The translations under genes and the position numbers were made by a program. A model generated the notes under the pieces. That model saw only the letters and a program-made list of their open reading frames with translations, ran no database searches and was not told the origin of the DNA. This document shows positions 1-61,838 of a stretch of 61,838 nt of DNA, piece by piece. The first letter of the stretch is position 1, and each line of letters starts with the position of its first letter. Origin of the DNA: Cohaesibacter sp. (GTDB lineage Bacteria; Pseudomonadota; Alphaproteobacteria; Rhizobiales; Cohaesibacteraceae); assembly GCA_025800145.1 (NCBI GenBank), contig JAOXSH010000081.1:1-61838 (forward strand), given 5' to 3'.

Positions 1-140
1 TCTCCGCCACCCGTAATGGTATCAGGAAAGACAGCTTCAACCTCATAGCCTTTCAGGCGGGCATGTTCGCGACAACGGGTTTCCTGACTTTTGGAGGAAA
101 CGCGGCAATAAATGAGAGCTTTTCCAGCTTTGAGTGACAT
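1..140 (-). CDS. Serine site-specific recombinase, N-terminal fragment cut by the window edge
   Basis: The minus strand starts with ATG at 138-140 and stays open to the window edge, giving about 46 residues. The visible part contains the run ALIYCRVSSKSQE, followed by a basic CREHARLKGYE segment. The YxRVSS motif is the N-terminal catalytic signature of resolvase/invertase-type serine recombinases, and the first Ser is the expected nucleophile. GGAGG lies just upstream of the ATG. The rest of the gene is outside the window, so it cannot be said whether this is a small resolvase or a large phage-type integrase. It suggests a mobile element begins to the left of the pho locus. Confidence 0.75.
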   Translation of the reverse strand, partial: MSLKAGKALIYCRVSSKSQETRCREHARLKGYEVEAVFPDTITGGG

Positions 141-301
141 GCTGGCCTCCTTTCTTATTCAGGCTTGTTGGTAGAGGATTTCAGATATTTTACCACAGCA
201 AGAATGCAAGGATTAAGTTGTTTAATTGTCTGACCTTTTCGCTCTTATCGGGGTCGGGAATAGGTGCGTGATACAGCTTGATCCTGTGTGGGATGAGCAT
301 A

Positions 302-483
302 ATACCAACGGCATGAAAGATTGACCCATAGGATGCCTTGAAATGGTTTAATGGCAAGGCGTCTTTCGACGGACAATGCCGGGGCATTTTCCTAGAAAGA
401 CAACGCAGCTCAGTGAGCCATTCCAAGGCACCGAAAGCCGATAAAATCCGGTCATATGGGTTAATTTTTCATGCCGTTGGTAT
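302..483. mobile_element. Palindromic MITE-like element, short form (copy A)
   Basis: The element is bounded by ATACCAACGGCATGAAA at 302 and its inverted copy ending at 483. The inverted repeats run about 29 bp with two mismatches. Internal inverted repeats (335-340 with 424-429, and 361-367 with 395-401) let the whole unit fold into one long branched hairpin. It has no coding capacity. It ends 10 bp past the phoB stop and could act as its terminator. A longer copy lies at 26544-26806 and a truncated one at 61701-61838. Copy A lacks the roughly 80 bp extra hairpin arm of the long form. Confidence 0.85.
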
Positions 484-493
484 AAGGGGATGA

Positions 494-1192
494 TCATTCC
501 GTAGCAAATTGATCATCAAAGCTATAGCCGGATCCACGAATGGTACGAATGGGATCCTTGCTCTTGCCCCGATTAATCGTTTTGCGCAGGCGGCCCACAT
601 GCACATCAACCGTGCGCTCATCCACATAAACATCATGGCCCCACACGCCATCCAGCAATTGCTCGCGTGAATAGACCCGACCAGGATTTTGCATCAAAAA
701 TTCCAGCAGGCGATATTCTGTTGGACCAAGATTAACCTCGCGATTGGCGCGTTTGACCCGATGGGTCTCACGATTTAGCTCCAAATCCCCCGCCTTTAAA
801 ACGGTTGCCACCAGATCAGGGCTGGCTCGGCGCAAGATGGCGCGAACACGGGCCATAAGCTCCGGCACAGAAAAAGGCTTGACCACATAATCATCAGCCC
901 CCGTGGCAAGGCCACGAATACGCTCGGATTCTTCGCCGCGCGCAGTTAGCATGATCACCGGCAATTTCTGGGTTCTTGGCTTGGTGCGCAACCGGCGGCA
1001 CAATTCTATGCCAGACAGGCCGGGCAGCATCCAGTCAAGCAGCAAAAGATCAGGCAAGGCTTCATGAAGGCGCTCTTCCGCTTCATCCCCACGAGACACC
1101 ACTTCCACATTATATCCCTCAGATTCCAGATTATACCGCAGAAGAAGGCTAAGGGCTTCCTCATCTTCTACAATCATGACCTTTGGAGTCAT
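494..1192 (-). CDS. phoB: Phosphate regulon response regulator PhoB
   Basis: OmpR/PhoB-family response regulator of 232 aa, the normal length. The receiver domain (about 1-120) shows the acidic pocket VEDEE, phosphoacceptor Asp53 in LLLLDWMLPG, Thr83 and Lys105 in VVKPF. The winged-helix DNA-binding domain spans about 130-228 (RTVDVHVGRLRKTI, RTIRGSGYSF). When phosphorylated by PhoR it binds Pho boxes and activates phosphate-scavenging genes. Its ATG overlaps the phoU stop by one base (TGATG), so the two are translationally coupled at the end of the pst operon. The presence of the sensor phoR upstream supports the assignment. Confidence 0.97.
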   Translation of the reverse strand: MTPKVMIVEDEEALSLLLRYNLESEGYNVEVVSRGDEAEERLHEALPDLLLLDWMLPGLSGIELCRRLRTKPRTQKLPVIMLTARGEESERIRGLATGADDYVVKPFSVPELMARVRAILRRASPDLVATVLKAGDLELNRETHRVKRANREVNLGPTEYRLLEFLMQNPGRVYSREQLLDGVWGHDVYVDERTVDVHVGRLRKTINRGKSKDPIRTIRGSGYSFDDQFATE

Positions 1193-1890
1193 CAGTCCAG
1201 ATCCAGCTGTTCGTTTTCTTCAAAATGGCGATCTTCCAAAGGAAGGCCGGTTTTGAGATAGTAAATGGTCTCGGCGATATTGGTTGCATGATCGCCGATC
1301 CGCTCCAGATTTTTGGCACAGAACAAAAGATGCGTGCAGAAAGAAATATTGCGCGGATCTTCCATCATATAGGTCAAAAATTCACGGAACAGGGAATTAT
1401 AAAGGGCATCGACCTCACGATCTTTATGCCAAACCCCAATCGCGGCCACATCATCGCGCCCGGTATAGGCATCAAGAACCGTGCGCAATTGCGTAAGCGC
1501 CAGCTCGGCCATATGCTCAATGCCATGCACCAATTGCTTGGGCTGCTTTTTGCCCTCCAGTGCCAATGTGCGCCGGGCAATGTTTTTGCCAAGATCAGCA
1601 ATCCGTTCCAGATCGACCGAAATCCGCAAAGCCGAAATAATTTCGCGCAAATCATGCGCCATGGGTTGGCGGCGCGCGATGGTCAGCACGGCTTTTTCTT
1701 CAATTTCCTGATCCAGACTGTTGATGATGGTATCTTTTTCGACAGTCTCGGACGCTTTGACCATATCCATACGCACCAAAGCAGCAATGCTGTCTTCTAC
1801 CAATCGTTCAGCACGGCCACCCATTTCAGAAATCTTGCCGGCCAATTCTTTCAGATCATCATCATAGGATGTAACAATATGATCAGACAT
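1192..1890 (-). CDS. phoU: Phosphate signalling protein PhoU
   Basis: PhoU, 232 aa from the chosen start. The protein is all-helical with two PhoU repeats, showing the typical SYDDDLKELAGKISEMG start, RRQPMAHDLREIISALRIS and the second-repeat segment NLERIGDHATNIAE. PhoU links the PstSCAB transporter to PhoR and keeps the kinase inactive when phosphate is plentiful. An upstream in-frame ATG would add 16 residues, but the ATG at 1890 has a good ribosome-binding site (GGAGAG) and matches the family N-terminus. It lies between pstB and phoB in the usual order. Confidence 0.96.
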   Translation of the reverse strand: MSDHIVTSYDDDLKELAGKISEMGGRAERLVEDSIAALVRMDMVKASETVEKDTIINSLDQEIEEKAVLTIARRQPMAHDLREIISALRISVDLERIADLGKNIARRTLALEGKKQPKQLVHGIEHMAELALTQLRTVLDAYTGRDDVAAIGVWHKDREVDALYNSLFREFLTYMMEDPRNISFCTHLLFCAKNLERIGDHATNIAETIYYLKTGLPLEDRHFEENEQLDLD

Positions 1891-1985
1891 GATTTTGTCT
1901 CTCCTGTCATACAGGCAAACGGCAAAGACCAAGATCAAGCAGCCGCACCTGATGATATGTCCCAGACCCGTTGGTCTGATGGCGA

Positions 1986-2789
1986 TTAGCCAAAACGGCC
2001 AGTAATATAATCCTGCGTGCGCTGATCCTTGGGCATTGTGAAGATCTGTTCTGTCGGACCTTCCTCAACGATATTGCCCAAATGGAAAAAAGCGGTGCGC
2101 TGCGAGACGCGAGCGGCCTGTTGCATGGAATGGGTGACGATAACGATGGTATAATTTTCCCGTAATTCGTCAATCAGCTCTTCCACTTTTGCTGTGGCGA
2201 TTGGGTCAAGCGCAGAACAGGGCTCATCCATCAAAATGACTTCCGGGCTCACTGCAATGGCTCGGGCAATACAAAGCCGCTGCTGCTGACCACCGGACAA
2301 ACCGGTGCCCGGCTCATCCAGACGATCTTTGACCTCGTCAAACAAACCAGCCTTTTGCAAGGAAGACACCACCACTTCTTCCATATCGCTTTTGTCACGG
2401 CAAAGACCATGAATGCGAGGACCATAGGCAATATTCTCAAAAATGGATTTGGGGAAGGGATTGGGCTTTTGAAACACCATGCCAACGCGGGCGCGCAGCT
2501 CCACAACATCTACTTTGGGATCGTAAATATTGATATCGCCGAGCCTGATTTGACCACCAACGGAACAAATGTCGATGGTGTCATTCATTCGGTTCAAACA
2601 GCGCAGAAAGGTGGATTTGCCACAGCCAGAAGGGCCAATCAGAGAAGTGACCTGATTTTCTTCAATATCCAGATCCACGCCAAATAAAGCTTGCTTGGCA
2701 CCATAATGGACGGTGACCTCTTTGGCTGAAATTTTGATGGCGCGGCGCTCAGAGGCTTCGGCTGTGTTGATCGGTGTCATATCCTGCAT
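1986..2789 (-). CDS. pstB: Phosphate ABC transporter ATPase PstB
   Basis: ATP-binding subunit of the high-affinity phosphate importer, about 267 aa from the ATG chosen. It shows Walker [10 protein letters not shown], the Q-loop [10 protein letters not shown], the ABC signature LSGGQQQR, Walker B VILMDEP and the switch His in VTHSMQQA, all typical of PstB. The frame extends 13 codons upstream to a TTG, but the ATG at 2789 with AAGG before it is more likely. It sits between pstA and phoU and works with PstA and PstC at the cytoplasmic face of the membrane. Confidence 0.96.
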
Positions 2790-2834
2790 GATCAAGGCCT
2801 TTTGTTGAATGTCAATCTTTCTTGCCAACCGGCT

Positions 2835-4154
2835 TTACCAGCGGCGTTCAAACCGGCGCCGCAACAGCACCGCAGAAATGTTCATGATGGCAAGAAATGC
2901 CAGCAAAATCAGAATGGCAGCAGAGGTGCGCTCGACAAAGGCACGCTCCGCAGCACCCGCCCACATATAAATCTGAACAGGCAAGGCCGTTGCAGGATCC
3001 AATGGACTGACCGGAATATCCTTCACAAAGGCCACCATACCAATCATCAGCAAGGGGGCGGTCTCTCCCAAAGCCTGAGCCAAACCAATAATGGTGCCGG
3101 TCAAAATCCCCGGAGAGGCCAAAGGCAGCACATGATGAAAAATAGTTTGCGTTTTGGACGCACCCACCCCAAGGGCTGCCTCACGAATGGAGGGAGGCAC
3201 CGCTTTCAAAGCCGAACGTGTGGCAATGATGATGGTCGGCAAGGTCATCAGCGTCAGCACCAGCCCGCCAACAATCGAAGCCGAGCGGGGCAGTCCGGCA
3301 AAATTGATGAAAACAGCCAAACCCAACAGACCAAACACAATGGAAGGAACCGCTGCCAGATTGTTGATATTGACCTCAATCAGATCGGTCCATTTATTCT
3401 TTGGCGCAAATTCTTCCAGATAAATCGAAGCGGCAACCCCGATTGGCAAAGCCAGCACAAGCACAATGCCCATCATGAACAGCGAGCCAATCACTGCAAC
3501 CCCAATTCCGGCAGTCTCTGGACGTGAAGACGCACCAAAGGTAAACAGACCGCTATTGAATTTCTTGTCCATAATGCCTTGGTCAAGCAAGGCATCAATC
3601 CAGGCAATTTGCTTATCCTTGATCTGGCGGCGCTTTTCGTCTGTCTGTCGGGAAATTTGCCCTTTGACGAATGAATCCACATCCCCTGAGGCCAAAATCC
3701 AAACGCTCTGAGTGGTGCCAATCAAATCTGGATTGTCCAGCACCATATCGCGCAATTCAATGGCCGCTCCGCGTGAAATAATCTTCTTGGCCAGTTTGCG
3801 ATCGGCCTTTTGCGCCTTGTCTTTTGGATCCAGCCCAATGGCTTGATAAAAAGCCGGTTCAATAATCTTGTTATACCGAATGGCTTTGGCCAATTGTTTG
3901 GGATCACGCGTGCCTGCGGGATCGAGTATCTTTTCATCCAATGTCAGCGAGAGCTGAATTTTGGTTTGCTCAAAGGCCGTATAGCCCTTGGTGATGATCG
4001 AGACAAACAACAGCGTCAGGAACAAAAGACCCATGCCAATGGCAATCATACCATAAAGCTTGAAGCGTGCTTCACTGGCATAGCGTTTTTTTAGCCCATA
4101 ATCACGTGGCATCTGTGCTGTACTTTGGGCTGGAGGAACACTTAAATCAGTCAT
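2835..4154 (-). CDS. pstA: Phosphate ABC transporter permease PstA
   Basis: Inner-membrane permease of the phosphate importer, 439 aa. This is longer than enterobacterial PstA because of an N-terminal extension (about residues 25-190) with one early membrane helix and a periplasmic segment, as in many alphaproteobacteria. The C-terminal half has the six-helix permease core with the EAA-type loop EAALGVGASKTQTIFHHVLP. The start codon overlaps the pstC stop by one base, so translation is probably coupled. It pairs with PstC to form the channel. Confidence 0.95.
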   Translation of the reverse strand: MTDLSVPPAQSTAQMPRDYGLKKRYASEARFKLYGMIAIGMGLLFLTLLFVSIITKGYTAFEQTKIQLSLTLDEKILDPAGTRDPKQLAKAIRYNKIIEPAFYQAIGLDPKDKAQKADRKLAKKIISRGAAIELRDMVLDNPDLIGTTQSVWILASGDVDSFVKGQISRQTDEKRRQIKDKQIAWIDALLDQGIMDKKFNSGLFTFGASSRPETAGIGVAVIGSLFMMGIVLVLALPIGVAASIYLEEFAPKNKWTDLIEVNINNLAAVPSIVFGLLGLAVFINFAGLPRSASIVGGLVLTLMTLPTIIIATRSALKAVPPSIREAALGVGASKTQTIFHHVLPLASPGILTGTIIGLAQALGETAPLLMIGMVAFVKDIPVSPLDPATALPVQIYMWAGAAERAFVERTSAAILILLAFLAIMNISAVLLRRRFERRW

Positions 4155-5722
4155 CAGTCATACTGCTCCCGATATTTGCGCACGATATGCAGGGCAAACA
4201 CATTCAGCCCCAGCGTGATAAAGAAAAGGGTGATCCCCAGAGCAAAGGCCACAAGGGTTTGCGGGGAATTGAACTCCAGATCTCCGGTAAGCTGGGAAAC
4301 GATTTTTACGGTGACCGTGGTCACCGCTTCAAACGGATTGGCGGTCAGATTGGCGGCAATCCCGGCGGCCATCACCACAATCATGGTCTCGCCAATGGCA
4401 CGAGAGGCCGCCAGCAAAATAGAGGCCACAATACCGGGCAAAGCAGCGGGCAAAATCACCTGTTTGATGGTTTCGGATTTGGTGGCCCCAAGACCAAGCG
4501 ATCCATCCCGCAAACTTTGTGGCACGGCGCTAATGATATCGTCAGACAGAGAGGAAATGAACGGGATCAACATGATCCCCATAACAAAACCGGCTGTCAA
4601 AACCGAATTGGCAGAAATGGAAAGCCCAATGGACGCACCGGCATCGCGCAAGAAAGGCCCAACAGTGACCAGTGCAAAGAAGCCGTAAACAATGGTCGGA
4701 ATACCGGCCAGAATTTCCAACATTGGCTTGGCAACAGCGCGAATTGGGCGGGTTGCATATTCTGCCATATAGATTGCGGCAAACAAACCGATGGGCACAG
4801 CTACCAAAAGCGCGACAAGCGAAATGAACATCGTGCCCCATAACAAGGGCAACAAACCAAATTGGCCCCCTTCAGAGGAAACCTGACGCCCGACAGACTG
4901 AAAACGTGGATCCCAGACCGTACCAAAGAAGAAATCAACCAAAGGCACATGATCAAAGAAATTCAGCGCTTCAAACAACATCGACAAGACAATGCCAACG
5001 GTGGTCAAAACAGCGATGGAAGAGGCAATGATCAGGGCAATTCTGATATTGGCTTCAACCAAATTGCGCGCCCGAAGTGCAGGGCGAATGCGCAAATAAG
5101 AACCAAGGAAGCCTGCCAGTAATAAAATGCCCAGACCACCATAGAGAAGAAAATTGGCCCGGCTGCGCGCATCGTTCAGACGATAGGCGGCACTGACAAT
5201 CGGCGCGCTGACATCTTCAGCCAGCGCAATGCCTTTTTGCGCCATCATCGGACGAATGGCAACAAGACCGGCCCGCAATTTTGTCAATTCATCCTTGTTC
5301 AGAAGTGCAAGGCCATCTGCAACATTGCGCACAACCCCTTGTACCAGATCCTGCCGTGTTTCCAGATCGCGAAACTCGATCCAGTCGCGGCAGATTTGCG
5401 GCGCATTCTCATCACCGGCTTTCAGGATGGCAGCATTGCTTTTGCCAAAACTCAAACTGCGTTGGCATCCGCTCTCATAAGCGCCAAAGAGATGATCATG
5501 AACCACAGAGCGATTGAAGAAAGGCTGGGCAATCAGCAGAGCGGCCATAAAAAGAGCTGCTGGAATCGCCGTCCAGATAAAGACATAAGACCCGTAATAA
5601 CCGGGTCTGGAATGTAGGGTGGAGACCTCGCCATCGACAGCGCCAATCGCGCGCGAACGACCAAGGATGGCACCAGTCAAGGCCACAATGAAAATGACAG
5701 CCAAAAGCCAAAGAGGGCTCAT
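4154..5722 (-). CDS. pstC: Phosphate ABC transporter permease PstC
   Basis: Second phosphate permease subunit, 522 aa, also of the long alphaproteobacterial type. The N-terminal third holds two or three extra membrane helices around a periplasmic segment. The core has the EAA loop DGSLGLGATKSETIKQVILP and ends in a basic tail (IVRKYREQYD). It is separated from pstS by 179 bp containing a strong terminator hairpin, which may lower pstCAB transcription relative to the binding protein. Confidence 0.95.
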   Translation of the reverse strand: MSPLWLLAVIFIVALTGAILGRSRAIGAVDGEVSTLHSRPGYYGSYVFIWTAIPAALFMAALLIAQPFFNRSVVHDHLFGAYESGCQRSLSFGKSNAAILKAGDENAPQICRDWIEFRDLETRQDLVQGVVRNVADGLALLNKDELTKLRAGLVAIRPMMAQKGIALAEDVSAPIVSAAYRLNDARSRANFLLYGGLGILLLAGFLGSYLRIRPALRARNLVEANIRIALIIASSIAVLTTVGIVLSMLFEALNFFDHVPLVDFFFGTVWDPRFQSVGRQVSSEGGQFGLLPLLWGTMFISLVALLVAVPIGLFAAIYMAEYATRPIRAVAKPMLEILAGIPTIVYGFFALVTVGPFLRDAGASIGLSISANSVLTAGFVMGIMLIPFISSLSDDIISAVPQSLRDGSLGLGATKSETIKQVILPAALPGIVASILLAASRAIGETMIVVMAAGIAANLTANPFEAVTTVTVKIVSQLTGDLEFNSPQTLVAFALGITLFFITLGLNVFALHIVRKYREQYD

Positions 5723-5850
5723 AGCGACCTTCCTCTATGTTCTGCGGGGATCGCGCGGTTAAGAAAAATCTCTCCATTCAAACCAAAAGAGACAAAAGCC
5801 TCATAAGGATCGACAAAGAGAATGCAGTGTGATGCAGGTCAGTGGTCCTG

Positions 5851-5890
5851 AAAAACCTTGCGCGGACATTCAAGGAGTGTCCGCGCAAGG
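5851..5890 (-). terminator. Intrinsic terminator between pstS and pstC
   Basis: A perfect 13-bp stem (CCTTGCGCGGACA and its inverse, 5856-5890) with a 9-nt loop is followed on the minus strand by five T residues. It lies directly after pstS and before pstC. Partial termination here would yield more binding protein than membrane subunits, a common arrangement in ABC importer operons. Confidence 0.85.
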
Positions 5891-5901
5891 CCAAAGAAAT
5901 T

Positions 5902-6942
5902 TTAAAGGGTTTTGCCCTTTGCAATGGCGTCATTGACGTCCTGACGCTCAGCCGCAGGAGCAGGCACCAGACCATAATCAGCAGTTGGAGAACCTTCGCC
6001 TGTCATGTCATCAGACATGAAGAACTCAACATAATCTTTCAGGCCAGGGATAACGCCCAAATGCGCCTTTTTGACATAGAAGAACAAAGGACGGGAAACA
6101 GGATAGCTACCATCAGCAATCACAGAAGCATTAGGTGTGATGCCGGAAACCGGAGCCACTTTCAGTTTGTCTGTGTTGTTTTCATAGAAAGCAAGACCGA
6201 AAACGCCGATGCCGGTTTTATTGCTGTCGATGCGTGCAAGGGTCTCGGTATAATCACCATCAATGTCAACAGCCTTGCCGTCTTTGCGAACCTTGTAGCA
6301 TTCTTTCTTGGCAGGTTTCTTTTCCAGGCCAGAAGCAACATATAGATCCAGCGCACCAGCAGCCTTACAGCCAGCAGCCAGAACCTTGGTCTCAAAAACT
6401 TCACGGGTGCCGTGCTTTTCGCCTGGAATGTAAGCCGCAATTTCCCAATCCGGGAAAGATGGATCAACATCAGACCATTTGGAGTTTGTATTGTCGACCA
6501 GCTTGCCATCTTTTACAATCTTTGGAGCCAGAGCATTGAACCAGTGAATGGGCTCAAATTTGAAATCAGCGCCATTGATGTCAGACGCGAAAACGATGCC
6601 ATCATAGCCAATTTTGACTTCGATGATTTCTTTCACGCCATTTTCGGCACATTTCTTGATTTCTTTTTCTTTGATTTTGCGAGACGCATTGGCCACATCA
6701 ATGGTGGAAGGACCGGTGCCTTTGCAGAATTCTTTCAGACCAGCGGAAGATCCACCGGATTCAACGATTGGAGTTTTGAAATCAGGATAATTTTCACCAA
6801 ATGATTCAGCAACGATGGTTGCATAAGGCAGAACGGTGGAAGAACCGGCAACCTGAACCTGATCGCGGGCCTGAGCAGCGGTGCCTGCGAGAATGGTGGA
6901 TGCTGCAAGAACAGCGACACTAGCAAAAGATGCGAATTTCAC
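5902..6942 (-). CDS. pstS: Periplasmic phosphate-binding protein PstS
   Basis: Phosphate-binding protein of the Pst importer, 346 aa. A clear signal peptide (MKFASFASVAVLAASTILAG, cleavage likely after AAQA) precedes the mature start RDQVQVAGSSTVLPYATIVAE. SSTVLPY and the later ESGGSSAGLKEFCKG stretch are phosphate-contacting regions of the PstS family. It is the first gene of the pst-phoUB run, behind a three-unit Pho box. It binds phosphate in the periplasm and hands it to PstCA. Confidence 0.95.
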   Translation of the reverse strand: MKFASFASVAVLAASTILAGTAAQARDQVQVAGSSTVLPYATIVAESFGENYPDFKTPIVESGGSSAGLKEFCKGTGPSTIDVANASRKIKEKEIKKCAENGVKEIIEVKIGYDGIVFASDINGADFKFEPIHWFNALAPKIVKDGKLVDNTNSKWSDVDPSFPDWEIAAYIPGEKHGTREVFETKVLAAGCKAAGALDLYVASGLEKKPAKKECYKVRKDGKAVDIDGDYTETLARIDSNKTGIGVFGLAFYENNTDKLKVAPVSGITPNASVIADGSYPVSRPLFFYVKKAHLGVIPGLKDYVEFFMSDDMTGEGSPTADYGLVPAPAAERQDVNDAIAKGKTL

Positions 6943-7085
6943 TTGACCTCTCCATAAGTCAGTTTTCCGGCGATCTCATCTCTTCAAGATTGTTCGGATC
7001 GCACTTGGCAAATGTGCCGATCTCCTCATGTCTGAGACAGATCGGTCGAGACACCGGCACACTAAGCCTGCCATGTGATGGATAT

Positions 7086-7114
7086 ATGACAGTTATATTT
7101 CAGTATTATGACAA
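7086..7114 (-). promoter_or_regulatory. Triple Pho box upstream of pstS
   Basis: On the minus strand three 7-mers recur at an exact 11-bp period: TTGTCAT, CTGAAAT and CTGTCAT, each separated by four A/T bases. This matches the PhoB-box architecture (CTGTCAT repeats with 4-bp spacers). The outer units are near-perfect and the middle one is degenerate. It lies about 145 bp before the pstS ATG, in the phoR-pstS gap, so the pst operon can be induced separately from phoR. Confidence 0.85.
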
Positions 7115-7185
7115 TTTAAGTTATTGGAATATAAGGAATATGGAGAGTTTTATTATATTTGTGTCATCATTTGACGTTACTTAAT

Positions 7186-7335
7186 GAGAGTTTAGGCCGC
7201 ATGTCCATCTCTCTCCCCCTCCTAAACCGCCTTTGAGGCGACCATGACGGGTGGTCTGCTAGAGCATATTTTTCGAAAAGTGTGTGCTGTTTTCGAGAAA
7301 TATGCTCTAGGGCAGAGAGATGTCTCAGGATTTCT
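7186..7335. repeat. Dispersed palindromic repeat, copy X, interrupted by a small CTAG palindrome
   Basis: This stretch between pstS and phoR resembles the repeats at 35230-35355 and 43999-44148. They share GGCYGCAT near the left, a CTCTCCC tract, CCATGACGGGTGGTCTGCTAG and a right-hand CTCAGGATTT. Copy X lacks the left terminal hairpin and carries a 44-bp palindrome at its CTAG (see 7259-7310). It contains no gene and could serve as the phoR terminator. Confidence 0.75.
7259..7310. repeat. 44-bp palindrome flanked by CTAG, inserted in another repeat
   Basis: An imperfect palindrome (AGCATATTTTTCGAAAA and its inverse, 7263-7306) is flanked on both sides by CTAG (7259-7262 and 7307-7310). The host repeat at 35230 and 43999 has a single CTAG at the same place. 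Removing the palindrome plus one CTAG restores the host sequence, so this is an insertion with a 4-bp target duplication. Confidence 0.8.
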
Positions 7336-7338
7336 CAA

Positions 7339-8700
7339 TCAGGCTTTTAAAGGCAAGCGTACCTGAAAGGTTGTGCCTTTGCCGACAGAAGATTCCACCA
7401 TCAAGCGCCCTTTGTGGCGGGTCAGGATATGTTTCACAATGGCCAAACCAAGGCCTGTGCCCTTCTGTTCGCGGCTGGTCGCCACATCCACGCGATAGAA
7501 ACGCTCGGTCAGGCGCGGCAAATGTTCCGACGGAATGCCAGGTCCATAATCGCGCACCTTGATGGCATAAAACGGCGCCCCGCTGATGGCATCTTTGATG
7601 GGGGCAGAAGAGAGCAGGATTTTCTCGCCATCCTTGCCATATTTAATGGCATTCTCGACCAGATTTTCCAGAACCTGAACCAGTTCGTCCCGATCACCGG
7701 CGACCATTTGGCTGTCCTGGTCATTTTCGATGTCAGTTTCGATGATAACGCCCATTTCAAGCGCAAGAGGGCTTAGGGCATCGGCCACATGTTTGACAAT
7801 TTTGACCAGATCCACTTTTGTTTCGGGATGCATATGGGCCTTCATCTCAATGCGGGACAGAGACAAAAGATCGCTGATCAAACGCGACATGCGCTCGGCT
7901 TGATCCAGCATGATTGCTAAAAAGCGCTCATGCGCCATCGGATCATCCTTGGCAGGGCCTTGCAGCGTCTCGATAAAGCCAATCAGAGAGGCCAAAGGTG
8001 TGCGCAATTCATGGCTGGCATTGGCAACAAAATCTGCTCGCATCCGCTCAATATTCTTTTGTTCGGTCTGATCATGAAACAGCAGCAAAATAAAATCCGG
8101 CTTCGCTGGCTCTTCATCTGGCGTGTGGGCATGGTCCCGTTGCAAATGAATTGGGGTGAACCAAGCCTCATACAGACGTTCAGAGCGCATTTTGTGGGAA
8201 AATTCTACCTTTTCAATGCTTCCCCCCGCCATCACAGCATCCAGAGCGGCCAGCATATCTGGCTGGCGAATGCGAAAACTAATGGGATCTCCATCTTTTA
8301 CAGCACCAAAAATATTGGTGCCTGCCTGATTGGTGAAACGCACAATGCCGCGCGAATCCAAAATGAAGCAGGGATCAGGCAAGGCCGCTGCCAATTTGCG
8401 CATATGCAAATCAGGCATATGGGTGCGCCGACGTGCTTGCACCTTTGCGCGCAGTCGGGTGACTTTTTTGCGGCGGGGAAACAGCATGGTGACAACCAAA
8501 ACGGCGATCATCACCGCCACGCCACGCCAATAAGTCTGATCGCTTTGATGAATGATCCAGAAAAGACCGATAGCGATGGCCAACAGGCTCCAACGCGCAT
8601 GATGCAGGCGATGAAGTGGCCCGGTTTCTAGCGAACGGTCAGGCAAGTCGTGCAAATGGCGCTGTTTGGCCTCAATATTGGGAGCCTGAAGATCAGTCAT
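7339..8700 (-). CDS. phoR: Phosphate regulon sensor histidine kinase PhoR
   Basis: Membrane histidine kinase, 453 aa. Two membrane helices near residues 35-70 are followed by a basic linker, a PAS domain (about 100-210), a HisKA domain with the phosphorylatable His in NASHELRTPL, and an HATPase_c domain (N-box NLVENAIKYG, G1 DYGPGIP, G2 GTGLGLAIVKH). The ATP-binding motifs are complete. Together with PhoU and the Pst transporter it senses phosphate supply and phosphorylates PhoB. It starts 7 bp after trkH ends, so it may be co-transcribed with trkH, while pstS has its own Pho box downstream. Confidence 0.94.
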   Translation of the reverse strand: MTDLQAPNIEAKQRHLHDLPDRSLETGPLHRLHHARWSLLAIAIGLFWIIHQSDQTYWRGVAVMIAVLVVTMLFPRRKKVTRLRAKVQARRRTHMPDLHMRKLAAALPDPCFILDSRGIVRFTNQAGTNIFGAVKDGDPISFRIRQPDMLAALDAVMAGGSIEKVEFSHKMRSERLYEAWFTPIHLQRDHAHTPDEEPAKPDFILLLFHDQTEQKNIERMRADFVANASHELRTPLASLIGFIETLQGPAKDDPMAHERFLAIMLDQAERMSRLISDLLSLSRIEMKAHMHPETKVDLVKIVKHVADALSPLALEMGVIIETDIENDQDSQMVAGDRDELVQVLENLVENAIKYGKDGEKILLSSAPIKDAISGAPFYAIKVRDYGPGIPSEHLPRLTERFYRVDVATSREQKGTGLGLAIVKHILTRHKGRLMVESSVGKGTTFQVRLPLKA

Positions 8701-8707
8701 CTTTGTC

Positions 8708-10156
8708 TTATTCCATCCAGAAGCGTGGCATGAAAAGCACCAAAACGGTCAACAATTCGAGTCGTCCCAACAACATACCAAAGGAAAGCAACCATTTTGC
8801 GACATCATTCAAAGGTTGAAAATTGCCCGCAGGACCAATGATATCTCCCACGCCGGGGCCGACATTGGCAATCACGGTTCCGGCCCCCGCCAGCGCGGTA
8901 ACAAAATCCAGCCCTGTCAGCTGCAACAAAATGCCCAATCCCAGAAAACTGCAAAAATACAGGAAGAAAAAGCTCATCACAGCTGCGGAGACATCGTCCC
9001 CCAAAGGCATACCATTAAAGCGTTTGACAAAAATGCCATTAGGAAAAACGATCCGGTTGATATGCTGTTTCAGGGTTTTATACATCACCTGAATACGAAA
9101 GATTTTCAGTCCACACGCGGTTGACCCCTGACAGCCGCCAATGAACATGATGGCAAAGAAAAAGCCGACAGCAAACGGCCCCCATGCCGTATAATCGGTC
9201 GAGGAATATCCGGTGCCGGTCATGATCGAAACCACATTGAACATGGCATGGCGCACGCCATCAAAGCCCGGTTCTTGCCCATAGCGAATAGCATAATAGC
9301 TGGCCACCGGAATGAATAGAGCCAAAAACAACAAAAATGTTCTGATCTCGCTGTCAAAAAACAATTTGCGCCATTGGCCGCGCAAGGCCTGAATATAAAG
9401 GATGAACGGCAGCGATCCCAAAATCATGAAAACAATGGCAATCATCTCAATGCGGGCACTTTGGAAATAGCCAATAGAGGCGTCATGAGACGACAGACCA
9501 CCCGTTGCCACCGTGGTCATGCCATGGATCACAGCATCCAGAACATTCATGCCCGCCAGATAATAAAAGATTCCGCATAAGGTGGTGAAAAAGATATAGA
9601 TGCCTGTCAGACCGGATGATATCTGCGTTGCCCGAGGCAGAATTTTCTCTGCTGTATCAAAGGCCTCTGCTTGAAAAAGCTGCATACCACCGACTTGCAG
9701 CATGGGCAGAACGGCAATCGCCATCACAATCACACCCAGCCCACCCAGCCATTGCAAAATACCGCGCCAGAGCAGAACGCTGGCAGGCATCTGGTCCAGC
9801 CCGGACATAATGGTGGAGCCTGTGGTGGTGATGCCGGACATGCTTTCAAAAAAGGCATCGGTATAAGTGGGCGCGGCACCAGACCAATAAAGGGGCAGAG
9901 CGCCAAAAGCGGCAAGGGCAATCCAGGACAAAACCGTCATCATAAAAGCTTGCCGGAGTGAGAATTCCACCCGATTGCCGCGGGTTGCCATCCAGAGGCC
10001 CCCGCCCACATAAACGGTCACACAGCCCGCCACAGCAAATACCCGCCATGTGGGATCTTCCAGCCCCAGATCCAGCAAGGCAGGAATGAACATGGCCAGC
10101 CCCAGCACACTGAGCAAAGTCCCAATCACCAAAAAGACAGGTCGAAAATCCAGCAT
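8708..10156 (-). CDS. trkH: Trk-type potassium transporter subunit TrkH
   Basis: Integral membrane potassium uptake protein, 482 aa, about the family length. It has many hydrophobic helices and the four selectivity-filter loops of the TrkH/KtrB fold: TTTGSTIMSGLD, MTTVATGGLSSHD, SIMTGTGYSSTDY and GTVIANVGPGVGD. These conserved Gly residues line the ion path. TrkH normally works with cytoplasmic TrkA, which is not in this window. It lies 7 bp before phoR on the same strand. Confidence 0.93.
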   Translation of the reverse strand: MLDFRPVFLVIGTLLSVLGLAMFIPALLDLGLEDPTWRVFAVAGCVTVYVGGGLWMATRGNRVEFSLRQAFMMTVLSWIALAAFGALPLYWSGAAPTYTDAFFESMSGITTTGSTIMSGLDQMPASVLLWRGILQWLGGLGVIVMAIAVLPMLQVGGMQLFQAEAFDTAEKILPRATQISSGLTGIYIFFTTLCGIFYYLAGMNVLDAVIHGMTTVATGGLSSHDASIGYFQSARIEMIAIVFMILGSLPFILYIQALRGQWRKLFFDSEIRTFLLFLALFIPVASYYAIRYGQEPGFDGVRHAMFNVVSIMTGTGYSSTDYTAWGPFAVGFFFAIMFIGGCQGSTACGLKIFRIQVMYKTLKQHINRIVFPNGIFVKRFNGMPLGDDVSAAVMSFFFLYFCSFLGLGILLQLTGLDFVTALAGAGTVIANVGPGVGDIIGPAGNFQPLNDVAKWLLSFGMLLGRLELLTVLVLFMPRFWME

Positions 10157-10191
10157 TATGTCAGGCTCGTCGTCTCAAATCCCAAACAGGC

Positions 10192-10614
10192 TCAATTAAT
10201 CACTTTGGCCTGATTTGGCAAATCAAGCGAGAAAGCGGGAATTTCCACCTTGAAATATCGGCCTTGCTCATCTTCCATCTCATAATATCCAGACATGATG
10301 CCTGATTCACTTTGCAAAGGGCAGCCGGAACTATAGCGATAACAATCGCCCGCAGCAATCACCGGCTCTTCGCCCACCACTCCGCGCCCGGACACTTCCT
10401 GCACGCGACCCTGACCATCAATGATATGCCAATAACGACGACGCAGCTGGATATCGTGCTGGGATAGATTGCAGATCTCAACCTCATAAAGCCACACATG
10501 CTTGCCCTGATAGGGACTGCGCTCGGCTTTTGAATAATGACGTTGATAGTCCGGCTTGACCTGAACCTGAACAGAATGGGATATGGCTTTATAAATCATG
10601 GAAAGACGGGCCAT
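10192..10614 (-). CDS. apaG: ApaG family protein (Co2+/Mg2+ efflux protein ApaG)
   Basis: Small beta-sandwich protein of 140 aa with one fibronectin-III-like ApaG domain. Family hallmarks are visible: SVQVQVKPDY, EVEICNLSQHDIQLRRRYWHI, the GRVQEVSGRGVVGEEPVI stretch, and SSGCPLQSESGIMSGYYEM. Its biochemical role is uncertain; cobalt resistance and nucleotide binding have been proposed. The start used directly follows the stop of a short remnant frame (TGAATG). The next ATG, at MIYKAISH, is an alternative. Confidence 0.92.
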   Translation of the reverse strand: MARLSMIYKAISHSVQVQVKPDYQRHYSKAERSPYQGKHVWLYEVEICNLSQHDIQLRRRYWHIIDGQGRVQEVSGRGVVGEEPVIAAGDCYRYSSGCPLQSESGIMSGYYEMEDEQGRYFKVEIPAFSLDLPNQAKVIN

Positions 10615-10767
10615 TCAGGCTGTTTGAGTGTTGATCCACACCTTGCTGACCAGCGCATCATGACCCAGCTTTTGCGCTGCTGTCAAAAATGTGAGAAGCC
10701 AAACAGGCAAAAATAGGGTAGCAGAGAAGAACCATATTTGCTCTATGGTGCCATTATATCTGCCATA
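10615..10767 (-). pseudogene. Possible C-terminal remnant of an RDD-like membrane protein
   Basis: An open frame of 50 codons ends with TGA exactly abutting the apaG ATG. It reads as a hydrophobic helix (WFFSATLFLPVWLLTFLTA) followed by AQKLGHDALVSKVWIN. This resembles the end of RDD-family membrane proteins (a helix, then LHDLLAGTVVV), but the match is by eye. An in-frame TAA lies at 10768-10770, and the frame has no ATG or GTG with a ribosome-binding site. It is best read as the decayed end of a gene once in an operon with apaG. Confidence 0.35.
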
Positions 10768-10787
10768 TTACGAGATATTCGCTTACC

Positions 10788-11420
10788 ATGTTTGATGCCA
10801 AATTGCGACGCCTGATTGATCCCCCCATGAATCAAATGGGACAGACCATGGTCTCATGGGGCATTTCCGCCAATCAGGTGACAAGCTGCGGGCTTGGTTT
10901 GGGGGCGCTTGCCGCTCTTCTCATTTCCCAACAATTTTATATCTGGGGCTTGATCTTTCTGCTTCTCAGTCGTCTCATGGATGGGCTGGATGGCGCTGTG
11001 GCCCGCGCCAGCCAAAAAACAGATCTGGGCGGTTATCTCGATATTGTCTTTGACTTTATTTTTTACGGCCTGATTCCCTTCAGCTTTGCTTTTGCGGACC
11101 CGGCACAAAATGCTCTGGCGGCCTGCCTGTTGCTGATGGCGTTTTACGCCAATGGGGCCAGCTTTCTGGCCTATGCGATCATGGCAGAGAAAAGAGGAAT
11201 CTCGACCCAGAGCCATGGCTCCAAATCCCTCTATTTCACCGGAGGCCTAGCTGAAGCTGGCGAAACCTTTGCTGTTTTTGCAGCCTTTTGCCTGTTCCCC
11301 ACAGCCTTTGCATGGATTGCCTATGGCTTTGCCGCTATCACTGCGATAACAACCATCTCACGCATTGCACTTGCCATGCAGGTCTTTCGGGATCTGCCCG
11401 ATCAAGACGCAGATCACTAG
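10788..11420 (+). CDS. CDP-alcohol phosphatidyltransferase family membrane protein
   Basis: Integral membrane enzyme of 210 aa with five or six hydrophobic helices. The CDP-alcohol phosphotransferase motif is intact: DGLDGAVARA, then GGYLDIVFDF, giving D-G-x2-A-R-x8-G-x3-D-x3-D with the metal-binding aspartates. Such enzymes move a phospho-alcohol from a CDP-linked donor (phospholipid head-group or glycerophosphate synthesis). The acceptor cannot be deduced. The gene is divergent from apaG. Its TAG stop is part of a CTAG that forms the left edge of a palindromic repeat. Confidence 0.85.
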   Translation: MFDAKLRRLIDPPMNQMGQTMVSWGISANQVTSCGLGLGALAALLISQQFYIWGLIFLLLSRLMDGLDGAVARASQKTDLGGYLDIVFDFIFYGLIPFSFAFADPAQNALAACLLLMAFYANGASFLAYAIMAEKRGISTQSHGSKSLYFTGGLAEAGETFAVFAAFCLFPTAFAWIAYGFAAITAITTISRIALAMQVFRDLPDQDADH

Positions 11421-11523
11421 AGCATTTTGAATAAACACGTTGTTATTCAAAATGCTCTAGTCTTTGTTTCTAAGCATATTTTTGTCCGAAAACCGCACAC
11501 ACTTTTCGAAAAATATGCTCTAA
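11417..11523. repeat. Composite palindromic repeat of two hairpins, copy 1
   Basis: Two palindromes stand side by side. The first (11421-11456, AGCATTTTGAATAA arms) is flanked by CTAG on both sides. After TCTTTGTTT comes the second (AGCATATTTTTGTCCG arms, to about 11519). The same pair occurs in inverted orientation at 54114-54220 with only a few changes. The left CTAG includes the TAG stop of the preceding gene. The hairpins may terminate transcription. Confidence 0.85.
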
Positions 11524-11583
11524 TCGCTTATTCTTTCAGAAGATCCCAGCCTGTTCCATGACAGATTCTATGACTGATTCCAT

Positions 11584-12069
11584 ATGACTGACGGATTGAC
11601 ATTTGCTTTTTACAAAGCCAGGGGAAGTTGGCAAAATGCCTTGGTGCGTCTTGGCACGCGCTCACGCTATTCCCATTGTGAGGCCATTTTTGTGCATGCC
11701 GAATTGGGCGAGACGGTCATGTGCCATTCTTCATCTTCCATGGATGGTGGGGTCAGAAGCAAGGTGATCACATTGCGTCCGGATTTTTGGGATCTGGTGC
11801 ATTTGCCAGCCTGCTTTTATGACGAAGCCCACGCTCATGCCTTGCTGGAGCGGACCAAAGGCGCCTATTATGATTATCCCGGAATTTTCATGAGCCATAT
11901 CTTGTCTTTCAATCGCCATTCCGAGCATCGCTGGTTTTGCTCTGAATATTGCGCTGAATTGATCAAGGTGCCAAACCCGCACACTTATAGCCCACAAGCC
12001 TTCTATGATCTGGTCTGTTATCTGCATGATCGCTTTCAACAGCGTGATCTGTGCCAGCATGAGAAATAA
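11584..12069 (+). CDS. YiiX/NlpC-P60-like permuted papain-fold protein
   Basis: A 161-aa cytoplasmic protein without a signal peptide or membrane helix. His31 and Glu33 in RYSHCEAIF near the N-terminus and Cys119 in WFCSEYCAELI near the C-terminus reproduce the circularly permuted order (His before Cys) of YiiX/YebB-like NlpC/P60 enzymes, which are thiol hydrolases or acyltransferases. No substrate can be inferred. Phage-associated hypotheticals of this type also exist, but no phage genes lie nearby. It converges with the VOC-family gene, with 6 bp between the stops. Confidence 0.55.
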   Translation: MTDGLTFAFYKARGSWQNALVRLGTRSRYSHCEAIFVHAELGETVMCHSSSSMDGGVRSKVITLRPDFWDLVHLPACFYDEAHAHALLERTKGAYYDYPGIFMSHILSFNRHSEHRWFCSEYCAELIKVPNPHTYSPQAFYDLVCYLHDRFQQRDLCQHEK

Positions 12070-12075
12070 ACGCTT

Positions 12076-12504
12076 TTATTCCAGCACCAAATGCCCATCT
12101 TCGCCAATGGGAAAGGCTCCATGGGCAACGTCCCATAGATAGCCATCCGGGTCGGCAAAATATCCGCTATAGCCACCCCAGAAAGTCTCACTTGCCTGTT
12201 TTTTGATGGCCGCGCCAGCGCCTTTGGCTTTGCTCAGGATCACATCAACCTCCTGACGCTCCCTAACATTATGGGCCAGCGTGATACCGCAAGACCCAGC
12301 TTTTGGAGCAAAATCTGGATCAGGCAATTCGTCTGCGAGTTTATCAATCGGATAAAGCGCAAAGACGGTGCCAGCTGTTTTGAAAAAGGCAATGCCTTGC
12401 CCTTCTTCAAAATCTGTAGGCCAGCCAAGACCATCCCGATAAAAGGCAATGGAGCGCGCGAGATCTTCAACGCCCAAAGTGATGATAGAAATACGCGGAT
12501 CCAT
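12076..12504 (-). CDS. VOC (glyoxalase/bleomycin-resistance) family protein
   Basis: A 142-aa protein with a single vicinal-oxygen-chelate module pair. It begins ISIITLGVEDLARSIAFYRDGLGWP, the usual first beta-alpha-beta unit, and ends FADPDGYLWDVAHGA, the second metal-site half. Family members are metal-dependent isomerases, dioxygenases or resistance proteins. Metal ligands cannot be assigned with certainty and no substrate is implied by the neighbours. It is transcribed on the minus strand downstream of metZ but beyond metZ's terminator. Confidence 0.85.
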   Translation of the reverse strand: MDPRISIITLGVEDLARSIAFYRDGLGWPTDFEEGQGIAFFKTAGTVFALYPIDKLADELPDPDFAPKAGSCGITLAHNVRERQEVDVILSKAKGAGAAIKKQASETFWGGYSGYFADPDGYLWDVAHGAFPIGEDGHLVLE

Positions 12505-12560
12505 GTTTGTCTTTCTTGTAAAGTGAATAAGAATTGAAAAGGCTATCAGAAAATCGGGTA

Positions 12561-12587
12561 AAGAAAAGCCCGGCAGAACCGGGCTTC
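12561..12587 (-). terminator. Intrinsic terminator of metZ
   Basis: On the minus strand the stem AGCCCGG / CCGGGCT with a short loop is followed by TTTTCTTT. It lies just beyond the metZ stop. Confidence 0.8.
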
Positions 12588-12597
12588 TTCAAAAGTC

Positions 12598-13806
12598 TCA
12601 AAGTGTGGCCAAAGCCTGCTCGAAATCATCCCACAGATCTTCAACATCTTCCAGACCAACAGAGAGCCGTAGCGTGCCCTGTTTGATCCCCGCAGCGGCC
12701 AGCTGATCATCATCGAGGCGCTGATGGGTGGTGGTGGACGGATGCGTGATCAGGCTTTTGGCATCGCCCAGATTGTTGGAAATCTTGATGACATTGAGAG
12801 CATTTTCCAGACGGAAGGCCGCTTCTTTGCCACCGGCAATTTCCAGCGCAATCATGGTCGAGCCAGCTCGCATCTGGCGGGCAACGAGATCGGCCTGCGG
12901 GTGGTCAGAGCGCCCCGGATAGAGCACGCGATCAATGGCTTTATGCTCGGCCAACCGATCAGCCAAAAAGGCTGCACTCTGGGTTTGATGCTTGACGCGC
13001 AAAGGAAAGGTTTCCAGACCCTTGAGCATGATCCATGCATTGAAAGGCGACAGGGACGGGCCGGTATGGCGATGAATATCCTTCATCTCTTCTTCGATGA
13101 ATTGCTGGCTTGCAAGCACCACACCACCAAGACAGCGCCCTTGCCCGTCAATATGTTTGGTGGCGGAATAAATCACCACATCCGCCCCAAGCGCCAAGGG
13201 AGATTGCCACAGCGCGGTGGCAAAGACATTATCAACCACCAGTTTGGCTCCGGCGTCATGGGCGATATCGGCAACAGCAGCAATATCAATCACAGAAAGG
13301 GTCGGGTTGGTCGGGCTCTCCAGAAAACAGGCGCGGGTATTGGGGCGCATCGCTGCTTTCCATTGTGCCAGATCGGTGCCATCCACCAATGTGCATTCAA
13401 CCCCGAAGCGTGGCAGCAATTCGTTGACAATATAAAGGCAAGAGCCAAACAAGGCACTGGCTGCGACCACATGGTCCCCGGCTTTGACACAAGACAGCAT
13501 CGCCGTGGTCACCGCCGCCATGCCAGAGGCCGTGCCACGGGCCGCTTCCGCACCTTCCAGCAAGGCCATGCGCTCTTCAAACATCGAAACGGTTGGATTG
13601 GCATAGCGTGAATAAACATAACCCGGCTCATCCCCGCTAAAGCGCGCTTCTTGCTGTTGCGCGCTCTCATAGATATAGCCCTGGGTCATAAACAGCGCTT
13701 CGGATGTCTCACCCCATTGGGAGCGGGTCACACCGCCATGCACCATTTGTGTTGCAGGGCGCAAGCTGGAAGGGGCGAAAGGCTTCTTATCATTTGGCTC
13801 AGACAT
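12598..13806 (-). CDS. metZ: O-succinylhomoserine sulfhydrylase MetZ
   Basis: PLP-dependent Cys/Met metabolism enzyme, 402 aa. The N-terminus (RPATQMVHGGVTRSQWGETS) and active-site region VVIYSATKHIDGQGR, with the PLP lysine in SATK, are typical of MetZ. It makes homocysteine directly from O-succinylhomoserine (or O-acetylhomoserine) and sulfide, in the cytoplasm. The SAM-II riboswitch upstream supports a methionine role over cystathionine synthase or lyase relatives. It is a single-gene unit with its own terminator. Confidence 0.93.
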   Translation of the reverse strand: MSEPNDKKPFAPSSLRPATQMVHGGVTRSQWGETSEALFMTQGYIYESAQQQEARFSGDEPGYVYSRYANPTVSMFEERMALLEGAEAARGTASGMAAVTTAMLSCVKAGDHVVAASALFGSCLYIVNELLPRFGVECTLVDGTDLAQWKAAMRPNTRACFLESPTNPTLSVIDIAAVADIAHDAGAKLVVDNVFATALWQSPLALGADVVIYSATKHIDGQGRCLGGVVLASQQFIEEEMKDIHRHTGPSLSPFNAWIMLKGLETFPLRVKHQTQSAAFLADRLAEHKAIDRVLYPGRSDHPQADLVARQMRAGSTMIALEIAGGKEAAFRLENALNVIKISNNLGDAKSLITHPSTTTHQRLDDDQLAAAGIKQGTLRLSVGLEDVEDLWDDFEQALATL

Positions 13807-13874
13807 GACCTTTTCCTGTCGATCTCACTTATACAAACAAACGCTGATTGGTTTCGTGCAGGCATAATACAACA

Positions 13875-13905
13875 AAACCCAGCAGTGCGCTGCACAGCCG
13901 GGCTT
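13875..13905 (-). terminator. Terminator-like hairpin between the SAM-II aptamer and metZ
   Basis: On the minus strand the stem AGCCCGGC / GCTGGGTT, extended inside by GTGC-AGC-GCAC, is followed by TTTTGTTGT. It lies after the aptamer and before the metZ ATG. A transcription-attenuation expression platform is possible, although many SAM-II riboswitches act on translation. Confidence 0.6.
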
Positions 13906-13919
13906 TCATCAATCCCCCG

Positions 13920-13975
13920 ACCTTTTAGCAACGTTTTTTAACGTGGCGGCAAGCCGGCCGGCTCAAATGACCACA
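13920..13975 (-). promoter_or_regulatory. SAM-II riboswitch upstream of metZ
   Basis: The minus strand carries the SAM-II (metA-type) pseudoknot signature. P1 is GTGG (13971-13974) pairing with CCAC. Next come ATTTGAGCCGGCC and CTTGCCGCCACGTTAAA, and the conserved 3' segment GCTAAAAGG (13921-13929). This class is found mainly in alphaproteobacteria before metA, metX and metZ, and binds S-adenosylmethionine to lower expression. The position about 115 nt before a methionine gene fits. Confidence 0.88.
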
Positions 13976-14143
13976 AATCTTGCTGATCTTTTAGGCTCTA
14001 ATACCAAAGACGTCAATTGCCAGAGCAGAAAAACAGACAGGCCGCACGATAACAGCCATGAAAAGCAGCCATTGCCCCACTGAAATATCCCTGATAAACA
14101 GCAAGCAACAATCCGTTCCATATGACCTGTTCGGGGGCTTCTT

Positions 14144-15247
14144 ATGACCAAGTCTGTGAGTTTTGAGGGGGCTGGTATCCTCAATGATGTCGATATTCAC
14201 CAATTGGTGGACACTGGCGCCATTGATTATGCCAAGCCGCTGGATGAGGACCAAATCCAGCCAGCCAGCCTTGATTTGCGTCTTGGCACAACTGCCTATC
14301 GTGTGCGGGCCAGTTTTTTGCCTGGTCCCCGGCGCAGCGTGCGGGAAAAGCTTGATCATCTCCAACTCCACCAGATTGATTTAAGCGAAGGGGCAGTGCT
14401 GGAGACCGGCTGTGTCTATATTGTCCCGCTGATGGAAAGCCTGATTTTGCCCGATGGCATTGCCGCTGCGGCCAATCCCAAAAGCTCAACCGGGCGATTG
14501 GATATCTTTACGCGCCTGATCACCGACAAAGCCCAGCAATTTGATAAAATACCTCAAGGCTATGATGGCCCGCTTTATCTGGAAGTCAGCCCGCGCACCT
14601 TTCCCATTTTTGCCCGTGCCGGATCGCGCCTGACACAAATTCGCTTCCGTCAGGGCCGTGTGGTGCTGACAGATGAAGAGCATCAGGCCCTGCATCAGGC
14701 CCAAACTCTGGTGGCCTCAAGCGAGCCCTTCATCTCCAATGGCATTGCTGTGTCAATTGATCTGGCGGGCGAGGACATCATTGGCTATCGCGCCCAGCGT
14801 CACGCGGCTGTGATTGATGTCGACAAACGCGACGCGCAAGAGGTGCTGGATTTCTGGGAGCCGATTTACGGCCATGGCCGTGGTGAGCTGATTTTGGACC
14901 CGGATGAATTTTATATCCTCGTCTCCAACGAAGCTGTGCATGTTCCTCCGCTTTATGCCGCCGAAATGGTGCCATTTGACCCGCTGGTCGGGGAATTTCG
15001 TGTGCATTATGCCGGTTTCTTTGATCCCGGCTTTGGCCATTCAGCCGCCGGGGGCACAGGTTCGCGCGCAGTGCTGGAAGTGCGCAGCCATGAAGTGCCG
15101 TTCATTGTCGAACATGGCCAAATCATCGGGCGGCTGGCTTATGAGAAAATGCGCGCCCGCCCAAGCGAATTATATGGCATGAGCATTAGCTCCAATTATC
15201 AGGCACAGGGCCTGAAATTGTCCAAACATTTTAAAGCGGTAAACTAG
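14144..15247 (+). CDS. dcd: 2'-deoxycytidine 5'-triphosphate deaminase, long form
   Basis: A 367-aa protein, roughly double the classical Dcd (about 190 aa), as in many alphaproteobacteria. The N-terminal half shows the dUTPase/Dcd-fold motif QPASLDLRLG and the nucleotide-binding stretch NPKSSTGRLDIFTRLI. The second half repeats the fold with HYAGFFDPGFGHSA and AVLEVRSHEVPFIVEHGQ. It deaminates dCTP to dUTP for thymidylate supply. It is divergent from metZ and followed 4 bp later by a YigZ-type gene, with which it may be co-transcribed. Confidence 0.88.
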   Translation: MTKSVSFEGAGILNDVDIHQLVDTGAIDYAKPLDEDQIQPASLDLRLGTTAYRVRASFLPGPRRSVREKLDHLQLHQIDLSEGAVLETGCVYIVPLMESLILPDGIAAAANPKSSTGRLDIFTRLITDKAQQFDKIPQGYDGPLYLEVSPRTFPIFARAGSRLTQIRFRQGRVVLTDEEHQALHQAQTLVASSEPFISNGIAVSIDLAGEDIIGYRAQRHAAVIDVDKRDAQEVLDFWEPIYGHGRGELILDPDEFYILVSNEAVHVPPLYAAEMVPFDPLVGEFRVHYAGFFDPGFGHSAAGGTGSRAVLEVRSHEVPFIVEHGQIIGRLAYEKMRARPSELYGMSISSNYQAQGLKLSKHFKAVN

Positions 15248-15251
15248 CTTC

Positions 15252-15830
15252 ATGGTGTTGTATACGCTGGAGCAAGAAGCGTTTGCCGAGCTGGAAGAAA
15301 AGAAATCCCGCTTTCTGGCGTTTCTCGTGCCCATTGATCATTTTCAGAAGCGGTTGGATGCCTTGCGCATCGACCATCGAAAAGCCAATCACCATGTGAC
15401 AGCCTTTCGACTGATTCATGACGACGATCAGATCGAAGAAGGCGCCAAGGATGATGGCGAGCCGGCAGGCACATCGGGTATGCCCATGCTCAAAGTTCTG
15501 ATTGGTCGCAATCTGATCAATATCGGTGTGATTGTCGTGCGCTATTTCGGTGGCACAAAATTGGGGGCAGGGGGCCTTGCAAGGGCCTATTCCGGCGCTG
15601 CAAGCAAAGCCATTGATGCAGCAGAGCTTGTTCTCTGGCAACGGGTGCTGGAAAAGACGGTCAGCTGCCGCTTCGATCAAATGTCTGAACTGGAACGACA
15701 AATCGCCCTGCTTGATCTGAAGGTTTGTGATCGTCTTTATACGGAAAGCGGTGTTGATATAAAAGTAAGCGGTCCCGTTGATCAGCTACAAAGTTTGCAG
15801 GACTTTATGGCCGATCGAGAGCACTTATAA
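15252..15830 (+). CDS. YigZ/IMPACT family protein
   Basis: A 192-aa two-domain protein. The N-terminal Impact domain has EKKSRFLAFLVPI, the conserved DDGEPAGTSGMPML loop and VVRYFGGTKLGAGGLARAY, all hallmarks of UPF0029/YigZ proteins. The C-terminal part fits the ferredoxin-like DUF1949 domain. The family is linked to ribosome or translation regulation (IMPACT binds GCN1 in eukaryotes). The bacterial function is not settled. The gene follows dcd after 4 bp and converges with the GST gene. Confidence 0.9.
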   Translation: MVLYTLEQEAFAELEEKKSRFLAFLVPIDHFQKRLDALRIDHRKANHHVTAFRLIHDDDQIEEGAKDDGEPAGTSGMPMLKVLIGRNLINIGVIVVRYFGGTKLGAGGLARAYSGAASKAIDAAELVLWQRVLEKTVSCRFDQMSELERQIALLDLKVCDRLYTESGVDIKVSGPVDQLQSLQDFMADREHL

Positions 15831-15837
15831 AGCAAAA

Positions 15838-16524
15838 TCATACTTCTTGTTTCTGCCCAAAGATCGTCACCGGATCTCCCTCTTGCCAGACAGGCCATTT
15901 GCGAAAAATTGTGGCAAAAAGCGCAGAGCTTTCATGACCCTTTAGCCAATGCACGACCATTGAGGGCGCGGCCTGATCAAACCAGTCCCGATTGGTATTG
16001 GCAAATTGGCGCACAAAAGGAAACAGCGCAATATCGGCCAGACTGACAGAATTTCCAAACAATTGATTGGTGAGTGAGAGACGGTCTGCCAGTGGCGTGA
16101 GCGCCACCAGCGCCATACCACGCTCAATCAGCTCATCTGCATCCTTATAGCGCGTGGCATATTTATAGCGATCCAAATGGCGCTTGAAATCCCCATCCAT
16201 CACGGCAATCAAATCCAGCATCTGGGCCAAATTCCCCTCTGGCGGGGTGAGCCAATTGTACGGGTCATGCTGCTCCAAAGCCCACAGCATGATGTCCAGA
16301 CTTTCGTCAATCACGCTCCCATCTGGCAAAATCAGCACCGGCACCGTGCCTTTGGGGGACATGGTCAGCATATGGGCGGGTTTGTTGCGCAAGACAATTT
16401 CGCGCAAAACCACCGGCCTTGACGCGGCATAAAGCCCCATCCTGCCGCGCATGGCATAAGGGCAGCGCCGAAAGGAATAGAGAAGTGGCAAATCAGAGCC
16501 GGTTTTTGGCGCATATTCTGACAT
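15838..16524 (-). CDS. Glutathione S-transferase family protein
   Basis: A 228-aa soluble protein with a thioredoxin-fold N-terminal GST domain (LYSFRRCPYAMRGRMGLYAA, cis-Pro region KGTVPVLILPDGSVIDESLDI) and an alpha-helical C-terminal domain. The Cys-Pro-Tyr motif in place of a Ser/Tyr catalytic residue points to the glutaredoxin-2-like or omega-like class, which does thiol reduction rather than classical conjugation. The start overlaps the stop of the ion-channel gene by one base, so the two are co-transcribed. Confidence 0.85.
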   Translation of the reverse strand: MSEYAPKTGSDLPLLYSFRRCPYAMRGRMGLYAASRPVVLREIVLRNKPAHMLTMSPKGTVPVLILPDGSVIDESLDIMLWALEQHDPYNWLTPPEGNLAQMLDLIAVMDGDFKRHLDRYKYATRYKDADELIERGMALVALTPLADRLSLTNQLFGNSVSLADIALFPFVRQFANTNRDWFDQAAPSMVVHWLKGHESSALFATIFRKWPVWQEGDPVTIFGQKQEV

Positions 16525-17363
16525 CAGGACGAGCTGCCATCTTGGCTGGTTTTGGCTTGCGCAACAAGGAGCGTTTTCAACTCCGCCACCTCAGCCCGCA
16601 AGGCCTTGACTTCCATCGTCACACTCTCTGTCTCTTCATGCAAGGCGGCCCGCTCTGCCTCTGCCGTTGCTTCATGCTCTGACTGCATGGCCGACACAAT
16701 GATACCGATGAACAGATTCAGCACCGTAAAGGAGGTCGCCAGAATGAAAGGCACAAAAAACAGCCAGGCAAGGGGGGCATAATCCATAACCGGCCTGACA
16801 ATGCCCATAGACCAGCTTTCCAACGTCATAACCTGAAACAGGGTATAGGCAGATTCGCCAAGAGTGCCGAACCATTGCGGAAAGGCATCGCCATAAAGCT
16901 TGGTCGCCATCACCGCAAAGACATAATAGAGCAGCCCCAACAATAAGGTGATGGAACCAAGACCGGGAAGGGCTTCGAGCAGGGCCCCGACCACGCGGCG
17001 CAAGCTTGGCACAAAGCTTATAAGCCGCAACACACGCAACACACGCAAGGCCCGCAAAACCGACAAAGCCCCGGAACTTGGCAAAAGCGCAATAACAACA
17101 ACGGTAAAATCAAAAATCGACCATGGATCGGCAAAAAAGCGCAAGCGATGGATCATCAATCGTAAGCCAATTTCCACCACAAAAATCGTCAGAATGGCTT
17201 TGTCCAGAAAATGGAAAAAGCCGCCAAAATGCTCAATGGCTTGCGGCCATGTTTCCAGCCCCAATGTGATGGCGTTCAGAATGATAAGGGCCGTGATGCC
17301 CAATTCAAACTGGCGAGAGGACAGAAGCTTTTCCAGTCTTGCAAGCATAAAGTCAGGATCCAT
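16524..17363 (-). CDS. NaChBac/NavAb-type voltage-gated sodium channel
   Basis: A six-helix ion channel of about 279 aa. The S4 voltage sensor RALRVLRVLRL carries arginines every third residue. The pore loop TLESWSMGIVRPVM matches the sodium filter (LESWS) of bacterial Nav channels, and S6 NLFIGIIVSAM leads to a coiled-coil C-terminal tail (heptads in EAERAALHEETESVTMEVKA). It should form homotetramers that pass sodium on depolarisation. The frame extends upstream to 17510, but the ATG at 17363 begins the family-like N-terminus. It is coupled to the GST gene. Confidence 0.88.
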   Translation of the reverse strand: MDPDFMLARLEKLLSSRQFELGITALIILNAITLGLETWPQAIEHFGGFFHFLDKAILTIFVVEIGLRLMIHRLRFFADPWSIFDFTVVVIALLPSSGALSVLRALRVLRVLRLISFVPSLRRVVGALLEALPGLGSITLLLGLLYYVFAVMATKLYGDAFPQWFGTLGESAYTLFQVMTLESWSMGIVRPVMDYAPLAWLFFVPFILATSFTVLNLFIGIIVSAMQSEHEATAEAERAALHEETESVTMEVKALRAEVAELKTLLVAQAKTSQDGSSS

Positions 17364-17556
17364 AGATAGACAACAAAAGAAGTGCCCTTTTTTGTCCCCA
17401 AAGCATGGCGATTGCAAGACCCTAGGCTCAGGACTTTTATAGAAAAGCTCTATCCAAAGAACAAAGCAATCAGCCAGAAGGGAGCAATCACTTGGGGAGC
17501 CAGCCTTCAAGCATCTTGCCTCTGACCCAAAAGATCGATAGAGAAGAGCAGCGCAA

Positions 17557-17630
17557 GCGGGTGTAGCTCAATGGTAGAGCAGAAGCTTCCCAAGCTTAAG
17601 ACGAGGGTTCGATTCCCTTCACCCGCTCCA
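17557..17630 (+). tRNA. tRNA-Gly (anticodon CCC)
   Basis: A 74-nt cloverleaf with acceptor stem GCGGGTG / CACCCGC, D-arm GCTCAATGGTAGAGC, anticodon loop TTCCCAA, T-arm GAGGGTTCGATTCCCTT and encoded CCA end. The anticodon is CCC, so it reads GGG glycine codons. A gene remnant follows 14 bp downstream. Confidence 0.95.
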
Positions 17631-17644
17631 TTCGCCGGATCGTC

Positions 17645-17764
17645 ATGCCGGAAAAGATTTTCGACAAACACTATCTCTATAGTGTCGATGCAGAGCATGA
17701 AAATCTGATGGAATTATGTTTGGCAAGAAAAGCCGATGATGCCGTTGGTATTAGAACGTTTTGA
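17645..17764 (+). pseudogene. Possible C-terminal scrap of a GntR/FCD-family regulator
   Basis: A 39-codon frame encodes HYLYSVDAEHENLMELCLAR followed by KADDAV. This resembles the last helices of FCD ligand domains in GntR regulators (the pattern DAEHxxLMExxLARDADxAV). The rest of such a gene (about 200 residues upstream) is absent because a tRNA sits there. The frame ends inside GCCGTTGGTAT (17741-17751), the terminal sequence of the dispersed MITE-like repeat. It is a remnant next to a tRNA, a usual place for integration and decay. The family match is by eye only. Confidence 0.4.
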
Positions 17765-17784
17765 CTGAACATAAAAAAGACAGG

Positions 17785-17810
17785 AAAAAAGCGGCCTTGG
17801 CCGCTTTTAA
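17785..17810. terminator. Bidirectional intrinsic terminator
   Basis: GCGGCC-TT-GGCCGC is preceded by six A and followed by TTTTAAA, so it works as a hairpin plus U-tract on either strand. It closes the minus-strand peptide-transporter/amidohydrolase operon. Confidence 0.8.
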
Positions 17811-17846
17811 ATTATGGCAACCCTACCAGATGATAACGCCAAAATC

Positions 17847-19256
17847 CTATAAAATAGGTGGCTTGACGTCATCGGGAATGGGGCATTCATAGGGTGTTTC
17901 TGCCAGATGGGCCTGATGCTGGTTTTTTGCAGCTTCAATCAGATCAGGATCTTTGATCATACGCGTGGCCGTAGCAGCCATGACTTTGGCGGCATAAATC
18001 ATGCCTTTATGAGCAGCCGGGGCCTTGCCTTGGGCAACCGTTTGCCAGGTATGAAAAGGCGTGCCAATCGCACAAGTCGCAACCCGCGCCTGAACCGTTG
18101 GCACAGCCCAGCTGACATCGCCAACATCGGTGGAGCCTTCCCCGCCATCGCTTTGGCGATCAAGGGGCGCCACAAAATCACATAGGGCAAGCTTGGGGTC
18201 GGGTTTTTGGCCGATGCGACGGAAGGTATTGGCAATATCGTCAGGGGTCAGGGTTTTGCGAATTTCATCTGCAAAGACAGTGTCACTCTCATCAAAAGGC
18301 ACAGGTCCCAACAGATCCATTTCCGATTGCATCGCTTCTTCCAGTGCGCGATTGCCCAGCAAATTGGACACACCGGAGAAAACCTGACTCTCCACTTTGG
18401 TTTCTGTCATCAGAGCCGCGCCATCGGCAATTTTTTTGACCCGCGTCACCAGATCACGCAATTCAGGCAGTGTCCCGGCGCGGATGAGCTGGCGAACGGT
18501 CGCTTTTGCCTGCACCACATTGGGCGCAACGCCCCCGGCATCAAGATAGGCATAATGCACCCGTGCATTATCGGGGATATGCTCACGCAAATAATTGACG
18601 CCAATATTCATCAATTCCACGGCATCAAGGCCGGAGCGGCCAAGCTCAGGGGCCGCCGCCGCATGAGCCGCTTTGCCATGAAAGGTAAAATCAATGCGTG
18701 TATTGGCTAGGGAAATGGCTTCATTGACAGCGGTGAAAGTCGCTGGATGCCAAGAAATAGCCGCATCCACATCGTCAAACAATCCTTCGCGCACCAGATA
18801 GGTTTTTGCCGCCCCCCCTTCTTCTGCCGGACAGCCATAATAGCGAACACGGGCTTTGATATGATTCTCCTCCAGCCAGTCCTTGACCGCCGTGGCAGCA
18901 AGCAGCGCCGCAGAACCAAGCAAATTATGGCCGCAACCATGGCCATTGCCGCCTTCTTCTAACGGTTGATGCTCTGCTACCCCGGCAGCTTGGCTCAAAT
19001 ATGGCAGGGCATCATATTCTCCCAAAATGGCAATCACAGGCCCTTTACTGCCCGCTTCTCCAATCACCGCAGTGGGAATGCCAGCGGCATTTTCAGTGAT
19101 TTGAAAGCCCTGTTCCTCAAGCATGCGTTTATGCTCGGCAGCTGATTTAAACTCTCCATACAACGTCTCTGGTGTATCAAACACACGGTCAGACAATTCG
19201 ATAAAAGAGTCTCGATGCTGATCGACATGTTTCCAGATTGGATTGGTATTTTGCAT
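17847..19256 (-). CDS. M20 family amidohydrolase (AbgB/peptidase M20D-like)
   Basis: A 469-aa zinc-dependent hydrolase of the M20D group, closest in look to p-aminobenzoyl-glutamate hydrolase subunit B. Metal-site motifs are present: GEYDALP, GHGCGHNLLG, PAEEGG and SWHPATF, with a dimerisation insert (FHGKAAHAAAAP). It removes acyl or amino-acid groups from N-acyl amino acids or peptides in the cytoplasm. It is the last gene of the ABC importer operon. That suggests the imported compound is an amide or peptide cleaved here, though the substrate is not identifiable. Confidence 0.85.
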   Translation of the reverse strand: MQNTNPIWKHVDQHRDSFIELSDRVFDTPETLYGEFKSAAEHKRMLEEQGFQITENAAGIPTAVIGEAGSKGPVIAILGEYDALPYLSQAAGVAEHQPLEEGGNGHGCGHNLLGSAALLAATAVKDWLEENHIKARVRYYGCPAEEGGAAKTYLVREGLFDDVDAAISWHPATFTAVNEAISLANTRIDFTFHGKAAHAAAAPELGRSGLDAVELMNIGVNYLREHIPDNARVHYAYLDAGGVAPNVVQAKATVRQLIRAGTLPELRDLVTRVKKIADGAALMTETKVESQVFSGVSNLLGNRALEEAMQSEMDLLGPVPFDESDTVFADEIRKTLTPDDIANTFRRIGQKPDPKLALCDFVAPLDRQSDGGEGSTDVGDVSWAVPTVQARVATCAIGTPFHTWQTVAQGKAPAAHKGMIYAAKVMAATATRMIKDPDLIEAAKNQHQAHLAETPYECPIPDDVKPPIL

Positions 19257-19340
19257 TCTGTTTTCCTCGATTATAGAATTGGCCGCGTCAGGACCGCGGC
19301 AATAGTGTCTCGCAACATGGTAATAGGACCACTGGTTGCT

Positions 19341-20339
19341 TTAGCCTGTCTGATGCTCCAACAAACAGGCTGTGAAGCGGGCATCGCGACCTTGCTGTAA
19401 GGTTGGCAAATCCTGCTTGCATATCTCGGCAGCCAGCGAGCATCTTGGATGAAAGGCACAACCGGGCGGCGGATTGAGAGGGGAGGGAATCTCACCATCA
19501 ATCGCATTAAATTCCTGTTGTCTGCGATCCAGCCGCGGCACTTCATCCAGCAAAGCCCGGGTATAGGGATGACGCGGATTTTCGAACACCTCATCAGAAG
19601 AGCCAATTTCCACCAATCGTCCCAAATACATGATGGCAACACGATCGGCGATATGTTCAACCGCCCCCAAATCATGGCTGATAAAGAGATAGGCAAAGCC
19701 AAATTCGGCCCGAAGATCCTCAAAAAGATTGATAACCTGCGCTTGAATGGACACATCAAGCGCAGAGATTGCCTCATCGCAAACAATCAATTTGGGCCGC
19801 AAGGCCAGCGCGCGCGCAATGCCGATCCTCTGGCGCTGTCCACCTGAAAATTGATGCGGATAGCGCGAGAGTACATCTTCATTCAGCCCAACTTTTGTCA
19901 GCAGGTCCGCGACATAATCCCGTCTTTCAGATTTCTTGATAAGGCCATGAATAACAGCCGCCTCTCCAACAATCTGTTCAACCCGCATCCGTGGGTTGAG
20001 CGAAGCAAAAGGATCCTGAAAGATCATTTGCACTTCCAGTTCCCATTGCCGCCTTTGTTCGGCTGTCATGTCTTCAAGGGCCACGCCACGCCATGCCAGC
20101 GTGCCGCCATAAGGGGTCTCGACCCCGGCAATCATCCGCCCAAGCGTGGATTTGCCACAGCCGGATTCGCCAACAAGGCCGATCACCTCGCCTTCTGCAA
20201 TGTCAAAGCTGACGTCATTGACAGCCCGCACCTGTGTTTCCTCATAATTGGCACCAGCCAGATTGGCAATGCGTTCCGCCAGATCAAGGCCATTGACATA
20301 GGTCTGGGACAGAGCCCGCAAAGAAAGAAGATCTGTCAT
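19341..20339 (-). CDS. Dipeptide/oligopeptide-type ABC transporter ATPase (DppF/OppF-like)
   Basis: A 332-aa ATP-binding subunit with Walker [10 protein letters not shown], signature [15 protein letters not shown], Walker [14 protein letters not shown], and the C-terminal Opp-type extension with its cysteine cluster ([17 protein letters not shown]), which in this family can hold an iron-sulfur cluster. It pairs with the ATPase encoded just upstream, whose gene overlaps it by 4 bp. The two drive the permeases at 21310-23168. Confidence 0.92.
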
Positions 20340-21313
20340 GAGGATACCTCGCTAGGGTGAAAGCAGCGCAAGGTCCGTGCAGACCCCAGATTTTCCTGTT
20401 CCGGGCGTGCGGAAAGGCACTGATCGCTGGTTTTGGGGCAGCGCGGTGCAAAGGCACAGCCTTTGGGCAGATTGATCAGGCTGGGCGTCATGCCCTTGAT
20501 GGGCACCAGGCGCTGACCACGGGGCACTGAAGAGGGGATTGAGGCAATCAGACCTTGGGTATAGGGGTGAGCAGGATGATCCAACAGAGCATCAACCGGC
20601 CCTTGCTCGACAATTTTCCCGGCATACATAACCGCCACCCGATGCGCCAGCCCTGCAACAACCGTCAGATCATGGGTGACCCAGATCAGCGCAGTCTGGC
20701 GTTCTGCCAGAAGTTTCTGCATTTCAGACAGGATTTGCGATTGAATGGTCACATCAAGAGCCGTCGTTGGCTCATCCGCAATGATCAGATCAGGCTCCAG
20801 CATCAAAGCAATGGCAATCACCACACGTTGACGCATGCCGCCAGACATTTCGTGCGGATAAGTGCGCACCCGCTCGGCAGGCGAGGGAATGCCAACCAGT
20901 CCAAGTGCTTCAATGGCCATCTCCCGCGCTCTGGCTTTGGAGACATCACGATGTGCCCGAATGGTTTCAATCATCTGGGTATCAATCCTGAGCACAGGAT
21001 TGAGCGTCATCATCGGGTCCTGAAAAATCATGGCCACCCGATCTCCGCGCAATTTGTGCAAATCAGGGGGAGACAATTGCCGCAAATCTTGCCCATTCAG
21101 CACTATTTGGCCACCGGCAATGCGGCCCGGTTTGTCAATCAGGCCAAGAATAGAAAAGCCGGTAATGGTCTTGCCAGAGCCACTTTCGCCAACCAGTCCC
21201 AAAACTTCGCCGGGACCAACATCAAAGGAAACATCATCTACGGCGGTCACGATACCGGCGCGCGTTTCAAACTGCGTCACCAGATTTCGCACAGAAAGAA
21301 CAGGATCACTCAT
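20336..21313 (-). CDS. Dipeptide/oligopeptide-type ABC transporter ATPase (DppD/OppD-like)
   Basis: A 325-aa ATPase with Walker A GESGSGKT, signature MSGGMRQRVVIAIAL, Walker B LIIADEPTTALD, and the Opp-type cysteine tail (GCAFAPRCPKTSDQC). It overlaps the permease gene upstream and the second ATPase gene downstream by 4 bp each, showing tight translational coupling. The pair of different ATPases is characteristic of peptide, nickel and glutathione class importers. Confidence 0.92.
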   Translation of the reverse strand: MSDPVLSVRNLVTQFETRAGIVTAVDDVSFDVGPGEVLGLVGESGSGKTITGFSILGLIDKPGRIAGGQIVLNGQDLRQLSPPDLHKLRGDRVAMIFQDPMMTLNPVLRIDTQMIETIRAHRDVSKARAREMAIEALGLVGIPSPAERVRTYPHEMSGGMRQRVVIAIALMLEPDLIIADEPTTALDVTIQSQILSEMQKLLAERQTALIWVTHDLTVVAGLAHRVAVMYAGKIVEQGPVDALLDHPAHPYTQGLIASIPSSVPRGQRLVPIKGMTPSLINLPKGCAFAPRCPKTSDQCLSARPEQENLGSARTLRCFHPSEVSS

Positions 21314-22191
21314 CGCTGCAACCTCGGATTCAGGATGTCGCGCACTTGATCGCCGACAATATTAATACAGACAAGAGTGGCCAGAAGTGCCACGCCCGGA
21401 TAGAAACTGATCCAATAGCGACCAGAGAGCAGATAATCGAAACCATTGGCAATCAAAAGGCCAAGAGAGGGTTGCGTGATCGGAACTCCGACCCCCAGAA
21501 AGCTCAAAGAGGCCTCAATGGCAATCGCATTGGCAATTTGCACCGTGGCAATCACCATCACCGGAGGCATGACATTGGGCAAAACATGGCCAAACAGAAT
21601 GCGCGATTGCGGCAAAGCGGCAGAGCGCGCTGCCATCACATAATCTTTTTTGATTTCGACAAGCGCTGCGGCCCGCACTGTGCGGGCAAAATAGGCCCAT
21701 TGTACCAGAACAAGTGCAATGATCACCTTGTCAATCCCTTTGCCAAGGGCAGCCAGCAAAAGCAGCGCAACAAGCAGCGCCGGGAAACTGAGCTGAATAT
21801 CGACAATGCGCATGATCAGGGTTTCCACCCAACCGCCACGCCATGCCGCCAGCAAGCCCAAAACCATGCCAACCGCCACCGCAGCAGAGACAGCAATGAA
21901 GCTGACGCTCAGTGACACACGCAGCCCATAAATCATGGCGGACAGCATATCGCGACCCTGCTCATCCGTGCCAAGCCAGTATTTAAAGCCCGCATAGCCT
22001 TCGGTTCCGGGCTCAAGAGAGCCATCCAGAACATCAATCTGGGCAAGATCATAAGGATTTTGTGGTGCAACCAATCCGGCAAAAATGGCAAGAAGAGCAA
22101 TGGTCAAAAGCCCAATACCGCCCACAAGGGCACCCGGACTGCGCAGAAAATCGGTCACAAAACGGCGAAAAGGAGTATCAGTGGCCAACAT
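21310..22191 (-). CDS. Peptide-type ABC transporter permease (DppC-like)
   Basis: A 293-aa inner-membrane permease with about six helices. The DppC-type N-terminal segment (FRRFVTDFLRSPGALVGGIG) is followed by a periplasmic loop with the family phrase YWLGTDEQGRDMLSAMIYG, and by the EAA-type loop AARSAALPQSRILFGHVLPN. It forms the translocation path with the DppB-like subunit and overlaps that gene by one base. Confidence 0.92.
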   Translation of the reverse strand: MLATDTPFRRFVTDFLRSPGALVGGIGLLTIALLAIFAGLVAPQNPYDLAQIDVLDGSLEPGTEGYAGFKYWLGTDEQGRDMLSAMIYGLRVSLSVSFIAVSAAVAVGMVLGLLAAWRGGWVETLIMRIVDIQLSFPALLVALLLLAALGKGIDKVIIALVLVQWAYFARTVRAAALVEIKKDYVMAARSAALPQSRILFGHVLPNVMPPVMVIATVQIANAIAIEASLSFLGVGVPITQPSLGLLIANGFDYLLSGRYWISFYPGVALLATLVCINIVGDQVRDILNPRLQR

Positions 22192-23168
22192 TATGATTTC
22201 CCCCGCTTCACCCGCACACGGGGATCAAGAATGGAATAGGCAATGTCCACCACCAGATTGATCATGACGAACAAAAAGACCGTCAGCATTAAATAGGCAA
22301 CAACAACAGGCCGATCGAGCAAGCCAATGGAATCGATCAGCAATTTGCCAATACCAGGCCATGCAAAAACGGTTTCGGTGACAACGGCAAAGGCAATCAC
22401 ATTGCCGGTTTCAAGACCAAGAACCGTAACAACGGGGATCATGATATTTTTCAGGATATGGACGCCAAGAACCCGCGCCGGGGATAGACCTCTGGCCCGC
22501 GCATATTTGACATAATCCTGCAAGGCAACCTCAGAAGCGCCTGCGCGTGTCAGACGAATAACAAGGGACATTTTAAAAATGGCCACATTGATCGCGGGCA
22601 AAATCAGATGACCCAGACCATCCCATGTCAGGAAACTCACCGGAATGCCAAACAGATCAACCGTTTCTCCGCGACCACCCGCAGGCAGCCAACCCAAAAA
22701 GACCGCAAAGAGCATGATCAGCATCAGCCCTTGCCAGAAATTGGGCGTCGAAAAGCCAATCACAGATCCGGTCATAATGACCTTGCTATAGGGCGCATCG
22801 GGCTTCAAACCTGCAATCATGCCCAGCGGAATACCAAGAATGACAGCAAGCAAAATACCAAGAAAAGCCAATTCAAGGGTCGCAGGCAAGCGAGACAGGA
22901 TAAGCTCCAAAGCCGGGCGATTATGCACAAAGGAGGTGCCAAGATCTCCTTGCGTCAATCCGCCCAGAAAATAGCCAAACTGAACATGGACGGGTTTATC
23001 AAGCCCCAGACGGCGAATGGTTTCTTCTTGTTCGGCAAGGTCTGCCTCCGGGTTGATCAGCAGATCAACCGGATTGCCGACGGCATAAAGCCCGAAAAAG
23101 ACAATAGCGGCCATCACAGCCATAACAAGAAATGCCTGGCCAAAACGGCGGATGAGATAAGCAAGCAT
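22191..23168 (-). CDS. Peptide-type ABC transporter permease (DppB-like)
   Basis: A 325-aa permease with six helices. It shows the typical N-terminus LAYLIRRFGQAFLVMAVMAA, the periplasmic domain with LGLDKPVHVQFGYFLG, and the cytoplasmic loop YVKYARARGLSPARVLGVH that contacts the ATPases. It sits 55 bp after the binding-protein gene and is the first membrane subunit of the operon. Confidence 0.92.
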   Translation of the reverse strand: MLAYLIRRFGQAFLVMAVMAAIVFFGLYAVGNPVDLLINPEADLAEQEETIRRLGLDKPVHVQFGYFLGGLTQGDLGTSFVHNRPALELILSRLPATLELAFLGILLAVILGIPLGMIAGLKPDAPYSKVIMTGSVIGFSTPNFWQGLMLIMLFAVFLGWLPAGGRGETVDLFGIPVSFLTWDGLGHLILPAINVAIFKMSLVIRLTRAGASEVALQDYVKYARARGLSPARVLGVHILKNIMIPVVTVLGLETGNVIAFAVVTETVFAWPGIGKLLIDSIGLLDRPVVVAYLMLTVFLFVMINLVVDIAYSILDPRVRVKRGKS

Positions 23169-23223
23169 GAAAGAGGTCCAAAATAGGGGCTGGTGTCAAA
23201 GTGACACCAGCCTGTTTTGATGA

Positions 23224-24834
23224 TCAGTTTGCAGGACGCACAGAGGTGAGAACGGTATGCTGATCAGCACGCGGGGTCATGGTCAAACCGGCCTTGAGGG
23301 CCCAAGGGGTCACTTCGAAATGAAGCGGCAAAATGGCGACATCATCCACGATAATCTTGCTGGCTTTTGCAAGCAGGGCCTGATGAGCTTTTGGCTCAAC
23401 AGTTGCCAGAGCTTCTTCAATCACAGCATCAAGTTCGGGATTGGAATAGCGCCCTCTATTGGTGCCACCCAAGCCTTTTTCTTTATTCTGTGAGGCAACA
23501 AGCGCCCGCAAGGGAGAGGCCATGCCAGCACCGGAAGAGCCCCAACCCGCCAGATAAAGCGAAAATTCATATTTGTTGCGACGTTTGAAGAAAACGCTGG
23601 CCGTTACGGCATCCACATCGGTCTTGATACCGGCACGGGTCAACATTTGCGCAACAGTCTGTGCAATTTTCGAATCGTTAATATAACGATCATTCGGCGA
23701 GCCAATGGTCAGCGTAAAGCCATCTGGATATCCGGCCTCTGCCAACAAACGTTTGGCTTCTTTCATATCCGGCTTTTCCAGTTCGATGGATTTGTCAACC
23801 CCCACCATAAAGTCAGGCACAAGCTGACGGGCAGGAACAGCCAGACCACCCATAATCCGGTCAATGATCAGGGGGCGGTTAATGGCCAGCGAAATAGCCT
23901 TGCGAACGCGCACATCTTTCAGGGGATTTTTGCCATCGGTCCCGCCAATGCCGGGTGTCGGCTCACCTGCATGGTCAAAATGCAAATAAATCACGCGGCT
24001 GGAAGCCCCTTGAACCACGTCTACTTTCTCATTCTTGCGCAGGCGGTCAAGATCTTGCACAGGTGGTTTTTCAATCACATCAACATCGCCAGCCAAAAGA
24101 GCGGCAACACGCGCCCCGGCATTGGTAATGGGGCGAATGGTGATCGTTTCCCAATGGGCTTTCTCTCCCCAATAATCGTCATTTCGCTTCATGACGATGT
24201 TCTCGCCCGGCACGAATTTGACAAATTTATAAGGGCCGGTGCCAATGGTCGCACTGCCATCATTATAGGCTTTGGAATCCAGATAACTCTCAATGCCGGG
24301 GCAGCCTTCTTTTTTATAGCTGACCGCGCCGCTATGCCCATTGGCAGAGGCGGAAATGACGCCAAAGCTGGCAAAGTCTGTCAAAAGCAAAGGATAAGGT
24401 GCAGCTGTTGTCACAGTGATGGTATGATCATCCGGTGCCTCGATTGATGTGGCGCGCTTGATAAAGCCGGCCATGGATGATGGACTGTTTGGAACATTGG
24501 GAATGCGGCAGGCAGTGTAAAGAAAATCGCGGGCAGAAAATGCACCGCCATCATGGAATTTTACACCTTTGCGCAAATTAAACGTCCAGGTCAAACCATC
24601 TTCTGATGTTGTCCAGCTTTCTGCCAGTTTGGGAATGATTGCCAGATTTGGCCCTTCTGCAATCAGCGATTCGAACATATGCTTTCTTGTCGCGTTATTG
24701 GGTCCCAAATTGTGATAGAGCGGATCAATGGAGCTTGGTTCAGAAGCAAAACCGGCCACCAGTGACTGCGCGCAGGCAGGAGCTGACAAGGCGCCAAGTG
24801 ATAATGCTGCGGCTAACAGACTTAGTTTTTTCAT
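23224..24834 (-). CDS. Family 5 extracellular solute-binding protein (peptide-type)
   Basis: About 536 aa from the ATG with ribosome-binding site GGGAGAAAG. The signal peptide MKKLSLLAAALSLGALSAPA is followed by the SBP_bac_5 body: LAESWTTSEDGLTWTFNLRK, GVKFHDGGAFSARDF, GTGPYKFVKF and a C-terminal lobe (RGRYSNPELDAVIEEALAT). It captures the ligand in the periplasm for the DppBC/DF-like channel. Such proteins bind peptides, but also sugars, opines or acylated amino acids, so the substrate is open. An upstream in-frame start adding 12 residues is less likely. Confidence 0.93.
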   Translation of the reverse strand: MKKLSLLAAALSLGALSAPACAQSLVAGFASEPSSIDPLYHNLGPNNATRKHMFESLIAEGPNLAIIPKLAESWTTSEDGLTWTFNLRKGVKFHDGGAFSARDFLYTACRIPNVPNSPSSMAGFIKRATSIEAPDDHTITVTTAAPYPLLLTDFASFGVISASANGHSGAVSYKKEGCPGIESYLDSKAYNDGSATIGTGPYKFVKFVPGENIVMKRNDDYWGEKAHWETITIRPITNAGARVAALLAGDVDVIEKPPVQDLDRLRKNEKVDVVQGASSRVIYLHFDHAGEPTPGIGGTDGKNPLKDVRVRKAISLAINRPLIIDRIMGGLAVPARQLVPDFMVGVDKSIELEKPDMKEAKRLLAEAGYPDGFTLTIGSPNDRYINDSKIAQTVAQMLTRAGIKTDVDAVTASVFFKRRNKYEFSLYLAGWGSSGAGMASPLRALVASQNKEKGLGGTNRGRYSNPELDAVIEEALATVEPKAHQALLAKASKIIVDDVAILPLHFEVTPWALKAGLTMTPRADQHTVLTSVRPAN

Positions 24835-24934
24835 AACTTTCTCCCAGTTAATGCGCCCAGCAAAAAACAAAAAGCAGCAAGCTGCAATCTTATGAAGATT
24901 TGGAAGAGAAGGTATTCTGATACGGAATAGGGGG

Positions 24935-25903
24935 TTAGATAATATCGATTGGAAATTTCAGGGATGCGGATTTCGATTCGAGCTCGGAAATCAGGCACTC
25001 TATAAAAAGCTCTGTTTTTTCAGAACGTTTATGTCCCATCGGCTCTACAAGGGCGACAGTGTGATGAATATTGGGAATGAAAGGCTTGATCACCAGATTG
25101 GGAATGGAAGAATAGCTGGCCATCATTCCATCAAGAATAGCAATGCCCAACCCATTGGAGACGCAGCGGCAGGCCGTTGCAACATTGGAGGTGCCAATAT
25201 GAATATTGGGCACCAGACCAGAGCGCATAAAAGCATCATCAATCAATTGTCTGGTTGGCAGTCGGCGCAGGAGCAAAATCATTTTTTCATCCCGCAAATC
25301 GGTCGGATGAACCAGATCATTTTCCACAAGCGCATGATCATCTCGCATCACAGCACAGCTAATGGTTCTGAAAAGCGGGGTCACGGTCAGCATGGGATGG
25401 GAGACGGGCAGCGTGACAATCGCAAATTCTGCTTCTCGCCGGATCATGGCTTCAAGGGCTGCTTCTGCGGTTCTGACATCAAACTGAATCCGGGCCTCAG
25501 GCCGGGCTTTGGAATAATCTGCCAGAACGGAAGGAATAAGAGTATAGGAAAGTGAAGGCAGGGTAACGAATGTAAAGTCATTGCTCTCAGAATCTGCACT
25601 GGATGAAATGGCTTGCAGCGCAGACACCCCTTCCAAAATATCCTTGGCCTTGAACAAAACCTTGTTGGCTTGGTCTGTCGCGCTCAGCCGACCATTGGCG
25701 CGGATGAACAAATCAAAGCCCAAACTGGCCTCAAGACGCGCCAAAATTCGACTGACAGCAGATTGGGTTAACCCGATTTCGCGCGCCGCAGCAGAAACCG
25801 AGCCAGAGCGCATGATGGCTTCAAAAACTTCGAGCTGACGAAGGTCCAAGTCGTTATCCTCGATCGATATAATTTTGTGTGCTGAGGATAACTCTAGGCC
25901 CAT
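24935..25903 (-). CDS. LysR family transcriptional regulator
   Basis: A 322-aa regulator with an N-terminal winged helix (LDLRQLEVFEAIMRSGSVSA, AAREIGLTQSAVSRILARLE) and a C-terminal effector domain (from about 110). It lies 100 bp upstream of the peptide-type binding protein on the same strand, so it probably controls that importer and amidohydrolase operon. The start is not certain: about 18 residues before DLRQLEV are longer than usual and no strong ribosome-binding site is seen. Confidence 0.88.
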   Translation of the reverse strand: MGLELSSAHKIISIEDNDLDLRQLEVFEAIMRSGSVSAAAREIGLTQSAVSRILARLEASLGFDLFIRANGRLSATDQANKVLFKAKDILEGVSALQAISSSADSESNDFTFVTLPSLSYTLIPSVLADYSKARPEARIQFDVRTAEAALEAMIRREAEFAIVTLPVSHPMLTVTPLFRTISCAVMRDDHALVENDLVHPTDLRDEKMILLLRRLPTRQLIDDAFMRSGLVPNIHIGTSNVATACRCVSNGLGIAILDGMMASYSSIPNLVIKPFIPNIHHTVALVEPMGHKRSEKTELFIECLISELESKSASLKFPIDII

Positions 25904-25948
25904 GTCTCAAGAGAGTCTATCTTTTGGTCCAATATGACAAATTCGCAT

Positions 25949-25964
25949 TTTATGCCGTTGGTAT
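25949..25964 (+). repeat. Solitary end sequence of the MITE-like element
   Basis: TTTATGCCGTTGGTAT matches the terminal sequence of the element at 302-483 with one base missing. No partner end or body lies nearby, so it looks like a scar or a solo end. Confidence 0.5.
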
Positions 25965-26015
25965 TATTCCTGTTGGGAACGGACAACAGATGCATTTGTC
26001 CTGCTTGATAAGGCA

Positions 26016-26043
26016 AAGAAAAACGGCCCGAAACAGGCCGTTT
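26016..26043 (-). terminator. Intrinsic terminator after the carboxymuconolactone-decarboxylase gene
   Basis: On the minus strand AAACGGCC and GGCCGTTT form a perfect 8-bp stem with a 7-nt loop, followed by TTCTTT. It lies 14 bp past the stop at 26058. Confidence 0.8.
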
Positions 26044-26057
26044 GATCAGTCTATGTC

Positions 26058-26836
26058 CTAATCTTGTGCCAGATTAGGAGACCATGCTGCGGTCTGGAAC
26101 ACGGCATCTGTCTCGGTACTTGCGACATGATTGGTATAATTGGACAAAACCTTATAGGCAGTGCCCAAAATGACCTCCAGAACGGTCTGGCGGCTATAAC
26201 CGACAGCAAGCAGAGCCTCAATCGAGGACTCTTTGGGCCAGCCACGGCTCTCATTGATCTCAATGGCAAATTGCCGCAGGGCTTCCAACTTGGGATCTTG
26301 AATAGATTGATTGGTCCGCAAAGCCTCAATCACATCCTCCGGCACTCCGCCTTTTTTTGCGATCACACTATGAGCGGCCATACAATAGGTGCAGCCATTC
26401 AAGCGGTTGTTGCTCATAGCAATAATCTGCCGTTCAGTCTCTGATAGCGATGTTGTTGCAAAGATCTTGGATAAGCTCAGATAAGCATCCAGCAAAGCAG
26501 GGCTCTCTGCCATATTACCCAGCAAATTGGGCACAAATCCATTATACCAACGGCATAAAAGATTGACCCATAGGATGCTTTGAAATGGTTTACTGAGAAG
26601 GTATCTTTCGACGGACAATGCCGGGGTATTTTCCTAGAAAGATAACGCTCTCAGTGAGCCATTTCAAAGCACCGAAGGCCGGTTTTATTGGCTTTCTGGA
26701 CTGCGTCGCTCTTGCTTTATGGTCAACCAGACCATCACAGCAAAAGCTTCTTACCAGAAAGCCAATAAAATTCGTCATATGGGTTAATCTTTCAGGCCGT
26801 TGGTATCAGCGTACCAGACCATTCCTCAACAACCAT
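26058..26836 (-). pseudogene. Carboxymuconolactone decarboxylase/AhpD-like gene split by a MITE-like insertion
   Basis: The 3' part (26058-26543) encodes an AhpD-like protein from GFVPNLLGNMAESPALLDAY through the redox motif CTYCMAAHSVIA to the stop. Such proteins are alkylhydroperoxidase-type disulfide reductases or decarboxylases. Just before NGFVPN the frame enters the 263-bp element at 26544-26806. Beyond the element, an ATG at 26836 with a strong GGGAGG site gives ten codons (MVVEEWSGTL). Removing exactly 26544-26806 joins these in frame to NGFVPNLLG. The current frame can be read only from a TTG inside the element, so the product is probably lost or altered. Confidence 0.7.
26544..26806. 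mobile_element. Palindromic MITE-like element, long form (copy B)
   Basis: A 263-bp unit with the same ends as copy A (ATACCAACGGC... and ...GCCGTTGGTAT) plus an extra arm. That arm has a perfect 17-bp stem (26683-26699 with 26754-26770) and a smaller hairpin inside it. It carries no coding capacity. It lies within the start region of the carboxymuconolactone decarboxylase-like gene. Base pairs at 26579/26668 and 26603/26643 differ from copy A but stay paired. Confidence 0.88.
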
Positions 26837-26966
26837 AATCAATGCCTCCCTATAGAGACAAAGAATCACAATAAAGAACAATATGCAACTGTAGTACTAG
26901 CTGAATTCGCGTGCCCATTTCGCTCTATTTGTGCCTCTTTTGATATATTCATTTGGCTTGGGCGGC

Positions 26967-27890
26967 CTATTGAGGATATTTGGCAGAGGGCAAGGCCAAT
27001 TCCTGTTTCAGGCTGTCTTTGAGCAAATCCAGAAAGGTGATGGCAATTTGCGAGCGCACGCGAATGGAGGGTAGCAAGACCTGATATTGGTAGTAAACCA
27101 AAGGCGTAAAAGGACGGATCTGGATATTGAGGGTCTGGGCAAAGCTATGGGCGGTGATCGGGTCGATGATAGACAGCCCGGCCCCTTGGGCAACCATTTG
27201 GCAAACGGCAAAGGATAGCTGGGTTTCGATCTGCATTTTGCGCTCTATATTGGCGGCGGTGAAAATGGCATCGATGCGGGTGCGGGTGGGGTAATTGCTG
27301 CCAAAAGAGATATAATTCTGGTTGGCAAAATCGTCCGGCTCCAATTGCTTTTTATAACAAAGGGGGTGCCCTGCGGGCAAAATGGCGACCATGGGCGCTT
27401 CTAACAAAGGCTCGGTGATAACGCCGTTATGGTTGGTTTTGATCTCTGCAAAGCCCAGATCAAATTGTTGAGACGCGACATATTGTAGGACTTTTTGAGA
27501 GGAATGAATTTGAAGTGAGACCGAAATATCGGGCCGGTCTGCACAAAATTGCGCAATCACTTTGGGCAAAAATCCAAGGGATAAAGCTGGCATCCCCGAA
27601 ATATGCAAGGCCCCGCGTCGATAAGAGCCGATCTCGCGGGCGGCTTCGCCAATTTGCTCCAGGCCGATGAAGGATTTTTCCACTTCTTCAAACAAAGCAA
27701 GGGCTTCTGGGGTTGGCATCAGGCGCTTTTTTTCGCGCACAAACAGTGCGAATCCGACATTATGCTCCAGATCAGAGAGCAGTCGGCTGGCCGCAGGCTG
27801 GGTGACGGCAATGCGGTTGGCGGCCTCGGTCACGCTGCCGGTTTCGATCATAGCGCGAAAGGCTTCCAATTGTCTGTGATTGAGTTTCAT
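26967..27890 (-). CDS. LysR family transcriptional regulator of the hydroxyproline-type locus
   Basis: About 307 aa from the ATG at 27890; the frame runs 24 codons further but MKLNHRQLEAFRAMIETGSV is the normal LysR N-terminus. The winged helix includes AANRIAVTQPAASRLLSDLE, and an effector-binding domain follows. It is divergent from the binding-protein gene at 28033 with a 142-bp shared promoter region, the standard layout for a LysR activator of the neighbouring operon. The ligand is probably the imported imino acid or a breakdown product, by position only. Confidence 0.88.
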   Translation of the reverse strand: MKLNHRQLEAFRAMIETGSVTEAANRIAVTQPAASRLLSDLEHNVGFALFVREKKRLMPTPEALALFEEVEKSFIGLEQIGEAAREIGSYRRGALHISGMPALSLGFLPKVIAQFCADRPDISVSLQIHSSQKVLQYVASQQFDLGFAEIKTNHNGVITEPLLEAPMVAILPAGHPLCYKKQLEPDDFANQNYISFGSNYPTRTRIDAIFTAANIERKMQIETQLSFAVCQMVAQGAGLSIIDPITAHSFAQTLNIQIRPFTPLVYYQYQVLLPSIRVRSQIAITFLDLLKDSLKQELALPSAKYPQ

Positions 27891-28032
27891 CCTGAGCCGA
27901 TTGCCCTTTTGTTGCTCATTTTCGTGAATATAGTATATAATATTTTGTAATGTTTTTGTCAAAAAATTGAATTTGATTTATGAACTAGATGCGGTCTTTC
28001 TAAGGCCAGCAACACCCCCAACGGAGGATCTT

Positions 28033-29061
28033 ATGCGTTCACTCATTCTAGGAACATCGCTTTTGGCTCTTGGCCTGAGCTCTGCGGTCGCTGCTGACAA
28101 GACCGTCTATCTGGCCGCTTATGGTGGCTCGACCGAGACTTTGTTCAAAGAGGTTATCATTCCAAAATGGGAAGCCAAAACAGGGGCCAAAGTGGTTTAT
28201 GTTTCTGGCAATTCCACAGATACCCTTGCCAAATTGCGCGCCCAGAAAGGCGCTCAGGAAATCGATATTGCCTTCATCGATGATGGCCCAATGACCCAAG
28301 CCATTCAGTTCGGTTTCTGCGATACCGTAAAAGAAGAGACCTATGCTGATCTCTATGACAATGCCCGCATGAAAGACAACAAAGCGGTTGGCATTGGCAT
28401 TGTGGCAACCGGTCTTGCCTATAACGCTAAAATGTTCAAGGACAAGGGTTGGGAGGCCCCGACATCCTGGAGCGATCTGGCGGACCCAAAATTCAAGGGC
28501 AAAATTGCCATTCCCCCTATCACCAATGGCTATGGCCTGCATGCCCTGATTGTCAGCGCCCAGCTCAATGGTGGTGGCGAATCCGATATCGAACCGGGCT
28601 TCAAGGCGTTTGAAGACAAGATTGACCAGAATGTTCTGGTTTATGAGCCTTCTTCCGGCAAAATGTCCGAATTGTTCCAAAATGGCGAAATTGCCATGTC
28701 CGTTTGGGGCAGTGGCCGTTTGAAGTCTCTGGCAGATCAGGGCTTCCCCGGTGAATTTGCCTATCCAAAAGAAGGCGCTGTCAATCTGTTGATCGCCGCT
28801 TGCCCGGTGGTTGGCTCAGATGTGCCGGAATTGGCTCAGGACTTCCTGCAATTCATGACCACGCCTGAAATGCAGTCCTATTTTGCCATTCAGAAAGGTT
28901 GGGGTCCGGTCAACAAGAATGTGGAACTGACCGACGAGCAAATTGGCGCTCTGCCGGTTGGCCCGGATCGCGTCGATAAGCTTATCAATATCGACTATAC
29001 CTTGGTCAATCCCGCACGCGGCGAATGGACCAAACAATGGACCCGTCGCATTGAGCGCTAA
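28033..29061 (+). CDS. PotD-like ABC transporter substrate-binding protein
   Basis: About 342 aa. The ATG at 28033 is preceded by ACGGAGGATC and starts a signal peptide (MRSLILGTSLLALGLSSAVA, cut near AVAADK). The body is a family-1 extracellular binding protein of the spermidine/putrescine type (YLAAYGGSTETLFKEVIIPK, GLAYNAKMFKDKGWEAPTSW, TLVNPARGEWTKQWTRR). It is first in an operon with PotABC-like subunits and a flavin dehydrogenase. Its ligand is therefore more likely hydroxyproline, a proline betaine or a related compound than a polyamine. Confidence 0.88.
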   Translation: MRSLILGTSLLALGLSSAVAADKTVYLAAYGGSTETLFKEVIIPKWEAKTGAKVVYVSGNSTDTLAKLRAQKGAQEIDIAFIDDGPMTQAIQFGFCDTVKEETYADLYDNARMKDNKAVGIGIVATGLAYNAKMFKDKGWEAPTSWSDLADPKFKGKIAIPPITNGYGLHALIVSAQLNGGGESDIEPGFKAFEDKIDQNVLVYEPSSGKMSELFQNGEIAMSVWGSGRLKSLADQGFPGEFAYPKEGAVNLLIAACPVVGSDVPELAQDFLQFMTTPEMQSYFAIQKGWGPVNKNVELTDEQIGALPVGPDRVDKLINIDYTLVNPARGEWTKQWTRRIER

Positions 29062-29227
29062 GGCGCGCTGATTGACTGTCCATATATGATATGATGGCCC
29101 GGTTATCACCCCCCCCTGAGACCGGGCCATTTTTCCCTTTGAGGCAGACAGGTTGCGACCCTTTTATGACCTTGGACCTCTTCTGACCCCCCGGCCCTCT
29201 TTTGAGCAAAGAAAAGCATATCCCGCC

Positions 29228-30283
29228 ATGTCCTTTCTCACCCTTGAGTCTCTTAACAAACAATTTGGTGATTTCACCGCTGTCAAAGGTCTTGATCTTT
29301 CCATCGAAAAAGGCGAGTTCATTTCCCTTCTTGGGCCATCTGGCTGCGGCAAAACCACAACCTTGCAAATGATTGCCGGATTGTTGACGCCAACCAATGG
29401 CCGTATTCTGCTGGATGGCAAGGATATTTCCCACACCCCTCCAAACAAGCGCGGTCTTGGCATTGTTTTTCAATCCTATGCCCTGTTCCCTCATATGACC
29501 GCGACAGAGAATGTGGCCTTTGGTCTGGAAATGCGCTCTGTTGGCAAGGCTGAGAGGCTGGAGCGGGCGCGTGCGGCGCTCAAGCAGGTCAAGCTGGATC
29601 AGTTTGCCGACCGCTATCCAAAGCAAATGTCAGGGGGGCAGCGTCAGCGCGTGGCTCTGGCCCGCGCTTTGGTGATTGAGCCGCCGGTTCTGTTGCTTGA
29701 TGAGCCTTTGTCCAATCTTGATGCAAAATTGCGCGAAGATATGCGCATGGAATTGCGCCTGTTGCAGCAGGATATCGGCGTGACCACCATTTTGGTGACC
29801 CATGATCAGGAAGAAGCGCTGTCTATGAGTGATCGCATTGTGGTGATGAAAGAAGGGCAGATGGAACAGCTTGCCAGCCCGCTGGAGCTGTATGAGCATC
29901 CGCGCAATACCTTCGTCTCTGATTTTGTTGGCAAAACCAACCTCATTCGCGCGACAGCCCATGCCAATGATGCAGCCGGGGCGCATGTTTTGGTTGATGG
30001 GGAAATGATCACGCTGCCCGGCCATAGCCTTGAAGAGGGCCGTGATTTGACCATTTCCATTCGCCCGGAAAAATTCCACATGTCTGACGATGCGTCAGGC
30101 CATGAGGTGGAAGTGCGCGCTGCGATTTTCCTTGGCTCCAGCTGGCTCTATCGGGTCTCCAGCAAAATGGGCGATCTCTTCATCACCCAGCCCAATAATG
30201 GCTCTGCCGGATATAAAAAGGGCCAGAGCGCCTATGTGCGCTGGTCACAGGATGCCGTCACCCTGTTTGAGGAGGGCAAATAA
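29228..30283 (+). CDS. PotA-like ABC transporter ATPase
   Basis: About 351 aa from MSFLTLESLNKQFG. It shows Walker A GPSGCGKTT, signature MSGGQRQRVALARAL, Walker B VLLLDEPLSNLD, the H-loop VTHDQEEALSM and a C-terminal TOBE domain (from about 270). It belongs to the CUT1/spermidine class in which one ATPase forms a homodimer. The stop overlaps the start of the next permease gene (TAATG), so they are coupled. Confidence 0.92.
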   Translation: MSFLTLESLNKQFGDFTAVKGLDLSIEKGEFISLLGPSGCGKTTTLQMIAGLLTPTNGRILLDGKDISHTPPNKRGLGIVFQSYALFPHMTATENVAFGLEMRSVGKAERLERARAALKQVKLDQFADRYPKQMSGGQRQRVALARALVIEPPVLLLDEPLSNLDAKLREDMRMELRLLQQDIGVTTILVTHDQEEALSMSDRIVVMKEGQMEQLASPLELYEHPRNTFVSDFVGKTNLIRATAHANDAAGAHVLVDGEMITLPGHSLEEGRDLTISIRPEKFHMSDDASGHEVEVRAAIFLGSSWLYRVSSKMGDLFITQPNNGSAGYKKGQSAYVRWSQDAVTLFEEGK

Positions 30284-31161
30284 TGTCTGATCAGGCTCAT
30301 GCGGGTCCAGGTGCTAAAGCTGCGCCTTATTGGATGACCGGCCCCGGTGTCATTTTCTTCATCGCCCTGCTTGGGGCCCCGATGATGATGACCTTTTTGC
30401 TCAGTTTGCATTCCTATGACTTCACCCTTGGCATTCAGGATGACTGGACCCTTGCCAATTATATCGAGGTTTTGGGAGATCCCTATTTTCACAAAATTTT
30501 TGGCCGTACATTTGGCCTTGCGCTTTTGGTGACGGTCATTTGTGTGGCTATTGGTGCGCCTGAGGCCTATGTCCTCTCGCGCCTGTCCAATCCATGGAAA
30601 TCGGTCTTTTTGCTGGTCGTTCTGGGGCCATTGCTGATCTCTGTTGTGGTGCGCACCCTTGGCTGGGCGCTGTTTTTTGGCGGCAATGGGGTTTTGACCA
30701 TGACAGCCCAAGCCTTGGGCTTTGGCGAGGAACCGGTCAGTCTGATGTTCACCTTCACCGGCATGACCATTGCGCTGGTGCATGTTCTGGTGCCGTTCAT
30801 GGTCATCTCGATCTGGGCCGCCTTGCAAAAGATTGACCCGCAAAGCGAAGATGCCGCCCTGACTTTGGGAGCGTCCAAATTCACCACTTTGCGCCGGATC
30901 ACCTTGCCACAGGCCATGCCGGGTATTCTGTCTGGCAGTATCATCGTCTTTGCGTTGACCGCCAGTGCCTTTGCCACCCCTGCTATCATTGGTGGGCGGC
31001 GTATGAAAGTGGTTGCAACGGCTGCTTATGACGAATATCTCAGCACATTGAACTGGCCGCTTGGGGCCACCATTGCTATTTTGCTGCTAGTTGCCAATAT
31101 CGCGATCATTGTCAGCTATAACCAGCTGGTAGAGCGCCGCTTTGCCAAAGTCTTTGAATAG
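30283..31161 (+). CDS. PotB-like ABC transporter permease
   Basis: A 292-aa inner-membrane permease with six helices and the EAA loop EDAALTLGASKFTTLRRITLP, which docks on the ATPase. Its N-terminal region (YWMTGPGVIFFIALLGAPMM) is typical of PotB/HisM-like first permeases. Together with the next gene it forms the membrane channel for the PotD-like binding protein. Confidence 0.92.
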   Translation: MSDQAHAGPGAKAAPYWMTGPGVIFFIALLGAPMMMTFLLSLHSYDFTLGIQDDWTLANYIEVLGDPYFHKIFGRTFGLALLVTVICVAIGAPEAYVLSRLSNPWKSVFLLVVLGPLLISVVVRTLGWALFFGGNGVLTMTAQALGFGEEPVSLMFTFTGMTIALVHVLVPFMVISIWAALQKIDPQSEDAALTLGASKFTTLRRITLPQAMPGILSGSIIVFALTASAFATPAIIGGRRMKVVATAAYDEYLSTLNWPLGATIAILLLVANIAIIVSYNQLVERRFAKVFE

Positions 31162-31172
31162 GAGCTATAGAT

Positions 31173-31967
31173 ATGCAACGTCTTGGACCCCTTGCCCTGA
31201 TCTTTCATGCCCTGTTCGTGCTGTTCATCATGGCACCGCTTTTGATGGTGATTGCGGTTTCCTTCACCGACAAGGGCTATCTGTCCTTGCCAACTGATGG
31301 TCTGTCTTTGCGCTGGTTTTATGCCATTGCTGACAATCCCGATTTTATTGATGCCTTTTGGGTTTCTGTCTGGCTGGCCTTTCTCTCGGCTACATTGGCA
31401 ACAGCAATTGCGGTGCCGGCGTCTCTGGCCATTGCCCGCAAGCGCTTTTGGGGCAGAAACACCATTGCGGCCTTTTTGTTGTCGCCTTTGATGATCCCGC
31501 ATTTGGTGCTGGGTGTTGCTTTCTTGCAATTTTACAGCAAAATCGGCCTTGGTGGCTCCTTTGCCGGGCTGACGGCGGCCCATGTGATCCTGATCACCCC
31601 TTATGCCTTGCGTCTGTCGCTGGCCTCGGCCACTGGTCTGCCGCGTGATGCGGAAGATGCGGCCATGACATTGGGGGCATCGCGCTGGGTGACCTTTCGG
31701 CGCATCACCCTGCCCCTGATTTTGCCCGGTGTGGCTGGGGGCTGGCTGTTATCCTTCATTACCAGTTTTGATGAATTGACCATGAGTGTCTTTGTGGCTT
31801 CGCCCGCCACACAAACCTTGCCCGTGCGCATGTATCATCATATCACCCAAACCATTGACCCACTGATTGCCTCTGTCTCTACGGCCCTGATTGTGCTGAC
31901 CTTTCTGGTTATGCTATTGCTCGACCGGCTTTACGGGCTGGATAAAGTCTTTGTTGGAAAGGGCTGA
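31173..31967 (+). CDS. PotC-like ABC transporter permease
   Basis: A 264-aa permease with six helices and an EAA loop (EDAAMTLGASRWVTFRRITL). The first periplasmic loop contains the PotC-type GLSLRWFY. It is the last transport subunit. The dehydrogenase genes follow after 2 bp, tying uptake to catabolism in one transcript. Confidence 0.92.
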   Translation: MQRLGPLALIFHALFVLFIMAPLLMVIAVSFTDKGYLSLPTDGLSLRWFYAIADNPDFIDAFWVSVWLAFLSATLATAIAVPASLAIARKRFWGRNTIAAFLLSPLMIPHLVLGVAFLQFYSKIGLGGSFAGLTAAHVILITPYALRLSLASATGLPRDAEDAAMTLGASRWVTFRRITLPLILPGVAGGWLLSFITSFDELTMSVFVASPATQTLPVRMYHHITQTIDPLIASVSTALIVLTFLVMLLLDRLYGLDKVFVGKG

Positions 31968-31969
31968 TC

Positions 31970-33058
31970 ATGCGCACGATTGTCATTGGCGGGGGAGTGG
32001 TTGGCCTCTCCCTTGCCTATGGTCTGCTCAAAGCAGGTCAGTCTGTTCTGGTGCTGGATGGTTCTGACGGGGATTTTCGCGCCTCTCGCGGCAATTTCGG
32101 GCTGGTCTGGGTGCAGGGAAAAGGCTCCAATTTTCCTGATTATGCCCGCTGGACCCGCAGCTCGGCCAATCTTTGGTCCGGTTTTGCCAAAGAGTTGGAA
32201 GCGCTGACAGACCTTGATCTTTCCTATCAGAAGACCGGTGGGGTGGAATATTGTTTCAGCGAACAGGAAATGCAGGAGCGCGAAGCTGAATTGCTGGCCT
32301 TGCGTGAAAAATTGGGGGGCGATTATCCCTTTGAGATGCTGTCTGCCGCGCAATTGAAAGAGAGGATCCCGCACATTGGCCCAAAGGTTTATGGCGCCAG
32401 CTATTGTCCGGAAGATGGTCATGTCAATCCGCTTTTCCTGTTACGGGCCCTGTCCAAGGCGGTGCGCCTGTCCGGCGGGGAAATCCGCACCAATATTGAG
32501 GTGCGCGAGATCAGACCCGGCGATAATCAGGCCAGCATTCTCACCATATCGGGCGAGAGATTTGTGGCGGATCGCCTTGTGATGGCCGCAGGTCTTGGGG
32601 CGCAACAATTGGGGCCACAATTGGGCTTCAAAGCTCCTGTGCGTCCCCAGCAGGGTCAGGTTCTGATCACCGAAAAAATGCCGCATTTTCTAAAATATCC
32701 CTCTGGCACGCTGCGTCAGGTCAATGAAGGGGGCATACAGATCGGGGCTTCCAAGGCCGAGGTCGGACTGGATGATCATGAGGATGTGTTGACCACAGCT
32801 TCGCTTGCCGCTCATGCAAGTGATGTATTTCCCATGTTGGGCAATGCCAAGATTGTGCGCAGTTGGGCCGCCTTGCGGGTGATGTCGCCAGATGGCTATC
32901 CCATTTATCAGCGCTCGCCCAAGCATCATTATGCCTGGTTCGTGACGTGTCACAGCGGTATCACACTGGCCGCAGCCCATTGCGAATTGCTGCCCCGCTG
33001 GATCATGGGCAAAAATGATGCCCCGGATTTGTCTTCTTTTAGTGAGGCGCGATTTTAA
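31970..33058 (+). CDS. FAD-dependent oxidoreductase, DadA-like catalytic subunit
   Basis: A 362-aa DAO-family flavoprotein. The dinucleotide motif IGGGVVGLSLAYGLLKAG is at the N-terminus, and RSWAALRVMSPDGYPIY and a terminal FAD-contact region (VTCHSGITLAAAHCELL) follow. With the ferredoxin-like and FAD/NAD proteins downstream it matches the three-subunit D-hydroxyproline dehydrogenase and HcnABC/opine-oxidase architecture. This subunit oxidises the C-N bond. Epimerase and lyase genes nearby make cis-4-hydroxy-D-proline the best-supported substrate. It starts 3 bp after the permease gene. Confidence 0.85.
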   Translation: MRTIVIGGGVVGLSLAYGLLKAGQSVLVLDGSDGDFRASRGNFGLVWVQGKGSNFPDYARWTRSSANLWSGFAKELEALTDLDLSYQKTGGVEYCFSEQEMQEREAELLALREKLGGDYPFEMLSAAQLKERIPHIGPKVYGASYCPEDGHVNPLFLLRALSKAVRLSGGEIRTNIEVREIRPGDNQASILTISGERFVADRLVMAAGLGAQQLGPQLGFKAPVRPQQGQVLITEKMPHFLKYPSGTLRQVNEGGIQIGASKAEVGLDDHEDVLTTASLAAHASDVFPMLGNAKIVRSWAALRVMSPDGYPIYQRSPKHHYAWFVTCHSGITLAAAHCELLPRWIMGKNDAPDLSSFSEARF

Positions 33059-33435
33059 TGTTCAAGCCTTTGAAGAAAAAGACCGATGATGAGATGGTGA
33101 CTATCCATTTCAATGATCAGGCCTTGCAGGTTGATGCCACTATGAGCGTGGCAGCGGCGTTGCTGTCTCATGATATTCGCACCCTTCGCCAGACGCTGAA
33201 AAGCCAAAGCCCCAGAGGCCCTTTTTGCATGATGGGGGCCTGTTTCGACTGTCTGGTGCAGATTGACGGAGCCACGCAGCAAGCCTGCATGACCATGGTG
33301 CAAGAGGGCTTGAAGATTCGCTCCATGCAGCAAAATCCTGAAAATTTGCAGGATGAAGCCGAACAAAATGCATCTGAAACAAGCGGGTCTGAAACAGGCG
33401 GATCTGGGCAGAACAGCACAGGAGCAGACACATGA
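33058..33435 (+). CDS. [2Fe-2S] ferredoxin-like small subunit (HcnA/LhpF type)
   Basis: A 125-aa protein with a plant-type ferredoxin fold. The cluster ligands are in PRGPFCMMGACFDCLVQIDG plus the later QACM, giving C-x4-C-x2-C and one distal Cys. This is the gamma or small subunit of the heterotrimeric dehydrogenase and passes electrons between the flavins. The last 30 residues are a low-complexity acidic Ser/Gly/Glu tail not needed for the fold. It overlaps the stop of the preceding gene (TAATG) and the start of the next. Confidence 0.85.
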   Translation: MFKPLKKKTDDEMVTIHFNDQALQVDATMSVAAALLSHDIRTLRQTLKSQSPRGPFCMMGACFDCLVQIDGATQQACMTMVQEGLKIRSMQQNPENLQDEAEQNASETSGSETGGSGQNSTGADT

Positions 33436-34820
33436 TATATGATCTTGTGATTATAGGCTCTGGCCCCGCTGGCATGAGTGCGGCCCGTCAGGCCGCAGAG
33501 CTTGGCTTGCAGGTTGCCCTGATTGATGAACAAAGCCAGCCCGGCGGCCAGATTTACCGCAATGTGGCAAAGGCCAGCAAGCAGCAGCTGGATATTTTAG
33601 GCCCCGATTATTGCGCCGGGCGCGCATTGGTCGAGCGTCTGTCCCATGAGCAGATTGTCCATATTGCGGTGGCGACGGTCTGGAAAGTGCAAAAAGACGG
33701 CTTTGTCTATTATACCAAAAATGGCAAGGCGGATTTTGTGCAAGGCAAGCATATTTTGCTGGCAACCGGTGCTTTGGAGCGGGCCTGCCCTGTGCCGGGC
33801 TGGACCCGACCGGGCGTGATGACAGTTGGCTCTGCCCAGATCCTGATGAAAGCGGGGGGGCTGGTGCCGGACAATGCCATTCTGATTGGCTCCGGTCCGT
33901 TGCTTTATTTGATGGCGGTGCAAATGCTGGCCGCAGGCTGCAAGCCAAAAGCCTTGCTGGAAACCCAGACCTTCTCTTCGCTAAAATCGGCTTTGCCGCT
34001 TTTGCCACGCAGTCTTGCAGGCTGGGTAATGCTCTCCAAGGGTCTGAAATATCTGGCCAAGTTGGAATTGGCGGGGATCAAGCGCTATACAGGCGTGGAG
34101 CAAATCAGCCTGCATGGCAATGAGAATGCAAAGGCCACAGAGGCCGCCAGCCGGGTGCAATTTGTCCATAAAGGCAAGCGCAAAGAGCTGGAAGCGGATC
34201 TGTTTTTGCTCCATCAAGGGGTGATTCCCAACACGCAAATCACCCGCTCTTTGGAGCTGGCGCATGATTGGCGGGAAGATCAGGTTTGCTTTGCGCCGCA
34301 AAGCGATGAGTTTGGCCGCACCTCTTGCGAGCGCATTCACAATGCAGGCGATGGCGCAGGCATTGGCGGTGCCTATGTTGCGGCTCTGTCCGGTCCTTTG
34401 GCCGCCCTTGATATTGCCTATAGTCTGGGTGTCATCAGCCGAGCGGTACGCGATGAGAAAGCCAAAGTCTTGTTGAAAAAGCGGCAAGATGCGCTGGCGG
34501 CCCGTCCCTTTCTGGATCGGCTTTATACGCCCCCAAAAGACTGGCGTTTGCCGCAGGACGAGACCATCATTTGCCGCTGCGAAGAAGTCACAGCCGGAGA
34601 TATTCGCTCCTATGTGGCGCTTGGCTGTACAGGCCCCAATCAGACCAAAGCCTTTGGCCGCTCTGGCATGGGCCCCTGTCAGGGGCGCTATTGTGGACTT
34701 GTGGTGAGCGACATTTTGGCCCATGAAACAGGCTTGAGTCAGCAAGAGGTCGGCTCTTATCGCATTCGCGCCCCCATCAAGCCTGTTTCCATAGGGGAAT
34801 TGGCATCGCTTGATCGCTGA
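33432..34820 (+). CDS. NAD(P)/FAD-dependent oxidoreductase with BFD-like iron-sulfur domain (HcnB type)
   Basis: A 462-aa pyridine-nucleotide-disulfide-type flavoprotein. It has an FAD motif [15 protein letters not shown], a second Rossmann motif [11 protein letters not shown], and a C-terminal BFD-like [2Fe-2S] domain with CRCEEV and later GPCQGRYC cysteines. This is the alpha subunit of three-component dehydrogenases such as D-hydroxyproline dehydrogenase, octopine oxidase or Hcn. It overlaps the ferredoxin gene by 4 bp. It probably transfers electrons from the DadA-like subunit towards the respiratory chain. Confidence 0.87.
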
Positions 34821-34855
34821 TCAGCAAAGACAATGTAACATATAAGGACAAAGAC

Positions 34856-35206
34856 ATGACCATTGAGCGTATGGATTCCAATCACCGGATGAGCAAAATT
34901 GTCAAACATAACGGCACCATTTATTTGTGTGGCCAGACCTCTGGCACAGAAGAAGCCCCCAGCATTGAAGAGCAAACCAAAATTTGTTTAAGCAAAATCG
35001 AGAGCTTGCTGTCTGACGCTGGCTCTTCGGCTGATAAATTGTTGTCTGTGACGATTTATCTGCGTGATATGAAAGATTTTGCCGCCATGAATGCGGTGTG
35101 GGATGCCTGGATTGCTCCGTTTGGCAAACCGGCTCGGGCTTGCGTTGAAGCCCGCCTTGCCCGCCCTGAATTGCTGGTAGAATTTACCGTCGTGGCCGCC
35201 CAATAA
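34856..35206 (+). CDS. RidA family enamine/imine deaminase
   Basis: A 116-aa RidA/YjgF/YER057c protein, the usual length. It has [11 protein letters not shown], the trimer-interface core and the C-terminal signature [20 protein letters not shown] with the conserved active-site Arg. RidA proteins hydrolyse reactive imines and enamines to keto acids and ammonia. Placed after an amine dehydrogenase, it would deal with the imine product (a pyrroline carboxylate) or its enamine tautomer. Confidence 0.9.
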
Positions 35207-35229
35207 GGGTGAAATTTTCTGAGTGCCCG

Positions 35230-35355
35230 GTTTAAAAGTCTCAATATGAGACTTTTAGGCTGCATGCCCATCCCTCTCCCTCTCCCAAACCACCCACGAG
35301 AGTACCATGACGGGTGGTCTGCTAGGGGGAGAGGGATGGCTCAGAATTTTTAAAG
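35230..35355. repeat. Dispersed palindromic repeat, copy Y
   Basis: Starts with GTTTAAAAGTCTC, which pairs with GAGACTTTTA next to it and again, imperfectly, with the right end AATTTTTAAAGC. The middle contains CTCTCCCTCTCCC opposed by GGGGGAGAGGG and the invariant CCATGACGGGTGGTCTGCTAG. Related copies lie at 7186-7335 and 43999-44148. It is non-coding and lies just after ridA. Confidence 0.8.
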
Positions 35356-35385
35356 CAAGCTTATGTCAGATTGCGATAAACTGAG

Positions 35386-35406
35386 AGGGGGCAACGCCCC
35401 CTTTTT
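35386..35406 (+). terminator. Intrinsic terminator after ridA
   Basis: AGGGGGC-AAC-GCCCCCT followed by TTTT closes the uptake/dehydrogenase operon. It lies 22 bp before the converging racemase-superfamily gene. Confidence 0.85.
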
Positions 35407-35427
35407 GTCTGCCTTAAGAGATACCCT

Positions 35428-36456
35428 CTATGAAACGCCCCAAGTGTCGCGCACTTTATAGCCTTGGGGCCATGGATCATCTGGGTCGAGCATATGCTGG
35501 TGGATACCGGTGATCCAGCCGCGCCCGCAAATTTGCGGGATGATGGCCGGGCGATCAGGCAAAGAATGCTCGCCAACAATTTTGCCATGAAAGTGCGAAC
35601 CGATAATAGAGGTGGCGGTCAGGCGCTCGCCTGTTTTCATCAGGCCGCGTTTGTGTAACAGCGCCATCCGCGCAGAGACGGCGGTGCCGGTGGGCGAGCG
35701 ATCAATCTTGCCCGGCTGAATGGCAACAGCGGAGCGGGCTTCATATCCCTCCTCCCCATTGCTCAAAGGACCAGCAAAAAGGCAAAAGGAAATATGCCGC
35801 CAATCGGAATTGTCCGGGTGATGAAAGCCAAGCTGCTCTGTCGCGGCATTGGTAATTTTAACCCCAAGGCGGGCCAGATCAGAGGCCTCGCTCTCCTCCA
35901 GAGCAAAGCCAAGATCTTTGGCATCCACCACCACAAAACTGTCCCCACCATAGGCGGTGTCCACGCGCAACGTGCCAAGGCCTTCGACCTCCAGCATGGC
36001 GTCCATTTTATCAGCAAAACTTGGGACATTTTGCACGCAAATTTGCTCTGCCTTGCCATTGGCACATTTGGCCGTCACATGGACCAGACCGCCCGGTGCT
36101 TCCAATGTCAGCTCTGTAACCGGCTCTTGCATGGGTAGAATGCCACCATCCAGAAGGACTGTTGCCACACAAATGGCATTGGAGCCGGACATGGGGGGCG
36201 TGTCTTCTGGCTCCATAATGATGAAAGCGGCATTGGCCTTAGGGTGTTTGGGTGGCACCAGCAAATTGACATGGCGAAAGACACCGCCGCGTGGTTCATT
36301 GAGCATGAAATTGCGTAAAGTCTGGTCTTTGGCGATGAAAGAGCGCATGTCCCATAAAGTCTCGCCGGGGGGCGGTGCCACACCACCGACAATCACATCG
36401 CCCACTTCACCCTCTGCATGGGCGGAAATCACATGTATGGTCTTGGTGCTGCGCAT
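35428..36456 (-). CDS. Proline racemase superfamily protein with Ser/Thr at the catalytic cysteine positions
   Basis: About 342 aa from [20 protein letters not shown], the family N-terminus; the frame extends upstream without support. The fold and length fit proline racemase/hydroxyproline epimerase, but the two catalytic cysteines are replaced. The first motif reads [11 protein letters not shown], with Ser where MCGH is usual. The second reads [11 protein letters not shown], with Thr where SPCGTG is usual. Thr at the second site is known in trans-3-hydroxyproline dehydratases. Ser plus Thr makes racemisation unlikely, so a dehydratase or other lyase is favoured. It sits beside a canonical epimerase. 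Confidence 0.75.
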
Positions 36457-36622
36457 GGGGTTGGTTTCTTTCTCTCTCTCACGGCCATTCCTGACCTTGC
36501 GATCAGGGCCTGCGAGGCGCGGACCATGCGGTCCGGTCACCTATCGGTTCCTTAAGGAAAGCGCGATGCTTTCCTCTTGTCTCTCTCACGGCTATTCTTG
36601 AGCCTTGTATCTGCGTCTTGCC

Positions 36623-37552
36623 CTAACAGATGCCATTTTTGTATGGGTCATCGGGATTGAACAGCAAGGTAGCCTCTGCTGTCACATATGCCTTGCCGGT
36701 GATGGTGGGAATGATGCCGCCGTTTTTGCCCGGCTCATAGCGCAGCTGATAGAGGCTGTCGATGATGCTTTCCTGTTGCCATAATGTGCCGGGAGCCAAT
36801 TGACCATCTTCTGCCAGACAAGCGATTTTGGCCGACGTGCCGGTGCCACAGGGCGAGCGATCATAGGCTCCGCCGGGACAAAGGACAAAATTGCGGCCAT
36901 GATTGGCGGGATCCTTTGCTGGACCAGTCAGCTCGATATGATCGATCTCGCAACCATCCTTGCCCGTAATACCTTGCTCGATCAGAGCGGTGCGGATCTG
37001 GGTGGAGAGGCGGGTAAGCTCGGCAATATGGCGCGCTTCAAGCGGCAGGGGACTGTCTTTGGTGAGGAAAAACCAGTTGCCGCCCCATGCAATATCCCCT
37101 GTGATTGGGCCAAGGCCATCGACCATGACGCGCACATCCTTGCGATAACGATAGCTTTCGACATTGACAACACAGGCCTCATTCATGGAATGCAGGGTGA
37201 CACTGACAATGCCAACCGGGGTTTCGATGCGATGAAGGCCCGGCTGGATGCGGCCCATATGGGCCAGCGTGATAGCAAGGCCGATGGTGGCATGGCCACA
37301 CATGCCCAAATTGCCTGCCGGGTTGAAATAAATCACCCCTGTGATGCAATCGGGCGTCGAGGGCGGCACCAGCAAAGCCCCGACAATGGCATCATGACCG
37401 CGTGGCTCCAGCAGTACAGCCTTGCAAAAATCGCCATGCGCCTGTTCCAGCCGCCGGGCGCGGTCCTGCAAGGGGCCGGATCCAAGATCCGGGCCACCTT
37501 CTAAAATGGTGCGGGTTGGTTCCCCCGCTGTATGAGAATCAATTATCCGCAT
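36623..37552 (-). CDS. 4-hydroxyproline epimerase
   Basis: About 309 aa starting MRIIDSHTAGEPTR. Both catalytic cysteines are present, in NLGMCGHATIG and DRSPCGTGTSA. The length and SHTAGEPTR start fit 4-hydroxyproline 2-epimerase (HypE/LhpA), which converts trans-4-hydroxy-L-proline to cis-4-hydroxy-D-proline; proline racemase is less likely. It overlaps the DapA-family gene by 10 bp and is co-transcribed with it. It supplies substrate for the flavin dehydrogenase encoded at 31970-34820. Confidence 0.88.
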   Translation of the reverse strand: MRIIDSHTAGEPTRTILEGGPDLGSGPLQDRARRLEQAHGDFCKAVLLEPRGHDAIVGALLVPPSTPDCITGVIYFNPAGNLGMCGHATIGLAITLAHMGRIQPGLHRIETPVGIVSVTLHSMNEACVVNVESYRYRKDVRVMVDGLGPITGDIAWGGNWFFLTKDSPLPLEARHIAELTRLSTQIRTALIEQGITGKDGCEIDHIELTGPAKDPANHGRNFVLCPGGAYDRSPCGTGTSAKIACLAEDGQLAPGTLWQQESIIDSLYQLRYEPGKNGGIIPTITGKAYVTAEATLLFNPDDPYKNGIC

Positions 37553-38502
37553 AGGGCCTTCACATCTGCCTGTTGGCTCCAATCCTGATACCAGCCTTTG
37601 AACAGGCTATATTGCTGCTCGGCATAATGGCGCTGGGCATCAGACAGGCAATCGCTTTCATTGAAATGCAGCTCATATTCGCTATCGCCATTGAGCACCA
37701 TCAAATGTTTGTAATAAAGCACCAGATCAGCGCCTTCGTCAAAGGAAGACAGCACATACAGCGCTTCTTCCAGCTCTTTTGCCTTGATGCGGGCGTTGGC
37801 ATTGCCACTGGCGGCTTTTTTCGACAAATCCACCAGATGCAGCACCTCTTTTGGCAAGGCATTGCCAATGCCGGTAATGGCCCCGGACGCCCCGCAATTG
37901 ACATAGCCATGATAGACGGTGGTATCGACGCCAATCATCAAAGTGACGCTGTCATCTTGCGAGGTGATATGTTCCGCCGCATAACGCAAATCATCAACGC
38001 CGCCAAATTCCTTAAAGCCAATCAGGTTCGGATAGTCTTTGCGCAAGTCAAAGAACAGATCCGCCCGTGTGGCAAAGCCATAATAGGGGCTGTTATAAAT
38101 CACGGCAGGCAGATCGGGTGCCGCTTCCAAAATAGCGGAAAAATGATTGCGCTGGGCCGTGGCGGAACTGCCGCGCGACAGCACGCGCGGAATGACCATT
38201 AGGCCAGCCGCGCCAACCTTTTGGGCATGAGCGGCATGAGCAACCGCCTGCTTGCTATTGACTGCGCCCGTGCCAACAATGGTCGGAATATCCGCTTTGA
38301 CAAGGGCTTCCACCCCTTCCATACGCTCTGCATCGCTCAGCAAGGGCCAATCCCCCATAGAGCCACAATATACAACGCCGGACATGCCAGCGGCCATCAG
38401 CTCTTTTGCCTTACGCACAACGGCCTCAAAGTCCGGGGTCCGGTCAGACTTACACGGGGTCATCAGGGCCGGAATGGTGCCGGTAAAAATGCTCATATCC
38501 AT
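37543..38502 (-). CDS. DapA/NAL family lyase, probable pyrroline-4-hydroxy-2-carboxylate deaminase
   Basis: About 319 aa from MDMSIFTGTIPALMTPC with AAGGAGAG before it. It is a TIM-barrel protein with the class-I aldolase Schiff-base Lys in LIGFKEFGG, the YNSPYYGF tyrosine motif and the GTGAVNSKQ loop. In hydroxyproline degradation a DapA-family enzyme removes water and ammonia from the dehydrogenase product to give ketoglutarate semialdehyde. The neighbouring epimerase supports that role over dihydrodipicolinate synthase. It is the first gene of its minus-strand operon. Confidence 0.82.
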   Translation of the reverse strand: MDMSIFTGTIPALMTPCKSDRTPDFEAVVRKAKELMAAGMSGVVYCGSMGDWPLLSDAERMEGVEALVKADIPTIVGTGAVNSKQAVAHAAHAQKVGAAGLMVIPRVLSRGSSATAQRNHFSAILEAAPDLPAVIYNSPYYGFATRADLFFDLRKDYPNLIGFKEFGGVDDLRYAAEHITSQDDSVTLMIGVDTTVYHGYVNCGASGAITGIGNALPKEVLHLVDLSKKAASGNANARIKAKELEEALYVLSSFDEGADLVLYYKHLMVLNGDSEYELHFNESDCLSDAQRHYAEQQYSLFKGWYQDWSQQADVKALCG

Positions 38503-39163
38503 CTGTCTCTCCTTGCCAAAGCAGCTCTGGCCTATCACAGTCAGTCCTCATTAAAAGGCTTGCTGGTCTTTCTCATCTCTCATCAAGGCCATCCGACTTT
38601 TGCTCCTATGGCGTTGATATTTGTCTGTTAAAAAGAATGTATTGAATATTGTATCCAATTTCAATATCAAAATGAAGCTGTGGGACAAGGGGATTTGGCT
38701 GGGGGGAGGAGATGGGAGAGGAGGGGCGAGGCGCGGTTTATGTTGAGAAAAGAAAAATACGCGCCTATATTATATATGGCTGGCTTTGTTGTCACCCATT
38801 GGCATCGAGAGCAGGAAGCGCATTTTCGCTATTAGGTCTACGAACTCAAACAATGCGGAGAGGGGTGCTTGCGATTTTTGATTGTGCATGTCTCTAATTG
38901 ACGGGAAGCGCTCATTTCCTGCGGGTGTGAAAGCAAAACATCTGTGTGGTGAAACCAAACATTCACTTTATACAACTATTGATTGCAATTTTATTAGTGC
39001 TGCGAAGATCAGAAAAAATTGTGGTTATGCACTTTGCTGTGATGTTTTCATGCCCAAAATGAAACTCAAATAGTGACAAGTGCTTTGAAATTCGTATTAC
39101 TCATGAACTAGGATCACAGAGTATCCAGCCCCTATTGCATACTGGTCAAGAGCAGTCAAAATT
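38503..39163. other. Intergenic region between the hydroxyproline operon and the restriction-modification genes
   Basis: 661 bp without a convincing gene. Near 38640-38665 an A/T-rich stretch carries the inverted repeat ATTG-TATC-CAAT within a longer imperfect dyad. It could be a GntR-type operator and promoter for the DapA-family gene. A purine-rich run follows (about 38690-38735). Short frames of about 60 codons (38712-38897, 38882-39073) lack ribosome-binding sites and recognisable protein features. The right part is visibly more A/T-rich, consistent with transferred DNA. Confidence 0.5.
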
Positions 39164-40258
39164 ATGAAAACAAATGAAAAAAAATTACAGCTTGTCGCCT
39201 CATTTCATAAAGTAAAGCCTGTCTCTGACCAACTCCCAGCACAACTAAAACACTTTCCTGAGCTCCGCTACATGGGGTCCAAAAAACGCCTCCTACCTTG
39301 GATCCATGGTGTTCTATCGACTTTGGATTTTGAGACTGCCGCTGACCCTTTCAGCGGTAGTGGTTCTGTCGCCTACCTTCTAAAGGCAATGGACCGACGT
39401 GCCATCTCAAGCGATTTTCTGAATCTTTCTGCGACGATAGGAAAAGCTCTTATTGAAAATAGTTCTGCGCATATTGACGGACCAGCAATGAAGCGGCTTC
39501 TTGCAGCACCTGCAAACACGCACCACTTCATCGAAGAAACCTTTGAAGGAGTGTTTTATAAAAAAGAAGACCTTCAATTTTTGGACCGAATATCGTGTAA
39601 TTTGCGCCAGCTTAACAATCCACATCAGCAGGCATTGGCAATGGCAGCTTTGATGCGCTCATGCGTAAAGCGCCAACCACGCGGTGTCTTCACTATTTCG
39701 GGTGATCTTTCAAAATATGACGATGGGCGCAGGGATCTAAGGCTTAGTATTGAAGAACACTTCTTCGAACAGGTGGAAGTCTACAACGAAGCCGTCTTTG
39801 CCAACGGGCGGAGAAATAAAGCAAATAGAAACGATGCTTTTGATGTTGATACACGTGGTGTTGATCTTGTGTATTTGGATCCACCTTATGTGCCTCGCTC
39901 AGATGACAACTGTTACGTCAAACGCTACCACTTCCTTGAAGGGTTATCCTGCTATTGGCAAGGATTGGATATCGACTACTCAACAAAGGTCCGAAAGATC
40001 CCAAAGCGTTTCACCCCATTTAGCTACCGTAAGCAAGCCGTCGAGGCATTCGAAAAGCTGTTCTATCGTTTCCGGAAGCAAAAGATTGTGCTTTCGTACA
40101 GCTCAAACGGATTTCCTGACCTTGATCAGCTGACTGAAATACTGAAAAAAACAAAATCTGATGTCCGCGTTTTCAAGCGGGATTACAAATACCATTTTGG
40201 TACGCATCGCAACGTTAAGCGATCTGCCGTCGAAGAATACTTGATTGTAGGGCAGTAA
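39164..40258 (+). CDS. D12-class DNA adenine N6-methyltransferase
   Basis: A 364-aa methyltransferase of the Dam/DpnM (D12) group. The N-terminal SAM-binding motif is RYMGSKKRLLPWI, motif I is DPFSGSGSVAYLL, and the catalytic motif IV is LDPPYVPRSDDN. It methylates adenine in a specific DNA site that cannot be read from the sequence. The gene ends exactly where the endonuclease gene begins (TAAATG). No clear ribosome-binding site is seen. The region is flanked by hydroxyproline genes on both sides, so it looks inserted. Confidence 0.9.
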   Translation: MKTNEKKLQLVASFHKVKPVSDQLPAQLKHFPELRYMGSKKRLLPWIHGVLSTLDFETAADPFSGSGSVAYLLKAMDRRAISSDFLNLSATIGKALIENSSAHIDGPAMKRLLAAPANTHHFIEETFEGVFYKKEDLQFLDRISCNLRQLNNPHQQALAMAALMRSCVKRQPRGVFTISGDLSKYDDGRRDLRLSIEEHFFEQVEVYNEAVFANGRRNKANRNDAFDVDTRGVDLVYLDPPYVPRSDDNCYVKRYHFLEGLSCYWQGLDIDYSTKVRKIPKRFTPFSYRKQAVEAFEKLFYRFRKQKIVLSYSSNGFPDLDQLTEILKKTKSDVRVFKRDYKYHFGTHRNVKRSAVEEYLIVGQ

Positions 40259-41104
40259 ATGCAAATTATTCATCAAAGCTTGAAACAGCTTCTCGATAGT
40301 TTATCCCCTCTGGAAGCCAACTGGATGGATTCGACGGCTGAAGCGATTATGGATCGGATTCTAACAGTTCCACAAAAAGGTAGTTTTGACCGATCCGACA
40401 TAACGAATCTGATAAATGCGGAAGATGGTGAGGGCTTCACAGTATCCAAATTCTGTGTCGGCTCGTTCCTTGGATATTCGAAGGATAAATTAGAAACAGA
40501 ACTGACGTCTCGCTTAGGGCCCGGCGGCACCGGTATCAAACGGTACAAATCTGATCCCGAACGCTATCTTGATGTTCTTGAAGAGATGGGGCTGATCGAT
40601 GCGATGACACTGACCGTTAATGCAAAACCTGTCTGGAGCGATCTTCTCAAAGAGCGATTACGGTTTGGTAGAGGTAGCGCTATTCAAGGGCAGCAACGTG
40701 GGCGGGAATTGGAAGATTTCGTCGAGGCAATCATAAAAGAAGTTTTTGGTGAATCTTATGAAGTGCGCTGTACGTTCCAAGGCGTTAACGGGGAAGCTAA
40801 ATGTGATTTTGCCATCCCTAACAAGGCAATGCCTTTGATCTTGATTGAAGCAAAGGGATACGGCGCAACGGGATCCAAAATGAGCGATATCATTGGCGAT
40901 GTTGACGCAATTATCGGAGCCAAGCGCCACGATGCCAGCTTGCTTACCTTTACCGATGGGCTGACATGGAAGGCACGCGCAAATGATCTACGCAAGCTCG
41001 TTCAACGGCAGAATGATGGGCGCATAACTCGGATTTACACCAAGCAGATGAAGAAAGCATTCAAGTCAGATTTACAGACACTGAAGTTAGAATACGGGCT
41101 TTAG
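40259..41104 (+). CDS. Probable type II restriction endonuclease partnered with the D12 methylase
   Basis: A 281-aa soluble protein. A PD-(D/E)xK nuclease core is visible: Asp183 in AKCDFAIPNK and Glu197-x-Lys199 in LILIEAKGYG, preceded by a helix with acidic residues (GRELEDFVEAIIKEVFG). The N-terminal 130 residues look helical and may be the DNA-recognition part. The tight abutment to an adenine methylase makes a restriction role very likely. The cut site and subtype are unknown. No controller (C) protein gene is evident. Confidence 0.8.
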   Translation: MQIIHQSLKQLLDSLSPLEANWMDSTAEAIMDRILTVPQKGSFDRSDITNLINAEDGEGFTVSKFCVGSFLGYSKDKLETELTSRLGPGGTGIKRYKSDPERYLDVLEEMGLIDAMTLTVNAKPVWSDLLKERLRFGRGSAIQGQQRGRELEDFVEAIIKEVFGESYEVRCTFQGVNGEAKCDFAIPNKAMPLILIEAKGYGATGSKMSDIIGDVDAIIGAKRHDASLLTFTDGLTWKARANDLRKLVQRQNDGRITRIYTKQMKKAFKSDLQTLKLEYGL

Positions 41105-41364
41105 AAACTGGATAACATTCGAAAGCTGTTGAGGAATTGAACTGCCCTTTCTTAGCCACGGACACAATAGGCTGGATTCCGTCATTCTAATCACAACTGG
41201 CATTGGCGAAATTAGCTTTATCATTAGCAAAGTACAGCTCTTACATCGCTAGAGATGAACGCTTCATGCATGAGCAAAAAACGTCAGATATACGTGCTTA
41301 AAAGTAAAATCTAAGCGATGCATCTAATGTCTGCTAAGAGCCAAGTTTTACCAATCCTAAACCC

Positions 41365-42246
41365 CTATTCCTTTTCTTCTCGTATGCGCGTTTCGATCCA
41401 GTTCTTGAACAGGGTGATAGAGGCACGACCCTGATGGCTTTTGGGATAGACAAGGTAATGATTGCGCATGCCGCTGACGCAATGGTCCTGCACGGGTAGC
41501 AGTCGTTTGGTCTTTAATTCATCGCGCACAAGGCGGATATCCATCAGCGCCACCCCTGCGCCGGTGATGCAGGCTTCGATGATTTGTGAATTGTTCTGAA
41601 ATTTCAGCCGGGCAGAGGAGGGGGCAAAGGTGTGGCCCAATTGTGAGAACCAGTCTTGCCATTCTGTGGGCACCTGACTGTTATAAAGAAGGCTTGCCCG
41701 TTCCAGATCCTGCAAGGAGTGCAAAGTGGCAGACAGGGCGGGCGGGGCCACGGCGATCAAATGCTCTTCCAGCAGCAAATGCTGACACATACCCGGCCAA
41801 TTGCCAGCGCCCCTGCGAATGACCAGATTGAGATCTTCTAGGTCAAAGTCGGATTTTTGGGTGCTGGTTTGAATGGCCAATTCCCAACCGGGATATTGGC
41901 TTTGAAAACTTTCCAAAGCAGGCATCAGCCAGCGGGTGGCAAAAAAGGGCACAACGGACATGCGGATTTGCTTGTCGCGCATGGGGTCCATAATGGCATG
42001 GGTGGCCTAAAGCAGGATCTGAATGCCTTGTTGGATATTGGTGAAGTAATAGTCACCTTTTTGGGTCAGCACCACCCGCCTGCCAGTGCGGCCAAACAGC
42101 TTGACGCCGAGGATGCTTTCCAATTGTCGGATTTGATGGCTGACGGCAGAAGCGCTGATATGCAATTCTTTGGCTGCATTTTGAAAGCTTTAATGGCGGG
42201 CTGCGGCTTCAAAGGTGCGTAAAATATTGAGAGAGGGAAAGGCCAT
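41365..42246 (-). pseudogene. LysR family regulator with two in-frame nonsense codons
   Basis: From the ATG at 42246 one uninterrupted register of 294 codons encodes a full GcvA-like LysR protein (MAFPSLNILRTFEAAARH, then the helix-turn-helix AKELHISASAVSHQIRQLE, then the effector domain). TAA at 42190-42192 and TAG at 42007-42009 break it. Both are one C-to-T step from glutamine (CAA, CAG). There is no frameshift. The 208-codon 3' part from 41991 is still open but lacks the DNA-binding domain. It is divergent from the aldehyde dehydrogenase gene and was probably its regulator. Confidence 0.85.
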
Positions 42247-42405
42247 GGCAAATCCTGCTATATGCTCTGATCCATCGATCAACAGATGAACATTTTCTCA
42301 TCTGTAGATATCAAATCATCTTTTGTCTTGCCGGGCTATCTTTTTTATGATGGGTCTCTCTTTTGGCGTTCGCAACGCCCAATTGGCAAAACAGGATGAA
42401 GAGTG

Positions 42406-43992
42406 ATGGATCTGACAGGCAAACATTTGATCAAGGGCCGCTGGCAAGCCAGTGGGAGGGAAGGCACATTTCAGGCGGTGGACCCGGCAAACAATGAAAG
42501 CCTGCCGACCGAGTTTTTCAATGCCAGTCTGGATGAAGTGGAACTGGCAGCACAGGCGGCGGCCACGGCTTTTGCGACCTTCTCACACTTGCCTTTGGAA
42601 GAGCGCGCCGGCTTTTTGGATGAATGCGCCAGCCAGCTGGACGCGGCCATTGAACAGATTGTGCCTCGCGCCATGGCAGAGACCGGCTTGCCAGAGTTGC
42701 GGTTGCGCGGAGAATTGGGCCGCACCACCGGCCAATTGCGGCAATTTTCCGCTGTGCTGCGCCGTGGTGACTGGAAGCGCGTGGTGATTGACACCGCACA
42801 GCCAGAGCGCCAGCCCGTGCCAAAACCCGATATTCGCCTAACGCAAATTGCCCTTGGTCCGGTTGTTGTCTTTGGCGCGTCCAACTTCCCGCTGGCTTTC
42901 TCGGTTGCGGGGGGAGATACGGCCTCGGCACTGGCGGCTGGCTGTCCGGTGATTGTCAAAGGCCATGAGGCCCATCCCGGCACGTCGGAACTGGTGGCCC
43001 AATGTCTGCAAAAAGCCATTGAAACCTGCAAGATGCCAGAGGGCACTTTTGCCCTGTTGCATGGCCCGGGCCGGACCATCGGCGCGCAGTTGATCCAACA
43101 TCCGGCGATCAAGGCCGGTGGTTTTACCGGCTCGATTGCGGCGGGCCGGGCTTTGCTGGATCTGGCCAATCAACGCCCCGATCCCATTCCTTTCTTTGGG
43201 GAATTGGGTTCCAGCAATCCAATCTTCTTGCTTGATAGCGCTCTTTCTCAAAAAGGCAGCGAAATTGCCCAGGGCTTTGTTGGGGCCATGACCTTGGGAG
43301 CCGGGCAATTTTGCACCAATCCCGGCATTTTGGTGCTCAAAGAGGGCAAAGATAGCGAGGCTTTTTTAAGCGAGGCAGCCAAAGCCATTGGCGAGCAACA
43401 AGGCCAATGTATGTTGACCCCGGCCATTGCCGCTTCTTTTGTCAAAGGCAATGAAAAGCGCCAGACTGCCAAGGGTGTCAGCGTCAAGGCCTTTGGTCCG
43501 CAAGGCCAAGGCAATCTGGCCCAGCCGGTTTTGATGGCGGTTAGCGCGCAAGATTATCTGGCGGATGCAGATTTGCAGGAAGAGATTTTCGGCCCCTCAA
43601 CCTTGGCCATTTTGTGCGACAATGACGAGCAGATGCTGGCCATTGCAGCAAGTTTCCATGGCCATTTGACCAGCTCGCTTTTTGCAAGCAATGGTGATGA
43701 AGAAATGAGCGCACGCCTGTCTTCTGTGATTCAGCAAAAAGTTGGACGCCTGATTTTCAACGGTTTTGGAACAGGCGTAGAAGTCTGTGCAGGTATGTCC
43801 CATGGCGGACCTTATCCTTCCAGTACCCATGTTCAATCCACATCTGTTGGTGAGCGGGCCATTGATCGCTTTGTGCGGCCACTTTGCTATCAAAATAGCC
43901 CCCAAGCTTTGTTGCCCTTGGAATTGAAAGACGACAATCCCCTTGGTATTCCGCGTCTTGTCAATGGAGTTTGGACCTCTGAGCCGCTTTAA
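42406..43992 (+). CDS. Alpha-ketoglutaric semialdehyde dehydrogenase
   Basis: About 528 aa from ATG 42406 with AGGATGAAG upstream. It is an ALDH-superfamily enzyme of the longer KGSADH type. It shows the catalytic Cys in LGAGQFCTNPG, the general-base Glu in FFGELGSSNP, and the cofactor-site phrase VFGASNFPLAFSVAGGDTAS, which favours NADP. It oxidises 2-oxoglutarate semialdehyde, the product of the DapA-family lyase, to 2-oxoglutarate, completing hydroxyproline breakdown. It lies 3.9 kb from the other pathway genes, beyond the restriction-modification pair. Confidence 0.88.
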   Translation: MDLTGKHLIKGRWQASGREGTFQAVDPANNESLPTEFFNASLDEVELAAQAAATAFATFSHLPLEERAGFLDECASQLDAAIEQIVPRAMAETGLPELRLRGELGRTTGQLRQFSAVLRRGDWKRVVIDTAQPERQPVPKPDIRLTQIALGPVVVFGASNFPLAFSVAGGDTASALAAGCPVIVKGHEAHPGTSELVAQCLQKAIETCKMPEGTFALLHGPGRTIGAQLIQHPAIKAGGFTGSIAAGRALLDLANQRPDPIPFFGELGSSNPIFLLDSALSQKGSEIAQGFVGAMTLGAGQFCTNPGILVLKEGKDSEAFLSEAAKAIGEQQGQCMLTPAIAASFVKGNEKRQTAKGVSVKAFGPQGQGNLAQPVLMAVSAQDYLADADLQEEIFGPSTLAILCDNDEQMLAIAASFHGHLTSSLFASNGDEEMSARLSSVIQQKVGRLIFNGFGTGVEVCAGMSHGGPYPSSTHVQSTSVGERAIDRFVRPLCYQNSPQALLPLELKDDNPLGIPRLVNGVWTSEPL

Positions 43993-43998
43993 GTGCCC

Positions 43999-44148
43999 GA
44001 TTTAAAAGTCTCGTACCGAGACTTTTAGGCTGCATATTCAGTCCTCTCCCCCTTTTCAGACCGCCCATGAGGATGCCATGACGGGTGGTCTGCTAGGGGG
44101 GACGGGTGGTCTGCTAGGGGGAGAGGGCTGGCTCAAGACTTTTAAATC
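43999..44148. repeat. Dispersed palindromic repeat, copy Z, with an internal tandem duplication
   Basis: The ends GATTTAAAAGTCT (43999) and AGACTTTTAAATC (to 44148) are perfect 13-bp inverted repeats. Inside lie CTCTCCCCC opposed by GGGGGAGAGG and the invariant CCATGACGGGTGGTCTGCTAG. The segment GACGGGTGGTCTGCTAGGGG is present twice in tandem, unlike in copies X and Y. It is non-coding and sits directly after the aldehyde dehydrogenase stop. Confidence 0.85.
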
Positions 44149-44227
44149 AGGCCTTTTGTGAGCCTGTTTTTGCGCTCTCGTTGTCTTGGTGCTTGCAGCT
44201 TTGGTACGGCTGGGCTATGACTGATTC

Positions 44228-44605
44228 ATGCGTTGGATTGCTCACATCTTGACTGTTTTTGCCGTGATTGGCTGTCTGGTTGGTGCCGGACAGGCACAAT
44301 CTGGCTATGGGACGCATTCTGATTGCCCATCCAGCCAAAGCTCTGCGCTGGAGGCTCAAGAGGGTGAGGCGCTTCAACGCTTGGAACAAGCCTCTCTTCA
44401 GGGGTCTTCTCAAATTTCTGGGCAAGAGAGCGAAAGCGCCTTGGCCGAGACCCAATATTGCGCCTATTACTGGGCGGATTTGCCTTTGCCTGCCGGATTT
44501 GCGAGCCTTGCCAAGCGCAGCGTCAAGATGGACCATTCCCGTAATCGCATTAACAGCCTTGCCATAGCCGGGCTGGATCGTCCTCCCAAATTTCTGTTTT
44601 TGTAA
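44228..44605 (+). CDS. Small secreted hypothetical protein
   Basis: A 125-aa frame beginning with a credible signal peptide (MRWIAHILTVFAVIGCLVGA, cleavage near GQAQ). The mature part is polar and rich in Ser, Gln and Glu (about 24-75), with two Cys (DCPSS and QYCAYYW) and an aromatic segment YWADLPLPAGFASLAKR near the end. I do not recognise the family. A longer antisense frame (44147-44830) has no protein-like features, so this strand is preferred. It lies 108 bp before the L,D-transpeptidase gene on the same strand. Confidence 0.5.
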   Translation: MRWIAHILTVFAVIGCLVGAGQAQSGYGTHSDCPSSQSSALEAQEGEALQRLEQASLQGSSQISGQESESALAETQYCAYYWADLPLPAGFASLAKRSVKMDHSRNRINSLAIAGLDRPPKFLFL

Positions 44606-44713
44606 GGGTTTTTGCCCTCCTTCTTTCATAGTCTGATCCTGCCAGCCTGTCTTCATAAGGCCTGCCGGTTTTGGTTGGGACCAATGATAATGCTCCAATG
44701 CAGATCTTATTTT

Positions 44714-45436
44714 ATGACACATTCTTTTGATGCAAATGCATCCCAGCGCAAAGCAGACACGGGGTCTCATGCGCTTTCCCGACGCGTTTTTTTGTGCGGG
44801 GTGATGGCCCTTGGACTGGCCGGCTGTCAAACCAAGCGGGGAACGGCCATGGGCCGCTTGCCCAGTGGCAAACCAGTTGTGCCGGATATCTATCAGGCAC
44901 GCCCCAATGAGCGCTTTCCTCTACCCGCCATCAAACCGGGTGATGTGCCGCGCAAATTTTGGCGCAAACTGGTGAAAAATCCTACAGGCGAGAAACCCGG
45001 CACGCTGGTGGTGGATACGCCAAACAAATATCTTTACTGGGTCATGGAAGGTGGCATGGCCATGCGCTATGGTATTGGGGTGGGGCGTCAGGGCTTTTCC
45101 TGGGCAGGGCGCGCCACAATTGCCTGGAAACGGGCCTGGCCAACCTGGACACCGCCATCAGAAATGATTGCCCGTCAACCGGAACTGGAAAAATGGCGCA
45201 AAGGGATGCCCCCCGGTCTTGGCAATCCGTTGGGAGCGCGGGCTTTGTATATTTTCCAAAATGGCAAAGACACGCTCTATCGCCTGCATGGCACCAATCA
45301 ACCGCGCTCTATTGGCAAATCGGTATCATCCGGTTGCATTCGTTTGCTCAATCAGGATGTGATTGATCTTTATAATCGGGTGCCGAACAAAAGCCGGATT
45401 GTGGTGATCCCGGATCCCAAAACCAAATTGGCCTGA
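44714..45436 (+). CDS. L,D-transpeptidase (YkuD) lipoprotein
   Basis: About 240 aa from MTHSFDANAS. A twin-arginine-like SRRVFLCGVMALGLAGC segment ends in a lipobox (LAGC), so the protein is probably lipid-anchored in the periplasm. The YkuD domain (about 95-240) has the catalytic signature HGTNQPRSIG and SSGCIRLLNQDV. It forms 3-3 peptidoglycan cross-links or attaches proteins to peptidoglycan. The frame extends upstream to 44612 without support. A strong terminator follows. Confidence 0.9.
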   Translation: MTHSFDANASQRKADTGSHALSRRVFLCGVMALGLAGCQTKRGTAMGRLPSGKPVVPDIYQARPNERFPLPAIKPGDVPRKFWRKLVKNPTGEKPGTLVVDTPNKYLYWVMEGGMAMRYGIGVGRQGFSWAGRATIAWKRAWPTWTPPSEMIARQPELEKWRKGMPPGLGNPLGARALYIFQNGKDTLYRLHGTNQPRSIGKSVSSGCIRLLNQDVIDLYNRVPNKSRIVVIPDPKTKLA

Positions 45437-45478
45437 TTGGTTTGTCTCTCTTATCTGGCTGTTGCCAAGGCTCTGGTA

Positions 45479-45505
45479 AGGCGGGTTGATCACACCCGCC
45501 TTTTT
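45479..45505 (+). terminator. Intrinsic terminator after the L,D-transpeptidase gene
   Basis: AAGGCGGGT and ACCCGCCTT form a 9-bp stem with a 6-nt loop, followed by TTT. Confidence 0.85.
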
Positions 45506-45549
45506 GTGTTTCAAAGGCCCTTTTTAAAGCTTTCTATGTCAAGTCGGGA

Positions 45550-45578
45550 TCACCAAAATGTGTATCACATCACAGTGA
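45550..45578. promoter_or_regulatory. 29-bp dyad operator, copy 1
   Basis: TCAC, four bases, ATGTG, TAT, CACAT, four bases, GTGA. The same conserved pattern precedes all three small secreted genes, here 139 bp from its ATG. Its symmetry and conservation suggest binding of a dimeric regulator. Confidence 0.65.
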
Positions 45579-45716
45579 GGATTTTTAATAAGGCTCTGCA
45601 CTCCAACGTGAATTCAGTTTACTAGACTAATTGGTTCCCAATCATTAAGTTAGGATCATCGAAAGACAAAGACCTCTTGATGATCTTTAAAACTGAACTT
45701 GAAAAGGAACTGTGAC

Positions 45717-46007
45717 ATGAAAAAACTTGCTCTTACTCTGACCCTTCTTGCTGTTGCCTCTGGCGCACAGGCTATGACCTCCAGCACCATTGACAGCTCC
45801 CAGCATTCCGCCTCTCAGCTGCAACGCATCATTCAGCAGCAGGGCAGCGCCATTGTCAGCACCGGCCCCGGCTTGTTTGACCGTTATGTTGCCAATGGCT
45901 CGCATTGTGGTCTTGGTCAGGAAACCCGCGCCGCCTTTGTTGCGACCGCTGATTCAAACAATGGTTTTGTTGGCTATACCTGCGTCTTTGATAGCGACGA
46001 AAGCTAA
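45717..46007 (+). CDS. Small secreted cysteine-containing protein, paralogue 1
   Basis: 96 aa from MKKLALTLTLLAVASGAQA, a typical signal peptide. The mature protein is about 77 aa with two Cys, in NGSHCGLGQ and VGYTCVF, probably forming a disulfide. It has the core phrase GPGLFDRYVANGSHC and ends acidic (DSDES). I recognise the DRYV...HC...VGYxC pattern from uncharacterised small exported proteins in this bacterial order, but no function is known. Paralogue 3 (46893) differs by a single residue. The 5' leader can fold GATCATC (45654) with GATGATC (45679). Confidence 0.8.
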   Translation: MKKLALTLTLLAVASGAQAMTSSTIDSSQHSASQLQRIIQQQGSAIVSTGPGLFDRYVANGSHCGLGQETRAAFVATADSNNGFVGYTCVFDSDES

Positions 46008-46047
46008 GATTTCGCCAATTCTCTAATCCATGCTGTAATGGCATTTC

Positions 46048-46102
46048 AAAGCTCTCCACCATAGCATTGGACATGTGTTCAAGCTCTGGTGGGGAGCTTT
46101 TG
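46048..46102 (+). terminator. Intrinsic terminator of paralogue 1
   Basis: AAAGCTCTCCACCA and TGGTGGGGAGCTTTT pair across a loop of about 25 nt and end in a T-rich tract. The same structure follows paralogues 2 and 3. Confidence 0.75.
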
Positions 46103-46132
46103 TTTTATCGGGAGCTTTTCCAAGGGCTGCTT

Positions 46133-46161
46133 TCACCCAAATGTGTATCACATTTGGGTGA
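46133..46161. promoter_or_regulatory. 29-bp dyad operator, copy 2 (perfect palindrome)
   Basis: TCACCCAAATGTG and its exact inverse CACATTTGGGTGA flank TAT, giving 13-bp perfect arms. It lies 123 bp before the ATG of paralogue 2. It is the most symmetric of the three copies. Confidence 0.7.
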
Positions 46162-46283
46162 TGGGTATCATTGTCAGGCAGCACTGCAACGTGAACGCAG
46201 TTTACTGGATCAGGCGACTTTGAGTTTTTAAACTGGATGACAAGATCAACCACCCCCTTCCCTGACTTATGAGGACCTGTGCT

Positions 46284-46586
46284 ATGAAAAAACTTGTTCT
46301 TTTGCTTTCCTTGATCGCTGCCGCTTCCCTTGCCTCTGGTGCGCAGGCTATGACGCCCAAAACCTTCACCAGTACCAAACATTCAACATCGCAATTGCAG
46401 AGCATTGTCAAACAACATGGCGCTGTTATTTTGAGAACCAGCTCCAGTACGTTTGATCGCTATGTCGCCAACCGTTCGCATTGCAGCTCCAGCCAACGCA
46501 CCAAGGTTGCTTATGTGCCGACCGCTGATTCCAGCAATGGCTTCATTGGTTATCGCTGTGTCGATAAAGGCGACAAGTCCAAATAA
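46284..46586 (+). CDS. Small secreted cysteine-containing protein, paralogue 2
   Basis: 100 aa from MKKLVLLLSLIAAASLASGA (signal peptide, cut after AQA). The mature part follows the same plan as paralogues 1 and 3 (TFDRYVANRSHC, then IGYRCVDKG) with the two Cys conserved. It is otherwise clearly diverged, and its tail is basic rather than acidic (KGDKSK). Its leader lacks the GATCATC hairpin of the other two but keeps the dyad operator and a similar terminator. Confidence 0.8.
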   Translation: MKKLVLLLSLIAAASLASGAQAMTPKTFTSTKHSTSQLQSIVKQHGAVILRTSSSTFDRYVANRSHCSSSQRTKVAYVPTADSSNGFIGYRCVDKGDKSK

Positions 46587-46631
46587 TCTGATGCCGGATC
46601 GCACGATCTGGCCATAGAAATATCTCCATAT

Positions 46632-46692
46632 AAAGCCCTCCACCATGGCATTTGGCAGGCACTGTGCTGGCCTTTCTGGTGGGGGGCTTTTT
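46632..46692 (+). terminator. Intrinsic terminator of paralogue 2
   Basis: AAAGCCCTCCACCA pairs with TGGTGGGGGGCTTTTT. Both arms differ from the paralogue 1 terminator in step (GCTC/GAGC becomes GCCC/GGGC), so pairing is kept. Confidence 0.75.
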
Positions 46693-46725
46693 GTGTTTTC
46701 AAGACCTGTTTTTGTCAAGCCATCG

Positions 46726-46754
46726 TCACCAAAATGTGTATCACATGATAGTGA
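46726..46754. promoter_or_regulatory. 29-bp dyad operator, copy 3
   Basis: TCAC, CAAA, ATGTG, TAT, CACAT, GATA, GTGA. It sits 139 bp before the ATG of paralogue 3, the same distance as copy 1. Confidence 0.65.
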
Positions 46755-46892
46755 AAAATTTCTCTAACTCGCTGCACTCCAACGTGAATTCAGTTTACTG
46801 GACTGATTGGTTCTCAAGTCTTAAGTTAGGATCATCGAAAGACAAAGACCTTTTGATGATCTTTAAAACTGAACTTGAAAAGGAACTGTGAC

Positions 46893-47183
46893 ATGAAAAA
46901 ACTTGCTCTTACTCTGACCCTTCTTGCTGTTGCCTCTGGCGCACAGGCTATGACCTCCAACACCATTGACAGCTCCCAGCATTCCGCCTCTCAGCTGCAA
47001 CGCATCATTCAGCAGCAGGGCAGCGCCATTGTCAGCACCGGCCCCGGCTTGTTTGATCGTTATGTTGCCAATGGCTCGCATTGTGGTCTTGGTCAGGAAA
47101 CCCGCGCCGCCTTTGTTGCGACCGCTGATTCAAACAATGGCTTTGTTGGCTATACCTGTGTTTTTGATAGCGACGAAAGCTAA
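46893..47183 (+). CDS. Small secreted cysteine-containing protein, paralogue 3
   Basis: 96 aa, identical to paralogue 1 except for Asn in place of Ser in the AMTSNTIDSS segment. The upstream 140 bp, including the GATCATC (46830)/GATGATC (46855) leader hairpin, is also almost identical. This points to a recent duplication or gene conversion across the more diverged paralogue 2. Signal peptide and two-Cys pattern are the same. Its terminator extends into the end of the converging maiA gene. Confidence 0.8.
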   Translation: MKKLALTLTLLAVASGAQAMTSNTIDSSQHSASQLQRIIQQQGSAIVSTGPGLFDRYVANGSHCGLGQETRAAFVATADSNNGFVGYTCVFDSDES

Positions 47184-47225
47184 GATCCCTTTCAATCACT
47201 AACCTATGCTTTTCAAAAGCATCTC

Positions 47226-47281
47226 AAAGCTCTCCACCATAGCATTTGACATGTGTTCAAGCTCTGGTGGGAGCTTTTTTT
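47226..47281 (+). terminator. Intrinsic terminator of paralogue 3, overlapping the maiA 3' end
   Basis: AAAGCTCTCCACCA pairs with TGGTGGGAGCTTTTTTT. The right arm lies within the last codons of maiA on the other strand, so one hairpin serves both convergent units in part. Confidence 0.75.
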
Positions 47282-47922
47282 ATTGGGGTTTCAAAGGGTG
47301 CATCTGACTGATGTTCCGGCATGGCTTTTTGAAAAGCCTCAAGAGCGAGACAGTTTTTTTCAATGTCTAATAGTCGGACAAAGGGGCCAAGATCCATGCG
47401 CCAGCGATGGGCGTTATAAAGCTGGGGGATCAGGCAAATATCGGCAAGGCTAGGGGCATCGCCAAAGCAAAAGCGGTTGTCTTTCTCGATCAGGGTCTGA
47501 AAAGCCGCAAAGCCTTCCTGCATCCAGTGACGCATCCAGTTTTCCAGCTCGTTTTGGTCATGGCCCATGGCTTTGAGCCGCGCCCCAACCCGCAAATTGT
47601 TGACCGGGTGAATATCGCAGGCAATGATATGACTGGCGGCGCGGATTTTGGCGGCCCGCAGCGGATCATCATTCACAAAAGGCGCGCTTTTGATGGTTGC
47701 ATCCAGATAATCGAGGATGGCCATGGATTGGGTCAGGATGGTGCCATCATCCAGCTGCAAGCTGGGCACCCCGGCCATGGGATTGATGGCTCGATAGGCT
47801 GCACTTTTCTGTTCACCCTTGAGTAGATTGACGGCAATGATGTCATGATCCACTTGCTTGAGATTGAGCGCAATGCGCAAGCGATAAGAGGTTGTTGAGC
47901 GCCAATAGGAATAGAGTTTCAT
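47257..47922 (-). CDS. maiA: Maleylacetoacetate isomerase
   Basis: 221-aa zeta-class glutathione S-transferase. The N-terminus [20 protein letters not shown] contains the SSxxxR-type motif (here RSTTSYR) typical of zeta GSTs, followed by [20 protein letters not shown]. It isomerises maleylacetoacetate to fumarylacetoacetate in tyrosine/homogentisate breakdown, using glutathione. It overlaps hmgA by 4 bp. Its last residues (KKAPTRA) are encoded by the terminator arm of the converging gene, so its C-terminus may have been changed by that neighbour. Fumarylacetoacetase is not in the window. Confidence 0.92.
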
Positions 47923-49262
47923 TTCTTCCCCGGGGTTCCGTCAAATTTCTTTTCAAGATCGGCCCAGCACTCAATATAATCATCCTGCAAGGGCGCTTCT
48001 TTGGCGGCAAAGGCGGTCAGATGCTGGGGAAAGCGGGTCTCAAACATGAAAGACATGGTCTCTTCCAGCTTTTCCGGCCCCAAATTGGCATTGGATGCGC
48101 GCTCAAAGGCGTCGCGGTCGGGGCCATGGGGCAGCATCATATTATGAAGGCTCATACCGCCCGGAACAAAGCCCTGTGGCTTGGCATCATATTGGCCATA
48201 AATATTGCCCATCAATTCGGACATGATGTTTTTGTGATACCAAGGCGGGCGGAACGTGCCTTCCATCACCAGCCAGCGCTCGCGAAACAGCACAAAGTCA
48301 ATATTGGCGGTGCCCGGCTGGCCAGATGGTGCGGTCAGCACGGTGAAAATGGACGGATCGGGGTGATCAAACAGGATGGAGCCAACCGGGCAATAGCTGC
48401 GCAAATCATATTTGAAAGGTGCATAATTGCCATGCCATGCCACCACATCCAGCGGGCTGTGGCCAATTTCTGTGTGATGAAATTGCCCGCACCATTTGAT
48501 TGTCACGCTGGAGGGGGCGTCTCTGTCTTCAAAGGCGGCAATGGGGGCCTTGAAGTCTCGCGGATTGGCCATGCAATTGGCCCCGATGGGGCCACGGCCC
48601 GGTAATTCGAACTTTTGCCCGTAATTTTCGCAGACAAAACCACGGGCAGGGCCCTGTAGCACTTCCACCCGATAGACCAGACCACGGGGCAGGATGGCAA
48701 TTTCCTTTGGCTCCAGATCAATGACGCCTAATTCGGTTGCAAAGCGCAAGCGCCCTTCTTGCGGCACCACCAAAAGCTCGGAATCAGCCGAGAAGAAATA
48801 GTCATCCACCATACTCTGTGTGACCAGATAGATATGGCTGGCCATGCCGGTCTGGCTGTTGACATCGCCCGCACTTGTCATGGTGCGCATGCCGCTGATC
48901 CATGTTAAAGGCTCTTCACTATGGGGCACCGGATCCCAGCGATATTGGCCAAGGGAGAGGACATCGGGATCAATGCAAGGGGCCGATTTCCAGTAAGGCA
49001 CCGCAATTTTTTGATAGCGAGCGGAATGTTTTACACTGGGGCGAATACGATAACACCATGTGCGCTCTGGCGGATTGGCGGTAAAGGCGGTGCCGCTCAA
49101 TTGTTCGCCATAGAGGCCATAATTGCATTTTTGTGGGCTGTTCATGCCCTCTGGCAAGGCACCGGGCAGGGCTTCGGTTTCAAAATCATTACCAAAGCCG
49201 GGCATATAGCCCTGTGTAATGCCAACCGGGTTTGAGGTGCTTGTCAATCTATGCTCGCTCAC
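47919..49262 (-). CDS. hmgA: Homogentisate 1,2-dioxygenase
   Basis: 447 aa, the standard length for HmgA. It begins with the recognisable [20 protein letters not shown] and has [17 protein letters not shown] and the metal-site region [14 protein letters not shown] with [11 protein letters not shown] downstream (iron ligands His/Glu/His). It opens the homogentisate ring to maleylacetoacetate, an iron- and oxygen-dependent step in tyrosine and phenylalanine catabolism. maiA follows in the same operon. No HmgR-type regulator is adjacent. Confidence 0.96.
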
Positions 49263-49811
49263 TGGCAGATCCTTCCAAACAGAATAGGTTAAATGAATGA
49301 GTTCTGAGTCTAATTTGTTTCAACTGTAACTTATTTTGTATGAGGTATCAATCTATGTCGAGAAATAGAGTGTAATCTTTTATTTTTCTGATGCTTATAG
49401 GATATTTTCATCTTCTTTCTCTTTGTATCATGTGAAACCAGTTGGAGTTTTCAGTCTGACCGATCCGCCACGCTCTGACAATGTGCAGGATATACATAGA
49501 GAGAGGGCGGCTCTGATCTCTGCTTTCTTATAATTATGGCTTGCTGGATCGCTGTTTTTTTGATCATTCATTTGCGGATCCTGCCAAGAAATGCAGCATC
49601 TCCCTGCCTCTCTGTCCTAATTTTCAGGCAAAAGGCGCTTGCCTCTGTCTATTCTTGGTTCAGAGGGATGATATATAAATTTTACCTATAGTATAATAGA
49701 TATAATCAATTTTTCTTGTGGTGAAAATCTGCAAAACTGTCATCATCCTAACTTAGTCTGGACCAGCTCACCAAGAATGCTTGGCCAGCGTCACCAACAG
49801 AGGATGAAAAT
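49263..49811. other. Divergent intergenic region between hmgA and the phosphonate-type importer
   Basis: 549 bp with no credible gene. It must hold the hmgA promoter on the minus strand and the importer promoter on the plus strand. An A/T-rich block near 49670-49715 (TATAGTATAATAGATATAAT) contains several possible -10 elements for the importer. No repeat of the families seen elsewhere, no strong dyad and no RNA gene was found. Confidence 0.5.
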
Positions 49812-50831
49812 ATGTCAATCAGAAGAGTGCTTCTGGCAACCGCTGCTGCTACCCTTTCCTTTACCACTATTGCTGCTGCGGAAACGGAGCTGACGGTTTA
49901 TACAGCTGTTGAGGCTGAAGATCTGAGCCGCTATGCCAGTCAGTTCAATGAGAAATATCCAGACATCAAAATCAATTGGGTGCGGGATTCCACCGGCATC
50001 ATTACCGCCAAATTGCTGGCCGAGCGCGACAATCCGCAGGCTGACGCCATTTGGGGCCTTGCTGCGACATCCCTGTTGCTGCTGAAATCCGAAGGCATGC
50101 TGGAGCCTTATGCGCCAGCAGGTGTTGAGAAGCTGGACAAAAAATTTGTCGATGCTGACAATCCTCCTGCATGGGTTGGCAACAATGCTTGGGTTGCATC
50201 TGTGTGCTACAACACGGTCGAAGCGGAAAAAGCTGGCCTGACGCCGCCAAAATCCTGGAAAGATCTGACAGACCCGAAATATAAGGGTCATATCATTATG
50301 CCAAATCCAAATTCGTCCGGCACTGGCTTCTTGGATGTCTCCAGCTGGCTGCAAATGTTTGGCGATAAAGGTGGCTGGGATTATATGGATGCGCTGCATC
50401 AAAATATCTCGCGCTATACCCATTCCGGCTCCAAGCCGTGTAAATTGGCGGCTGCCGGCGAGACCACTATCGGCATTTCTTTTGCGTTCCGTGGTGCCAA
50501 ATCCAAAGCCGCTGGCGCGCCGCTTGAAATCATCGTGCCAAGCGAAGGCGTTGGCTGGGATATGGAAGCAACAGCCATTGTTGCGGGCACTGACAAGGAA
50601 GAAGCGGCCAAAAAGCTGGTTGATTTTGCTGTCACCAAAGAAGCCAACGAAATGTATAACAAAGGCTTTGCCGTTGTTGCCTATCCGGGCATAGCCAAGC
50701 CTGTGCCCCATTATCCAGAAGGCCTTGCAGAAGGCATGATTGATAATGATTTTGTCTTTGCTGCGGTTAACCGTGCCAGGATTTTGAAGGAATGGCAGAG
50801 CCGTTATGACGGCAAGTCCGATCCGAAATAA
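49812..50831 (+). CDS. 2-aminoethylphosphonate-type ABC transporter substrate-binding protein
   Basis: 339 aa with signal peptide MSIRRVLLATAAATLSFTTI (cut near AAAE). The body is a family-1/6 binding protein in the PhnS/FbpA group: TELTVYTAVEAEDLSRYASQ, AERDNPQADAIWGLA, and the conserved SGSKPCKLAAAGETTIGISF. The operon with one ATPase and one double-length permease is the layout of the putative aminoethylphosphonate (PhnSTUV-like) importers. Ferric-iron binding proteins share this fold, so the ligand is inferred, not shown. No phosphonate breakdown genes are nearby. Confidence 0.78.
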   Translation: MSIRRVLLATAAATLSFTTIAAAETELTVYTAVEAEDLSRYASQFNEKYPDIKINWVRDSTGIITAKLLAERDNPQADAIWGLAATSLLLLKSEGMLEPYAPAGVEKLDKKFVDADNPPAWVGNNAWVASVCYNTVEAEKAGLTPPKSWKDLTDPKYKGHIIMPNPNSSGTGFLDVSSWLQMFGDKGGWDYMDALHQNISRYTHSGSKPCKLAAAGETTIGISFAFRGAKSKAAGAPLEIIVPSEGVGWDMEATAIVAGTDKEEAAKKLVDFAVTKEANEMYNKGFAVVAYPGIAKPVPHYPEGLAEGMIDNDFVFAAVNRARILKEWQSRYDGKSDPK

Positions 50832-50942
50832 GGTGAGCGTTTGTCTGTAAACGCCTGTGCGGGGGCTGGCTTTTTGGCTCCCGCATCTCCACCCTGCTGA
50901 CTTGGTGGATCAGTAAAACGTCTTTCCTGAAAGATTGGCATT

Positions 50943-52109
50943 ATGCAAACCAATATTCTTTCGCAGGATGCGGCAGGCGAAGCTGTGCCTTCTCCCAAGC
51001 TGTATCTCAGCATCAAAAATCTCTGGAAAGCCTTTGGCACTTTCCTGGCTCTGAAAGATATCTCGCTGGATATCCATGAAGGCGAATTTATCTGTTTTCT
51101 TGGCCCCTCTGGCTGTGGCAAAACAACCTTGCTACGGGCCATTGCCGGGCTGGATTTGCAAAGTCAGGGCTCGATGACCCAAGATGGACAGGATGTCTCC
51201 ACTCTGCCGCCTTCTGAGCGCGATTTTGGCATTGTCTTTCAATCCTATGCCCTGTTTCCCAATCTGACGATTGAAAAGAATATTGCTTTTGGTCTGGAAA
51301 ATATAGGCCGGGGCAAGGCAGAGATTGACGCACGGGTTCAGGAATTGCTGGCACTTGTGGGTTTGCCTGATCAGGGCAAGAAATATCCGGCGCAATTGTC
51401 CGGTGGTCAGCAACAGCGCATTGCGCTGGCCCGTGCCATTGCCACCAATCCCGGCCTTTTGTTGCTTGACGAGCCATTGTCAGCGCTCGATGCCAAAGTG
51501 CGGGTGCATTTGCGACATGAAATCAAGGAATTGCAGCGCAAGCTGGGCGTGACCACCATCATGGTGACCCATGATCAGGAAGAAGCGCTGGCCATGGCGG
51601 ATCGCATTGTGGTGATGAATCACGGCATCATTGAGCAGGTTGGCTCGCCAACGCAGGTTTATCGCCATCCATCCAGCCTGTTTGTGGCCGATTTCATTGG
51701 CGAGATGAACCAGTTTCCAGCCCGTTCCGCTGGTGAGGATCTGATTGATCTGGGTGGGACAATCGTCAAGGGCGAGAAACATGGCTTGCCGAAGGGTGCC
51801 CCGATTCTGGCCGCCATTCGCCCCGAAGATATCATCCCCCACGGCATGGGCGCTCGCTCGCCGGGGGCTGAAGACATCATCATCACGCCGGAAAATGCGG
51901 TGGATGTCGAGGTGCGGGAAATGGAGTTTCTCGGCTCTTTCTGGCGCTGTCGTTTGCATCATGACATGTTTGGCACAGAAGATCTGATTGCCGATTTCTC
52001 AATCAATGCGGTGCGCCGCCTTGGTCTGGAAGAAGGCGGCACCATGAATATTGAGCTGGATCGCAAGCGCCTGCTGGGCTTCAATCTGGAAGGGTGCCAT
52101 AATGACTGA
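50943..52109 (+). CDS. 2-aminoethylphosphonate-type ABC transporter ATPase
   Basis: 388 aa. It shows Walker A GPSGCGKTT, signature [15 protein letters not shown], Walker B LLLLDEPLSALD, H-loop VTHDQEEALAM, and a C-terminal TOBE-like regulatory domain (about 270-388) with IRPEDIIPHG. It fits the PhnT/FbpC class. It overlaps the permease gene by 8 bp. The first about 20 residues before LYLSIKNLWKAFG are extra and the start could be slightly further in. Confidence 0.88.
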   Translation: MQTNILSQDAAGEAVPSPKLYLSIKNLWKAFGTFLALKDISLDIHEGEFICFLGPSGCGKTTLLRAIAGLDLQSQGSMTQDGQDVSTLPPSERDFGIVFQSYALFPNLTIEKNIAFGLENIGRGKAEIDARVQELLALVGLPDQGKKYPAQLSGGQQQRIALARAIATNPGLLLLDEPLSALDAKVRVHLRHEIKELQRKLGVTTIMVTHDQEEALAMADRIVVMNHGIIEQVGSPTQVYRHPSSLFVADFIGEMNQFPARSAGEDLIDLGGTIVKGEKHGLPKGAPILAAIRPEDIIPHGMGARSPGAEDIIITPENAVDVEVREMEFLGSFWRCRLHHDMFGTEDLIADFSINAVRRLGLEEGGTMNIELDRKRLLGFNLEGCHND

Positions 52110-54117
52110 TCTGTCCCAACAAGGCTTGCCTGCCGGGCCGGTGATCAAGGGCAAGCTCAGTCGTGATGACATCATCATGCGCGGCGGCATGATTGTCATT
52201 GCGCTCTATCTAATCGTCTCCATGGTGATGCCGCTCTATGCTATGTTGTCCAAATCCTTTTCCACCTATCATGTGGATTTGAGCCAATATGAATTTCAGC
52301 AAAGCGACAAGGATGGCGTCTTTGATGGAACAAGCCTGAGCGGCGCGCAGCTCAATAGCCAGATCCCGGTTTATGCGCCAAAGGATCTCAATACCGGAGC
52401 CGATGGCCGCTTGTCGGTGACCAAATGGTTCCCTGATTTCAGCTTCCGTAGTCCGGTGAAATATCGGCTGCGCAATGTCTCGCCCAACGGTCGCTTTCTG
52501 GTCAGCTCGACGCTTTATACCGGAACAGACTGGGTAGAGCTTGATTCCAACAAATTCCGCCGGGTGCAATTGCGCCCGATCAAAACCACCGGGCTTGGCA
52601 ATTTTGTCAATTATTTCTCAACGCCAGCTCTGTTCCAGTCGATCAAAAATTCGCTTTGGATTTCGGTGGTTAGCACTGTGATCACAGTCACGCTGGCTTT
52701 CTGGTTTGCCTATGCGCTGAACAGAAGTTGCATCCGCTATAAGGGTCTGTTCCGGCTGGTGGCCATGGCGCCGATTCTGGTCCCGTCTTTGTTGCCCGGC
52801 ATTGCGCTGGTCTATTTGTTTGGCAATCAGGGCATGATCAAGGAATTGCTCTTTGGGGCCAGCATTTATGGGCCGATCGGCATCATTATCGGCTCGGTCT
52901 TTTTCACCTTCCCCCATGCCTTTTTGATCATTTCAACGGCGCTGGCCATTTCGGATGCGCGGCTTTATGAGGCGGCAACCAGTTTGCGAACCTCGTCCTG
53001 GCGGACCTTTTGGACGGTGACCATTCCCGGTGCCCGTTATGGCCTGATCTCGGCGGCTTTTGTGGTTTTCAATCTGGTGATCACCGATTTTGGCTTGCCC
53101 AAAGTGATTGGCGGCCAGTTCAATGTGCTGGCGGTGGACATCTATAAGCAGGTGATTGGCCAACAGAATTTTGAAATGGGGGCCGTGGTTTCTGTCGTGC
53201 TGGTGATCCCTGCCATTCTGGCCTTTGCCATTGACCGCTTTGTGCAATCCAAGCAAGTGGCGCTGCTCTCGGCACGCTCGGTGCCGTTTCAGCCGCAACC
53301 GGACGAAAAGCGTGATAGAGCTCTCTTTGCCTATTGCAGTCTGGTTGCTGTGTTCATCATTGGCTTGCTGGCTGTGTGTCAATTTGCGGCTCTGGTGAAA
53401 TTCTGGCCTTATGATTTGAGCCTGAGCCTGACCAATTATCAGTTTGATAAAATGGATGGCGGCGGTTGGGGGTCTTACTTCAATTCCATCCAAATGGCCT
53501 TAATTGTGGCGGTGATTGGCACTGGTGTGGTGTTTTTCGGGGCCTATCTGGTGGAGAAATCCAACGGCTTTAAAATTGGTCGCGGCCTGTTTCAGATGGT
53601 GGCCATGCTGCCCATGGCCATTCCGGGGATGGTGTTGGGTCTGGCCTATATCTTCTTTTTCAACAATCCGGCCAATCCGCTCAATATGCTCTATGGCACC
53701 ATGGCGATTTTGGTGATTTGTACCGTGACTCACTTTTACACGGTCTCGCACCTCACCGCCGTGACAGCGCTTAAACAAATGGATCGGGAATTTGAATCGG
53801 TGTCCGCCTCGCTCAAACAGCCCACCATGAAGCTGTTTAGTCGGGTGACCGTGCCGGTTTGCCTGCCATCGGTTTTGGATATTTCCATCTATCTGTTCGT
53901 CAATGCCATGACGACGGTCTCGGCTGTGGTGTTCCTCTATTCACCAAAAACAACACTGGCCTCTATCGCTGTGTTGAATATGGATGATGCAGGCGACATT
54001 GCTCCAGCTGCGGCCATGGGGATGATGATTTTCTATACCAATGCCGCGGCAAGGATCATCCATCTGGTCATATCCAAAGGGGTGTTGACCCGGACCCAAG
54101 CTTGGCGTTTCCGCTAG
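52102..54117 (+). CDS. 2-aminoethylphosphonate-type ABC transporter permease, fused double permease
   Basis: About 671 aa from MTDLSQQGLPAGP. Two six-helix permease modules are fused. The first EAA-type loop is YEAATSLRTSSWRTFWTVTI and the second FESVSASLKQPTMKLFSRVT. A large extracytoplasmic insert of about 120 residues separates the first helix from the rest of module 1 (QYEFQQSDKDGVFDGTSLSG onward), as in the PhnU-like family. It forms the whole membrane channel by itself. The TAG stop lies in a CTAG that starts a palindromic repeat. Confidence 0.88.
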   Translation: MTDLSQQGLPAGPVIKGKLSRDDIIMRGGMIVIALYLIVSMVMPLYAMLSKSFSTYHVDLSQYEFQQSDKDGVFDGTSLSGAQLNSQIPVYAPKDLNTGADGRLSVTKWFPDFSFRSPVKYRLRNVSPNGRFLVSSTLYTGTDWVELDSNKFRRVQLRPIKTTGLGNFVNYFSTPALFQSIKNSLWISVVSTVITVTLAFWFAYALNRSCIRYKGLFRLVAMAPILVPSLLPGIALVYLFGNQGMIKELLFGASIYGPIGIIIGSVFFTFPHAFLIISTALAISDARLYEAATSLRTSSWRTFWTVTIPGARYGLISAAFVVFNLVITDFGLPKVIGGQFNVLAVDIYKQVIGQQNFEMGAVVSVVLVIPAILAFAIDRFVQSKQVALLSARSVPFQPQPDEKRDRALFAYCSLVAVFIIGLLAVCQFAALVKFWPYDLSLSLTNYQFDKMDGGGWGSYFNSIQMALIVAVIGTGVVFFGAYLVEKSNGFKIGRGLFQMVAMLPMAIPGMVLGLAYIFFFNNPANPLNMLYGTMAILVICTVTHFYTVSHLTAVTALKQMDREFESVSASLKQPTMKLFSRVTVPVCLPSVLDISIYLFVNAMTTVSAVVFLYSPKTTLASIAVLNMDDAGDIAPAAAMGMMIFYTNAAARIIHLVISKGVLTRTQAWRFR

Positions 54118-54220
54118 AGCATATTTTTCGAAAAGTGCGTGCAGTTTTCGGACAAAAATATGCTTAGAAACAAAGGCTAGAGCATTTTGCATAACGACGT
54201 GTTTATTCAAAATGCTCTAG
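54114..54220. repeat. Composite palindromic repeat of two hairpins, copy 2 (inverted relative to copy 1)
   Basis: The reverse complement closely matches 11417-11523: an AGCATATTTTTCG palindrome, the spacer TTAGAAACAAAGGCTAG, then an AGCATTTTGCATAA palindrome flanked by CTAG on both sides. The left CTAG carries the stop codon of the permease gene. It is non-coding and may terminate transcription. Confidence 0.85.
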
Positions 54221-54332
54221 CTGGTCAGGAATCCTGTTATTCCTAGGTTGGTCCAATGGTTCTTTTTGTCTGGAGAAAGGCAAACTAGTGACTTTCTCCA
54301 GATCGGTCTAATTCAAGTTATTCAGATCACGC

Positions 54333-56099
54333 TCACGCAATCTGCCAGCCTTGACCAGATTCGTAATAAGCCCAGAGCTGGTTGTAGATCTCGCAATCTT
54401 TCCGCAAAGTCTCATGAACGCCACTGGCGATCAACTTGCCATCATCCAGGACAAGGATCTGATCAGCATCAACAATCGTTGAGAGTCTGTGCGCAATCAC
54501 AAAGACGGTTTTGTCTTTGGCCAGGTTGAGAAAGGCTTGCTGAATGGCAGCCTCATTCTCCGGGTCCAGAGCGGATGTAGCTTCATCAAGAATGATGATC
54601 GGCGCGTCCTTCAGGATGGCTCTGGCAATTGCGATGCGTTGCTTCTGACCGCCAGACAAATTGGCACCGCCGACACCAACGAGACTGTCATATCCAGTGG
54701 GTAAAGTCTCAATAAAATCATGAATCTGAGCGGCTTTAGCGGCGTCAACGAGTTCGTCATCACTGGCATCAGGACGACCAATGCGCAAATTGTTTGCAAT
54801 GGTGTCATTGAAGAGCATGGTCTCCTGAAACACCGTGGCGATTTGATCCAGTAACAAAGGCGTTTTAATCAGGCGAATATCTTTGTCATCGATTTTGATC
54901 GTTCCTTGCTCGATATCCCAAAATCGCATGAGCAAATGCATCAAGGTACTTTTGCCAGATCCGCTACGGCCAACAATCGCATTCAGCGTGCCGGCTTTGG
55001 CAGTAAACGAAACATCATCAATTGTTTGCTCTTTTTCCTCGGCGTCATAGCAAAACGAGACCTTTTCAAAGGAAACATCATGACTATCTGAAAGGCTGTC
55101 TATCTTTCCAGACGCCAAAGAAGGTAGGGTTTCCAATTGAGAGATATTTTCATCTGAAATGCGCGCCAGAATTTGCATGCCATTATAGGCATTGAGTGAG
55201 CGGGCGGGGGGAATGCAAGCCGTCAGCAAGATGATTGCACCGATCATTGGGGCGAGATTGGCAATATTGTTTGCTCCACCTGCAATAACGGCACCATCCA
55301 GCAAAAGCACCCCCATCAGCATAGCAACACCAATGCTGGCTTGAATGGCCGCGAGATAGGCTGCTCCAAGTGGGGCATTGCGGAATACGCCTTTACGAAA
55401 ACCTTCCCGCATCATGTGAACGGCTTTTTCGAACTGATCACGTGCGCCACTTTTGCCACCAAAGGCACGCAGAACGGGCATGCCTTGCGCAAATTCAATG
55501 ATCTGCTGGGCGGCGAACCCCATCCCGGCAGAACGAAGGCGAAGGCCGCGGTGCAAATTGATGCGCATGATTAAAATAGCCAATGTTGCCAATAGCATAA
55601 CGCCTAGACAGATCACTGTGATACGCCAATCAAATATGAGCGCGGCAATGAAAAGAGAACTCATGGCGACGATGTCACGCAAAATGCTTGGGCGTGTGAA
55701 GGAAATATGATTTTCCAGCCAGAGCATATCCTCGGACAGGATTTGCGAGACCTTGCCACGATTGAGATTGTTGAAGGCACCAAGAGGTAAGGATACCAGA
55801 TGATGGAGCAGTTTTCTGCGCTGTGTCAGGCCAAAGGAAAAAGAAAAGTTATAAAGCTTTCGTGTTGTTGGCCACAGAATTAGACGGCGCAGGATAAGCA
55901 GTAGCGCAAAACATGCAGCACTGATCAATGCCATTTGAACGCTGGCTTCACCATTCAAAGCTTTTGTCAGCGCCCAGACGGCCAGAATGGGCTGAGAAGC
56001 TGTCAACAATCCATCCGTTGCCGATATCCAAGTGGTCTGGTTCAAATCTTTGCAGTCCCCATCGCTCAGAACATGTTTCAGGCGGTTGGAAATCTTCAT
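54333..56099 (-). CDS. YbtQ-like ABC half-transporter (siderophore import or export)
   Basis: 588 aa: an exporter-fold six-helix membrane domain (about 20-310) fused to an ATPase (about 340-588). The ATPase has Walker A GRSGSGKST, signature LSGGQKQRIAIARAI, Walker B IIILDEATSALD and the His switch FVIAHRLSTI. Paired exporter-type half-transporters beside a TonB receptor and an AraC regulator match the YbtPQ/IrtAB group, which imports iron-siderophore complexes despite the fold. It overlaps the partner gene by 4 bp and would form a heterodimer with it. Confidence 0.82.
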   Translation of the reverse strand: MKISNRLKHVLSDGDCKDLNQTTWISATDGLLTASQPILAVWALTKALNGEASVQMALISAACFALLLILRRLILWPTTRKLYNFSFSFGLTQRRKLLHHLVSLPLGAFNNLNRGKVSQILSEDMLWLENHISFTRPSILRDIVAMSSLFIAALIFDWRITVICLGVMLLATLAILIMRINLHRGLRLRSAGMGFAAQQIIEFAQGMPVLRAFGGKSGARDQFEKAVHMMREGFRKGVFRNAPLGAAYLAAIQASIGVAMLMGVLLLDGAVIAGGANNIANLAPMIGAIILLTACIPPARSLNAYNGMQILARISDENISQLETLPSLASGKIDSLSDSHDVSFEKVSFCYDAEEKEQTIDDVSFTAKAGTLNAIVGRSGSGKSTLMHLLMRFWDIEQGTIKIDDKDIRLIKTPLLLDQIATVFQETMLFNDTIANNLRIGRPDASDDELVDAAKAAQIHDFIETLPTGYDSLVGVGGANLSGGQKQRIAIARAILKDAPIIILDEATSALDPENEAAIQQAFLNLAKDKTVFVIAHRLSTIVDADQILVLDDGKLIASGVHETLRKDCEIYNQLWAYYESGQGWQIA

Positions 56100-57994
56100 T
56101 GTTCACTCTCCTGATCCGAGGCTGTCTCGTTACGATTTGACATGCGGAAAGATTGGGCTGCCTTATGGGCTTTCCATTGCTGGGAGTAAGGGCCATCCTG
56201 CGCAACCAGCTCATCATGTGTTCCGGTTTCGATGATCCTGCCATCGGCGATGCAGACGATTTTTTCGATATTGCGGATCGTGGAAAGTCGATGGGCGATC
56301 ACAATCAGAGTTTTGCCTTTTGCAAGATTGGCAATGGCTTTTTGAACTTCCCGTTCATTCTCTGGATCTGCAAAGGCGGTTGCTTCATCCAGCACCAGAA
56401 TTGGTGCATTTTTCAAGATGGCGCGTGCAATGGAAAGGCGCTGTTTCTGCCCCACTGAGAGCCCGTGTCCCCCTTGCAGGACAGTGTCATAGCCATCGTT
56501 AAGTTCGGAAATGAAATCATGAGCTTGTGCCGCCTTTGCTGCCTCCATGATTTCATCCATAGTCGCATCGGGCTTACCTATGCGAAGGTTGTCCGCAACA
56601 GAGCGTGAGAAGAGAAAAACATCCTGAAATACAAAGGAAAGATGCTCTCTCAAGGTCTCGGACTCAATCTTGCGCAGGTCGCATCCACCAAGCTGTATTG
56701 CCCCATGATCAACATCCCAAAAACGCGCCAGCAGACGCGCCAGGGTTGATTTGCCAGACCCGCTTGGGCCAACAAAAGCAACTGAACTGCCTTGAGGTAT
56801 TTCAAGTGAAAACTGATCAAGGATCTTCGTCTCATCATATGAGAAAGTGACGTCATCAAAGTGAATTGAGTGGTCTGAAGGAAGTTGTGCTTCTGTTCTG
56901 GACACTTGCACGAGTTCGGGCTGAGACATGATGACCTTGTAGCGCTCTACAATGCCTTCCTGCTTGCGAATGCGGTTCATCACGCTAAAAAGAGAGGCGA
57001 TAATAGTGCCCAAAGCCATTGCGGCAAGAATGAAGAACACAAAAACAGGGATCGATACAGCATCAATCGAGAGCAGATAAATACCTAGTGGGACAACGAA
57101 AATTAGATTGGAAGAGGCAAAGATCGTGAACCAATTGGTCTTGACCATATTGCCCTCGACCCAGTCGCTCATCACAGACCCGAAATCATCGAACGCAGCA
57201 TTGGCTCGGCGCAATGCACTGTCACCATGATTATAGGATTTCACCACAGGAATGGCGCTGATAACCTCTCCCATGGCGCTGGCAATGCGAGCCTGAATTT
57301 TGAAGAATCTATTGGTGATTTCCTCTGCTCCATTCATGATGATAGAGAGGAACATAAATGCCAGAAAAGTCGGAAGGAAAGCAGCCAAAGCGAACCGCCA
57401 ATCAAGACCGATCATAACCACTAGAATGGTCACAGGTCCAAGCACCGCAGCGGTCATTTCTGGTATCAGATGGGCAATTCCATCCTCGATTTCCTCAACA
57501 TCATCAAGAATGATTTTCTTTAAATCCGCACTGCTAGTCAGGTTGAAAAAGCCAAGGGGAACCAGTTGGATTTTTCGGGCAATTTTTTCTCGCAAATCTG
57601 CTTGGACATCTGCTGCAATCAAATGAGAAATCACCGTTGATGTGGTGAAACACAACATGGCAACGATAGCCGATACGATCATACCCACACCCATCCAGAT
57701 CGCATGTGACTTGTCACCAATCATCAGGGCGTTGACCAGTAATGCTGCAAATGCAGGAGGGGCAATTTGCAGAACGGCAGATGTAACACCTGCGGCCATT
57801 GATAGGATCATCCGCTTTCGGTGAAGCTTGATATGGCCCCAGAGAATAACAACTGCGCCGCTACCCAACATTTCACTTTTGCTCTCAACATGAACCACTG
57901 CATCGGCAATTGTCGGGGCAGAAGAGGGCGATTTGATGCTTGTTGAAAGTGGCAGTGGGGCCTCAGTATCAACTTGCTTGGCAGACACGGACAT
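56096..57994 (-). CDS. YbtP-like ABC half-transporter (siderophore import or export)
   Basis: 632 aa with an N-terminal cytoplasmic stretch (about 60 aa), a six-helix exporter-type membrane domain and an ATPase. The ATPase has Walker A GPSGSGKST, Walker B PILVLDEATAFADPEN and IVIAHRLSTI. The signature is GLSVGQKQRLSIARAI, with Val in place of the usual Gly of LSGGQ, which may make the two ATP sites of the heterodimer unequal. GGAGA precedes the ATG. It is the first gene of the pair, after a 387-bp gap behind the AraC regulator. Confidence 0.82.
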   Translation of the reverse strand: MSVSAKQVDTEAPLPLSTSIKSPSSAPTIADAVVHVESKSEMLGSGAVVILWGHIKLHRKRMILSMAAGVTSAVLQIAPPAFAALLVNALMIGDKSHAIWMGVGMIVSAIVAMLCFTTSTVISHLIAADVQADLREKIARKIQLVPLGFFNLTSSADLKKIILDDVEEIEDGIAHLIPEMTAAVLGPVTILVVMIGLDWRFALAAFLPTFLAFMFLSIIMNGAEEITNRFFKIQARIASAMGEVISAIPVVKSYNHGDSALRRANAAFDDFGSVMSDWVEGNMVKTNWFTIFASSNLIFVVPLGIYLLSIDAVSIPVFVFFILAAMALGTIIASLFSVMNRIRKQEGIVERYKVIMSQPELVQVSRTEAQLPSDHSIHFDDVTFSYDETKILDQFSLEIPQGSSVAFVGPSGSGKSTLARLLARFWDVDHGAIQLGGCDLRKIESETLREHLSFVFQDVFLFSRSVADNLRIGKPDATMDEIMEAAKAAQAHDFISELNDGYDTVLQGGHGLSVGQKQRLSIARAILKNAPILVLDEATAFADPENEREVQKAIANLAKGKTLIVIAHRLSTIRNIEKIVCIADGRIIETGTHDELVAQDGPYSQQWKAHKAAQSFRMSNRNETASDQESEQ

Positions 57995-58381
57995 TCGCTG
58001 TCTCCATGACTTCTCCCCGAAGGCAATTATCGATCAGAATCTCGCTTGAATTTAACCGCATAAATGACTGACAAAAATCGGTAATTCACTTTGATATTCG
58101 ATCGAAAACTGGCCTTGGAAATGGTAGCGGATTTAAGAAAACCAATGATGAAATCACCATCAGTTGTAGGGCAAAAAGTGTCTCGTTCTACGCAGAGAAA
58201 AATATTTGTGTCAACAAAATTTGATTTTCATACTCATCTTACTCTTTTCGAAATCGGCATATATGGAGTACTTTTCCACTGGCGAGTGCTGTCAAAACAT
58301 ATAAATTTGGGCAGATTGATAAAGAGAGTATATTCAATTGCTTATGTGAAAATTAGGCGGCTCAATTTATGAGCCAATTGA
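57995..58381. other. Intergenic region before the ABC half-transporter pair
   Basis: 387 bp, A/T-rich, with no credible gene. It should hold the promoter of the ABC pair (minus strand). A weak hairpin GGCTCA-ATTTA-TGAGCC (58359-58375) followed by TAATTTTC on the minus strand may end the AraC regulator transcript. No Fur box could be called with confidence. Confidence 0.45.
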
Positions 58382-59245
58382 CTAAATTTTGCTAGGAGAG
58401 ACTCCAAAGTGTTTTTTGAAACTAGCAGAGAAGCTCTCTGGATGGCTGTATCCAAGCCTATATGCAACGACTGAAACGCGTTCTCCTTCACGCAACATTC
58501 GATCCGCAGTCTGCATGCGCTGCTCAAGGATAAAACTGCCGATTGTTTCGCTAAATTCGTTTTGAAAATCACGCTTCAATTTGCTGACGCTAATGCCGAC
58601 CTGTTTGGCAAGTTGTGACAGTGTTTTTGCAAAGGCGGGGTTTTCCTCGACAGCTTTGCGAACCGACCAGATTCTGTCTCGGTCTGCTTTTGACAAGCCA
58701 TCTCTTGCTCTCAAATTTGGATGAATATTCGAGAAGATCTTGTTCAATGCAAGCAAGCCATCGATCGCTCTGCTTTCACGAACAAGTTTATCGGCAAAGC
58801 TGTCTCCTGTTGAGGCCAGAAATGAATTGGCAAACGCTTCAAACTCCGGAGACAGCGGAAGGCGACGAAGCTCCCATGGGCGTTGGATTGCAGATACGAG
58901 GCTTTCAAACGACTTGTCTTTTGAAAGAAGGTCGATATTGGTTTCAAACCAGCTCTCGTGAACATTCAAGTCCAGAGCAAGCAAAGTATCGCCAGCATAG
59001 ATACGGGAGGTCATATCCTGCTCATCGCATGAAGAATAAACCCACATCTCCTTACTATTGATCATTCCCAAATGACCAGGCCGAATGATCTCAAATGATC
59101 CTTGCAGAAAAATTCCCAGATTTGCCCCAGCGGGAGAGGTGCTGGTGATATCAAAATCCTCTTCAACCTTAAAGTCAGACAGGGTGACGACCAGTCCGGG
59201 TGAAATCTCAAAGACCTTCAAGCCGGACAGGAATGCATCAATCAT
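58382..59245 (-). CDS. AraC family transcriptional regulator (PchR/YbtA-like)
   Basis: About 287 aa from ATG 59245 (a GTG at 59266 is an alternative). The N-terminal part is a ligand-binding region and the last 100 residues are an AraC DNA-binding domain with two helix-turn-helix units (LSQLAKQVGISVSKLKRDFQ and RVSVVAYRLGYSHPESFSAS). Regulators of this sort bind the iron-loaded siderophore and activate its receptor and transporter genes. Its location between the divergent receptor gene and the ABC pair fits that role. Confidence 0.85.
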   Translation of the reverse strand: MIDAFLSGLKVFEISPGLVVTLSDFKVEEDFDITSTSPAGANLGIFLQGSFEIIRPGHLGMINSKEMWVYSSCDEQDMTSRIYAGDTLLALDLNVHESWFETNIDLLSKDKSFESLVSAIQRPWELRRLPLSPEFEAFANSFLASTGDSFADKLVRESRAIDGLLALNKIFSNIHPNLRARDGLSKADRDRIWSVRKAVEENPAFAKTLSQLAKQVGISVSKLKRDFQNEFSETIGSFILEQRMQTADRMLREGERVSVVAYRLGYSHPESFSASFKKHFGVSPSKI

Positions 59246-59418
59246 GGAATCACCAATGAGTCTCACAGTTTAAAATCTGCATACAAAACTCATATATAGA
59301 CGCCTGATTGTCAAGATGGCCTCAATCCTTTGCTTTTTGAACGCATTCCAAAGGTTTTAGAAATTCTCTCGCTTACCCACTTTTGCGATAACCAGTCCAA
59401 AATAAAATGGAGAGCGTA

Positions 59419-61515
59419 ATGCGTTGGATGAGCGGCCTTTTAGCGACAACAGTCCTGCTACCAGCTAGTGTCTTGGCGGAAGAAATAGAAATCCTTGATC
59501 CGATCATCGTGCGTGCACAGCACAGGGATCAGGATGTAAAAAACGTTCCTGTTACCGTTGAAGTCTTTGATCAGAACGAGATCAAGGATCGCTCGGTGCA
59601 AAGGATCGAAGATGTGTTCAAGGCAATTTCGAATGTCAATCTGTTGAGTGAGCGTGGCGGATTTGACGCTTCAAAGATTTCAGTTCGTGGTATTTCGTCT
59701 ACAGCCTTTGGAGCGGAACCTGCCATCGGCTTTTATGTCGATGATGTCTATATGGGAAGTGATGCCAGCTACAACACGCCCCTGTTCGACATGGAACAGG
59801 TTGAATTGCTCAAAGGCCCGCAAGGAACACTTTATGGCCGAAACTCCTTGTCTGGTGCGATCAACCTGCGAAGCAAACGCCCCGAATTGGGTGAGGGGAT
59901 CACGACCACCATCGGGGCAGAATATGGCAGCAACAATGCTCTGGGCACACGTCTTGTGGTGAATGCTGGTATCGATGACAATACCGCCTTCCGCTTGTCT
60001 GCCCAAGGCAACTGGTCTGAAGGTTGGGTAAAAAACACCAACGACAGCAAAAAGTTGAAAAACAAGGATGACCGTTCGGTCCGAGCACAATTCCTGCATC
60101 AGACAGCTGGGGATTTGGAAATTCTGCTCTCCGCAGACTATGGCGAAGACACCTCAAGACCATTTGCTTATGGCGAGTTCAACAAAGTCTACAAGGAAGG
60201 CGTCAATCATGCATTGCCATATTCGGCGGAAATCAAAGGCTATGGCGGTAAAGTTCATGCAACCTACGATTTTGGTATGTCAGAATTGCAGTCAATTTTG
60301 GCTTATCGCACGACGGATGGTTTCGGTCGGGGCGGAGATTTGACACCTTCGCCGTTGAAGTTCACCGACTTTCAAAGACGCTATCAGCAAGTGACACACG
60401 AGAACCGCCTCACATCAAAGGATAGCGAAAAGCTCGATTGGACATTGGGCACCTTCCTTCTTGCAGCACATGACAAACGCATGGAGAAAACCGGGATCAA
60501 CACTGCACTGCCAGCCGGCGCACTTGGCGCTGGAATGCCTTTCATCCCCGCAGGCTTTGCTGAAAGAACCAATGCAAAGGTGCGCTCCTATTCAGCGGCG
60601 GTCTTTGGCGATGCAACCTGGCATGTCACCGACAAGTTCGAAGCTTTCGCTGGTGCTCGCATCGGTTATGACAAACGGAGCCTGAGCTATGATCATGCCA
60701 GTACCCAAGCAGGGTTTTCAATCTTTGCCCCTGCACAATTGGCGAAGCGCAACCAAAGCAATTGGGATATTTCTCCACGTCTTGGTGTCGCCTACGACGT
60801 GACAGACGATATCCGCACCTATGCCAGCGTCAGCAAGGGCTACAAGGCGGGTGGATTCAACATTGCCTTCGCGCAAGGAACGGACCTGAGCTATGATCCG
60901 GAGACTGCGTGGAACTATGAAGTCGGTATCAAAGGTTCTGCTTTGGATGATCATGTCAGCTTCTCGGCTTCAGCCTTTTACTTCGATTGGCGAAATCAGC
61001 AGATCTACGCGTTTCAGGGTAGGAATTTCACCATTCACAACGCCCCGAAATCTCGGAGTAAAGGTGTTGAAGCAAGCCTGACCTTGCGCCCGATTGATGG
61101 TTTGGAACTGACCGGTGATATCGGTTATCAGGATGCTGAGTTCGTGAAGCTGGATAACTTTAAACCAGGCATTTCCGTGAGCGGTAATCGGTTGCCCTTC
61201 TCTTCCAAGATGACTGCTCACGGTTCGGTTAGCTACACCATGGCGGTGACCGATAACATCGATGCCACTATTAGGGCCGATTACAATTGGCGCTCGCCAT
61301 TTTATTGGGATCCTGAAAACAAGTTGAAGGAAAAGGCACACGGTATCCTGAATGCACGCTTCACCTTGGAAGGGGATGATTGGACAGCTTACGCATTCGG
61401 CCGCAATATCCTCGACAAAGCCCACCAATGGAACGGTATTGTCCAAGGTGCTGGTATCAGAGGTATTCCGGGAGAAGGGCAGAATTTTGGTGTAGGCTTC
61501 ACTCGAACTTTCTAG
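59419..61515 (+). CDS. TonB-dependent siderophore receptor (FyuA-like)
   Basis: About 698 aa. The ATG at 59419 has GGAG six bases upstream; an ATG at 59407 is also open. The signal peptide is MRWMSGLLATTVLLPASVLA, followed by a TonB-box-like IEILDPIIVRAQ. The plug domain (about 45-150) has VPVTVEVFDQNEIKDRSVQR, SVRGISSTAFGAEPAIGFYV and KGPQGTLYGRNSLSGAINL. The 22-strand barrel ends in an aromatic Phe (GVGFTRTF). The closest architecture is the FyuA/yersiniabactin receptor group. With the AraC protein and the ABC pair it forms a siderophore uptake unit. Confidence 0.88.
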   Translation: MRWMSGLLATTVLLPASVLAEEIEILDPIIVRAQHRDQDVKNVPVTVEVFDQNEIKDRSVQRIEDVFKAISNVNLLSERGGFDASKISVRGISSTAFGAEPAIGFYVDDVYMGSDASYNTPLFDMEQVELLKGPQGTLYGRNSLSGAINLRSKRPELGEGITTTIGAEYGSNNALGTRLVVNAGIDDNTAFRLSAQGNWSEGWVKNTNDSKKLKNKDDRSVRAQFLHQTAGDLEILLSADYGEDTSRPFAYGEFNKVYKEGVNHALPYSAEIKGYGGKVHATYDFGMSELQSILAYRTTDGFGRGGDLTPSPLKFTDFQRRYQQVTHENRLTSKDSEKLDWTLGTFLLAAHDKRMEKTGINTALPAGALGAGMPFIPAGFAERTNAKVRSYSAAVFGDATWHVTDKFEAFAGARIGYDKRSLSYDHASTQAGFSIFAPAQLAKRNQSNWDISPRLGVAYDVTDDIRTYASVSKGYKAGGFNIAFAQGTDLSYDPETAWNYEVGIKGSALDDHVSFSASAFYFDWRNQQIYAFQGRNFTIHNAPKSRSKGVEASLTLRPIDGLELTGDIGYQDAEFVKLDNFKPGISVSGNRLPFSSKMTAHGSVSYTMAVTDNIDATIRADYNWRSPFYWDPENKLKEKAHGILNARFTLEGDDWTAYAFGRNILDKAHQWNGIVQGAGIRGIPGEGQNFGVGFTRTF

Positions 61516-61538
61516 AAATTTGAAACCAGCAAAAAAAC

Positions 61539-61566
61539 CCTGCTCAGGAGACTGGGCAGGTTTTTT
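61539..61566 (+). terminator. Intrinsic terminator after the TonB receptor gene
   Basis: CCTGCTCAG-GAGA-CTGGGCAGG followed by six T, preceded by an A-tract. One T-G wobble occurs in a 9-bp stem. Confidence 0.9.
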
Positions 61567-61580
61567 GTCGATTGCTGATT

Positions 61581-61596
61581 ATACCAACGGCATGAA
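61581..61596 (+). repeat. Solitary end sequence of the MITE-like element
   Basis: ATACCAACGGCATGAA equals the first 16 bases of copy A, but the following sequence is unrelated to the element. It lies 120 bp before copy C. Confidence 0.6.
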
Positions 61597-61700
61597 CCGC
61601 AAGGAATTTGCCAGTGTTAACACGCTTTATAACAGCGAGGATCAACTGTAAGGTGCACGTGCCTTTGCGAAAAAAGAGATCCGGTCTGGAAAGGCAAATA

Positions 61701-61838
61701 ATACCAACGAGCAGAAATAATGACCCATATGACCGGATTTTCTGGGTTTTCTGGTAAGGAGCTTTTGCTGCCATGGTCTGGCTGACCACAAAGCAAGAGC
61801 GACGCAGTCCAGAAGGCCCAGAAAACCGGCCTTCGGTG
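61701..61838. mobile_element. Palindromic MITE-like element, long form (copy C), cut by the window edge
   Basis: It starts ATACCAACGAGCAGAAA and runs in the opposite orientation to copy B. It includes the extra arm (61738-61754 pairing with 61809-61825) and the inner loop with GCTTTTGCTG and AAGCAAGAGC. The arm differs from copy B at several bases but remains paired, with two full compensations and two G-T pairs. The window ends inside the element. It is non-coding. Confidence 0.85.

Follow-up and report, generated by a model that had tools for sequence, protein, structure and literature searches.

A two-hairpin, MITE-like repeat family of Cohaesibacter and other Pseudomonadota with covarying stems and mirrored wobble polarity in its inner helices

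The window analysed here, a 61,838-nt stretch of DNA that constitutes one contig of a 3.44-Mb, 161-contig genome of Cohaesibacter sp., carries copies of a palindromic element in whose stems paired bases differ together between copies. Is the fold of this element maintained, as a structured RNA or as a hairpin of single-stranded DNA, or are its arms copied from each other? The original prediction named these possibilities and argued for a maintained fold on the ground that decay of dead copies would break pairs instead. The features in question are the following, where R2 denotes a covariance model and A2 an alignment, both described below.

26544..26806, + strand: complete two-hairpin (A+B) element, 263 nt, with inverted ends; R2 218.8 bits, model positions 1-264 of 264
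26544..26572, + strand: left terminal inverted repeat, 29 nt, ATACCAACG...ACCCATA (pattern match)
26576..26596, + strand: 5' arm of the outer stem of hairpin A (own-genome alignment; helix 2 of the A2 structure)
26602..26609, + strand: 5' arm of the inner helix of hairpin A, which has the strongest G·U over A·C bias of the family
26637..26644, + strand: 3' arm of the inner helix of hairpin A
26651..26671, + strand: 3' arm of the outer stem of hairpin A (own-genome alignment)
26683..26770, + strand: hairpin B, with outer arms 26683-26699 and 26754-26770 (own-genome alignment)
26778..26806, - strand: right terminal inverted repeat, 29 nt (pattern match)
302..483, + strand: shortened copy with both ends and hairpin A, hairpin B being mostly deleted (R2 134.3 bits)
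61701..61838, - strand: copy cut by the end of the window, with terminal repeat 61701-61729 and hairpin B from 61734 (R2 116.1 bits; the match covers model positions 128-264 and is cut at the 5' side)

Four pairs had been cited as changing together, and all eight base combinations are read correctly: C337-G427 corresponds to T26579-A26668, G361-C401 to A26603-T26643, A26687-T26766 to C61742-G61821, and T26689-A26764 to G61744-C61819. We counted these pairs across the copies of the own genome, using one best row per locus (62 rows for hairpin A, 59 for hairpin B) and leaving out second copies within one locus as well as the overlapping loci L021-L050. Pair 337/427 is CG in 26, TA in 13, TG in 9 and CA in 7 of the 55 rows with both letters (Fisher p = 0.009), corresponding to 7 broken and 9 wobble copies. 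Pair 361/401 comprises GC 35, AT 18, GT 3, AC 3 and two others; pair A26687-T26766 comprises AT 48, CG 5 and four broken; pair T26689-A26764 comprises TA 51, GC 6 and two broken. Three of the four cited pairs, namely all other than 337/427, look like one subfamily change each, and within the own genome the four are weak evidence that goes beyond chance only modestly. Nor does the argument from decay hold, as broken pairs are what the own-genome copies show: the rare stem states (present in at most three copies each, each state counted once) consist of 18 G·U, 16 A·C, 27 other mismatches and 4 Watson-Crick pairs. The ratio of 18:16 is unbiased and therefore gives no sign of selection on individual copies; recent change looks neutral. 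The strong evidence for the fold comes from related elements in other genomes; a maintained fold is supported for the family, on family-wide covariation, and not on the few changes originally cited.

The own genome is rich in copies. The end pattern of the element has 150 exact matches (238 with at most one mismatch), and loose patterns detect 43 cores of hairpin A and 58 of hairpin B; the end pattern is present in only 3 of the 18 genomes of the genus. The 100 own-genome loci L071-L170 include 43 complete elements, which span 140-332 nt and form a modular series. Its commonest forms consist of A alone or B alone (about 161-163 nt). Further forms are A+B (263-267 nt), A with a 57-nt third module at a CTAG (215-219 nt), A with this module and B (320-332 nt), and forms with a duplicated module (275 and 284 nt). 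The 57-nt module has an inner palindrome (ATTGAATTGTC AAGACAATTCAAT) and is found at the CTAG on the loop side of hairpin A (L081, L084, L155, L161, L117); in L161 (275 nt) and L117 (284 nt) it is tandemly duplicated, giving an element nested in an element. Among the 43 complete copies the two end types are clearly different in one (L167), L149 has one altered end, and the right end of L085 is a patchwork, its outer part being of one type and its inner part of the other. Truncated copies occur as well: L119 resembles a deletion product in which the A loop is fused to the element end at a shared CCG, whereas L164-L166 retain one end and a few bases beyond. With 263 nt, 29-nt terminal inverted repeats, many copies and no transposase gene, the element has the features of a MITE. 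MITEs are usually regarded as shrunken remnants of insertion sequences.

Relatives are found in other genera, families and classes. A BLAST search with a copy from a second genus member (G002) matched 4 of 20 genomes of the family, with full copies in G002 and in G018, a genome of a different genus. A second G002 copy matched 24 of 397 genomes of the order (17 of 141 genera), three of them over only 37-47 nt and perhaps by chance. Apart from these short matches, the order relatives examined have the same hairpin B, and hairpin A where they are long enough; their ends differ and mostly start with AGAGC beside T or CT. The covariance model R1 matches 42 of 385 genomes of the class (36 of 277 genera) and 39 of 398 genomes of the phylum (30 of 213 genera), some of them in families beyond the class; the class and phylum counts rest on R1 and include some genomes with partial matches only. 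At most five candidates were scored per genome, and copy numbers are therefore lower bounds. A set of 146 elements was drawn from the R1 genome matches and earlier loci, leaving out long or insert-bearing loci (L052, L072, L120, L137, L147, L236), L251 (160 nt), the window copies and partial matches. Element length is 259-275 nt in 144 of the 146, with a median of 265. Over 24 nt, the two ends of one element are 93% identical, with 108 of the 146 elements reaching 90% or more; left ends agree in 39% between elements and fall into 79 clusters at 75% identity. None of 17 loci (4 + 13) compared with Rfam gave a match at gathering score, five scores being at chance level (E 0.13-0.48), and BLAST found no match to the element on plasmids. 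The literature searched, with subscription papers mostly outside it, yielded no description of the present family.

Within the family the stems covary. Alignment A2 comprises 28 elements aligned by MAFFT without regard to structure, and its RNAalifold structure is derived from A2 itself. This structure pairs 89.9% of cells, compared to at most 43.1% when slid by 1-3 columns, has double changes in 74 of 108 pairs, and scores 0.525 (at most 0.141 slid, 0.172 shuffled). Model R2 was built on the A2 structure; it differs from R1 by a one-column shift in three helices, and most sequences that had no part in training score higher with it. Under R2, three or four Watson-Crick types are seen in most stem pairs. 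Covariation was tested against a tree-based null of our own implementation, modelled on R-scape (threshold E < 0.05). In a held-out set of 79 nonredundant elements 90 of 108 pairs are significant, versus 9 of 23,112 other column pairs, and in a 99-element set 97 of 108 versus 8 other column pairs, both in model-fitted alignments; the structure-blind A2 gives only 13 of 108 under the same null, versus 0 of 34,608. Branches of the A2 tree carry 170 double changes from one Watson-Crick pair to another, with two or more in 42 pairs. In the family, covariation hence exceeds what phylogeny predicts.

A further distinction is provided by wobble pairs. A G·U pair on one strand is an A·C on the other: copying, or identity kept at the DNA level, predicts equal numbers of both, whereas selection on a single strand favours G·U. 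In the terminal stem the G·U:A·C ratio is 109:107 (144 elements; other counts are 93:92 and 110:96, the latter under R2). The inner helix of hairpin A gives 92:13 under R2 and 86:7 with the register set by Watson-Crick count alone (134 of 146 elements). The matching helix of hairpin B, counted on the opposite strand, gives 92:4 under R2 and 83:3 by Watson-Crick register (123 of 129), and in nonredundant sets the inner helices yield 54:4 (A) and 52:1 (B). Seen on the + strand, forward pairs 92-97 of hairpin B, six of the seven helix pairs, have 5 G·U and 86 A·C. For the outer stems, strand-neutral helices give 102:27 in A (125 of 144) and 37:107 in B (135 of 144). The inner-helix bias keeps its direction whatever the end type (ATACC, AGAGC or other), as it does in 18 elements from beyond the class. 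Some counts run against the polarity, however. In 57 of 99 elements hairpin B has a G·T as its basal pair on the + strand. Under R2, the + strand counts are 169:131 for the whole B outer stem and 231:129 for the whole 18-pair B inner stretch, where four positions that pair poorly, pairs 91 and 99-101, supply 195 of the 231 G·U; the three pairs beside the B inner helix give 10:69 on the strand that this helix favours. The mirror polarity holds clearly in the inner helices and in the inner portions of the outer stems, but it does not extend to every pair. Strand-biased deamination is an alternative source of the bias, but no matching C>T bias is seen in the unpaired conserved columns, whose tendency, in small numbers, is opposite: C>T amounts to 2.3 per C column and G>A to 3.8 per G column in A, and to 2.7 and 1.0, respectively, in B.

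Hairpin B is similar to hairpin A in reverse complement, and the two are inverted relatives. In 129 of 146 elements a match to R2 exists on the opposite strand as well. With the ends removed, one half aligns with the inverted other half better than with shuffled sequence (mean score 3.2 versus -10.6), and the best shuffled score is exceeded in 47 of 144 elements. As the hairpins are inverted relatives with mirrored polarity, the favoured strand of each runs inward from its own end. The junction between the hairpins (~26670-26681, CACCGAAGGCC) ranks with the best-conserved unpaired segments of A2; its motif ACC[AG][AG]AGGCC occurs forward in 51 and reversed in 1 of the 146 elements and breaks the symmetry of the element.

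The possibilities named at the outset fare differently under these counts. Selection of the hairpins as single strands is supported by the inner helices (86:7 in A; 83:3 in B, on the other strand). A structured RNA of one strand, comprising the whole element, is disfavoured: a one-strand preference for G·U in all helices is not what we find, as the terminal stem is at parity (109:107) and hairpins A and B have opposite strand polarity. Copying between arms occurs as well. In L084, L095 and L144 the right arm reads ACCTT where other copies carry AACGCT, a tract that, including its change in length, is an exact complement of the left arm. Relatives conserve AACG, and the change in the right arm is therefore derived. 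L095 has in addition two T·G pairs turned into C-G. Arm copying contributes above all in the terminal repeats.

With respect to mobility, a loose test of the boundaries shows TA on both sides of 90 of 144 elements and on neither side of 28, and CTAG on both sides of 39. A candidate transposase is suggested by G475, a genome that carries the element, in which contig edges break at ATACCAA ends beside a protein C-terminus. Homologues of this C-terminus on plasmids are in part annotated as IS630 family transposase; the 39-residue fragment has no Pfam or NCBIfam match and owes its annotation to these homologues. Many G475 contigs (e.g. L341, L342, L357) break ~110 nt inside ATACCAA-ended repeats of two sequence types. 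Such breaks would be as expected for multi-copy insertion sequences, with only one of the two sequence types matching IS630. Both ends of the plasmid IS630 copies are seen in 8 of 16 loci, with lengths of 1,160-1,178 bp; the ends match at 14-19 of 24 positions (69% on average), and two of the loci have identical ends. The ends of 29 ATACC-ended two-hairpin elements match in 90.5%. Given the 69% of IS630, the transposase seems not to need such long identity. Ends are shared with IS630 by ATACC-ended members only; AGAGC and other end types have no linked transposase. As for an autonomous copy in the own genome, inspection by eye of 100 of the 150 ends, those listed, gave no inward-facing pair 1-2 kb apart, and an IS630 motif was absent from the own-genome loci scanned. 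In L054 and L198, a gene that we take to be an IS4-like transposase stands beside an ATACCAA-like end. It was considered as a partner and rejected, since it has its own inverted ends inside the adjoining ATACCAA-like end; we take it as a neighbour. L198:561-589 (G020, a distant alphaproteobacterial bin) is a lone ATACCAA...ACCCATA end adjoining this gene.

The reading that we prefer, and to which we would give roughly an even chance, is a non-autonomous, MITE-like, TA-inserting element whose hairpins come under selection in single-stranded form during its spread, acting as folded DNA rather than RNA. A transposase of the IS630/Tc1-mariner type would move the element in trans and insert it at TA. 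Each hairpin would act single-stranded, on the strand running 5' to 3' inward from its own end, and would be needed during spread, such that hairpins persist in source lineages while copies, once inserted, undergo neutral decay. The additional complementarity of the two ends may be kept at the DNA level by arm-to-arm copying, cruciform formation or both. Selection on the end-proximal hairpins probably acts during spread and not through any use to the host. More tentatively, and with somewhat less than even confidence, we propose for these phylum-wide non-autonomous elements that the folded single-stranded hairpin next to each end, on opposite strands, is recognised by an IS630-like system of the DDE type or by a host factor which that system uses. 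If this is true, shape and not sequence is preserved: stems and terminal repeats change freely while the 265-nt architecture persists.

There are three rival explanations. The hairpins may act as RNA, in that read-through transcripts from either flank fold the first hairpin met and thereby help the element or the host, for instance by binding a protein or by setting transcript stability. We consider this rather unlikely. An excess of G·U over A·C in the inner helices is an outcome of RNA selection, in each direction of transcription the well-paired hairpin is met first, and NEMIS, ERIC and other small repeats are described as acting in mRNA in the accessible part of one source (PMC2229807). 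Yet a single transcript predicts a polarity shared by both hairpins and the closing stem, and the polarity differs between them; the rare own-genome changes are unbiased (18:16), and promoter-like and terminator-like sites (3 and 1) are near their shuffled means (1.4 and 0.8). Folded DNA in the transposition/replication cycle, in itself an evenly balanced proposition, is what we favour over RNA used by the host, which we doubt, since the two strands are handled in the same way and individual copies seem to undergo neutral decay.

Arm-to-arm copying by template switching within palindromes might alone keep arms and ends complementary, with no selection on structure. As a sole cause it is improbable: copying gives no reason for a preference for G·U, which the inner helices show at 86:7 and 83:3, and conserved unpaired motifs persist beside the stems. 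What it does explain are the complementary right-arm tracts of L084, L095 and L144, the patchwork right end of L085, and terminal repeats that have no wobble bias (109:107) and whose match of 90.5% is far above the 69% of IS630. Common descent within a few subfamilies, finally, could mimic covariation, as seen in the own genome, where three of the four cited pairs behave as single subfamily changes. Covariation beyond the tree null implies that ancestry alone is no explanation, and we regard it as very improbable in view of the 90 of 108 pairs that exceed this null in the 79 held-out elements, the 170 Watson-Crick double changes on branches (two or more in 42 pairs) and the three or four Watson-Crick types of most stem pairs.

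Among known systems, insertion sequences of the IS630 family share the ATACCAA termini, with TGA and AC-CA further in, but their copies are 1,160-1,178 bp long, contain a transposase gene and have ends that match in 69%. Structured RNAs in Rfam display covariation of a comparable kind; that of the element lacks a single strand polarity. RIME1 of rhizobia is ~108 nt long and has two palindromes. RIME and the Bru-RS of Brucella are, like the element, palindromic intergenic repeats of Hyphomicrobiales; the comparison is by description only, from partial sources, which list Bru-RS at 103-105 bp as opposed to ~265 nt here. The CIR repeats of Caulobacter and Brucella are likewise alphaproteobacterial intergenic repeats with two arms joined by a linker; in the accessible part of the source they are ~110 bp long, have no terminal inverted repeat and carry GANTC at the terminal loop (PMC2229807). 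The element, in contrast, has ~265 nt and long terminal repeats, and 90 of the 146 elements have no GANTC anywhere; its size, its ends and the GANTC count exclude it from the CIR repeats. Closest is RUP of Streptococcus pneumoniae, also a small non-autonomous intergenic repeat with IS630-family-like ends and TA at its termini. RUP is described, in the same partial source, as a MITE thought to be moved by IS630-Spn1, with 107 bp, a 9-bp inverted repeat and occurrence in one species (PMC2229807). The present element has ~265 nt, occurs in class- and phylum-wide samples and contains two conserved internal hairpins. By analogy it may work like an IS630-dependent MITE such as RUP, and the family could be read as a variant of such MITEs that its two conserved end-proximal hairpins set apart from RUP.

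A single 265-nt architecture is thus maintained in samples spanning the class and the phylum, its stems covary strongly and its strand polarity is specific to the parts, which makes a role of folded DNA or RNA in the movement of TA-inserting transposons testable. Counting G·U versus A·C, where the terminal repeats supply a 1:1 control from within the element, offers an inexpensive and general way to separate selection on structure from arm copying in palindromic repeats.

We note two further repeats in the window. Positions 11417-11522 and 54115-54220 are an inverted pair, 95% complementary, of another CTAG-ended palindromic repeat, and L132 contains a stretch related to it inside a two-hairpin element. 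Positions 45521-47284 contain three diverged direct repeats at ~580-600 bp spacing, each with a short open stretch starting ATGAAAAAACTT.
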